DNA of 36,701 bases from Croceicoccus pelagius (GTDB lineage: Bacteria > Pseudomonadota > Alphaproteobacteria > Sphingomonadales > Sphingomonadaceae): positions 1 to 36,701 of the forward strand of contig NZ_LYWY01000031.1 in the NCBI RefSeq assembly GCF_001661915.1. The letters are read 5' to 3'. The notes under the pieces were generated by a model, which ran no database searches, had not been told where the DNA came from, and saw only the letters and a list, made by a program, of their open reading frames with translations. Made by a program: the position numbers and the translations under genes. Numbering within the stretch: position 1 is the first letter of the stretch; each line of letters opens with the position of its first letter. Shown here piece by piece: positions 1 to 36,701 of the stretch.

Positions 1-49
1 GAGGGCGTAGCCCGAGCGGGGGTCGCCAACACCCGGATTGTCATTTCTG

Positions 50-817
50 TCAGGGGTTGGGGCGTGCTTTTCGTGCCTGGCTCTGGGCCAGACGATAGCT
101 CTCGCCATTCATTTCCAGGATGCTGACGTGGTGGGTAAGCCGGTCGAGAAGCGCGCCGGTCAGGCGCTCGGAACCGAACGTTTCGGTCCATTCGTCGAAC
201 GGCAGGTTGCTGGTGATCAGCGTCGAGCCACGCTCGTAACGCTGCGAGATCAGTTCGAACAGCAGTTCCGCGCCGGTCTTTGACAGGGGAACGAACCCCA
301 GCTCGTCGATGATGAGGAGCTTGTATCCGGCCATCTGCTTTTGCAGGCGCAGCAGGCGGCGTTCGTCGCGTGCTTCCATCATTTCGCTGACCAGCGCGGA
401 CGCGGTGGTAAAACCGACTGTCAGACCCTTCTGGCAGGCCGCGAGGCCCAGGCCGATCGCGACATGGGTCTTGCCGGTTCCTGACGGGCCAAGGGCGATG
501 ACGTTCTCGCGCCGGATGATCCATTCGCAGCGCGCCAGTTCGAGCACCTGCATCTTGTTGAGCTTCGGGATGGCGGTAAAATCGAAGCTGTCGAGGCTCT
601 TGGCCGCCGGGAACCGCGCGGCCTTGATCCGGCGCTCGACCATCCGCCGTTCCCGGTCGATCAGTTCCAGTTCGACAAGCCGGGCAAGATAGCGGACATG
701 ATCCACGCCCTCTGCCGCGCATTGCCGGGCCAGCTTGTCATGCTCACGCAGGAACGTCGGCAGCTTGAGCGTCTTGAGGTGATTGGTGAGCAGCAGTTCG
801 GGAGCCGGGCTGCTCAT
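50..817 (-). CDS. istB: IS21 transposition helper ATPase IstB
   Basis: This 255-residue protein is the AAA+ ATPase that helps the IstA transposase choose and capture target DNA. A Walker A motif (GPSGTGKT, residues about 110-117) and a Walker B-like stretch (LLIIDELGF) are present. The N-terminal part of about 75 residues resembles the IstB region that precedes the ATPase core. Length is normal for the family (about 250). The start codon overlaps the istA stop by four bases, the translational coupling usual in IS21. No frameshift or internal stop is seen, so the copy looks intact. Confidence 0.95.
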   Translation of the reverse strand: MSSPAPELLLTNHLKTLKLPTFLREHDKLARQCAAEGVDHVRYLARLVELELIDRERRMVERRIKAARFPAAKSLDSFDFTAIPKLNKMQVLELARCEWIIRRENVIALGPSGTGKTHVAIGLGLAACQKGLTVGFTTASALVSEMMEARDERRLLRLQKQMAGYKLLIIDELGFVPLSKTGAELLFELISQRYERGSTLITSNLPFDEWTETFGSERLTGALLDRLTHHVSILEMNGESYRLAQSQARKARPNP

Positions 818-2322
818 GCCGCGTCCTTCGTCTCGCCCGACAACAGCCGCATGTACGAGCGCGCCGATGTCGTCTCCACCCTCGTCCTGGGCAGGTAGGG
901 ATAGATCGCCATATCCAGTCTGGGCACCCGGCGTTCAACCCGGCACAATACAAGGTGCTTCACCGCATCGAAGCCGATCGCGCCCATATCAAGGGCCTGC
1001 TTCACCGCGGCATGCAGATCGGCAAGCGTGAAGCTTTCCAGCAGGCGCAGCACCTGCACATACTCGCGCCGGCCATGCTTGCCCCCATGACGGTTCAGGC
1101 GCGCTTCCATCAGCCGGCGCAGCGTCACAAACGCCTCGGGCAGGTTCCAGCCTTGCAAGGGCGCGGCCTGATCGAGGGCATTGATCTTCTGTTCGATCAG
1201 GGGAAGGTAATGGACCGGATCGAAGGTCACGTCTTCGCGGCTATAGCTGCGGGGATGACGGGCAATGACCTCGCCCCGGCAGCCGATCACCACCTCGCCG
1301 ACATAGCCCCTGATCCATACTTCCTGGTGGCCGAAGCGTACCGGTACCGAGTAATCATTGGTCCGGTAGCGCACCAGCGCCTGCGACGAGACCTGGCCGC
1401 TGGTCTGGTCACAGGCCTCGAACGGCGATGCCGGAAGGTCCTGCATCGCCGCCAGATCGCGTTGCAGTCTCTCGCCGATCGTCTCGTTCTCGCCGCGCAG
1501 CCGATCGTTCTGCCGTTTGCGGCATTGCTCCTCGAGCCACAGGTTGAACGCCTCCCATGTCGCGAACCGGGGGATCGGGACCATGAAGTTGCGGCGGGCA
1601 TAGCCGACCAGACCTTCCACGCTGCCCTTGTCGTTCCCCTTGCCAGGGCGGCCGTAACGATCGCGGATCAGGTAGTGCGACAGAAAGGCGCTGAACAGCC
1701 TCGCGCGCCGCCGCGTGCTGTCAGGAAGGATCTTAGAGACCAGGCAGCGATCGTTGTCGTAGACGATCGAGAGCGGTACCGCGCCGAAGAACGCGAAGGC
1801 ATGAACGTGGCCGTCCATCCACGCCTCGGCAACGGCCGCCGGATAGGCCCGCACGTAGCAGGCATCGCTGTGCGGCAGATCGAGCACGAAGAAGTGCGCC
1901 TTCTGCTCCACACCGCCGATCTCAACCAGAGCCTCGCCGAAATCAGCCTGTGCGTGGCCGGGGGCGTGCGCCAACGGCACGAACATCTCCCGGCTGCGCT
2001 GAACCCGCTCCCGGATGTAATCCTTGATGATCGTGTAACCGCCGGTGAAGCCATGCTCTGCGCGAAGGCGGTCGAACACACGCTTCGCCGTATGGCGCTG
2101 CTTGCGCGGAACCGACCGGTCCCCTTCCAGCCAGCCATCGATGATCGGTATGAACGCTTCCAGCTTCGGTCGCCGCACCGGGGCGCTGCGACGGTAACCG
2201 GGCGGCACCGAATACGACAGCATCTTGCGAACCGTGTCGCGCGATATGTTGAAATGCTTCGCTGCCTCGCGCTGGCTCATCCCTTCAGAACACGCCAGAC
2301 GAACCCTCAGGTAAAGTTCCAC
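814..2322 (-). CDS. istA: IS21-family transposase IstA
   Basis: A 502-residue DDE transposase. The first 45 residues form a helix-turn-helix (SQREAAKHFNISRDTVRKML). A retroviral-integrase-like core follows, with acidic residues in HAQADFGEA, in IVYDNDR and in KGSVEGLVGYARRNF. The C-terminal part resembles the Mu-transposase-like beta barrel of IS21 transposases. Length matches the family (about 500). It overlaps istB by four bases. The protein is uninterrupted, so with IstB it could be active if both element ends exist; only one end lies in this window. Confidence 0.95.
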   Translation of the reverse strand: MELYLRVRLACSEGMSQREAAKHFNISRDTVRKMLSYSVPPGYRRSAPVRRPKLEAFIPIIDGWLEGDRSVPRKQRHTAKRVFDRLRAEHGFTGGYTIIKDYIRERVQRSREMFVPLAHAPGHAQADFGEALVEIGGVEQKAHFFVLDLPHSDACYVRAYPAAVAEAWMDGHVHAFAFFGAVPLSIVYDNDRCLVSKILPDSTRRRARLFSAFLSHYLIRDRYGRPGKGNDKGSVEGLVGYARRNFMVPIPRFATWEAFNLWLEEQCRKRQNDRLRGENETIGERLQRDLAAMQDLPASPFEACDQTSGQVSSQALVRYRTNDYSVPVRFGHQEVWIRGYVGEVVIGCRGEVIARHPRSYSREDVTFDPVHYLPLIEQKINALDQAAPLQGWNLPEAFVTLRRLMEARLNRHGGKHGRREYVQVLRLLESFTLADLHAAVKQALDMGAIGFDAVKHLVLCRVERRVPRLDMAIYPYLPRTRVETTSARSYMRLLSGETKDAA

Positions 2323-2444
2323 GGTGTAAATCCCTCATCCCTCCTCGCCAGCTTCGCGAAAAGGGAAAAGTGGACGACTTTTACGCCGCCCGCAGCAGCA
2401 CTGCGCCGCCGCTACCGTGGCCTAATTTTGCACCGCCGTTCTCA

Positions 2445-2623
2445 CCCTGGGAAAGCCGCGCCGCGATCGCTGCGCCGGGATCGCCAAGGTCCAGGCTGAC
2501 GCAGGCAAGGTTGGGCAAAGACGGCAATTTTCCGATTCGCGACAGGATTGCTCCGATTTCATTACGATCCGCCTCGGTGCAGTCGGCGAACGTGTCACTT
2601 TGCAAAAAATCGTAAGCAATCAT
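2445..2623 (-). pseudogene. Possible truncated gene interrupted by IS21
   Basis: A minus-strand frame starting at an ATG at 2623 (MIAYDFLQSDTFADCTEADR...) is open for about 60 codons and then runs into the IS21 terminal sequence near 2444, where it continues only by chance. The visible part has ordinary protein-like composition (alternating hydrophobic and charged residues, SRIGKLPSLPNLACVSLDLG), but I recognise no family and the ribosome binding site is poor. It could be the 5' end of a host gene broken by the insertion, or a fortuitous frame. Confidence 0.3.
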
Positions 2624-2663
2624 CGTGCGTTTGCTGGGCGATCCGGGAAGTAATTGCAATGCG

Positions 2664-2689
2664 GGAACAACATCTGATGTTGCGGCGTT
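2664..2689 (+). promoter_or_regulatory. EcfG-type general stress promoter
   Basis: GGAAC (2664-2668), a 17-nt spacer, then CGTT (2686-2689). This matches the consensus of the alphaproteobacterial general stress sigma factor EcfG (GGAAC-N16/17-CGTT). The spacer contains the palindrome CAACATCTGATGTTG, which overlaps the last base of the -35 element. It faces the small gene at 2793, leaving a leader of about 95 nt. Confidence 0.55.
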
Positions 2690-2732
2690 GCAACACCCTG
2701 ATTTCTGCCGTTTTTGATACATTGCGACATAT

Positions 2733-2746
2733 TGACATAAGTGTCA
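2733..2746. promoter_or_regulatory. Inverted repeat, possible operator
   Basis: TGACA-TAAG-TGTCA lies between the EcfG-like promoter and the small gene at 2793. Dyads of this kind are often repressor sites. No cognate regulator is visible nearby, so the role is only suggested by symmetry and position. Confidence 0.3.
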
Positions 2747-2792
2747 GGTGGCGGTTTTCTGCGTGATCTCGACTAACCGGGGACTACTTTCA

Positions 2793-2942
2793 ATGGACAC
2801 TGGCAAGACTTCGATTCTCCCCCAGGGAACCACCGAAGAAAACACCAGCGACATCGCTGCATGGCTCGACACCGTCGCGAAGCAGGAAGGGGCCCGTTCG
2901 GGCGCATTCCGTCGCACGCTCGACGGCCTGCTCGGCGGCTGA
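2793..2942 (+). CDS. Small hypothetical protein (49 aa)
   Basis: The frame from the ATG at 2793 encodes MDTGKTSILP...TLDGLLGG, a soluble, mildly acidic peptide without a signal or membrane segment. The frame is open further upstream, but the purine-rich GGGGA about 10 nt before this ATG and the preceding promoter favour this start. It sits ahead of another small stress-type gene and downstream of an EcfG-like promoter, so a role in stationary or stress physiology is possible. I do not recognise a family. It does not carry the pattern I would expect of the anti-sigma factor NepR, despite a similar size. Confidence 0.5.
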   Translation: MDTGKTSILPQGTTEENTSDIAAWLDTVAKQEGARSGAFRRTLDGLLGG

Positions 2943-2968
2943 TCCGCACCCGCAGGGTCGCACCCCGC

Positions 2969-2994
2969 GGAACAACGTACTGACCTCGGGAGTT
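2969..2994 (+). promoter_or_regulatory. Weak EcfG-like promoter
   Basis: GGAAC at 2969-2973 is followed by an 18-nt spacer and GTTT at 2992, which can be read as GGAAC-N17-AGTT. The -10 element deviates from CGTT at its first base. It lies about 35 nt before the ATG at 3028, a suitable distance for that gene. Confidence 0.35.
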
Positions 2995-3027
2995 TTGCCT
3001 TCAACTTGAACGAAGGGGAGACCTCTG

Positions 3028-3312
3028 ATGGTCGAAGAACGTTACACCGAAACCCGCACTCCTGCGGGCGATACGCATACCCACACCGAAATCATCCGCG
3101 AGGAGCCTGCGCGCTCGCGCGGGGGAGCGGGTTGGGCCATCGTGATCGTGCTTCTGCTCGCCGTGATTGTAGGCGGCTTTTTCCTGATGAAGGGCAACGA
3201 CGCCCAGATCGCGCGTGACAATGCTATTGCCGGTGCTGCAAACAGCGTCGGCAATGCGGCTGAAAGCGTCGGTGATGCGGCCGAAACTGCCGCCGACAAC
3301 CTTTCCGAATAA
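3028..3312 (+). CDS. Small membrane-anchored hypothetical protein (94 aa)
   Basis: The N-terminal 35 residues are hydrophilic (MVEERYTETRTPAGDTHTHTE). One clear transmembrane helix follows (GWAIVIVLLLAVIVGGFFLM, about residues 37-56). The tail is alanine-rich and repetitive: NSVGNAAESVGDAAETAADNLSE, a heptad-like N/D-A-A pattern that may be helical in the periplasm. A strong ribosome binding site (AAGGGGAG) precedes the ATG. Tails of this type occur in small stress-related proteins of the YtxH/LEA-like kind, but the family is not certain. It is flanked by an EcfG-like promoter and a good hairpin terminator, so it may be a single-gene transcript. Confidence 0.7.
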   Translation: MVEERYTETRTPAGDTHTHTEIIREEPARSRGGAGWAIVIVLLLAVIVGGFFLMKGNDAQIARDNAIAGAANSVGNAAESVGDAAETAADNLSE

Positions 3313-3353
3313 CTTCTGATCGGACCGCTGATTGCGGTCCCGAAACCTGACGA

Positions 3354-3393
3354 GGCGCCGGACCTTCCACGAGGGATCCGGCGCCTTCGCGTT
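3354..3393 (+). terminator. Hairpin terminator after the 94-aa gene
   Basis: GGCGCCGGA (3354-3362) pairs perfectly with TCCGGCGCC (3377-3385), and a short T-rich stretch (TTCGCGTTT) follows. A second, smaller hairpin, GGACCGC/GCGGTCC, lies just before it at 3322-3340. Confidence 0.65.
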
Positions 3394-3508
3394 TACGGCG
3401 CATTTACCATCCGTGTTTATGTTTGCGGGCCATGTACAAGGCGCGCCCGAAACCCTGCGAGACCGGTTGTTTTGGCACCAGTCCTTCGCCACCCCCGGTC
3501 GATAAGTG

Positions 3509-5569
3509 ATGAGCGCGGGCTTCCTCGTTTCGGTCGTGCAGGCTCTCGCGGCATTCGCTTGCCTGACATCCGCCTACCTCCTTTGGCGCCGCGATACCCA
3601 TGCCCCGTCGCGGGCGCTCGTCATCGCCGGGCTCGGAACGACTGCCGCGCACCTGCTGGTCAGTACGCCCGGCATCATCGATCCGGCAGGGATCTGGCTT
3701 GTCACGGCCTTGCGCAACCTCGTCTGGCTCGGAGTGATCCGCGCCTTGTTTGCCGCCGACGGCCGACATGCGAGCCTGCGTCCGGTGGGGCCGTTGCTTG
3801 TCGCTTTGGCGTTGGCCGAATTGTTACAGGTGCCACTTGCCGTCATGGCGGGCATCTTTCCGGTTCCAGTGGCTTTTTCGCTGACGGCCAAGGTTTCGGC
3901 GATCTTTCACCTGCTCTTCGCGATCGGAACGCTGGTTCTGATTCACAATCTTTATGGCGGGGCGGGACCGCAACAGCGGCCGCGTATCAAGTGGATGGCC
4001 GGCGCCCTCGTGGTGGCATGGGGCACGGAGCTCAACATCTTTGCAGCCAGCTACCTATGGGGCGAACTGCCGGTTGCGATGAACTTGCTGCGCGCTGCCG
4101 CGTGGACGGTTGCCGCATTCTTCCTCTGGCTGGACGGACGCCAGAAGGGTGCGCGCGAATTTTCGCCCTCGCGCACGGTGACGTTCCAGTCGCTTTCGCT
4201 GATCGTCATCGCCTTGTACCTCTTTGCGCTGTTCACGATCGACGGAGCGGTAACGGGTGACGATCCCGGGCTCGGCATAGTCGGTCGTTTCGGCGCGGTT
4301 GTCTTCGCGGTCGCTATCGGCGCAATCCTCGCCTCGCGAAATCTGCGCGTCTGGTTGCGCGATCTGCTGGTCCGCAACCTTTTCCGTCATCGTTATGACT
4401 ATCGTGAGGAATGGCTGCGACTTTCGGCCACGATCGGCGCAACTTCCGCGCCAGCCGAACAGCGTACCGTCCAGGCGCTGGCCGATATTGTCGACAGCCC
4501 TGCAGGCTTTCTGCTTTCACCGGGCGACGAGGGTGCTTTCGAACTCAGCGCGAACTGGCACTGGCCGACGCTGGAAGTGCCGGCGACCGGCGTTCCCGAT
4601 ATGGTGGCGCGGATGATCGCCTGCGACGGGGGCGTGATCGAACTCGATAAGGTGAGGGCGGGGCACCAGCCATTCGGCGGACATCACTTGCCGCAATGGC
4701 TGATGTCGCTTGCCCGCGCGTGGCTGTTGGTCCCTTTGCAGGTGGATGGGCGGACTACGGGGATGATCGTGCTGGCGCGTCCTGCCTATGTGCGTGATCT
4801 CGACTGGGAAGATCACGATCTGCTGCGCATTGTCGGACAGCAACTGGCGGCCCACCTCAGCCAGAATCAGGCGCAGAAAGCGCTGCTGGAATCGGCGCGG
4901 TTCGATGAATTCAACCGCCGCATGGCTTTCGTGATGCACGACATAAAGAACCTTGCCAGCCAATTCGGCCTGCTGGTGTCGAATGCGGAACGTCATATCG
5001 AAAAGCCGGCGTTCCGGGCCGACATGCTCGTCACGCTACGCGCTGCGACCAAGCGTCTGGAAGGGCTGATCGGCAGGCTGTCGAACTATGGCACTAACGG
5101 GGTCGGAGCCCCATCGCCGATCTCGCCTCTCGACGCGGTTCGCACGGCGCTCCAAGCGGAAATCACGAGCGACCTGATCGAGATCGGCCATGGCGGCGGG
5201 GCGGCTTTGCTTGGCGACCGTGAGGCTCTGGAGACCGTCCTGAAGCATCTCGTCCGCAACGCGATCGAGGCAAGCGAAGATGGCGCGAAAGTCGAGATCC
5301 ATTTTCCCGGCACGGACCGGATGGCCGGTGTCGCCGTCGTCGACAGCGGCTGCGGCATGTCGCCGGAATTCATCCGTTCGGGCCTTTTCAAGCCATTCGT
5401 ATCGACCAAGAACAACGGTTTCGGCATCGGGGCTTACGAAGCGCGCGAGCTTGTCCGCGCGATGGGTGGCAGGCTCGAAGTGGAATCGCGCGTCGGCGAG
5501 GGTTCGCGCTTCGTGATCTGGCTGCCCCGCGCGGCCGAACAGGCGGACGAAGACAGGAAGGTTGCGTAA
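3509..5569 (+). CDS. prsK: PEP-CTERM-system sensor histidine kinase PrsK
   Basis: About 686 residues. The first 290 are a multi-pass membrane region with roughly eight hydrophobic segments. A GAF-like domain (about 310-455) precedes a kinase core with the unusual H-box MHDIKNL (His478), an N-box (HLVRNAIEAS), a G1 box (DSGCGMS) and a glycine-rich GFGIGAYEARELV. This arrangement is that of PrsK, the sensor kinase that accompanies exosortase A/PEP-CTERM exopolysaccharide loci. A GTG at 3506 sits directly before the ATG at 3509; ATG is preferred. The response regulator PrsR follows one base after the stop, so the pair is surely co-transcribed. No exosortase or polysaccharide genes lie in the window. 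Confidence 0.88.
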   Translation: MSAGFLVSVVQALAAFACLTSAYLLWRRDTHAPSRALVIAGLGTTAAHLLVSTPGIIDPAGIWLVTALRNLVWLGVIRALFAADGRHASLRPVGPLLVALALAELLQVPLAVMAGIFPVPVAFSLTAKVSAIFHLLFAIGTLVLIHNLYGGAGPQQRPRIKWMAGALVVAWGTELNIFAASYLWGELPVAMNLLRAAAWTVAAFFLWLDGRQKGAREFSPSRTVTFQSLSLIVIALYLFALFTIDGAVTGDDPGLGIVGRFGAVVFAVAIGAILASRNLRVWLRDLLVRNLFRHRYDYREEWLRLSATIGATSAPAEQRTVQALADIVDSPAGFLLSPGDEGAFELSANWHWPTLEVPATGVPDMVARMIACDGGVIELDKVRAGHQPFGGHHLPQWLMSLARAWLLVPLQVDGRTTGMIVLARPAYVRDLDWEDHDLLRIVGQQLAAHLSQNQAQKALLESARFDEFNRRMAFVMHDIKNLASQFGLLVSNAERHIEKPAFRADMLVTLRAATKRLEGLIGRLSNYGTNGVGAPSPISPLDAVRTALQAEITSDLIEIGHGGGAALLGDREALETVLKHLVRNAIEASEDGAKVEIHFPGTDRMAGVAVVDSGCGMSPEFIRSGLFKPFVSTKNNGFGIGAYEARELVRAMGGRLEVESRVGEGSRFVIWLPRAAEQADEDRKVA

Positions 5570-5570
5570 G

Positions 5571-6947
5571 ATGGGCGGAAAAAGGGAAACGGCTTTGCCG
5601 AAGCTGCTGGTGATCGAGGACGATCCCGGCCTCCAGGCCCAGCTGAAATGGGCATGGGATGATTTCGACGTGACTTGCGCCGGAGACCGCGATGCGGCGC
5701 TCGCCGCGCTCCGATCGGATGAGCCGGATGTGGTCACGCTCGACCTTGGCCTGCCGCCCGATCCCGATGGCACGAGCGAAGGTTTCGCCGTTCTTGACGC
5801 GATCATGGAACTGAAGCCCGATACGAAGGTCATCATCGCCAGCGGCCATGGCGCGCATGAAAGCGCGTTACAGGCGATTGAGCGCGGAGCTTATGATTTC
5901 TACGCCAAGCCGGTGAAGATCGACGAACTGGCGCTGATCGTTCGCCGCGCGCTGCATTTGCGCGAGATCGAGCAGGAGAACCGCAACCTTGCCGCCAAGT
6001 CCGGCGAGGAGAGCCGCGTACTCGGCACGCTCGTAACCGCTGCACCCGAGATGGTTCGCGTTGCCCGAACCATCGAACGTGTAGCGCCTGCCGATGTCTC
6101 GGTCCTGCTGCAAGGCGCGAGTGGGACGGGCAAGGAACTGCTGGCCCGTGGCCTTCACGATTCCAGTCCGCGCCGGGGTGGGGCCTTCGTTGCGATCAAT
6201 TGCGCTGCGATCCCCGAACACCTGCTGGAAAGCGAACTTTTCGGCCACGAGAAAGGTTCGTTCACCGGCGCGATCTCGACCCGCGAGGGGAAGATCGAAC
6301 TGGCCGAGGGTGGGACGCTGTTTCTTGACGAGCTGGGCGACATTCCGCTCGCGCTTCAGGCCAAGCTGCTGCGCTTCCTGCAGGAGCGGACTTTGGAACG
6401 GGTCGGCGGGCGCAAGTCCATCGCGGTCGACACCCGCATCGTTTGCGCCACGCATCGCGACTTGCAGGCGATGATCATGGAGGGTACCTTCCGCGAAGAC
6501 CTGTATTACCGCCTTGCCGAGATTGTCATCGCCATCCCGACGCTGGCCGAACGACCGGGCGATGCGCCGCTTCTTGCACGCCATTTCCTGCATCGCTTCG
6601 CTAAGGAGATGAACCCCAGGGTCACCGGCTTTTCGGCCGATGCGCTTTCGGCCATCGACACATGGCACTGGCCGGGCAACGTGCGCGAGCTGGAAAATCG
6701 GGTGAAGCGCGCGGTCATCATGGCGGACGGGAAGTTGGTAAGCGCCGAGGATCTCGACCTTGCCGAACCGGACGAGGAGCTGGCCAACGCGCTGAACCTG
6801 AAGGCAGCGCGCGAGCAGGCGGACCGCAAAGTAATCCGCCATGCGCTGGCGCGCAGCGAGGGCAACATCAGCTCGACCGCGCGCATGCTAGGAATCAGCA
6901 GGCCCACGCTTTACGACCTGATGAAGCAGTACGACCTTTCGGCCTGA
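5571..6947 (+). CDS. prsR: PEP-CTERM-box sigma-54 response regulator PrsR
   Basis: 458 residues in NtrC-type order. The receiver domain has acidic pocket EDD at 16-18 and phospho-acceptor Asp58. The AAA+ sigma-54 interaction domain has Walker A GASGTGKE at 182-189 and the sigma-54 loop as GSFTGA at 229-234, where the usual motif is GAFTGA. A C-terminal Fis-type helix-turn-helix ends [20 protein letters not shown]. It should activate sigma-54 promoters of exopolysaccharide and PEP-CTERM genes when phosphorylated by PrsK. A TTG at 5562 is in frame, but the ATG at 5571 sits one base after the prsK stop with AGGAAGG upstream. The stop is only four bases from the convergent DUF475 gene. Confidence 0.9.
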
Positions 6948-6951
6948 TCCC

Positions 6952-8013
6952 TCAATCGACGGTGGCGTTCGCTTCCTCGGGGTGCCGTTTCGAATAGCGG
7001 ACCGACCACCAGAGTGAGATCATGATCAGTGTTGCGCCGATCAGGCCGGTGATGACTTCGGGAATATGGAACTTCGCAGTCAACAGCATGATGACGCCGA
7101 GCACGATGATCGCCCAGAAGGCTCCGTGTTCAAGGTAGCGATACTGCGCCAGCGTCCCCGCGCGTACGAGGTGGATCGTCATCGAACGCACGAACATCGC
7201 ACCGATCGAAAGGCCGAGCGCGATGATCAACATGTTGTTGGTGAGCGCAAAGGCCCCGATCACGCCGTCGAACGAGAAGCTTGCGTCGAGAACCTCGAGA
7301 TAAAGGAAGCCGCCAAGGCCCGAACGCGCCGCACCTTCGGCGGCCTTGTTGTCGGCCATGTCGAGCAGAGTGCCGATCGCCTCGACCGCGATATAGGTCA
7401 CGATGCCGAGCATACCCGCCGTCACGAACGTCAGCGCCTCTTCGTCGGGCAGCAGCAGCGAGATGCCATAAAGGCCGAGCACGAGGATCGCGATTTCCGC
7501 GGCCTTGATGTTCGACACCTTGGCGAGAAATTCCTCGACCGTGCGGATCCAGTGAATGTCTTTCTCACCGTCGAAGAAGAAGTTTAGGCCGACCATCGTC
7601 AGGAACGCGCCGCCAAAGCCTGCGATGCCGGTGTGCGCGGAAGATACGATTTCCTCGTACCGCTTCGGCTCGTTCAGCGAGAGATTGATCGCCTCGATCG
7701 GGTTCAGGCTGGCCGCTATGCCGACGATGGCGAGTGGGAAAACGATACGCATGCCGAAGACGGCGATCGCGATACCCCAGGTGAGGAAGCGTTGCTGCCA
7801 TTTGGGCGGCATGTCTTTCAGGACAGTCGCATTGACGACCGCGTTGTCGAAGCTGAGCGATACCTCGAGGATCGAGAGTACAACCACGATCCACAGGACG
7901 CTGAAGACGCCGGAAATTCCGTTACCTTGCGAGAACCCGAGCCAGACGGCCAGGGCAAGGCAAATGAACGTGAAAAGGAACGAGCCTTTGTAATGGGCAA
8001 GGAGCGTCTTCAA
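6952..8013 (-). CDS. DUF475 / TerC-superfamily integral membrane protein
   Basis: 353 residues with about eight to nine hydrophobic segments. Conserved features of the TerC/DUF475 superfamily are visible: the acidic motif in a membrane helix EVSLSFDNAVVNATVLKDM near the N-terminus and its counterpart LEVLDASFSFDGVIGAFALTNN in the second half. These paired acidic helices are thought to bind or move metal ions. The exact substrate of DUF475 members is not established. It is encoded downstream of panB on the same strand with a 68-nt gap, so co-transcription is possible but functionally unexplained. A metal-responsive riboswitch was looked for upstream and not seen. Confidence 0.85.
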   Translation of the reverse strand: MKTLLAHYKGSFLFTFICLALAVWLGFSQGNGISGVFSVLWIVVVLSILEVSLSFDNAVVNATVLKDMPPKWQQRFLTWGIAIAVFGMRIVFPLAIVGIAASLNPIEAINLSLNEPKRYEEIVSSAHTGIAGFGGAFLTMVGLNFFFDGEKDIHWIRTVEEFLAKVSNIKAAEIAILVLGLYGISLLLPDEEALTFVTAGMLGIVTYIAVEAIGTLLDMADNKAAEGAARSGLGGFLYLEVLDASFSFDGVIGAFALTNNMLIIALGLSIGAMFVRSMTIHLVRAGTLAQYRYLEHGAFWAIIVLGVIMLLTAKFHIPEVITGLIGATLIMISLWWSVRYSKRHPEEANATVD

Positions 8014-8081
8014 GGTAAGGGAAATCCTGTCAGGAGATATTGGCTGGCAATGTCAGGCGAACGATCCGCAGGCGGATTGGT

Positions 8082-8957
8082 TCAATCCTTCTTCGCCGGG
8101 TAGACCTGCGCGTCACCGGGGAAACTGCGATCGCGCACTTCCTCGGCATATTTCGCGGCAGTCTCCGTAATGACAGCGGCGATGTCGTTGTACTTCTTCA
8201 CGAAGCGGGGCACGCGTTCGAACATGCCCAGCATGTCCTCGGTGACGAGAACCTGCCCGTCGCACCTGGCCGATGCGCCGATGCCGATGGTGGGGATGGC
8301 GACTTCCTCGGTCAGGCGAATGGCGATGTCCTCTACCACGCCTTCGATCACGACGGCAAAGGCACCGGCTTCTTCGACAGCTTTTCCGTCGGCGACGATC
8401 TTGGCTTCTTCGGCATCGCTGCGCCCGCGCGCCATGTAACCGCCCAGCGCGTTCACCGCCTGCGGGGTGAGACCCACGTGAGCCATCACCGGAATGCCGC
8501 GTTGGGAGAGGAAACGGATCGTCTCGGCCATCGCCTCCCCCCCTTCCAGCTTCACCGCCGCCGCGCCGGTTTCGGCAAGGATACGGCTCGCGCTTTCGAA
8601 AGCCTGCTGCGGTGAGGCCTCGTAACTGCCGAAGGGCATGTCGACAACGACCACCGAATGGTATGATCCACGAACCACGGCGGCACCATGCGCGACCATC
8701 ATGTCGAGCGTGACGGGAAGCGTCGAAGGTAGCCCGTAGATTACTTGCCCCAGCGAATCGCCGACCAGCAGCATGTCGCAGTGCGGGTCGAGCAACTGGG
8801 CTTGCCGTGCGGTATATGCAGTCAGCATGACGAGCGGTTCTTCGGTCACCCCGTCCACCTTGCGGCGCATGATCTTGGGCACCGTCAGGCGCTTCATCGG
8901 GGCGGGCGTCGGGTTGGCCCGGCTGGTCGAAGTGTCGAGTTGGAAGGTCGTGGACAT
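8082..8957 (-). CDS. panB: 3-methyl-2-oxobutanoate hydroxymethyltransferase (PanB)
   Basis: PanB transfers a hydroxymethyl group from methylenetetrahydrofolate to 2-oxoisovalerate to make ketopantoate, the first committed step of pantothenate and coenzyme A synthesis. The TIM-barrel motifs are all present: [13 protein letters not shown], the metal-binding [41 protein letters not shown], and the catalytic-Glu region [11 protein letters not shown] take the ATG at 8957 ([12 protein letters not shown]), giving 291 residues; the frame is open 19 codons further upstream but that part looks non-coding. The N-terminus is about 25 residues longer than in E. coli PanB. No panC lies nearby. It is divergent from the transporter gene at 9084. 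Confidence 0.95.
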
Positions 8958-9083
8958 ACCGGTGCTTTTAGCGAAGCTGGTCAAAGTCGCAAACCACGCC
9001 TCGACGCGAGCCACAATTCGTTGCAGAACGCGTCAAACCGGTTTCTACCGAGACAAAATCAAAGAAGGGCAGGGAAGACACGC

Positions 9084-10490
9084 ATGGCTGCAGCAGGCGG
9101 AGCAACTGGGCGCGAGGGGTGGTCGTCGAAGTCCGCGTTCGTACTCGCAGCAATCGGGTCCGCAGTCGGGCTAGGCAACTTGTGGCGTTTCCCGGCAGAG
9201 GCCGGGTCGAACGGCGGCGGTGCCTTCGTCCTGTTCTACATCTTTTGCGTTCTGCTGATCGGCTTGCCGGTCCTGCTGTCCGAAACGCTGATCGGGCGAC
9301 ACGGGCAATCTTCCCCCACGCTGAGCGCGCGCAAGCTTGCGGTTGAATCGGGAGCGTCTCCTTATTGGGAAGCGGTTGTCGGTATCGGGGTTGTGGCCGC
9401 GTTCCTGATCGTCAGCTTCTACTGCGTCGTGGGTGGCTGGGTGCTTTATTACGTCTGGCAGTTCCTGTCTGACCTTTTCGGTTCCGGCGTGACAGGCGGG
9501 GCGTTCCACGGCGTGGAGATCGACACGATCCGCGCTTTCTTCCCGGACCTGCTCGCCAATCCGGGGTTGAGTGTCGGGCTGAACCTGCTGTTCCTTGCCA
9601 TCACCGGCTTCTTCGTCGTGCGCGGTGTTTCGGGCGGGATCGAGGTCATGGCCGTGTGGCTGATGCCGCTGTTCTTCGTCCTGCTGGTCGCGATTACGAT
9701 CTATGGTGCGTTCGGCGGGGCGTTCGGTCAGGCGATGGACTTCCTCTTCACGTTCGAGCCCGAGAAACTTACCGGCGAAGTCATGCTGGCCGCGGTGGGA
9801 CAGGCGTTCTTCTCCCTGTCGCTCGGTGTCGCAGGGATGGTGACTTACGGCTCCTATGTCGGGCGAGAGGTGAACCTTGCGGGTACATCGACGATAATCG
9901 CAGCGGCAGATACTTCGGTCGCGCTGATCGCGGGCGTCTGCATCTTTCCCATCGTCTTTGCCGCTGGACTTGCCGTCGATGGCGGGCCGGGGCTTATGTT
10001 CCAGACGATCCCGGTTGCGTTCCAGTCGATCCCCGGCGGGACGGTCGTCGGCTTGCTGTTCTTCCTGATGGTCACGGTCGCGGCATTGACCAGCTCTGTG
10101 GCCCTGCTCGAAGTGCCGACGGCCTGGGCCATGGAAAAGTTCAAGGCCTCGCGCCGGACTTGCGCGTTGGGCGTGATCGTGGCGGCGGGTCTGCTGGGTA
10201 CGCTGGCGGCTCTTTCGTTCAATACGATGGCCGATTTCCACCCGCTGGGCTTCATTCCGCTGTTCGAAGGGCAGGGCATGTTCGACGTTCTGGATGGCGT
10301 GACGTCAAAGCTGTTCATGCCGATCGGCGCGATCCTGGTTTGCATTCTCGTGGGCTGGGTAGCCGATGCGCGGCTCGTCGATTCGGAGAACGGGCTGGAC
10401 GGCGCGCTGCATGTTTTCTGGCGCTTCCTCGTACGCTGGGCCTGCCCGGTGGTGCTGGCCGCGATCCTGTTCGTCGGCCTGACCTCGTAA
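9084..10490 (+). CDS. Sodium-dependent transporter of the NSS (SNF) family
   Basis: 468 residues with about eleven to twelve transmembrane helices. Helix 1 carries the family signature SAVGLGNLWRFPAEAGSNGGGAF, which forms the substrate and Na+ site in LeuT-like transporters. Helix 6 has FFSLSLGVAGMVTYGSY, the unwound segment of the family. Bacterial members import amino acids or related amines with sodium; the substrate here cannot be read from sequence. The ATG at 9084 has AGGGAAG seven bases upstream; an open frame further upstream runs antisense to panB and is discounted. It ends at a strong terminator shared with the convergent stress gene. Confidence 0.92.
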   Translation: MAAAGGATGREGWSSKSAFVLAAIGSAVGLGNLWRFPAEAGSNGGGAFVLFYIFCVLLIGLPVLLSETLIGRHGQSSPTLSARKLAVESGASPYWEAVVGIGVVAAFLIVSFYCVVGGWVLYYVWQFLSDLFGSGVTGGAFHGVEIDTIRAFFPDLLANPGLSVGLNLLFLAITGFFVVRGVSGGIEVMAVWLMPLFFVLLVAITIYGAFGGAFGQAMDFLFTFEPEKLTGEVMLAAVGQAFFSLSLGVAGMVTYGSYVGREVNLAGTSTIIAAADTSVALIAGVCIFPIVFAAGLAVDGGPGLMFQTIPVAFQSIPGGTVVGLLFFLMVTVAALTSSVALLEVPTAWAMEKFKASRRTCALGVIVAAGLLGTLAALSFNTMADFHPLGFIPLFEGQGMFDVLDGVTSKLFMPIGAILVCILVGWVADARLVDSENGLDGALHVFWRFLVRWACPVVLAAILFVGLTS

Positions 10491-10510
10491 GGTCCACGCC
10501 AAAAAAGAGA

Positions 10511-10540
10511 AAGGCCGCCCTGTTCGGGGCGGCCTTTTCC
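10511..10540. terminator. Bidirectional hairpin terminator
   Basis: AAGGCCGCCC (10511-10520) pairs with GGGCGGCCTT (10527-10536), a 10-bp stem with a 6-nt loop, flanked by an A-rich run on the left and TTTT on the right. It serves the NSS transporter (plus strand) and the convergent general stress gene (minus strand). Confidence 0.85.
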
Positions 10541-10556
10541 GTTGGTCGGTTCTGGA

Positions 10557-11042
10557 TCAGAGCGCGGTTTCGACCTGACCGCCCGGGTGATCGTCGGTCA
10601 CGTCCATCCCCAGCAGCATCTTGCCGACGGAAAGCAGGCTCATATCGCCCGACCAGATCGAGGCATCGCCAAGGTCCATCCGCATCAGCAGGAGGCGCGG
10701 GTCGTTCTTTCCTTCGGGAAACCAGGCCTCAACCGTGTTGTCCCACTGCTTGTCGAGACGCTCCTTGCTCGTTTCCTCGGTCAACACGCCGTGGAAGCGG
10801 GCAAAGACCTTGTGTCCCTTCGATGCGAAAGTCGCAGTGGCCGGCCCCATCTTGGCAAAGCGGTTGTCGCGATAGGTGAAGAACCAGATCGAGCTGTTCG
10901 CGTCCTTGTCGAGCTGTGCGGTCATCGGCGCGGCACTATCCGGATCGCTGTCGAGCTGGAGCATGACGAAGGGCGAATCGGAAAGCTCCTCCCAGAATTC
11001 GTGCTTCATCTTTTCGGGGTTGGGGTGCTTGTCATAGTTCAT
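10557..11042 (-). CDS. General stress protein, pyridoxamine-5'-phosphate-oxidase-like split barrel
   Basis: 161 residues resembling the general stress protein 26-like group of FMN-binding split-barrel proteins: FWEELSDSPFVMLQLD, MTAQLD, IWFFTYRDNRFAKMG, KVFARFHGVL, WFPEGKNDPRLLLMRMDLGDASIW. Such proteins bind flavin, and their true substrates are mostly unknown. A good ribosome binding site (AGAAAGGA) precedes the ATG, and a textbook EcfG promoter lies 28-52 nt upstream, which agrees with a stress role. It is a single-gene unit ending at the shared terminator. Confidence 0.88.
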   Translation of the reverse strand: MNYDKHPNPEKMKHEFWEELSDSPFVMLQLDSDPDSAAPMTAQLDKDANSSIWFFTYRDNRFAKMGPATATFASKGHKVFARFHGVLTEETSKERLDKQWDNTVEAWFPEGKNDPRLLLMRMDLGDASIWSGDMSLLSVGKMLLGMDVTDDHPGGQVETAL

Positions 11043-11069
11043 GGCGGATCCTTTCTCTTTTGCTTCACC

Positions 11070-11094
11070 AACGGGGGGAGCGGCTTCGTGTTCC
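11070..11094 (-). promoter_or_regulatory. EcfG general stress promoter
   Basis: Read on the minus strand: GGAAC (11094-11090), exactly 16 nt, then CGTT (11073-11070). This is a full match to the EcfG consensus, at a suitable distance from the ATG at 11042 of the general stress protein. Confidence 0.8.
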
Positions 11095-11154
11095 GGGCGG
11101 AGAGGCGATCGCTATCCCCGACGCGACGAAGCGCGGGCATGGACGCATGCTTAG

Positions 11155-11169
11155 GAACATAATAAGAAC
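11155..11169 (+). promoter_or_regulatory. LexA box of imuAB
   Basis: GAAC (11155-11158), the 7-nt spacer ATAATAA, GAAC (11166-11169). This is the reverse complement of the alphaproteobacterial SOS box GTTC-N7-GTTC. It ends 26 nt before the imuA ATG, where LexA would block initiation. Confidence 0.88.
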
Positions 11170-11195
11170 AAAGATCGTTTCACACGGGATTTGCC

Positions 11196-12059
11196 ATGAC
11201 CGATTCGGCTGCCTTGTCACGCGGCGGGAACGGACCTTCCCCCATGCCTCAGGGCTTGCCGGAGGGGCTGTTTCCGGCCGCCCGCCTCGCTCCCGCCCGC
11301 TGGCTGGGGGATGGGGGAAGCGTGCCCGCAAAAGCAGGGGCGGATGACTGGAGCCCGGCTTCGCCCTTCCGCGGGGCGGGCGACATCTTCGCTCCTGCGC
11401 GCGAAGCCACGGGTGCGGCGCTTGCGATCGCGCTGGCCGAAGGCGCGCCGCGGATCGGCCCTGCGCGCGACGTTCCTGCCGAAAGCAGCGACGAACGCCC
11501 TTTCCTGTGGGTGCAGGACAAGGCAGCCCGAAAGGCAGGTGGCAGGCCTTATCTGCCCGGTCTGCCGCGCGACTTGCGCCACCGGCTGGTCCATGTCTGC
11601 GCCGACAGCCCCGCCGACCTGCTTTTCGCGCTGGAAGAAGGCATCCGCTGTCGCGACCTTGCCTTCGTGATCGGAGAGATCGCGGGCAACCCCAGGGAAT
11701 TGGACTTCACCGCCTCGCGCCGGCTCGTGCTGGCCGCTGAAAGACATGGCGTTCCGCTCTGGCTCGTAAGGCTCGATGCACGGCGCGATCTGGGCGCGGC
11801 GCGGATGCGATGGGACGCGGTGGCCGCGCCGTCGGGCCTATCGCGGTGGAACCCGCAGGCCCCCGGCGCCCCGCGCTGGAAGGCGGACCTGTTCCGTGCC
11901 CGCGGGGTCCGTCCGGGGCCATGGTGGATCAGCAGGGAGGAAGAGGCAGATGGGCGAAGTCGCCTTGAAGCCGCCCGCGTCGCCGCCACGCCGGGTGCTG
12001 GCGATCTGGCTGGCCCGGCTGGCGATCGATCGCTGGCGGCGCGCGCGTCCGGCACCTGA
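11196..12059 (+). CDS. imuA: SOS mutagenesis accessory protein ImuA
   Basis: 287 residues resembling ImuA, the RecA/SulA-like partner of ImuB and DnaE2 in damage-induced mutagenesis. Recognisable stretches are GDIFAPAREATGAALAIALAEG, LLFALEEGIRCRDLAFVIGEI and LDFTASRRLVLAAERHGVPLWLVRLDA. No intact Walker A motif is seen, consistent with a structural role. A LexA box precedes it. Its C-terminal 110 bases overlap the start of imuB in another frame. That overlap is long but consistent, because the imuB ATG has its own strong ribosome binding site. Confidence 0.88.
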   Translation: MTDSAALSRGGNGPSPMPQGLPEGLFPAARLAPARWLGDGGSVPAKAGADDWSPASPFRGAGDIFAPAREATGAALAIALAEGAPRIGPARDVPAESSDERPFLWVQDKAARKAGGRPYLPGLPRDLRHRLVHVCADSPADLLFALEEGIRCRDLAFVIGEIAGNPRELDFTASRRLVLAAERHGVPLWLVRLDARRDLGAARMRWDAVAAPSGLSRWNPQAPGAPRWKADLFRARGVRPGPWWISREEEADGRSRLEAARVAATPGAGDLAGPAGDRSLAARASGT

Positions 12060-13551
12060 CGGTCGCCTGCTGACGGATGGAGAGGGCGAGGACGCAGCCC
12101 CCGTCGCACTGATCCGCGAAACCGCGCACGGCCCCCGCATCGCCGCCGTCAACCGCGCAGGCGCGGCTGCGGGCGTGCGCGCCGAAACGATGCTGGCGGA
12201 CGCGCGGGCGGTCTGTCCCGAAATCGTGACGCATCCTGCCGATCCGGCGGGCGATCTGGCGTTCCTGGAAAAGATGGCGGTCTGGGCGCAGCGCTGGGGC
12301 CCGTGGAGCGCGATGGACCCGCCCGACGGGCTGATCGTCGACGTGACGGGGGCCGCACACCTGTTCGGCGGGGAACGCCGCCTGCTGACCGATGCGCAGG
12401 CGATGCTGAACAGTCGCGGCCTCACCGCGCGTGTCGCCATTGCGCCGACCGCTGGGGCGGCCTGGGCACTGGCGCATCACGGCCCGCCCGGCGCGATCCT
12501 GACGCCCGACGACGATATTGCCGAACGGCTGGCCTCGCTGCCTATGGCGGCACTGCGCCTCGATGCCGATGTCCTGCTCGTCCTGCGCAGGTTGGGTCTG
12601 AAGCGACTTGGCGACCTTTCGGGTATCGGGCGCGATGCGCTGTCCCGCCGTTTCCGCAACCGGCGCACGCCTGCGGCCAACCCTCTGCTGCGGCACGACC
12701 AGCTGCTGGGCCGCGTGCCCGAACCGTTGCTACCCGTAATCGCAGAGCATCCGGCCATGGTGCAGCACCGGCTGATGGAACCGATCCGCCACTTGCCGCT
12801 GCTGGAAATCGTGCTCGGCGATCTGGCCGCCGCTATGGTGCGCGAACTCGAAGGGCGGGGGCAGGGCGCGCGCCGCCTCGACCTCGCGTGCTGGCGCGTC
12901 GATGGCGAAGTTGCCTGCCGGCGCCTCGAACTTGCCGCCGCAAGCCGCGATCCGGCGCATATCTGTCGTCTCTTCACTGAAAAGCTTCAGGATCTGGAGG
13001 CTGGTTTCGGGTTCGAGATGGTGCGCCTCACCGCGACGTGGGCCGAACCGCTGGAATTGGCTCAGCGCCGTCTGGGCGAGGGAGAGGGCGAACAGGGCAC
13101 CAGTCTTGCCGCCTGCATCGACCGGCTGAACACGCGGCTTGGCCCCGATGCGGTACGCAGGCCCGTGCCCCACGCCAGCCACCTGCCCGAACGCGCCCAG
13201 CGCTGGCAGGCCCCGTTAGACCCGCTGCCCGCCGCGCAGGAGGAGATGCGCTTTCACCAGCGCCCGCTGAAGCTGCTGGACCGGGCCGAGACGATCGAGG
13301 TGCTTTACGCAACGCCGGACGGGCTGCCCCGCCGATTCCGCTGGCGCGGGACATTGCACGAGGTTGCGCGTGCAGAAGGCCCCGAACGGATCGCGCCCGA
13401 ATGGTGGCGCGAAAAAGGCGGCACACGCCTTCGCGACTACTACCGCATCGAAGACGGGGAAGGGCGCCGTTACTGGGTCTATCGCGCAGGGCTTGCCGGA
13501 GACGGGCGCGGCGGGTTGCCGCAGTGGTTCCTGCACGGATTGTTCGGGTGA
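11950..13551 (+). CDS. imuB: Y-family-polymerase-like protein ImuB
   Basis: 533 residues with the fold of DinB/UmuC Y-family polymerases: palm and fingers (VLAIWLARLAIDRW, NRAGAAAGVRAETMLADARAVCPE, PPDGLIVDVTGAAHLFGGE), an HhH region (LKRLGDLSGIGRDALSRRF) and a little-finger-like C-terminal half. The first catalytic motif of active Y-family enzymes (FxDxD type) is replaced by IWLARLAI, as is known for ImuB. It should therefore act as an inactive adaptor linking DnaE2 to the sliding clamp and ImuA. The start at 11950 has GGGAGGAAG upstream; the open frame before it lies inside imuA. Unlike classical cassettes, dnaE2 is not directly downstream but 4 kb away. Confidence 0.92.
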   Translation: MGEVALKPPASPPRRVLAIWLARLAIDRWRRARPAPDGRLLTDGEGEDAAPVALIRETAHGPRIAAVNRAGAAAGVRAETMLADARAVCPEIVTHPADPAGDLAFLEKMAVWAQRWGPWSAMDPPDGLIVDVTGAAHLFGGERRLLTDAQAMLNSRGLTARVAIAPTAGAAWALAHHGPPGAILTPDDDIAERLASLPMAALRLDADVLLVLRRLGLKRLGDLSGIGRDALSRRFRNRRTPAANPLLRHDQLLGRVPEPLLPVIAEHPAMVQHRLMEPIRHLPLLEIVLGDLAAAMVRELEGRGQGARRLDLACWRVDGEVACRRLELAAASRDPAHICRLFTEKLQDLEAGFGFEMVRLTATWAEPLELAQRRLGEGEGEQGTSLAACIDRLNTRLGPDAVRRPVPHASHLPERAQRWQAPLDPLPAAQEEMRFHQRPLKLLDRAETIEVLYATPDGLPRRFRWRGTLHEVARAEGPERIAPEWWREKGGTRLRDYYRIEDGEGRRYWVYRAGLAGDGRGGLPQWFLHGLFG

Positions 13552-13570
13552 AGCGCAAAGAAAAGGGGTG

Positions 13571-13801
13571 ATGTGCATGAAGCCCATCACCCCCACACGG
13601 AGGCCGTCCGTGTATGCCAAACTCTTGTCGTTATGCGATCAGGTCTGCCGTTTCATGAGCGGCTGTTCGCTTGGCGAATCTCGTCCGCCTCTTGATGCCG
13701 ACTATGGCCCAGAAATGGTTAACAACCAAGAAAAAATGGCGGAATTCCTAGGCTTCCGTGCAGAAAAGAACGGGCCGAAGCCCGATTTGTTAGAATTATG
13801 A
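13571..13801 (+). CDS. Small hypothetical protein (76 aa), doubtful
   Basis: A short frame downstream of imuB, starting at ATG 13571 or 13577 with AAAGAAAAGGGG just upstream. It encodes MCMKPITPTRRPSVYAKLLSLCDQVCRFMSGCSLGE... and ends ...GPKPDLLEL. It is basic at the start, acidic at the end and carries four cysteines. No family is recognised. Its last six bases overlap the end of the convergent hydrolase gene. It could be a real third gene of the SOS unit or a chance frame in the imuB trailer. Confidence 0.4.
   Translation: MCMKPITPTRRPSVYAKLLSLCDQVCRFMSGCSLGESRPPLDADYGPEMVNNQEKMAEFLGFRAEKNGPKPDLLEL
13771..13792 (+). terminator. Weak hairpin at the end of the imuAB unit
   Basis: CGGGC (13771-13775), loop CGAA, GCCCG (13780-13784), then ATTTGTTA. 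The stem is short and lies inside the doubtful 76-codon frame, so its role as an imuAB terminator is tentative. Confidence 0.35.
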
Positions 13802-14674
13802 CGGCGCTTCAAGGTTTTCGCTCTTCGTCCGGCCTGCTCCTTCGCCTGCAAGGAAGTCCAGCAAATCGCGCGTCAACCTGTCCTGCTGCGTCGCGAAGAC
13901 CGCATGGGGCTCACCTTCGTATTCGATCAGTGTCGCACCCGGCACCTTGTCGGCAACGACATGACCGGTCGCCTCGATCGGAACGGTCTTGTCCGCCGTG
14001 CCGTGGATGACAAGCGTCGGCACCTTCACATGGTCGAGATCGGGGCGGAAGTCGGTGGTGGCGAATGCCTCTGCGGCCTGAAGGATGTTGCGCAGGCCTG
14101 CGTGCATCGTCGTCTGCCATGCCCAGTCCAGTTGTTCGTCGCTGACCGGCGAGGCGCTCTTGATTGTGCGGCCGTAGAAATCCTTGAAGAAACCAGTGAA
14201 GAACTTTCGGAAATCACTCTTCATGCCCTTCGTCATCTCGTCGAAGGTTTCCTGCGGCACACCATCCGGATTGTCCGGAGTCTTGAGCATGTAGCCAGCA
14301 ACAGAACTGACGAAGACGGCGCTCGACACGCCCTTGCCGCCGTGGCGCGACATATAGCGCGCGATCTCGCCGCCACCCATCGAGAAGCCGACAAGCGCCA
14401 CGTCCTCGTCCGCGCCGGTCGCCTTCAGGACATCGGCGAGGTCGTCGGAGTAGGTATCGTATTCGTTGCCTTGCGAAGGCTGATCGCTGCGCCCGAAGCC
14501 GCGGCGGTCGTAGGCGATTGTGCGATACCCGGCATCCGCCAGCGCGATCATTTGCGGATCCCAGCTGTCTGCCGAAAGCGGCCAGCCGTGGATCAGTACG
14601 ACAGGGCGGCCGTCGCCCGGCCCCCATTCCTTGAAGTAGATGTTCGTACCGTCGCGGGTCTGGATGATGGTCAT
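13796..14674 (-). CDS. Alpha/beta hydrolase (non-haem chloroperoxidase-like)
   Basis: 292 residues from the ATG at 14674, which has GGAAGGGAC eight bases upstream; the frame extends 20 codons further but that segment is arginine-rich and without a ribosome site. The fold motifs are clear: oxyanion region VVLIHGWPLSADSWDPQ, YDRRGFGRSDQP, nucleophile elbow GFSMGG (Ser98), a likely acid in VIHGTADKTVP and the histidine in GEPHAVF. This arrangement is typical of the cofactor-free haloperoxidase/arylesterase group; the natural substrate cannot be told. It lies convergent between the two SOS units and has no LexA box, so it is probably a later arrival or an unrelated insertion. Confidence 0.88.
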   Translation of the reverse strand: MTIIQTRDGTNIYFKEWGPGDGRPVVLIHGWPLSADSWDPQMIALADAGYRTIAYDRRGFGRSDQPSQGNEYDTYSDDLADVLKATGADEDVALVGFSMGGGEIARYMSRHGGKGVSSAVFVSSVAGYMLKTPDNPDGVPQETFDEMTKGMKSDFRKFFTGFFKDFYGRTIKSASPVSDEQLDWAWQTTMHAGLRNILQAAEAFATTDFRPDLDHVKVPTLVIHGTADKTVPIEATGHVVADKVPGATLIEYEGEPHAVFATQQDRLTRDLLDFLAGEGAGRTKSENLEAPS

Positions 14675-14828
14675 AAGTCCCTTCCGGGCCGTTCGCCCTG
14701 ATCTTTGGGCGCCTTTGCGCCTTCGTCCGATCAATCCGGCAAGTGCCCTTGGTTTCCCGCTTTTTCGGCAGGTCGCGCACCAATTCCGACGGGGGGATTC
14801 ACAAAGGATATTGGCTTGCGATCATAAA

Positions 14829-14843
14829 GAACATAAAAGGAAC
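14829..14843 (+). promoter_or_regulatory. LexA box of the radical SAM-udgX-dnaE2 unit
   Basis: GAAC (14829-14832), the spacer ATAAAAG, GAAC (14840-14843), the same form and strand as the imuA box. It lies two bases before the ATG, so it overlaps the ribosome-binding zone (AAAAGGAAC) and LexA would sit on the transcription start or just downstream. Confidence 0.85.
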
Positions 14844-14845
14844 AA

Positions 14846-16090
14846 ATGACGCAGAAATCCACTCTCGACAGGCTGAAGATCCTTGCCGATGCGGCAAAAT
14901 ACGATGCTTCCTGCGCGTCTTCGGGGACAAGCAAGCGGGACAGCCGCGGCGGGAAGGGCATCGGGTCGACCGAGGGGATGGGCATCTGCCACGCCTATGC
15001 ACCCGACGGCCGGTGCATTTCCCTGCTGAAGCTGCTGCTCACCAACCATTGCGTGTTCGACTGCCACTATTGCGTGAACCGCAAGAGTTCGAACGTGGAG
15101 CGGGCGAAGTTCACACCGCAGGAAGTGGCGGACCTGACGCTGGCGTTCTACAAACGCAATTATATCGAGGGGCTGTTCCTGTCCTCGGGCATCATCCGCA
15201 GTTCCGATCACACCATGGAAATGCTGGTAGAAGCCGCCCGTATCCTTCGGGAAGAACACGATTTTCGTGGCTATATCCATTTGAAGACCATCCCCGAGGC
15301 GGACCCCGAGATCGTGCACCGGGCCGGGCTCTATGCCGATCGTGTCTCCATTAACGTAGAGCTACCTACCGACGCGGGGCTGACCCGCCTCGCACCAGAC
15401 AAGAACGCGGGCCAGATCGACGGGGCGATGGCGGGGATGAAGTCGGCCATCGTCGAGGCGAAAGACGCGAAAAAGCGGTTCCGCCACGCGCCGAAGTTCG
15501 CGCCTGCCGGACAGTCGACGCAGATGATCGTCGGCGCGGACGCCGCCAGCGATGCCGATATCGTGACGCGGGCCAGCTCGCTCTACACCCGCCACCGGCT
15601 GCGGCGCGTCTATTACAGCGCGTTTTCGCCGATCCCGGATGCCAGTGCGGTCCTGCCGCTGAAACGACCGCCGCTGATCCGCGAACACCGCCTCTATCAG
15701 TCGGATTGGCTGATGCGCTTTTACGGCTTTGCCCCGCACGAGGTGGCGCAGGCGGCGGGCGCGGACGGGATGCTGCCGCTCGACATCGACCCCAAGCTCG
15801 CCTGGGCGCTGAAGTTTCGCGAAAGCTTCCCCGTCGACGTGAACCGCGCTCCGAAAGAGGTGCTGCTCCGTGTGCCGGGGCTGGGCACGCGGGCGGTGGG
15901 GCAGATCCTGATGGCGCGGCGGCACCGGCGCCTGAGGCTGGAGGATGTCGCCAAGCTGACCGTCTCGGTAAAGAAGGTGCAGCCGTTCATCGTGACCGTG
16001 GACTGGCGACCGGTGCTGCTGACCGACCGGGCAGACCTCAAGGCGCTGATCGCTCCGAAGGCGGAGCAGCTGGAGCTTTTCGCGGCATGA
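14846..16090 (+). CDS. Putative DNA modification/repair radical SAM protein
   Basis: 414 residues. The radical SAM cluster motif CxxxCxxC is at Cys69, Cys73 and Cys76 (CVFDCHYC), after an SGTSKRDSRGGKGIGSTEGMGICHAY leader typical of this family. The C-terminal part carries a helix-hairpin-helix DNA-binding motif (VPGLGTRAVGQILMARR). Members are annotated as probable DNA modification or repair proteins, and the reaction is unknown. The family is known to be encoded next to the UdgX/DUF4130 protein, as here, where the stop and next start overlap (ATGA). A LexA box directly precedes the start. It begins the unit that includes dnaE2, which points to action on damaged DNA during the SOS response. 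Confidence 0.9.
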   Translation: MTQKSTLDRLKILADAAKYDASCASSGTSKRDSRGGKGIGSTEGMGICHAYAPDGRCISLLKLLLTNHCVFDCHYCVNRKSSNVERAKFTPQEVADLTLAFYKRNYIEGLFLSSGIIRSSDHTMEMLVEAARILREEHDFRGYIHLKTIPEADPEIVHRAGLYADRVSINVELPTDAGLTRLAPDKNAGQIDGAMAGMKSAIVEAKDAKKRFRHAPKFAPAGQSTQMIVGADAASDADIVTRASSLYTRHRLRRVYYSAFSPIPDASAVLPLKRPPLIREHRLYQSDWLMRFYGFAPHEVAQAAGADGMLPLDIDPKLAWALKFRESFPVDVNRAPKEVLLRVPGLGTRAVGQILMARRHRRLRLEDVAKLTVSVKKVQPFIVTVDWRPVLLTDRADLKALIAPKAEQLELFAA

Positions 16091-17553
16091 CTGCTCTCCA
16101 GCACGTTCGGCTAGGCACCTATTACGTCGTGCCGATGGCAAGTTCGGACGATTTCGACGAGTGGCGCGACCATGCCCGCCGGTTGCTGATGGCCGACGTT
16201 CCGCCCGATCGTGTCGCATGGACCGAACCGGGCGGTAGCGCTGGGGACTTGTTCTCTCACGGCGATCGCCGCCTGCCGGTGCCGGACCACGACGCCACGC
16301 CGCCGCGCGTATCGAAGCGGTTCATGAACATTGCGAAGACTGTGCTGTTGAACTCTGATCCAACACGGTTTTCCCTGCTTTACCGCGTTCTCTGGCGATT
16401 GCAGACGAAACCGCGCCTGATCGAGGACATGGCCGATCCCGACGTGCGCGCAATGGCCGACATGGCCCGGGCCGTGCGCCGCGACATTCACAAGATGCGC
16501 GCCTTCGTCCGCTTTCGCGTGGTCGAGGAAGAGGGCGGGCCAAATGAATCCAAGAGCGAACATTACGTCGCCTGGTTCGAGCCGTTTCATCACATTCTGC
16601 GCCACAACGCGGGCTTCTTCACGCGCCGGTTCGCCAACATGCGCTGGTCGATCCTGACCCCGCGCGGCAGCCTGCATTGGGACGGCGAGACTTTGCGCGA
16701 AGGCCCGCCCGCGACCCGCGCCGATGCGCCCGGCGGCGATCCGGCGGAAGACCTGTGGCGCAGCTACTATGCCTCGATATTCAATCCCGCCCGCCTGAAA
16801 GTCGGCGCGATGCTGAAGGAGATGCCGCGCAAATACTGGAAGAATATGCCCGAGGCGCAGCTGATCCCAGAACTGATCGCCGGCGCACAGGCGCGTGAAG
16901 CGACGATGGTGGAGAAAGGCGCAATCGACATGGGAGAGCGGCCCGAGACTCTGGCGGCCATCGACAAGGCGATCCACGCCTGCGCGCGTTGCCCCATCGG
17001 GGAACTGAACAACGCCGCCGTCATGGGTGAGGGACCGCAGGATGCCCAAAGGTTTTCAGGGCTCATGATTGTGGGCGAACAACCGGGCGATCAGGAAGAT
17101 CTGGCTGGCAGGCCTTTTGTCGGCCCCGCGGGGCAACTGCTGGACGTGCACTTGGCACAGGTGGGGATCGACCGCAGCGCGGCTTACGTCACCAACACCG
17201 TCAAACACTTCAAGTACGTGCAGCGTGGCAAGCGCCGGTTGCACCAGTCGCCCACGGCCAAGGAAATCGACATGTGCCGGTGGTGGGTAGAAAGCGAACG
17301 GATGATCGTTCAGCCAAGGCTCGTGCTCGCCATGGGCGCAAGCGCGGCGCGCGGCATGTTGGGGCGGACGGTTTCGATCACCAAGGCGCGCGGTGCGCCG
17401 ATCCCGCTGGAAGATGGCAGCGAGCTTTGGGTCACGGCTCACCCGTCCTATCTCCTGCGGCTCGACGGGGCGGGGCGGGAGGAGCAGGAGCGTCTGTTCC
17501 GGAAAGACCTTGCCGCCGTCGCCGCGCGCCTTACGCAGTTGCAGGCGTCGTAA
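16087..17553 (+). CDS. udgX: UdgX-family uracil-DNA binding/glycosylase protein with N-terminal DUF4130 domain
   Basis: 488 residues in two parts. Residues 1 to about 260 form a DUF4130 domain (SKRFMNIAKTVLLNSDPTRFSLLYRVLW, WFEPFHHILRHNAGFFTRRFANMRWSILTPRGSLHWDG). Residues from about 290 form a family-4-like uracil-DNA glycosylase with a Cys pair CARC, motif A GEQPGDQEDLAGRPFVGPAG (330-349), the loop GKRRLHQSP and the C-terminal HPSYLLR. The loop histidine, His386, corresponds to the residue that in mycobacterial UdgX forms a covalent bond with the abasic site after uracil removal; the consensus there is KRRIH. The ATG at 16087 overlaps the upstream stop. dnaE2 begins nine bases after the stop. 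Confidence 0.9.
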   Translation: MTALQHVRLGTYYVVPMASSDDFDEWRDHARRLLMADVPPDRVAWTEPGGSAGDLFSHGDRRLPVPDHDATPPRVSKRFMNIAKTVLLNSDPTRFSLLYRVLWRLQTKPRLIEDMADPDVRAMADMARAVRRDIHKMRAFVRFRVVEEEGGPNESKSEHYVAWFEPFHHILRHNAGFFTRRFANMRWSILTPRGSLHWDGETLREGPPATRADAPGGDPAEDLWRSYYASIFNPARLKVGAMLKEMPRKYWKNMPEAQLIPELIAGAQAREATMVEKGAIDMGERPETLAAIDKAIHACARCPIGELNNAAVMGEGPQDAQRFSGLMIVGEQPGDQEDLAGRPFVGPAGQLLDVHLAQVGIDRSAAYVTNTVKHFKYVQRGKRRLHQSPTAKEIDMCRWWVESERMIVQPRLVLAMGASAARGMLGRTVSITKARGAPIPLEDGSELWVTAHPSYLLRLDGAGREEQERLFRKDLAAVAARLTQLQAS

Positions 17554-17562
17554 GGTGCGCCG

Positions 17563-20500
17563 ATGCCCGAGGCTCCGCTTACTCCCGACAAGCGCCGGGT
17601 CGAGGTCGACCCTGACAGCATAGGCGCGCCCTCCCGCGCTCCGTTCGTGGAACTGGGGCTGGTGTCCTGCTTCACGTTCCTGCGCGGCGCATCGGATGCG
17701 GTCGACCTTGTGATGACCGCGCGGGCGCTGGGTTACGACGCGATCGGGATAGCCGACGCGAACTCGATGGCAGGCGTCGTGCGTGTCCATACAGAGGCGC
17801 AGACGTTGAAACTGCGGCCCGTGATCGGTTGCCGGATCGAGACTGTCGAAGGCCTGACTTTCCTCGCCTATCCGAAGAACCGCGCCGGTTACGGCCACTT
17901 GTGCCGCCTTATCTCTGCGGGCCGGATGCAGACGCTGTCGGGCGAATGGCAGGAAAAGGGCGTGTGCGAGATCGATCTCGCCATGCTCGCCGTGCACAGC
18001 GAAGACGTGCAATTGATCTGCCTGCCGCCGCGCGATCTGGACAAGCCGGTCACCGTCAGGCTGCCGGGCAATGTCGTGCCGATGGACGGGGGCGAGGCTG
18101 CGCGGGTCGAAACGCGGATGATTTTTGCGGAACTGGTCCCGCAGCTTGCCCGCGAACTGCCTGCGATGCGCCATCTTGCGGCCAGCTATCTCTACACTGG
18201 CGACGATATCGCCCGGATCGAACGGCTCGACACGCTGGCGCGCGAGAACGGGCTTGCCCTGCTGGCGACGAACGACGTCCACTACCACGCACCCGACCGC
18301 CGCCCCTTGCAGGATGTAATGACCGCGATCCGCCACAAGACCACCGTGGCCAGGGCAGGGCACCTGTTGGCGGCCAATGCGGAACGGCACCTTAAAAGTC
18401 CGGAAGAGATGTGCCGCCTCTTCGCCCGCTGGCCCCACGCAATCCGCGCCGCGCGCGAGGTGGCCGATGCCTGTGATTTCAGCCTCGACGAACTGCGCTA
18501 CGAATATCCGGAGGAGATCTATCCGGAAGGGCGCACCCCGCAACAGCATCTGGAAATCCAGACGTGGCAGGGTGCAAAAATACGCTATCCCAATGGCTTG
18601 CCGGACATGATTAAGGAAACGCTGCAACGCGAACTGGTGCTGATCGCAAAGCTCGACCTTGCGCGATATTTCCTCACCATCAAGGACATCGTCGACTTCG
18701 CCCGCAGCGTCGATCCACCGATCCTGTGCCAAGGGCGCGGCAGCGCGGCCAATTCGGCGGTCTGCTATTGTCTCGAGATCACGGCTGTCGATCCGGCGCA
18801 GCACGCACTGCTGTTCGACCGCTTCATTTCCGAAGAGCGCAAGGAGCCGCCCGACATCGACGTCGATTTCGAGCATGAGCGGCGCGAGGAAGTGATCCAG
18901 CACATCTACGAAAAGTATGGTCGCCAGCGCGCCGGACTATGCGCCACGGTCACCCATTACCGCCCGCGCATGGCGATCCGCGAGGTCGGCAAGGCGATGG
19001 GCCTGTCGGAAGATGCGACCAGTGCGCTGGCCGGAACCGTCTGGGGTGGATGGGGCCGCGAGATCGGGGCAGCGCATGTCGCCGAAACCGGCATGGACCT
19101 GTCCGACCCCCACTTGCGGCGAGTTCTTAAACTGACCGAACAAATTATTGGAATGCCTAGGCATCTATCGCAGCATGTCGGCGGTTTCATCCTTACTGAA
19201 GGCGCGCTGACCGAAACCGTTCCCATTGGTAACGGCGCCATGCCCGATCGCAGTTTCATCGAATGGGACAAGGACGATATCGAGGCGCTGGGCATCTTGA
19301 AGGTCGACGTTCTGGCGCTTGGCATGCTGACCTGCGTTCGCAAGTGCCTCGACCTCGTTGCCGATCATCACGGATCACGCATGACGTTGGCGACGGTTCC
19401 GCGTGAGGATCCGGAAACGTACGCCATGCTCCGCAAGGGGGACTCTCTGGGCGTGTTCCAGGTGGAAAGCCGGGCGCAGATGAACATGCTGCCCCGCCTG
19501 CGCCCGCGCGAATTCTACGATCTCGTCATCCAGGTCGCCATCGTGCGCCCCGGCCCGATCCAGGGCGACATGGTTCACCCCTATCTCAAACGTCGGCGGG
19601 GCGAGGAGCGCGTGCAGATTCCCGCGCCCGGACCGGAGCACGGCCCGCCGGACGAATTGTCCAGCATCCTCGGTCGCACCCTGGGCGTGCCGATCTTTCA
19701 GGAGCAGGCGATGAAGATCGCGCTCGATGCGGCGAAATTCTCGTCCGCAGAGGCGAACCGGCTGAGGAAGGCCATGGCGACGTTCCGTTCGCGCGGAATG
19801 GTGGACGAACTTCAGGACATGATGGTCGAGCGTATGGTCAACCGCGGCTACGACCGCGACTTTGCCCAGCGCTGCTTCAACCAGATCCGCGGGTTTGGCG
19901 AATACGGTTTTCCCGAAAGCCACGCGGCCAGCTTTGCGCATCTTGTCTACGTGTCGAGCTGGCTGAAATGCCATTACCCCGCCGCCTTTGCCTGTGCGCT
20001 GCTCAATTCGCAGCCGATGGGCTTCTACGCGCCTGCGCAGATCGTGCGCGACGCGGCCGAGCACGGGGTCGAAATCCGGCCCCCCGACGTCAACGCCAGC
20101 AAATGGGACTGCACACTGGAGCCCAATGAAAGGGGCGTGGCGCTGCGCCTTGGCCTGCGCATGGTGGACGGGCTGCCCGAACATGTCGCCGCCATGCTGA
20201 TCGACGCGCGCGAACGGGAAGGGGCCTTTGCCGACGTCACCGCCGTGCGCGAGCGCAGCCGTATCCCTGCCGCTCATGTCGAGCGGCTTGCCAGCGCCGA
20301 TGCTTTCACCTCGATCGGTCTTGCTCGCAGGCAGGCGCTCTGGGATGCGCGCAGTCTCGTTTCTGCGCCGCCATTGCCGCTATTCGACTTTGCCAAGGCG
20401 CGGGACGAGGGTGCGGAGGCCGTGCCCGCCCGCTTGCCGACGATGCCGCTGTCCGAGGAAGTCGTCGCCGATTACCAGACGACCCGCCTGTCGCTGAAGG

Positions 20501-21120
20501 CGCATCCGATGGCTTTCCTGCGCCCACACTTGGCAGAACGCGGTTTCGTGCGAGCGAGCGAGCTGCGTTCGCGCAAGTTCCGCTCGACCGTGCTGGTCTC
20601 GGGCGTGGTGCTGATCCGCCAGCGTCCGGGGAGCGCGAAGGGCGTCTGCTTCATCACGCTGGAGGACGAGACCGGCGTCATCAATCTCGTCGTCTGGCCG
20701 CATCTGAAGGAGAAATACCGTCGTGTCGTTATGGGATCGCGCCTGATGGAAGTGCGCGGGCGGGTGGAATACGACGACGAGGTCATCCATGTCATCGTCA
20801 GCCACATGGAAGATGCGACGCACCGGCTCGACATGCTGTCGGAGGATATGCTGCCGATGACGCTGGCACGCGCGGACCATGTGGCGAGCCCGCTGCCCGA
20901 CAAGTTCAATCCCAGAAACAACTTGGGCGATAACCTGCGCGAGGGGCCGGACGAGCCCTACGTTTCGGCCCCCGATGGCGCGGTCCCTGACGGCAAACCG
21001 CTGATCGACCCGTGGGAGCCGCCGCCTGCGGGCAACCGCGAATGCGGCTTTCAGGGACGTCATCCACGCGATGTCCGGATCATTCCCCGGATACTTCCCA
21101 AGTCTCGCGACTTTCATTAG
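17563..21120 (+). CDS. dnaE2: Error-prone DNA polymerase DnaE2 (ImuC)
   Basis: 1185 residues of a C-family DNA polymerase of the damage-inducible DnaE2 type. The N-terminal PHP domain begins ELGLVSCFTFLRGASDAVDL, where replicative DnaE proteins have metal-binding histidines (HSDYS), as is usual for DnaE2. The catalytic palm has PDIDVDFEHERREEV (residues 430-444) with paired aspartates, and QGRGSAANSAVCYCL before it. HhH and OB-fold parts follow (SGVVLIRQRPGSAKGVCFITLEDETGVINLVVWP). The tail ends HPRDVRIIPRILPKSRDFH, the family's typical ending. It should perform translesion synthesis with ImuA and ImuB. It is placed in the radical SAM-udgX unit rather than directly behind imuB. Confidence 0.95.
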   Translation: MPEAPLTPDKRRVEVDPDSIGAPSRAPFVELGLVSCFTFLRGASDAVDLVMTARALGYDAIGIADANSMAGVVRVHTEAQTLKLRPVIGCRIETVEGLTFLAYPKNRAGYGHLCRLISAGRMQTLSGEWQEKGVCEIDLAMLAVHSEDVQLICLPPRDLDKPVTVRLPGNVVPMDGGEAARVETRMIFAELVPQLARELPAMRHLAASYLYTGDDIARIERLDTLARENGLALLATNDVHYHAPDRRPLQDVMTAIRHKTTVARAGHLLAANAERHLKSPEEMCRLFARWPHAIRAAREVADACDFSLDELRYEYPEEIYPEGRTPQQHLEIQTWQGAKIRYPNGLPDMIKETLQRELVLIAKLDLARYFLTIKDIVDFARSVDPPILCQGRGSAANSAVCYCLEITAVDPAQHALLFDRFISEERKEPPDIDVDFEHERREEVIQHIYEKYGRQRAGLCATVTHYRPRMAIREVGKAMGLSEDATSALAGTVWGGWGREIGAAHVAETGMDLSDPHLRRVLKLTEQIIGMPRHLSQHVGGFILTEGALTETVPIGNGAMPDRSFIEWDKDDIEALGILKVDVLALGMLTCVRKCLDLVADHHGSRMTLATVPREDPETYAMLRKGDSLGVFQVESRAQMNMLPRLRPREFYDLVIQVAIVRPGPIQGDMVHPYLKRRRGEERVQIPAPGPEHGPPDELSSILGRTLGVPIFQEQAMKIALDAAKFSSAEANRLRKAMATFRSRGMVDELQDMMVERMVNRGYDRDFAQRCFNQIRGFGEYGFPESHAASFAHLVYVSSWLKCHYPAAFACALLNSQPMGFYAPAQIVRDAAEHGVEIRPPDVNASKWDCTLEPNERGVALRLGLRMVDGLPEHVAAMLIDAREREGAFADVTAVRERSRIPAAHVERLASADAFTSIGLARRQALWDARSLVSAPPLPLFDFAKARDEGAEAVPARLPTMPLSEEVVADYQTTRLSLKAHPMAFLRPHLAERGFVRASELRSRKFRSTVLVSGVVLIRQRPGSAKGVCFITLEDETGVINLVVWPHLKEKYRRVVMGSRLMEVRGRVEYDDEVIHVIVSHMEDATHRLDMLSEDMLPMTLARADHVASPLPDKFNPRNNLGDNLREGPDEPYVSAPDGAVPDGKPLIDPWEPPPAGNRECGFQGRHPRDVRIIPRILPKSRDFH

Positions 21121-21122
21121 CG

Positions 21123-21866
21123 ATGCCCCGTTTCGCAAAGCTGCCCCGCCGCCCTTTCCGCCTCGACTACCTGCTGATCGCCCTTTTCCTTATTGGCGGG
21201 GCGGTGCTTTACGGCGTGGACTGGCTGGCGAAACATCCCGAGCACGATCCGCGCGCTCCGCTTACGATCACGCAGAAAGAGGGCTGGGCGACGGGGCAGA
21301 AGCTGGCGGCCCTGCGCGACGGTGGTGAGGCGTGCCGAGCGGTGCTTTCGCGTTCAGGCATTGCGTTCGAAAGTCTAGAACCGGTCGGCGAAGAGCAATG
21401 CCGCAGGCCCGATCGCCTTATCCCGGATGCGGGGGAAGTTCCTGGCCTGTCCTTCACCCCGGCACACGCCGATGCGACCTGCGCGGTTCATGCAGGCCTC
21501 GCATGGTGGCTCGACCACCGTGTCCAGCCTGCCGCGCGGGAACTGCTGGGCAGCCAGGTCGTGCGGATCGTGCAACTGGGGACTGCGAACTGTCGGCGCG
21601 TCAACGGGTCCGAGAGCGGGCGGTGGAGTGAACATGCGACCGGCAATGCGATCGACATCGCCGCTTTCGAGCTGGCCGACGGCAGGCGGATTTCGGTGCT
21701 GAACGACTGGTCCTCGGACGGTCCTGACGGTGCTTTTCTGAAAGCGGTCCGAGACGGGGCCTGTGACGTGTTCGGAACGACGCTGTCGCCCGATTACAAC
21801 ACGCTCCATGCCGATCACTTCCATCTGGACCAGGCGCAGCGCGGTTTTGGCGGATTTTGCCGATAG
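21123..21866 (+). CDS. Extensin-like family protein, membrane-anchored
   Basis: 247 residues beginning two bases after the dnaE2 stop. A short basic N-terminus and one transmembrane helix (YLLIALFLIGGAVLYGVDWL) would anchor it in the inner membrane facing the periplasm. The rest is the extensin-like C-terminal domain, with SEHATGNAIDIAAFELADG and YNTLHADHFHLD. The H-x6-D and HxDHxH pattern matches the zinc ligands of M15-type peptidoglycan carboxypeptidases, so a murein-peptide hydrolase activity is plausible but unproven. Its tight spacing puts it at the end of the SOS-controlled unit. Confidence 0.85.
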   Translation: MPRFAKLPRRPFRLDYLLIALFLIGGAVLYGVDWLAKHPEHDPRAPLTITQKEGWATGQKLAALRDGGEACRAVLSRSGIAFESLEPVGEEQCRRPDRLIPDAGEVPGLSFTPAHADATCAVHAGLAWWLDHRVQPAARELLGSQVVRIVQLGTANCRRVNGSESGRWSEHATGNAIDIAAFELADGRRISVLNDWSSDGPDGAFLKAVRDGACDVFGTTLSPDYNTLHADHFHLDQAQRGFGGFCR

Positions 21867-21871
21867 GGGCA

Positions 21872-21895
21872 GGGCGGACCCTTTTAGGCCCGCCC
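21872..21895. terminator. Hairpin between convergent genes
   Basis: GGGCGG (21872-21877) pairs with CCGCCC (21890-21895), with CTTTT in the loop region. It lies in the 38-nt gap between the extensin-like gene and the convergent secreted-protein gene and could end both transcripts. Confidence 0.5.
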
Positions 21896-21904
21896 CGCAA
21901 CCAA

Positions 21905-22354
21905 TTACTTCCAGGTGACCTCGCGCAGCAGCATCGAACCCGAAACGTGGCGGAATTCCGCACGTCCGGCAGACGCGGCCTGCATCTGGGATTCTGTGCG
22001 CGCGTCCCATTCGCGATAGGCCTTGTCGCGCGCATCTTCCTCAGCAGAAGTCGGGAAGTTCGGGAACCGGCGGACGAGGTAGAGCGTCGGCTCACCCTTG
22101 CGCGGGTTTACGTTGTACATGATCTCGTAGCTCGACAGCCAACCCTTCGAGACTGCGAAATCCGCGCTCTTGCGCCATTCGGTAGCGAGCCACTTGGTAT
22201 ATTCAAGCTCGTGCCCGTCATCGACGACGATGCCGGTGATCTCGACATAGTCACCGTTATCGACAGGCCATTCGCTTTGTGCCGACGCGACTTGCGGAGC
22301 GGCAATCGCCGTCGTGGCAAGCACGACGGGCGCAAGGATACGAAGAATATTCAT
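21905..22354 (-). CDS. Small secreted hypothetical protein (149 aa)
   Basis: The ATG at 22354 gives a clear signal peptide (MNILRILAPVVLATTAIAAPQVASAQS, likely cut after ASA), with GAAAGG upstream as ribosome site. The mature part (DYVEITGIVVDDGHELEYTKWLATEWRKSADFAVSKGWLSSYEIMYNVNPRKGEPTLYLVRRF) has a beta-alpha pattern reminiscent of dimeric alpha/beta-barrel proteins, but I do not recognise the family. It should be periplasmic. It stands alone between the SOS region and the pho cluster; no PHO box is seen before it. Confidence 0.75.
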   Translation of the reverse strand: MNILRILAPVVLATTAIAAPQVASAQSEWPVDNGDYVEITGIVVDDGHELEYTKWLATEWRKSADFAVSKGWLSSYEIMYNVNPRKGEPTLYLVRRFPNFPTSAEEDARDKAYREWDARTESQMQAASAGRAEFRHVSGSMLLREVTWK

Positions 22355-22498
22355 GTGTCTTACCTTTCCCATCCCGGGGCCGATCGGCCACGGGGTTCCC
22401 CAAAAAGGCAAAGGCATGGGCGACCCACTCCCCCGGAGGGCCATCCCCTTGCTGGGTCGAAGGCTAGGCCCGCACGGGTGACGAGTCCACCCGGGTCT

Positions 22499-23188
22499 TT
22501 AAACGGCTTCGAATGCGTAACCGGCTGAACGGACGGTGCGAACCGGATCCTTGCCGCCTTCAAGCGTAATGCCCTTGCGAAGGCGTCGGATATGGACGTC
22601 GACGGTGCGTAGTTCGATGTCGCTGCCCGTGCCCCAGACGGCGTCGAGAAGCTGGCCGCGGCTGAAAACGCGGCCAGGGTGCTCCATGAAGAACTTGAGG
22701 AGGCGGAACTCGGTCGGGCCAAGCTGGAGCGACTGGCCGCGCCTGGTTACGCGGTGGCTGGTCGCGTCGAGCTTGATGTCGCCTACTTCCAGCATCTCGC
22801 CGGCAAGGGCAGGGCGCACGCGGCGCAAGACGGCGCTGACGCGGGCAATCAGTTCGCGGGGGGAGAAGGGCTTGGTGACATAGTCGTCGGCACCCGTTTC
22901 AAGGCCGCGAATACGGTCGTCCTCGCTGCCGCGTGCGGTCAGCATCACGATGGGGACGTGGGCCGTTTCCTTGTCGCGTCGCAAGCGGCGGCAGATTTCG
23001 ATGCCGCTGGTGCCCTCGACCATCCAGTCGAGAATGACGAGATCGGGCGCCTGTTCGGTGGCGAGGAGCATGGCCTCGTCCCCGTCGGCGGTGGCAATCA
23101 CGTCGTAGCCTTCGGCTTCGAACCGGTACTGGAGAAGCTCTGCCAGCGAGAGATCGTCTTCAACAAGGAGCAGGCGGGGAGAAGGCAA
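22499..23188 (-). CDS. phoB: Phosphate regulon response regulator PhoB
   Basis: 229 residues. The receiver domain has acidic pocket Glu10-Asp11-Asp12, phospho-acceptor Asp54 (VILDWMV) and the lysine in VTKPFS. An OmpR-type winged helix follows (LGPTEFRLLKFFMEHPGRVFSRGQLLDAVWG, TVDVHIRRLRKGI). Phosphorylated PhoB binds PHO boxes to switch on phosphate uptake genes. It is the last gene of the pst-pho cluster, with its own candidate PHO box upstream, which suggests an internal autoregulated promoter besides read-through from phoU. Confidence 0.96.
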   Translation of the reverse strand: MPSPRLLLVEDDLSLAELLQYRFEAEGYDVIATADGDEAMLLATEQAPDLVILDWMVEGTSGIEICRRLRRDKETAHVPIVMLTARGSEDDRIRGLETGADDYVTKPFSPRELIARVSAVLRRVRPALAGEMLEVGDIKLDATSHRVTRRGQSLQLGPTEFRLLKFFMEHPGRVFSRGQLLDAVWGTGSDIELRTVDVHIRRLRKGITLEGGKDPVRTVRSAGYAFEAV

Positions 23189-23237
23189 GATCGGGCCTTT
23201 CGGTCTTTGAGAACTCGGCCACCCTCACACGCCTTTT

Positions 23238-23255
23238 GTTACCGCCTTATGACAA
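23238..23255 (-). promoter_or_regulatory. Candidate PHO box upstream of phoB
   Basis: On the minus strand: TTGTCAT-AAGG-CGGTAAC, two heptads matching CTGTCAT/C at 6 of 7 and 5 of 7 positions with the standard 4-nt spacer. It is 49 nt before the phoB ATG, similar to the spacing of the stronger pstS box. Confidence 0.5.
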
Positions 23256-23279
23256 GGAGGCGACTGCCGTTCCAGACCC

Positions 23280-23954
23280 TTAGGGGTTCAGTTCCTCGCG
23301 GTCCGGCGGATACGTGCCGGTGGCGGCAAAGTGGACCATTTCGGCTACGTTGGTGGCATGGTCGCCGACGCGTTCCACGTTGCGGGCAACAAAGAGAAGT
23401 TGGGCTGCAGAACCGATCGTTGCCGGGTTCTCGACCATGTAGGTGACGAGGTTGCGGAAGATCGAATCGTAAAAGGCATCGACCGTCGCGTCGCGCTGGA
23501 TGACTTCACGGGCGAGCTGTGGATCGCGTGCGGCATAGGCCGTCAGCACGTCGTGAACCATCTCGGCCGCGACTTCGCCCATCGCCGGGATAAGCGCGAT
23601 GGGTTCGAAGTGGCGGCGCCCTTCGATCTTGCCGACGCGCTTGGAAATGTTTTTCGCATAGTCGCCGATGCGCTCGACCACGCCTGCGATCTTCAACGCG
23701 GCGATGACTTCGCGAAGGTCGTCGGCCATCGGAGCGCGCAGGGCAATGATGCGCACGGCAAGGCGGTCAACCTCTGTTTCCAGCGCGTCGATTTCCTTGT
23801 CGCGTGCAATGACCTTTTCAGCAAGGTCTTCGTCACCGTTGACGATTGCCTCCAGCGATTCCTGTACTGAAAGTTCGGCCAGGCCGCCCATCTCCGCGAT
23901 GAGGCCGCGCAGACGCGTGATGTCTTCTTCGAAGGCCTTGACGGTATGTTCCAT
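23280..23954 (-). CDS. phoU: Phosphate transport regulator PhoU
   Basis: 224 residues of all-helical PhoU with its two repeated three-helix halves: the first around SVQESLEAIVNGDEDLAEKVIARDKEIDALETEVD, the second around MVHDVLTAYAARDPQLAREVIQRDATVDAFYDSIFRNLVTYM. Both contain the acidic E/DxxxD metal-binding stretches, and the ending VGDHATNVAEMVHF is typical. PhoU restrains PhoR and Pst signalling when phosphate is plentiful. It follows pstB with a 31-nt gap on the same strand. Confidence 0.95.
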   Translation of the reverse strand: MEHTVKAFEEDITRLRGLIAEMGGLAELSVQESLEAIVNGDEDLAEKVIARDKEIDALETEVDRLAVRIIALRAPMADDLREVIAALKIAGVVERIGDYAKNISKRVGKIEGRRHFEPIALIPAMGEVAAEMVHDVLTAYAARDPQLAREVIQRDATVDAFYDSIFRNLVTYMVENPATIGSAAQLLFVARNVERVGDHATNVAEMVHFAATGTYPPDREELNP

Positions 23955-23985
23955 GGTGCCTGACTATCTCTCTCGTAGCGCCCGA

Positions 23986-24792
23986 TCAGCCGTAGCGGCC
24001 GGTGATGTAATCCTTGGTCCGTTCTTCGCGCGGATTCGTGAATATGTCACTGGTGCGACCATACTCCACGAGGTTTCCGAGGTGGAAAAACGCTGTTCGC
24101 TGCGAAACGCGGGCGGCCTGCTGCATCGAGTGGGTGACGATCACGATGGCATAACGCCCGCGCAACTCGTCGATCAGTTCCTCGATACGCGCGGTCGCGA
24201 TGGGGTCGAGCGCCGAACAAGGCTCATCCATCAGGATCACTTCGGGGTCGACCGCGATGGCGCGCGCGATGCACAGGCGTTGCTGCTGACCGCCCGAAAG
24301 CGCGGTCCCGGAATCCGACAGGCGGTCCTTCACTTCTTCCCAGAGGCCGGCACGTTGCAGCGATTGTTCGACGATGCCGTCAAGTTCGCTTTTTGATTCG
24401 GCTAGGCCGTGAATCTTGGGGCCGTAGGCAATATTGTCGTAGATCGATTTCGGGAAAGGGTTCGGCTTCTGAAAAACCATGCCGACACGCGCGCGAAGCT
24501 GCACGACATCCATCCTCGAACGATAGATATCCTCACCATCAAGGAGGATTTCACCATCGACGCGCGCACTGGGGATCGTGTCGTTCATGCGGTTCAGCGT
24601 GCGAAGGAACGTCGATTTGCCGCAGCCCGACGGGCCGATGAACGCGGTCACGTACTTGGTGTGAATGTCGATCGACACTTCGTCGATCGCCTTCTTCTCA
24701 CCATAGAACACCGACACCTTGTTGGCGCTGATCTTCGCAGGACCGGCATCGCTGAAGCCAGCGACCTGTCCCTCTAGCTCAGGGTTATTCAT
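23986..24792 (-). CDS. pstB: Phosphate ABC transporter ATPase PstB
   Basis: About 268 residues with Walker [10 protein letters not shown], signature LSGGQQQR and Walker [14 protein letters not shown]. It powers phosphate import through PstC/PstA at the inner membrane. Two in-frame ATGs exist, at 24798 and 24792. The AAAGG ribosome site is only two bases from the first but eight from the second, so 24792 is preferred. The pstA stop lies a few bases upstream, so translation is probably coupled. Confidence 0.95.
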
Positions 24793-24801
24793 CTTCATCC
24801 T

Positions 24802-26085
24802 TTACCAGCGCCTTTCGAACCGATTGCGCAGATAGATGGCAAGGCCGTTCATGACCAGCAGGAACAGCAATAGCACGATAATCGCGGCGCTGGTCCTTTC
24901 GACGAAGCCGCGGTCGATTTCGTCCGACCAGAGGAAGATCTGGACGGGAAGCACGCTCGACGGCGAAGTGAAGCCGTCGGGCGGAGTGGCGACGAAGGCG
25001 CGCATCCCGATCATCAGCAGCGGGGCGGTTTCGCCCAGCGCGCGGGCCATGCCGATGATCGTGCCGGTCAGGATGCCGGGCAGGGCAAGCGGCAGGACGT
25101 GGTGGAATACGACCTGCACCGGCGATGCGCCTATGGCCAGAGCGCCGTCGCGGATCGAGGGCGGGACCGACTTGATCGCGTTGCGGCCCGAGATCACGAT
25201 GACCGGCATCGTCATCAGCGCCAGCGTCATGCCGCCGATCAGCGGCGCCGAGCGATAGTTCGGGAAGATCGCGAGGAACACCGCGAGGCCGAGCAGACCG
25301 AAGATGATCGAAGGCACCGCTGCGAGGTTGTTGATCGACACTTCGATGATGTCGGTCCACTTGTTCTTGGGCGCATATTCTTCGAGGTAAACCGCAGCCA
25401 GCACGCCGATCGGGAAGGCGAGGGCAAGCGTGATGATCATCGTCAGCAGCGAACCCTTGAGCGCGCCCCAGATGCCGGCTTCCTGCGGGTCGGTCGCATC
25501 GGCGCGGGCGAGGAAGCCCCAGTCGAACGCGCGGTCTAGCGCACCTTGTGCTTCGAGATCACGGGCCAGCGACTGTAGTTCGGGATTGCCTTCGCCGCGG
25601 AATGCCGCCGCCATGTCTTCGCTGACCGGTACCGACACGACGGTGTCTTCGGCCAGCATCGACGGATTGGAGATCAACTGCGATGCAAGGTCGCGCCATG
25701 CGCTGGCACCCAGTTCTGCGGCTGCCTGCGGGCCATAGGCCTCGTTCGCCGCGAACTGGAGAACGTCGGGAAGACCAGCATTTTCCAGCGCGCCGAGCGC
25801 ACCGGGCTGGGACAGGCGGTCCTGCGACACGGTCAGGCCCGCGCCGCCGAAGTCGACCGGCACTTTCATCTCGGCGCGGGTAAAGCCGGCAAGGCCGTTC
25901 GCCGTCATCGTCACCAGCAGGAACGCCAGCACGAGCGCCGAGAACAGCACGGACGACAGGGCCAGCAGCTTGAACCGGCGTTCGGCCGCGTAACGCTTCT
26001 GGATGCGCGATGCGAGACGCTCGTTACGGGCCTTGCGGGCGAGGTCGGCGTCTGCTGCCGATCCGTTGGATATCGCTTCGCTCAT
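24802..26085 (-). CDS. pstA: Phosphate ABC transporter permease PstA
   Basis: 427 residues, much longer than E. coli PstA (about 296), because of an N-terminal soluble insertion between the first helix and the permease core. This is the DUF3333-type extension common in alphaproteobacteria. The permease part begins near LKGSLLTMIITLALAFPIGVLAAVYLEEYAP and contains the EAA-type coupling loop ALAIGASPVQVVFHHVLPLALPGILTG. It pairs with PstC. Only four bases separate it from pstC. Confidence 0.94.
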   Translation of the reverse strand: MSEAISNGSAADADLARKARNERLASRIQKRYAAERRFKLLALSSVLFSALVLAFLLVTMTANGLAGFTRAEMKVPVDFGGAGLTVSQDRLSQPGALGALENAGLPDVLQFAANEAYGPQAAAELGASAWRDLASQLISNPSMLAEDTVVSVPVSEDMAAAFRGEGNPELQSLARDLEAQGALDRAFDWGFLARADATDPQEAGIWGALKGSLLTMIITLALAFPIGVLAAVYLEEYAPKNKWTDIIEVSINNLAAVPSIIFGLLGLAVFLAIFPNYRSAPLIGGMTLALMTMPVIVISGRNAIKSVPPSIRDGALAIGASPVQVVFHHVLPLALPGILTGTIIGMARALGETAPLLMIGMRAFVATPPDGFTSPSSVLPVQIFLWSDEIDRGFVERTSAAIIVLLLFLLVMNGLAIYLRNRFERRW

Positions 26086-26089
26086 GATC

Positions 26090-27472
26090 TTACTCGTAGG
26101 CTTCGCGGTAGCGTTTCACGACGCGCAGGGCGACGAAGTTCAGGGCGAGAGTGACGACGAACAGCACCATGCCTAGCGCGAACGCGGAAAGCGTTGCGGG
26201 ATGGTCGAAGCTGCCTTCGCCGGTCAGCATGGCGACGATCTGGTAGGTCACCGTGGTCATGCTCTCGAACGGATTGCCGGTGAGGTTCGCGGCGGCGCCT
26301 GCAGCCATGACGACGATCATCGTTTCGCCAATCGCGCGGCTGATCGCCAGCATGACGCCGGCAACGATCCCGGGCAGGGCGGCGGGGATCAAAACCTTGC
26401 GGATCGTTTCCGACTTGGTCGCGCCCATCGCAAGGCTGCCGTCGCGCATGGCGGAGGGGACGGCGGCGATCGAATCGTCGGCCATAGAGGACACGAACGG
26501 GATGATCATCACGCCCATGACAAGGCCGGCTGCAATCGCGCTTTCGCTCGACGCGCTGGCGATACCGACCGAGCGTGCGACGTCGCGGATGAACGGCGCC
26601 ACGGTCAGCGCGGCGAAGTAGCCGTAAACGACGGTCGGGACACCTGCGAGGATCTCAAGGATCGGCTTCATCCACTTGCGGAACGTGGGGTTCGCATACT
26701 GGGTGAGGTACACCGCGCTCATCAGGCCGAGCGGGATCGCGACGATCATGGCGATAATCGCGCCGATATAGATCGTGCCCCAGAACAGCGGCAGAGCGCC
26801 GTAATCTTCGCTGTTGGTAAAGGCCGGATCGCCCATCGGGTTCGGCGACCATTGCGTGCCGAACAGGAAGTCGATCGGATTGACCATGCCGAAGAAGCGG
26901 ATTGTCTCAAACAAAAGAGAGGCGACAATGCCGAACGTCGTCAGGATCGCGACAAGCGAGGCGACCAGTAGGCCCAGCATGACGCCGCGTTCGACGCGGG
27001 TGCGGGCCGTAAAGTCGGGGCGAAGGCGTGTGAAGGCGAATACGCCGGCTGCGAAACCGATGATCACCGTCACGACGAGGCCTATGATGCTGTAGAACTG
27101 CATCGCGTTGCGAGCGGGTTCGACAAGTTCACGGGCAAGCGGGTTGAATACGCCCTGCGCATGGCCGCTTGCGACAGCCATGGCCTCGGCCAGGGCGGAA
27201 TCGCGCCCGATGCCGAATGCGGGAAGCTTCGCGGCCGCAGGATCGGACAAGACCGCCTGCATAACCAGGTTCGGGCTCACCGCATTCCAGATAAGCGCGA
27301 ATATGACGGCCGGCACGAACGCCCACATGGCGACGTACCAGCCGTGATAGTTCGGCAGGGAATGAAGGCGCGCGCCATCATTCGAGGCGAATGCCCAGGC
27401 GCGCGACCTTGCGGCCAACCATCCGACCAATCCCAGTCCGATGGCAACGAGTACAAAAATGGCTGGCGACAT
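26090..27472 (-). CDS. pstC: Phosphate ABC transporter permease PstC
   Basis: 460 residues, against about 320 in E. coli. The N-terminal third adds two to three extra membrane helices and a periplasmic loop (MSPAIFVLVAIGLGLVGWLAARSR, HGWYVAMWAFVPAVIFALIW), a form seen in alphaproteobacteria. The core has the coupling loop SLAMGATKSETIRKVLIPAALPGIVAGVMLAISRAIGETM. It forms the phosphate channel with PstA. It follows pstS by 24 nt on the same strand. Confidence 0.94.
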   Translation of the reverse strand: MSPAIFVLVAIGLGLVGWLAARSRAWAFASNDGARLHSLPNYHGWYVAMWAFVPAVIFALIWNAVSPNLVMQAVLSDPAAAKLPAFGIGRDSALAEAMAVASGHAQGVFNPLARELVEPARNAMQFYSIIGLVVTVIIGFAAGVFAFTRLRPDFTARTRVERGVMLGLLVASLVAILTTFGIVASLLFETIRFFGMVNPIDFLFGTQWSPNPMGDPAFTNSEDYGALPLFWGTIYIGAIIAMIVAIPLGLMSAVYLTQYANPTFRKWMKPILEILAGVPTVVYGYFAALTVAPFIRDVARSVGIASASSESAIAAGLVMGVMIIPFVSSMADDSIAAVPSAMRDGSLAMGATKSETIRKVLIPAALPGIVAGVMLAISRAIGETMIVVMAAGAAANLTGNPFESMTTVTYQIVAMLTGEGSFDHPATLSAFALGMVLFVVTLALNFVALRVVKRYREAYE

Positions 27473-27496
27473 ATTCCCTGACTTTTTAGGTCCGGA

Positions 27497-28540
27497 CTAT
27501 TTCAGTTTCGAGGCGTCGACGAGCGTCATGTTCGTCACGACATCGGCGTTGGCGGACTGCACCTCGTCGGTCGACGCGATCATGCCCTTGCTGGTGAACA
27601 AGCCGCCCTTGCCCCAATTCGACACCCAAGTCGAGAGGTACTCGCGAAGGCCGGGAATTGCGTCGAGGTGCTGCTTCTTGACATAGACATAAAGCGCACG
27701 CGCACCGGGATAGGTGTTCGAGGCGATGTTGTCGTAAGTCGGTTCGACGCCGTTGATGGCCAGGCCGCGCAGCTTGTCGGCGTTCTCTTCGAGGAAGGAA
27801 TAACCGAAGATACCGATCGCTTCGGGGTTCGAAGCGAGCTTCTGAACGATCAGGTTGTCGTTTTCGCCCTGCTCGACATAGGCGCCGTCGGTGCGGACGC
27901 CGGTGCAGATCGCTTCGAAGCGTTCTTCGTCGGTTTCCTTGAGCGCGGCGGTGGCCGAATCGGTCTTGCAACCTTCGGTCATGATCAGTTCGGCCAGCGC
28001 GTCGCGCGTGCCGGAAGTTGCCGGCGGACCGTAGACAAGGATCGGCTCGTTCGGGAGCGAGGGATCGATGTCCGACCAGTTCTTGGCCGTATTCGCCTTG
28101 CCATACGGCTCTGCCGCAATCGCTTCGTAAAGCTGCGCCGTGGTGAGGCCGAACGTCGGGCCTTCCTTCGATTCGGCGACGGCGATGCCGTCTTTGCCGA
28201 CTTCGATTTCCATCACTTCATTGACGCCGTTTGCCTTGCAGGTTTCAAGCTCGCTGGCCTTCATGCGGCGCGATGCGTTGACCATGTCGGGGTGTTCGGT
28301 GCCGACACCGCCGCAGAACAGCTTCATGCCGCCGCCCGTGCCGGTCGATTCGATGATCGGCGACTTGTACTGGCCGGCATAGGTGCGTGCGAATTCCTCG
28401 GCAGCGGCCTTGGCGAAAGGATAGACGGTCGACGAGCCGACGGCCTTGACCTGGTCGCGCGTGGAGGACTGCTGACCGCCGCACGCCGCGAGCGCGAGGC
28501 TCGAAACAGCGGCAATGACGATTGTCTTGGTGAAGCGCAT
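27497..28540 (-). CDS. pstS: Phosphate-binding lipoprotein PstS
   Basis: 347 residues. The N-terminus is a lipoprotein signal with lipobox LAAC (Cys20), so the mature protein is tethered by lipid in the periplasm. Phosphate-binding stretches typical of PstS are seen: GSSTVYPFAKAAAEEFA, ESTGTGGGMKLFCGG and GPPATSGTRDALAELI. It delivers phosphate to PstCA. It heads the pstSCAB-phoU-phoB run, and a strong PHO box lies 51 nt before the start. Confidence 0.95.
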   Translation of the reverse strand: MRFTKTIVIAAVSSLALAACGGQQSSTRDQVKAVGSSTVYPFAKAAAEEFARTYAGQYKSPIIESTGTGGGMKLFCGGVGTEHPDMVNASRRMKASELETCKANGVNEVMEIEVGKDGIAVAESKEGPTFGLTTAQLYEAIAAEPYGKANTAKNWSDIDPSLPNEPILVYGPPATSGTRDALAELIMTEGCKTDSATAALKETDEERFEAICTGVRTDGAYVEQGENDNLIVQKLASNPEAIGIFGYSFLEENADKLRGLAINGVEPTYDNIASNTYPGARALYVYVKKQHLDAIPGLREYLSTWVSNWGKGGLFTSKGMIASTDEVQSANADVVTNMTLVDASKLK

Positions 28541-28591
28541 GGAATGTTTTCCTCTTTCGTGAATTCTTGCCGGGCGCTCTATGGACCTGTC

Positions 28592-28609
28592 GTGACAATG
28601 ATATGACAG
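28592..28609 (-). promoter_or_regulatory. PHO box of pstS
   Basis: On the minus strand: CTGTCAT-ATCA-TTGTCAC, heptads matching the PhoB consensus at 7 of 7 and 6 of 7 positions with a 4-nt spacer. It is 51 nt upstream of the pstS ATG and points towards it. Confidence 0.85.
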
Positions 28610-28699
28610 CCACGCGTCGCCCGGTCAAAAATTTGAAGACCTAATTAAATCAATAACTTGTGTGAATTATTCGACCCACCTGTGAACAAGTCCGCCCGA

Positions 28700-30079
28700 T
28701 CAGAAGTCGATCTGGGCGCGTGCGCCGAAGGCATCGACGCCGTAGGACGTGTCGCCACCGGCCGCGACGACGGCTGCATCGGTGTATTCCATCCGGCCAT
28801 AGTTCAGCATGAAGCGGGTGTAGTTCGTCGGCGTCCAGATCAGTGAAACCTGGTAGCCGTCCTGTGTCCCGCCAGCGACAGTCGCATCGTTCAGATCTAG
28901 GCGGTCATACCGGAAGTTCACCTGCAACGCGCCCATGCCACCCTTGTCGACGGGGTTCGACGGCTTCACGCGATCGAATACGCCATTCTTGTAACCGCGG
29001 GTGTCACCGCCGGTGAGGAAGTAGCCGACTTCGGCCGAACCACCGAAGAAGGTGGGGTTCGCAAGCCCGGGACGGTCTGCCTTTTGCCAGAAGGCTTCAG
29101 CTGCAAAGTGGAACGGTCCATTGATTGCCGCTGCCTCCAGGCCATAGCCTGTTTCCGAAGTCGCGACGAACGAGCCGGTGTCGATGTACCGGTTGCTGGT
29201 AAAGTGGACCAGCGGACGCTGGCGATAGCGGACCGACAGGTTGTTATCATCGAGCTCGGTATAGTGAAGCGAACCGCCGAGATGCACCTGCGTATTTCCC
29301 ATCTTCGGCATGAAGACAACGCGCCCGTCCGCGCCCCACTGCTTGTTCGACAGTTCTTCCATATTGTCGGTGAACAGGCCGCCTTGGACCAGAATGTCGC
29401 CCGACGTCACCGCAGCCGACAGGCCGACGCGGCGTTCGAAACCAAAGGCATCGGTAAAGGCGGCACGCTCGATGAAGGAAGTGAAGCGGCTGCTCGACAG
29501 TTCTTCTAGCGACTGGAAGTTGTTCTGCTGACCGGCCGCAATCTTCAGGCCGCCGTCCTCGTAGGTCAGCATTGCATCAGTGACTTCGACTTCGTTTCCG
29601 GCGAAGTCGGCTTCGAACTTGTAACCGAAGCCACCCGGAATATCGCCTTCGACGCCCAGACGGATGCGGCGGGCTTCGCTGCCAAAGCCGTCTTCGCGGC
29701 CATCGATTTCGGGGGCATTGGTGAAGCCGACGTCATAGTTCATGCGGCCGCGGGGCTTGAAGGTCCAGCCACCCTTGCCCTCGAACATCGGAGCGCCCTT
29801 CCAAGAAACCTTGGTGTCGCTCCTCGCTTCGTTGGCGGCGGCAAGCGCGGTGCCCGAGGTTTCGGTTGCGGCAGTGGCTGCGGTGGTAGCGGCATCGGCC
29901 TTGGCTTCGGCGACTTCGAGCTGACCTTCTAGCGCGTCGATTCGTGCTGCCATGGCCTGCATCTGCGCGCGCATGGCTTCGATCTCGGCCTGAACAGCCG
30001 ATGCATCCTGCGCGTGGGCGGGGGAGGAGACTGCGGTCGCCGCGGCAACGGCGATCAGCGAAACCTGGTGGATCCTCAT
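28700..30079 (-). CDS. Outer-membrane porin, phosphate-selective O/P type
   Basis: 459 residues from the ATG at 30079 (GAAAGG upstream). A signal peptide MRIHQVSLIAVAAATAVSSPAHAQ is followed by a coiled-coil-like stretch (VQAEIEAMRAQMQAMAARIDALEGQLEVAEAKAD) that may hold the trimer or touch peptidoglycan. A beta-barrel with alternating pattern then ends in the outer-membrane signature ...RAQIDF with terminal Phe. The barrel resembles OprP/OprO. Its position between phoR and pstS, behind a candidate PHO box, supports a role in phosphate or polyphosphate entry. Selectivity itself cannot be read from sequence. Confidence 0.85.
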   Translation of the reverse strand: MRIHQVSLIAVAAATAVSSPAHAQDASAVQAEIEAMRAQMQAMAARIDALEGQLEVAEAKADAATTAATAATETSGTALAAANEARSDTKVSWKGAPMFEGKGGWTFKPRGRMNYDVGFTNAPEIDGREDGFGSEARRIRLGVEGDIPGGFGYKFEADFAGNEVEVTDAMLTYEDGGLKIAAGQQNNFQSLEELSSSRFTSFIERAAFTDAFGFERRVGLSAAVTSGDILVQGGLFTDNMEELSNKQWGADGRVVFMPKMGNTQVHLGGSLHYTELDDNNLSVRYRQRPLVHFTSNRYIDTGSFVATSETGYGLEAAAINGPFHFAAEAFWQKADRPGLANPTFFGGSAEVGYFLTGGDTRGYKNGVFDRVKPSNPVDKGGMGALQVNFRYDRLDLNDATVAGGTQDGYQVSLIWTPTNYTRFMLNYGRMEYTDAAVVAAGGDTSYGVDAFGARAQIDF

Positions 30080-30139
30080 GACGATTCTTGCCTTTCTGAC
30101 AGTTCGATGTCCGAACGGCGACGCCACTATGACCGCGAC

Positions 30140-30157
30140 ATGACGCTTTTGTTACAG
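30140..30157 (-). promoter_or_regulatory. Candidate PHO box of the porin gene
   Basis: On the minus strand: CTGTAAC-AAAA-GCGTCAT, heptads matching at 6 of 7 and 5 of 7 positions. It is 60 nt upstream of the porin ATG, with the right orientation and spacing. Confidence 0.55.
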
Positions 30158-30238
30158 TTCATGACCGAATAGCGCGAACAGATCGGGAAACCCGCAGGCA
30201 ACCACTGTAATATTTGGGGAATAAAATTACGCGGACGC

Positions 30239-31450
30239 TCAGGCCGCGTTCGAAGTCTCTGCCGCGCGGTGGCGCGGCAGGCGCACGGTGACCGTCGTGC
30301 CGACACCGACCTTGCTGTCGATCTCCATCCGCCCGCGATGACGCTCCACAATATGCTTCACGATGGCGAGGCCCAGACCCGTTCCGCCCACTGCACGGCT
30401 GCGGCCCGGATCGGTACGATAAAAGCGTCGGGTGAGGTGGGGCACGTGTTCGGGCGCGATGCCTTCGCCGCTGTCCTTCACGCGGAATTCGAAGATATCG
30501 CCGGTCCGCTGCACGGAGACGCGGACGGGTTGGTCATCCGCCCCGTATTTCAGCGCGTTTTCGATCAGGTTGCGGGCGAGCTGGTGCAGCTGCTGTTCGT
30601 CCCCGCGAACAGGCATTGGCACTTCGCCGCGTTCGAAGACGATCCGTTCCTTGCCGTGCAGCGATTGCATACCGGACACCAGCGAATCGATACTCGTGCC
30701 GAAATCGACGACCGTGGCGGGCAGTTCGTGTTTTTCCGCTTCGATCCGCGAAAGGCTCATCAGGTCCTCGACGAGGGCCTGAAGACGCTTGCCTTCGCGC
30801 GCGATGGTTTCGAGGAAGCGCTTGCGCGTTTCCAGCTTCATCGGGCGGACCTGCTCTTCCTCGTCCGCGTCGATCAGCGTTTCGACATAGCCGATGATGG
30901 AGGCGAGCGGCGTGCGCAATTCGTGGCTGGCGTTGGCAACAAAATCGGTGTGCGCGCGGCTGATGTCGGCCTCTGCCGTACGGTTCACCAGTTCGATCAT
31001 CGTCTTGGTGGCATCGACAGGGCGCAGCGACACGGCCCAGACGCTGCGTGGGCCGGTCAGCCCCCGGACGATCGCCTCACCACCCTTTTCGCTTTCCAGC
31101 AGGCGCACGGCTTCTGGGTGGCGCAGCGCAACGCGGGCGTCCTGCCCGACGACATGGGGGCCGAGCACTTCTCGCGCTGCGCCGTTGGCGAGAACGATGC
31201 GGCGGTTCTCCATGACGAGATAGGGCAAGCTTAGCGGTTCGATCAGCTCGCGCATCCGGTCCTGTGTGATCGCCATGCCGTCATCGCGCGGGCGTTCGCG
31301 TTCGGGCGCGGGGCGCAGAACAAGAAGCGAGCCGCACCACACGATCCACAGGGCGAAGCTGACGAGGAAATCGTAAGTGACCAGAAGCAGGGCGATGGAG
31401 CCCGCCGTGGCCAGCGTCAGACCGGCCCAAGGCATGGAGCGTTTCACCAC
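30239..31450 (-). CDS. phoR: Phosphate regulon sensor kinase PhoR
   Basis: 403 residues. Two short N-terminal membrane helices (about 7-45) are followed by a PAS-like domain (about 65-160) and a kinase core. The core has H-box SHELRTPL (His176), N-box NLIENALKYGAD, G1 DSGEGI, an F-box-like RFYRTD and G2 GGTGLGLAIVKHIVERHRG. It phosphorylates PhoB under phosphate limitation under control of PhoU and PstSCAB. It is the most upstream gene of the cluster. No PHO box with correct orientation was found directly before it. Confidence 0.94.
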   Translation of the reverse strand: MVKRSMPWAGLTLATAGSIALLLVTYDFLVSFALWIVWCGSLLVLRPAPERERPRDDGMAITQDRMRELIEPLSLPYLVMENRRIVLANGAAREVLGPHVVGQDARVALRHPEAVRLLESEKGGEAIVRGLTGPRSVWAVSLRPVDATKTMIELVNRTAEADISRAHTDFVANASHELRTPLASIIGYVETLIDADEEEQVRPMKLETRKRFLETIAREGKRLQALVEDLMSLSRIEAEKHELPATVVDFGTSIDSLVSGMQSLHGKERIVFERGEVPMPVRGDEQQLHQLARNLIENALKYGADDQPVRVSVQRTGDIFEFRVKDSGEGIAPEHVPHLTRRFYRTDPGRSRAVGGTGLGLAIVKHIVERHRGRMEIDSKVGVGTTVTVRLPRHRAAETSNAA

Positions 31451-31549
31451 GTACCTCGCGCGGGAAGCAGGGCCGAATGTGTGGCAGCGGGAATCACGAA
31501 AGCACTCGTCACGGTGACAGCGTGTAGTCGGGCAAAACGCGCCGCGCCA

Positions 31550-31567
31550 CTGTCATATAACCGTAAT
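31550..31567 (+). promoter_or_regulatory. PHO-box-like sequence facing away from phoR
   Basis: CTGTCAT-ATAA-CCGTAAT, heptads matching at 7 of 7 and 5 of 7 positions. The orientation is towards the tRNA fragment and not towards phoR, so its target is unclear. Confidence 0.3.
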
Positions 31568-31581
31568 GTGGAGGTGGAGAC

Positions 31582-31625
31582 TGGTGACCCCTACGGGAAT
31601 CGAACCCGTGTTTCAGCCGTGAGAG
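31582..31625 (-). tRNA. tRNA-Glu 3' half (partial), likely att site of an integrated element
   Basis: On the minus strand the sequence runs from the anticodon loop (CTCTCAC) through GGCTG, a full T-arm (ACGGG-TTCGATT-CCCGT), the acceptor strand AGGGGTC and the encoded ACCA end. This is the 3' half of a tRNA-Glu. The expected 5' half, starting GACCCCT, is absent; the sequence beyond the loop is unrelated. A tyrosine integrase gene starts about 160 bases away on the side of the missing half. That is what remains when an element integrates at the 3' end of a tRNA gene; the restored full tRNA should lie at the far end of the island, outside the window. Confidence 0.75.
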
Positions 31626-31656
31626 AGTGACAAAAAGCGGACTTTTTTGACTCTCT
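31622..31656. repeat. Bulged inverted repeat next to the att fragment
   Basis: AGAGAGT-GA-CAAAAAG on the left pairs with CTTTTTTG-ACTCTCT on the right around a CGGA loop. The A and T tracts make it look like a bidirectional terminator; its position also suits an integrase or accessory-protein site. Confidence 0.5.
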
Positions 31657-31783
31657 ATCCGTCCGCGTGTTTCCAAAAACATCCTCAATTATCATTCACC
31701 TGCATTTGGTGGTGTCCGCATTTATCCTCTAGGTCACGCACATGCTTATTTGACGTATATTTGACGGTTTTGCGGAATCAACC

Positions 31784-33014
31784 ATGTCGCGAACGATCAA
31801 CGATGCACCATTGACCACCCGCGAAGCGCGCCGCCGCTTGGACATTGGGCTCCATTGGCGCAGCCTCGATGCCGACATTCATGTGGGCTACCGAAAAGGC
31901 AAGCGCGGTGGTGTTTGGCTCTTTCGCTGGAGGAACGGTCAGGGATATCGTCAGTCCTCGATCGGAACTGCCGATGACGCGATCGATATCGGCACGCTGG
32001 ATTATCGATCGGCAGTCAAAGCAGCTCTTGCGCATGTCGAGGAAGCCCGGACCGAGGCTAAGGCTGCGGCTGATGGGCCTCCTCTCACCGTTTGCTCTGC
32101 GGTTGAGACCTACATTGAGGCACGCGATGCGCGCGAGAAGCGTCGGACTGGTCGAGACATTCGATCGGATGCATCGCGTCGGCTGGAGAAGTTCGTTATC
32201 GGGCGCCCGGCCCGCGGCAAGCGGGCGGGGGCGGATGCGGCCGACTTGCCTGAGATTCCGCTTCACAAGCTGTCTAAAAACGATCTCCGGTCGTGGCGAT
32301 CGAACTTGCAATCCGGTTTCAAACCGACGGGGATCCAGCGACTGGTCAACGATCTAAAAGCGGCCCTTAACAGCTGTGCGGAGCGTTACTTCTCACGCTT
32401 ACCGGCGGGGCTCTTGAGCACGATCAAACGGGGACTGCGTGCGGTCGGACATGAACATGACGATGATGACGATGTTGCCGTCGCGCGCGAGAACCAGATC
32501 CTTTCCGACGACCAGGTCGCCAGCTTGATGGCTGCAACGCTCGAAGTCGATCGAGAACAAGGCTGGGAAAGTGACTTATACCGCCTCATTCTGGTCATGG
32601 CTGCGAGAGGTGCTCGCTTTTCGCAGGTCACACGCCTGAGAGTCATGGACGTGCAGACGGTTGCCGGTCGTCTAATGATGCCACCCAGCCGGAAAGGGCG
32701 AGGAGGTAAGGTGAGCCTTATTTCCGTGCCGGTTGGACGCCACGACACCGAGCGAGATCGTTCGACCGTGGGGGGATATCCGCGCAAAGGCGGGCCTACC
32801 CGATGTTATCCCGTATGCGCTTCGGCATTCGTCCATCGTCAGGGGTATCCGTGCAAACCTTCCGACACGCTTGGTTGCCGCGATCCATGACACGAGTATC
32901 GCGATGATCGAACTTCACTATGCACGATTCATTGCCGACGGTTTGGACACCCTTGCGGCGCAGGCGATTATTCCGCTCGCGGGTCGAAGCGGCCTTAGCT
33001 GGGACTGTCAGTAA
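31784..33014 (+). pseudogene. Tyrosine-recombinase integrase, broken by internal deletion and frameshift
   Basis: The first part (31784 to about 32735) has the N-terminal and core-binding domains and the start of the catalytic domain with the box-I arginine (MAARGARFSQVTRLRVMD) and a lysine-bearing SRKGRGGK. The frame then changes. The rest (about 32736-33014) is read in the next frame with SEIVRPWGDIRAKAGLP, the HxxR motif ALRHSSIVRG and the tyrosine region DTSIAMIELHYARFI. Compared with related integrases about 50 residues are missing at the join, so a deletion rather than a single-base shift is likely. The last few codons and stop come from the IS256 end at 33001. It probably inserted the island at tRNA-Glu but is now inactive. 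Confidence 0.85.
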
Positions 33015-34005
33015 TTTTGTGCGCGAGGCCATAAGATGGAACAGGAAGGACCATCGACATGGCGATCGACAAGGACAAGTTGGACCAGCTGCTGGCTGGT
33101 CGTGAACCGCAGGAGCTGTTTGCCAAGGACGGACTGCTCGACGAGTTGAAGAAGGCGCTGTCGGAGCGGATGCTATCGGCCGAGCTGGACGACCATCTGG
33201 AGAGCGAAGGCGCCGAAGGGGGGCAAACCGACGCAAAGGATCGTCGAGAAAGACTATGCTGACGGGAACCTCGAAGGTGACGCTGGACGTTCCGCGCGAT
33301 CGAGCCGGGACGTTCGATCCCAAGCCGATCGCCAAATACCAGCGGCGTTTTCCCGACTTCGACGACAAGATCGTCTCGATGTACGCGCGCGGGATGACGA
33401 TGCGCGAGATCCGCGGGCATCTCGAGGAACTGTACGGGATCGACGTGTCGCCCGACCTGATCTCGACGATTACCGATGCGGTGCTGGAGGCGGTCACCGA
33501 ATGGCAGGGGCGGCCGCTCGATACCTGCTATCCGCTGATCTTCTTCGACGCGATCCGCGTCAAAATCCGCGATGAAGGCTTCGTCCGCAACAAGGCGGTG
33601 CACATCGCGCTCGGTATCCTGCCCGACGGTAGCAAAGAAATCCTCGGGATCTGGATCGAGCAGACCGAGGGTGCGAAGTTCTGGCTGCGCGTCATGAACG
33701 TGCTCAAGAATCGTGGCGTCGCCGATATCCTGATCGCGGTCGTCGATGGCCTTAAGGGCTTCCCGGAAGCGATCAACGCCGCGTTCCCGGAAACGATCGT
33801 TCAAACCTGTATCGTCCACCTGCTGCGCAACTCCATGAGCTTTGCGTCGTGGAAGGACCGCAAGCCGATCGCGCAGGAGCTCAGGGGCGTTTATCGCGCC
33901 GAGACGGCCGAGGCCGGCCTCTCAGCGCTCGATGCGTTCGAGGCTGGCCATTGGGGCAAGCGCCATCCCGCGATCGCCCTGAGCTAACGACGCCACTGGG
34001 ACCAT
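33001..34005 (+). mobile_element. IS256-family element, truncated on the right
   Basis: The left end is taken at 33001 (GGGACTGTCAGTAATTTTG), a form usual for IS256-family ends, directly following integrase sequence. The transposase similarity ends at 34005, where an IS3 terminal repeat begins. The right part of the element is not in the window. Confidence 0.7.
33059..34005 (+). pseudogene. IS256-family (Mutator type) transposase, frameshifted and truncated
   Basis: The start at 33059 encodes MAIDKDKLDQLLAGREPQELFAKDGLLDELKKALSERML..., the usual N-terminus. At a run of six G near 33219 one base is missing and the frame shifts. From about 33230 the normal protein continues in the other frame (TSKVTLDVPRDRAGTFDPK...YARGMTMREIRGHLEELYGIDVSPDLIS, DAIRVKIRDEGFVRNKAVHIALGI, VVDGLKGFPEAI, CIVHLLRNS). 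A further stop (TAA at 33985) replaces a tryptophan in AIALS-stop-RRHWD, and the coding sequence ends at the IS3 insertion. About 100 C-terminal residues, with the last catalytic acid, are missing. The copy is inactive. Confidence 0.88.
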
Positions 34006-34065
34006 TGAGGTGTCCCGCCTTCCTGGACAGGTTGGCGGTTGAGTTAAGCTAATCCCGGTAGTCGT

Positions 34066-34956
34066 TCATGCCGCCTGTTTGATCATCAGATCTTGGGGGG
34101 CATGCCCCCCATGATCTGATTGCCCGATCCGCCGATAGGCCTCGACCGGGGTTCTTCCGGCCAGGGCCGAGTGCGGACGCTGGGTGTTATAATAGGTGAT
34201 CCACCGGCCAAGGCCAGCCCGCAGCTCCGATCCGGCCTCGAAGGCATGGAGATAGACGCACTCGTACTTCAGGGATCGCCAGAGACGTTCGATGAAGACG
34301 TTGCCCGTCCACCGCCCCCGGCCGTCCATGCTGATGCGGACCTCGGCCTCGCGCAGCACGCTGGCAAAGGCTAACGAAGTAAACTGGCTACCCTGATCCG
34401 TGTTGAAGATTTCCGGCTTGCCGAAGCGAGCCAGCGCCTCCTCAAGCGCCGCGACGCAGAAGCCGGCATCCATCGTGTTCGACAGCCGCCAGGCCAGAAC
34501 CTTGCGGGTCGTCCAGTCCATGATCGCCACCAGGTACAGGAAGCCACGCCGCCTCGGGGTGTATGTCACATCGGCACACCAGACATGGTTGGGCCGTTCG
34601 ATCGCCAGTTTGCGCAGCAGATAGGGATAGACCCGGTGCTGCGGATGCGGATCGCTCGTGCGCGGCCGCTGGTAGATCGGCGTCAGGCCCATCTTCGCCA
34701 TCAACCGCCGTGCCCGACGGCGACCGACCTCGTGACCCGTGCGGCGCAGGTGCCGCGCCATCTGGCGGCTGCCATACCACGGGCATTCCATGAAGGTCTC
34801 GTCGATCACCGTCATCAGCGCCAGCGTCTCAGCCGTCTCCGGAACCGGCGCGTAGTAATAGGACGAACGGCTGATCCGCAGCAGACGGCACTGCGCGGCG
34901 ATCGACAGGCGGTGGTGAGCAGGTTCGACCATCGCCCGCCTCCGGTCCACGCTCAT
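34066..34956 (-). CDS. IS3-family transposase OrfB (DDE)
   Basis: 296 residues from the ATG at 34956 (MSVDRRRAMVEPAHHRLSIAAQCRLLRISRSSYYY). An HTH_21-like region (VIDETFMECPWYGSRQMARHLRRTGHEVGRRRARRLMAKMGL) precedes the integrase core, with the DDE residues in WCADVTYTPRRRGFLYLVAIMD, NTDQGSQFTS and ERLWRSLKYE. The frame is open for another 51 codons upstream, but only because of indels in orfA. The expected orfA stop would overlap this ATG, the usual junction in this group. OrfB itself looks complete. Confidence 0.92.
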   Translation of the reverse strand: MSVDRRRAMVEPAHHRLSIAAQCRLLRISRSSYYYAPVPETAETLALMTVIDETFMECPWYGSRQMARHLRRTGHEVGRRRARRLMAKMGLTPIYQRPRTSDPHPQHRVYPYLLRKLAIERPNHVWCADVTYTPRRRGFLYLVAIMDWTTRKVLAWRLSNTMDAGFCVAALEEALARFGKPEIFNTDQGSQFTSLAFASVLREAEVRISMDGRGRWTGNVFIERLWRSLKYECVYLHAFEAGSELRAGLGRWITYYNTQRPHSALAGRTPVEAYRRIGQSDHGGHAPQDLMIKQAA

Positions 34957-35237
34957 CGACCGAAGGCTTTCGCTACAAAATCCCGCTCCACCACAGTTGC
35001 CCAATCTTGGCGTGCAGCTTTTCCACCTCGCTCTCGCTGATGGCCCTGGCCGCATCACCAGCCCCGGAAAAAGGTGCCTGCCATCCCTTCGATGGCCTGA
35101 CGCTTCCACGATGCGATCATTGTGTGATGCACGCCATGCTTGGGTGCCAGCTCCGCCAGCGTCAGGTCACCCCGGATCGCTTCAAGCGCCACCCTGGCCT
35201 TGAAATCCGCGCTGTAGCGCTTTCTCGTCGTCTTCAT
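34953..35237 (-). pseudogene. IS3-family OrfA with two one-base indels
   Basis: It starts at 35237 with MKTTRKRYSADFKARVALEAIRGDLTLAELAPKHGVHHTMIASWKRQAIEGMAGTF, the usual HTH of IS3 OrfA. A T5 tract (35069-35073 region) carries one T more than expected, leading to an early stop after 60 residues. Downstream, one G appears missing (CAACTG-TGGTGG where CAACTG-GTGGTG is expected), which restores the original frame before the overlap with orfB. Read through both indels, the protein would be about 94 residues ending just at the orfB start. Either orfA is broken or the T tract is a slippery site; the double change favours decay. Confidence 0.7.
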
Positions 35238-35313
35238 TCCCGTACCAATCCATCAGGTCGGGATCAGCTTAGCATCCTGTCCAGATTTCCGGCACCATAT
35301 GTGGACGGCTCCC

Positions 35314-35576
35314 TCTTGCAAGGGCTGTGCGGAGAATTTGATCGGATCGCTTGCGTCCATATGTCCGGCCTGTGGGTGCGACCGCACATGGTCGCTGGCC
35401 AAGATGGTTTCCGCAGCATGAGTTCCAAACACCTCAGCGGCCTCGAACGGCCATTGGTGCCGATGGAATGCCACACGCCTTGGATCGATCGATCGCACCA
35501 TCTGCTCAATTCCTGCAAGATTTGGCATCAGCTCAGTACGATAGCAAACGGCTGCTCATCGTGCCTAGCCAATCTC
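35314..35576 (-). ncRNA. Predicted seekRNA/bridge-RNA region of the IS1111-type element
   Basis: In IS110/IS1111 elements the long noncoding end encodes an RNA that guides the transposase to its target. Transcribed leftwards, this region contains CGGCACCAA (35462-35454), then a small hairpin GGCC-GUUCGA-GGCC, then UGAGGUGUU (35436-35428). The first is identical to the left flank of the insertion (CGGCACCA, 35290-35297). The second is complementary to the right flank (AACACCTCA, 36693-36701). Two guides for opposite strands are what the mechanism requires. A further hairpin, GCGACC...GGTCGC, lies nearer the 3' end. The RNA borders are not determined. Confidence 0.6.
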
Positions 35577-36632
35577 TCACGCTGCCACTGCCGGCGGCGA
35601 TAGTTCTGCTCTTCGATATTGCTCACCGCTCACCATCAGTTTCCAGGCGATTCTCGCGATCTTGTTGGCGAGCGCCACCGCAACGAGTTTGGGCTTCTTG
35701 CGTTCGAGCAATCCCAAGAGCCAGACAGAGGCATTCTTGCCTCCAGTACGGCGGACGTGCTGAACAACGGCGGTGGCTCCTACCACGAGTGTACTGCGCA
35801 AGAGCTCATCACCGGCTCGTGTAATGACCCCGAGCCTGACTTTGCCGGCAGTCGAATGATCGCGGGGTGTCAAACCGATCCAGGCCGCAAAGTCTCGCCC
35901 GGATTTAAACTGTTGCGGGTCTGGGGTTTTCATCATTAGCAATGAGGCGCCGATTGGGCCGACGCCGGGAATTTTTGCGAGCCGTTGGCTACATTCGTCA
36001 TTGCGGTGCCATTCCATGACCTGGGCTTCGACCCGCTCGATTTCCATCAGGAGCTGCGAATATTCCCTGCCATGAAGCGCAAATAATTCCCGTGCCAGTT
36101 CCGGGATCGCCTCGTCCGCCGCGATGCGTTCGAGCAGGGGCTCGATCCGGCACATGCCCGTTGCTGCGGTAACTCCGAACTCTGCCGCAAAGCCACGGAT
36201 GGTGTTGGCGAGCTGCGTGCGTTTCTGAATGAGCCTGGTACGCATCGCTATGAGCATGAGGGCGGCCTGCTGCTCTACGCTCTTAGCCGGCACAAACCGC
36301 ATTGTGGGGCGGCTCATCGCCTCGCATAGCGCTTCTGCATCGGCCGCATCATTCTTGCCGCGCTTGACGTAAGGTTTTGCTAGTTGCGGTGCGATCAACC
36401 TCACTTCGTGACCATACGAACCGAGAAGACGCGCCCAGTGGTGCGCGCTGCCGCAGGCCTCGATGGCGACGACAGTCGGTGGCAACTTCTCGAAAAACCG
36501 GACCATCTCCCGGCGCGTCAGCTTCTTGCGCAAGACCGGCTGTTCTGCCGAATTGACACCGTGCAGTTGAAAAACGTTCTTTGACGTATCCATCCCTATG
36601 CGAATAATCTGTTCCACGGGCGGCTCCTTCAT
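35577..36632 (-). CDS. IS110-family transposase (IS1111 group)
   Basis: 351 residues. The N-terminal RuvC-like DEDD domain shows Asp15 (GMDTSK), Glu58 (AIEACGSAHHWAR) and the pair Asp95/Asp98 (KRGKNDAADAEAL). The middle is a long helical region. The C-terminal Transposase_20 part has the HhH-like AKIPGVGPIGASLLMMKT, FAAWIGLTPRDHSTAGKVRLGVITRAGDELLRSTL, including the serine region thought to be catalytic in this family. The protein is intact and of normal length. It is flanked by subterminal repeats and followed by the guide-RNA region. Confidence 0.93.
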   Translation of the reverse strand: MKEPPVEQIIRIGMDTSKNVFQLHGVNSAEQPVLRKKLTRREMVRFFEKLPPTVVAIEACGSAHHWARLLGSYGHEVRLIAPQLAKPYVKRGKNDAADAEALCEAMSRPTMRFVPAKSVEQQAALMLIAMRTRLIQKRTQLANTIRGFAAEFGVTAATGMCRIEPLLERIAADEAIPELARELFALHGREYSQLLMEIERVEAQVMEWHRNDECSQRLAKIPGVGPIGASLLMMKTPDPQQFKSGRDFAAWIGLTPRDHSTAGKVRLGVITRAGDELLRSTLVVGATAVVQHVRRTGGKNASVWLLGLLERKKPKLVAVALANKIARIAWKLMVSGEQYRRAELSPPAVAA

Positions 36633-36701
36633 GTGAGTCCTACAACGAAATCACCTTGGCACATTGCGATGCCGCTGGGAGCCGTCCAACCCAACACCTC
36701 A

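What the first reader, a model, noticed from the sequence alone, without database searches (positions are those of the whole stretch)
35290..36701. An IS1111-type element whose noncoding RNA region spells out its own insertion site, the tip of an IS3 element
The 263-nt region after the transposase holds two 9-nt segments on either side of a small hairpin. One (RNA CGGCACCAA) equals the left flank of the insertion, the other (RNA UGAGGUGUU) is the complement of the right flank. Joined without the element, the flanks give CGGCACCAACACCTCA, the outer end of the IS3 terminal repeat; its tip matches the IS3 left end TGAGGTGT. Established knowledge: IS110/IS1111 transposases use a seekRNA or bridge RNA with two target guides pairing to opposite strands. 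Inference: this element is programmed to insert into the ends of this IS3 group. This would make it a hyperparasite of another transposon and a ready natural guide-target pair.
Basis: partly seen in the sequence, partly recalled or inferred. Interest (0 to 1): 0.82.

Follow-up and report, generated by a model that had tools for sequence, protein, structure and literature searches.

The report
Jumping gene guided into another's end
A small bacterial jumping gene carries an RNA region that spells out its landing site, the tip of a different jumping gene, and relatives carry other spellings that match their own landing sites, many of them in other jumping genes; the mechanism is known, the target and the breadth of the habit look new.

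Summary
The element is real: an IS1111-family insertion sequence (window 35298-36696, minus strand) inside the orfA-side tip of an IS3-family element. Its noncoding region holds two guides, CGGCACCA (35462-35455) and TGAGGTG (35436-35430), around a hairpin. At least four copies here, and a 99.7% copy in a Novosphingobium plasmid, sit at such a tip. In 43 elements whose guide positions were found from conserved context alone, guides match their own targets at 414 of 473 positions, against 3.3 of 11 on average for other targets (0 of 2000 permutations as good). Guide function is inferred, not assayed. Many relatives lie in transposase genes: of 40 insertion-site pieces scanned, 23 had a Pfam match, 18 of them transposase or recombinase; the excess over neighbouring genes is modest and its control rough. 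IS1111 elements in transposon ends are known (IS4321/IS5075), so this is a new member of a known kind; the clade-wide aim at other transposases is the newer part.

The parts
35298..36696 (-). IS1111-family element (by family convention from the 7-bp left extension TGTTGGG to the 3-bp right extension ATA)
   Evidence: Ends set by uninterrupted IS3 ends in the same genome and by conserved ends of relatives with different targets
35577..36632 (-). DEDD transposase, 351 aa; D15, E58, D95, D98
   Evidence: each of the four residues is shared by 94 to 99 of 99 aligned sequences
36677..36689 (-). left subterminal inverted repeat (12 of 13 bases pair with the right one)
   Evidence: sequence; relatives
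35301..35313 (-). right subterminal inverted repeat
   Evidence: sequence; relatives
35314..35576 (-). noncoding region, predicted source of the seekRNA
   Evidence: lies between transposase stop and right repeat; position as described for the IS1111 family (PMC11187229, section read)
35455..35462 (-). guide 1, CGGCACCA (complement of core TG plus right half of target)
35437..35454 (-). hairpin between the guides (GGCC ... GGCC)
   Evidence: consensus fold of 33 elements
35430..35436 (-). guide 2, TGAGGTG (same letters as left half of target plus core TG)
36695..36701 (-). outer 7 bp of the IS3 tip (TGAGGTG, the last two being the core); the contig ends here
34006..35297 (-). rest of the host IS3-family element, orfA side next to the insertion
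34006..34030 (+). other end of the host IS3 (TGAGGTGTCCCGCCTTCCTGGACAG)

Best explanation
This is an IS1111-family insertion sequence. Its transposase, with a guide RNA made from the region after the gene, recognises a 13-bp target through two guides that read opposite strands and share a TG core, and inserts the element at that core. Here the guides spell the orfA-side terminal repeat of an IS3-family group (TGAGG-TG-GTGCCG), so the element lands 5 to 7 bp inside the IS3 tip, in one orientation in all junctions seen. Shown: the anatomy, intact and occupied sites, and covariation of guides with targets among relatives. Inferred: that the RNA is made and used as in ISEc11 and ISKpn4, and that the split tip disables that IS3 copy.
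For: Six contigs of this genome hold the element at 100% identity; four show left junctions with four different outer flanks, two show right junctions, and all six read TGAGGTG at the left and GGTGCCG at the right. Because each contig contains the whole element, at least 4 copies are proved, not 6. Four uninterrupted IS3 ends read TGAGGTGGTGCCGG; the exact 13-mer occurs 5 times, 4 of them these IS3 ends. In Novosphingobium MBES04 the same element (99.7%) is in the same tip of a 79%-identical IS3 whose outer ends are both followed by CTC. Guides outrank every dissimilar target in 51 of 63 element copies, six of the 63 being the copies of this genome; with positions set by context alone, 414 of 473 positions match in 43 elements, 0 of 2000 permutations as good. 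Guide order and the place of the noncoding region are as published for IS1111.
Against: No RNA data. The folding energy is no better than shuffled sequence (z 0.21) and Rfam gives no match. Only two of the six contigs show sequence beyond the first 8-9 bases on the IS3 side, and in one of these (C8) only 36 bp of an IS3 end. 12 of 63 copies fail the rank test; for L078 probably because my script took the wrong one of two right ends. Ends could be set in only 64 of the 125 loci given to the script. One exact 13-mer (contig C30, no IS3 match there) is unoccupied.
Confidence: 0.9

Rival explanations
1. One insertion into one IS3 copy, then spread of the IS3 with its passenger as a unit by the IS3 transposase; the repeated association would then say little about targeting.
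For: All copies in this genome are identical, and the outermost TGAGGTG stays outside the element.
Against: The right junctions differ: a full IS3 (C24), a 36-bp IS3 end (C8), and in Novosphingobium an IS3 only 79% identical. A split terminal repeat should not work for IS3 (inference). Guide covariation in relatives does not depend on copy counts.
Confidence: 0.12
2. The match of guides to flanks is chance or a trace of the element's own ends; the site is chosen by protein-DNA recognition.
Against: Without those bases and without the core, 11 of 11 target-specific positions still match here, and 414 of 473 do across 43 elements.
Confidence: 0.02
3. The guides aim at a short sequence that happens to lie in IS3 tips; IS3 is one host among several.
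For: In genome G189 a close relative whose guide spells the opposite IS3 end lies in two sites where the window's IS3 was not matched; that genome gave only one weak 70-base match to this IS3.
Against: In this genome 4 of 5 exact sites are IS3 ends; the window element, the Novosphingobium copy and L058 all lie in IS3-group ends.
Confidence: 0.15

Closest known systems
IS4321 / IS5075 (IS1111 family, target Tn21-family terminal inverted repeats; Partridge and Hall 2003, seen only as a reference and named in sections read)
   Same: IS1111 elements that insert in the terminal repeat of another transposon
   Different: Here the victim is an IS3-family insertion sequence, with other guides and another site
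ISEc11, ISKpn4, ISPst6, ISPa11 with seekRNA (PMC11187229; sections read)
   Same: Noncoding region downstream of the gene, two guides in the same order that overlap in the target, natural reprogramming
   Different: Other targets (a short linear site, attC, REP); here the target is another insertion sequence
IS621 bridge RNA (IS110 group; PMC11208160, passages read)
   Same: Target recognition by guides around a short core
   Different: IS110 group: noncoding region upstream of the gene and only short subterminal repeats
ISShsp1 (name on the relative in Sphingobium xenophagum)
   Same: 77.7% DNA identity over 99% of the element
   Different: Its guides are those of L061, which lies in an IS66 transposase gene, not those of the IS3 tip

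Membership tests
IS1111 family | DEDD transposase of about 330-350 aa | tested here: met
   351 aa; PF01548 and PF02371, NF033542; D15/E58/D95/D98
IS1111 family | Subterminal inverted repeats, usually 11-13 bp | tested here: met
   12 of 13 bp here; many relatives show the same repeats
IS1111 family | Extensions of 7 bp (left) and 3 bp (right) outside the repeats | tested here: met
   TGTTGGG and ATA, if the repeats are taken as 13 bp and the core TG is counted with the left end; ends fixed by intact IS3 ends
IS1111 family | Long noncoding region downstream of the transposase gene | tested here: met
   35314-35576
IS1111 family | Guide RNA that co-purifies with the transposase and is needed for movement | not testable with these tools
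   Only sequence, consensus fold and covariation
IS1111 family | In the RNA the complement of the top strand precedes the bottom-strand match | tested here: met
   CGGCACCA precedes TGAGGTG; rule
IS1111 elements that target transposon ends | Repeated insertion at one position in the terminal repeat of a transposon group | tested here: met
   At least 4 copies here and 1 in Novosphingobium; full IS3 sequence seen beside two of these

The most novel reading that the evidence does not exclude
A whole alphaproteobacterial IS1111 clade lives as RNA-guided hyperparasites of other transposons: its guides have been rewritten again and again, in different lineages, to spell either the ends of an IS3 group or conserved motifs of IS6, IS66, IS256, ISL3 and other transposases, sequence that the victim cannot easily change, which gives the parasite many harmless harbours and perhaps curbs rival elements.
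Probability: 0.5. Interest if true: 0.75.

Novelty: new member of a known kind. Interest (0 to 1): 0.55.

Why it matters
It gives 43 natural guide/target pairs with a nearly fixed geometry (guides mostly 17-18 nt apart, TG core), a ready set for working out the targeting code of IS1111 transposases. It also suggests that RNA-guided insertion is used in nature largely against other mobile elements, which bears on why these elements are reprogrammable at all.

Tried and rejected
Folding energy as evidence: z 0.21, dropped. Rfam on 33900-36701: no match up to E 1. Direct repeats of the IS3 copies in this genome: contigs break at the repeats, so the two sides cannot be paired; left open. More elements with the same guide pair: only this genome among 396 genomes of the order and 14 of the genus (samples drawn by the tool; G189, which carries a matching guide region, was not among those listed).

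Enrichment of transposase genes at insertion sites. 40 of 58 insertions outside this genome were scanned; I left out 18, most because the open stretch at the junction was short, but L066, L074, L083, L089, L104, L107 and L109 had stretches of 41-109 aa and were left out for a low coding score. Result: 18 transposase or recombinase, 5 other families, 17 without a match. Control: pieces 1.3 kb away in the same loci, about 12 of 64, Fisher p 0.007. I had dropped 4 control pieces that lay in the gene of the insertion; three of those are in transposase or recombinase genes, and with them back it is about 15 of 68, p 0.017. The control count is read from tallies that list families, not members, and 12 families of one group and 1 of another were not shown; at 20 of 68 the difference would be gone (p 0.14). 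Related loci are not independent. So the enrichment is suggestive, not firm.

No report of an IS1111 element aimed at IS3 ends, or of a clade aimed at transposase motifs, came up; several of these listings were capped (20 of 28 shown, 20 of 62, 25 of 63), and the library holds no preprints and few subscription papers. Not in print elsewhere is therefore not claimed.

Full report
What is there. The window is one whole contig (G000:C24) of an unnamed draft genome of 3.3 Mb in 40 contigs. At its end lies a 351-aa IS110/IS1111-type transposase on the minus strand (36632-35577), bounded by subterminal inverted repeats and followed by a long noncoding region. The element sits in the end of an IS3-family element (34006-35297 plus the outer bases at 36695-36701).

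The empty site. The genome holds a second IS3 variant, 91% identical, whose orfA-side end is uninterrupted in four contigs: TGAGGTGGTGCCGGTTTCCTGGACAG (C3, C33, C35, C36). The occupied site reads TGAGGTG[TTGGG...ACATA]TGGTGCCGG. The left part TGTTGGGGT and the right part ACATATG are conserved in relatives with unrelated flanks, so these bases belong to the element, and one TG is shared. The target is thus TGAGG-TG-GTGCCG.

The guides. In the noncoding region, read on the minus strand, CGGCACCA (35462-35455) is the complement of TGGTGCCG, and TGAGGTG (35436-35430) equals the left half; they flank an 18-nt hairpin and overlap in the core.

Fidelity. Six contigs carry the element at 100%. Four give left junctions with different outer DNA, two give right junctions; all have the same tip letters. 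Since each contig contains the whole element, at least four copies are proved. The exact uninterrupted 13-mer is found five times in the assembly: four IS3 ends and one place in contig C30 without an IS3 match. The opposite IS3 end (TGAGGTGGTCCCG, one guide mismatch) is found five times, unoccupied; with these numbers a preference for one end is suggestive only. In a Novosphingobium plasmid a 99.7% copy lies in the same tip of an IS3 79% identical to the window's; the IS3 with its passenger is flanked by CTC on both sides.

Covariation. Relatives came from 397 genomes of the family (87 with a match, loci of the best 30), from species genomes (80 kept of 569 confirmed stretches) and from plasmids (43 records; 10 fetched). 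A script could set both ends in 64 of 125 loci, six of them of this genome. For 63 with enough flank, the own target outranks all dissimilar targets in 51; 12 fail. In a stricter test on 54 non-redundant targets, 43 had a guide frame found from conserved context without looking at the target; of 11 target-specific positions each, 414 of 473 match the own target, 3.3 of 11 on average match another target, and 0 of 2000 permutations reach the observed total. These elements are related to one another, so the permutation is not a strict probability. The distance between guides is 17 or 18 nt in 41 of 49 copies with at least 13 of 15 matches. A consensus fold of 33 of these regions puts the guides in a loop either side of the hairpin, with two-sided changes in 8 of 26 pairs.

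Who the targets are. For 40 of 58 insertions outside this genome a coding piece next to the junction was scanned. 23 had a Pfam match: IS66 (L061, L070, L078, L079, L141, L146), IS6/IS240 (L081, L140, L144, L145), IS256 (L030, L072), the transposase domain DUF772 (L069, L122), IS4/5 (L073), ISL3 (L084), IS3 (L137) and a serine recombinase (L064), 18 in all; and five others (nucleotidyltransferase L032-L034, ROS/MUCR L059, PEP carboxykinase L138). 17 had none; a few of these look like palindromic intergenic repeats. Read by eye, guides spell conserved transposase motifs: D-K-W-H-L-D-E of IS6, L-P-W-N-W at the IS66 C-terminus, Q-T-C-I-V-H-L of IS256, D-R-W-H-L-L of ISL3; that some of these are catalytic is recalled, not tested. 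Genes 1.3 kb away are transposase or recombinase in about 12 of 64 pieces, or about 15 of 68 if four pieces that I had dropped are put back; the excess at insertion sites is therefore modest and the control rough. On a FastTree tree of 99 transposases, the five elements with IS3-end guides group together (window, L137, L057, L028, L058; 85-100% protein identity to the window), while IS66 guides and IS256 guides each occur in two separate places, which suggests repeated retargeting to the same victims; no support test was made.

Near relatives in the IS3-end group show fine retuning: L028, L057 and L058 carry CGGGACCA, which spells the opposite IS3 end. L058 lies in that end of an IS3-group element, with one guide mismatch. 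The two copies of genome G189 lie at one exact and one two-mismatch site without IS3 sequence, and that genome gives only a 70-base, 74% match to the window's IS3. This speaks against strict dependence on IS3: where the victim is missing, the same guides can serve elsewhere.

Known and new. RNA-guided targeting by IS1111 elements, natural reprogramming and IS1111 elements in transposon ends are published (PMC11187229 sections 4, 6, 9, 10, 13, 14 read; PMC11208160 passages; IS4321/IS5075 from these papers). I found no report of an IS3-end target or of a clade aimed at transposase motifs in the searches named under Tried and rejected, whose listings were partly capped. I file this as a new member of the IS1111 family, with the clade-wide habit as the open novelty.

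Noticed in passing
window 33256-34006: The IS3 lies directly beside the broken end of an IS256-family transposase gene (PF00872, profile 70-308 of 379), so the window may show a three-level nest: IS1111 in IS3 in IS256.
   Followed up: partly
window 50-2322: The other end of the contig holds an IS21-type transposase (rve plus Mu-transpos_C_2 at 814-2322) with a second ORF beside it, so insertion sequences lie at both ends of the contig.
   Followed up: no
window 35577-36632, residues 260-263: The C-terminal motif reads S-T-A-G; at the third position 51 of 99 aligned sequences have G and 47 have A. The seekRNA paper mentions TA as an occasional form.
   Followed up: partly
L057 1-102: In Novosphingobium PC22D a relative with IS3-end guides has lost its left end and an IS3-type end lies there instead: the victim next to the remains of its parasite.
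   Followed up: no
L138 2501-3907: A relative with the same guides as L061 (IS66) sits in a PEP carboxykinase gene with partly matching letters: probably a natural off-target insertion.
   Followed up: partly
L149 (G000:C8) 1402-1440: One copy's right flank holds only 36 bp of an IS3 end followed by other sequence, perhaps an IS3 relic that still served as target.
   Followed up: partly
L083, L088, L105: A few relatives have targets that look like palindromic intergenic repeats (by eye).
   Followed up: no
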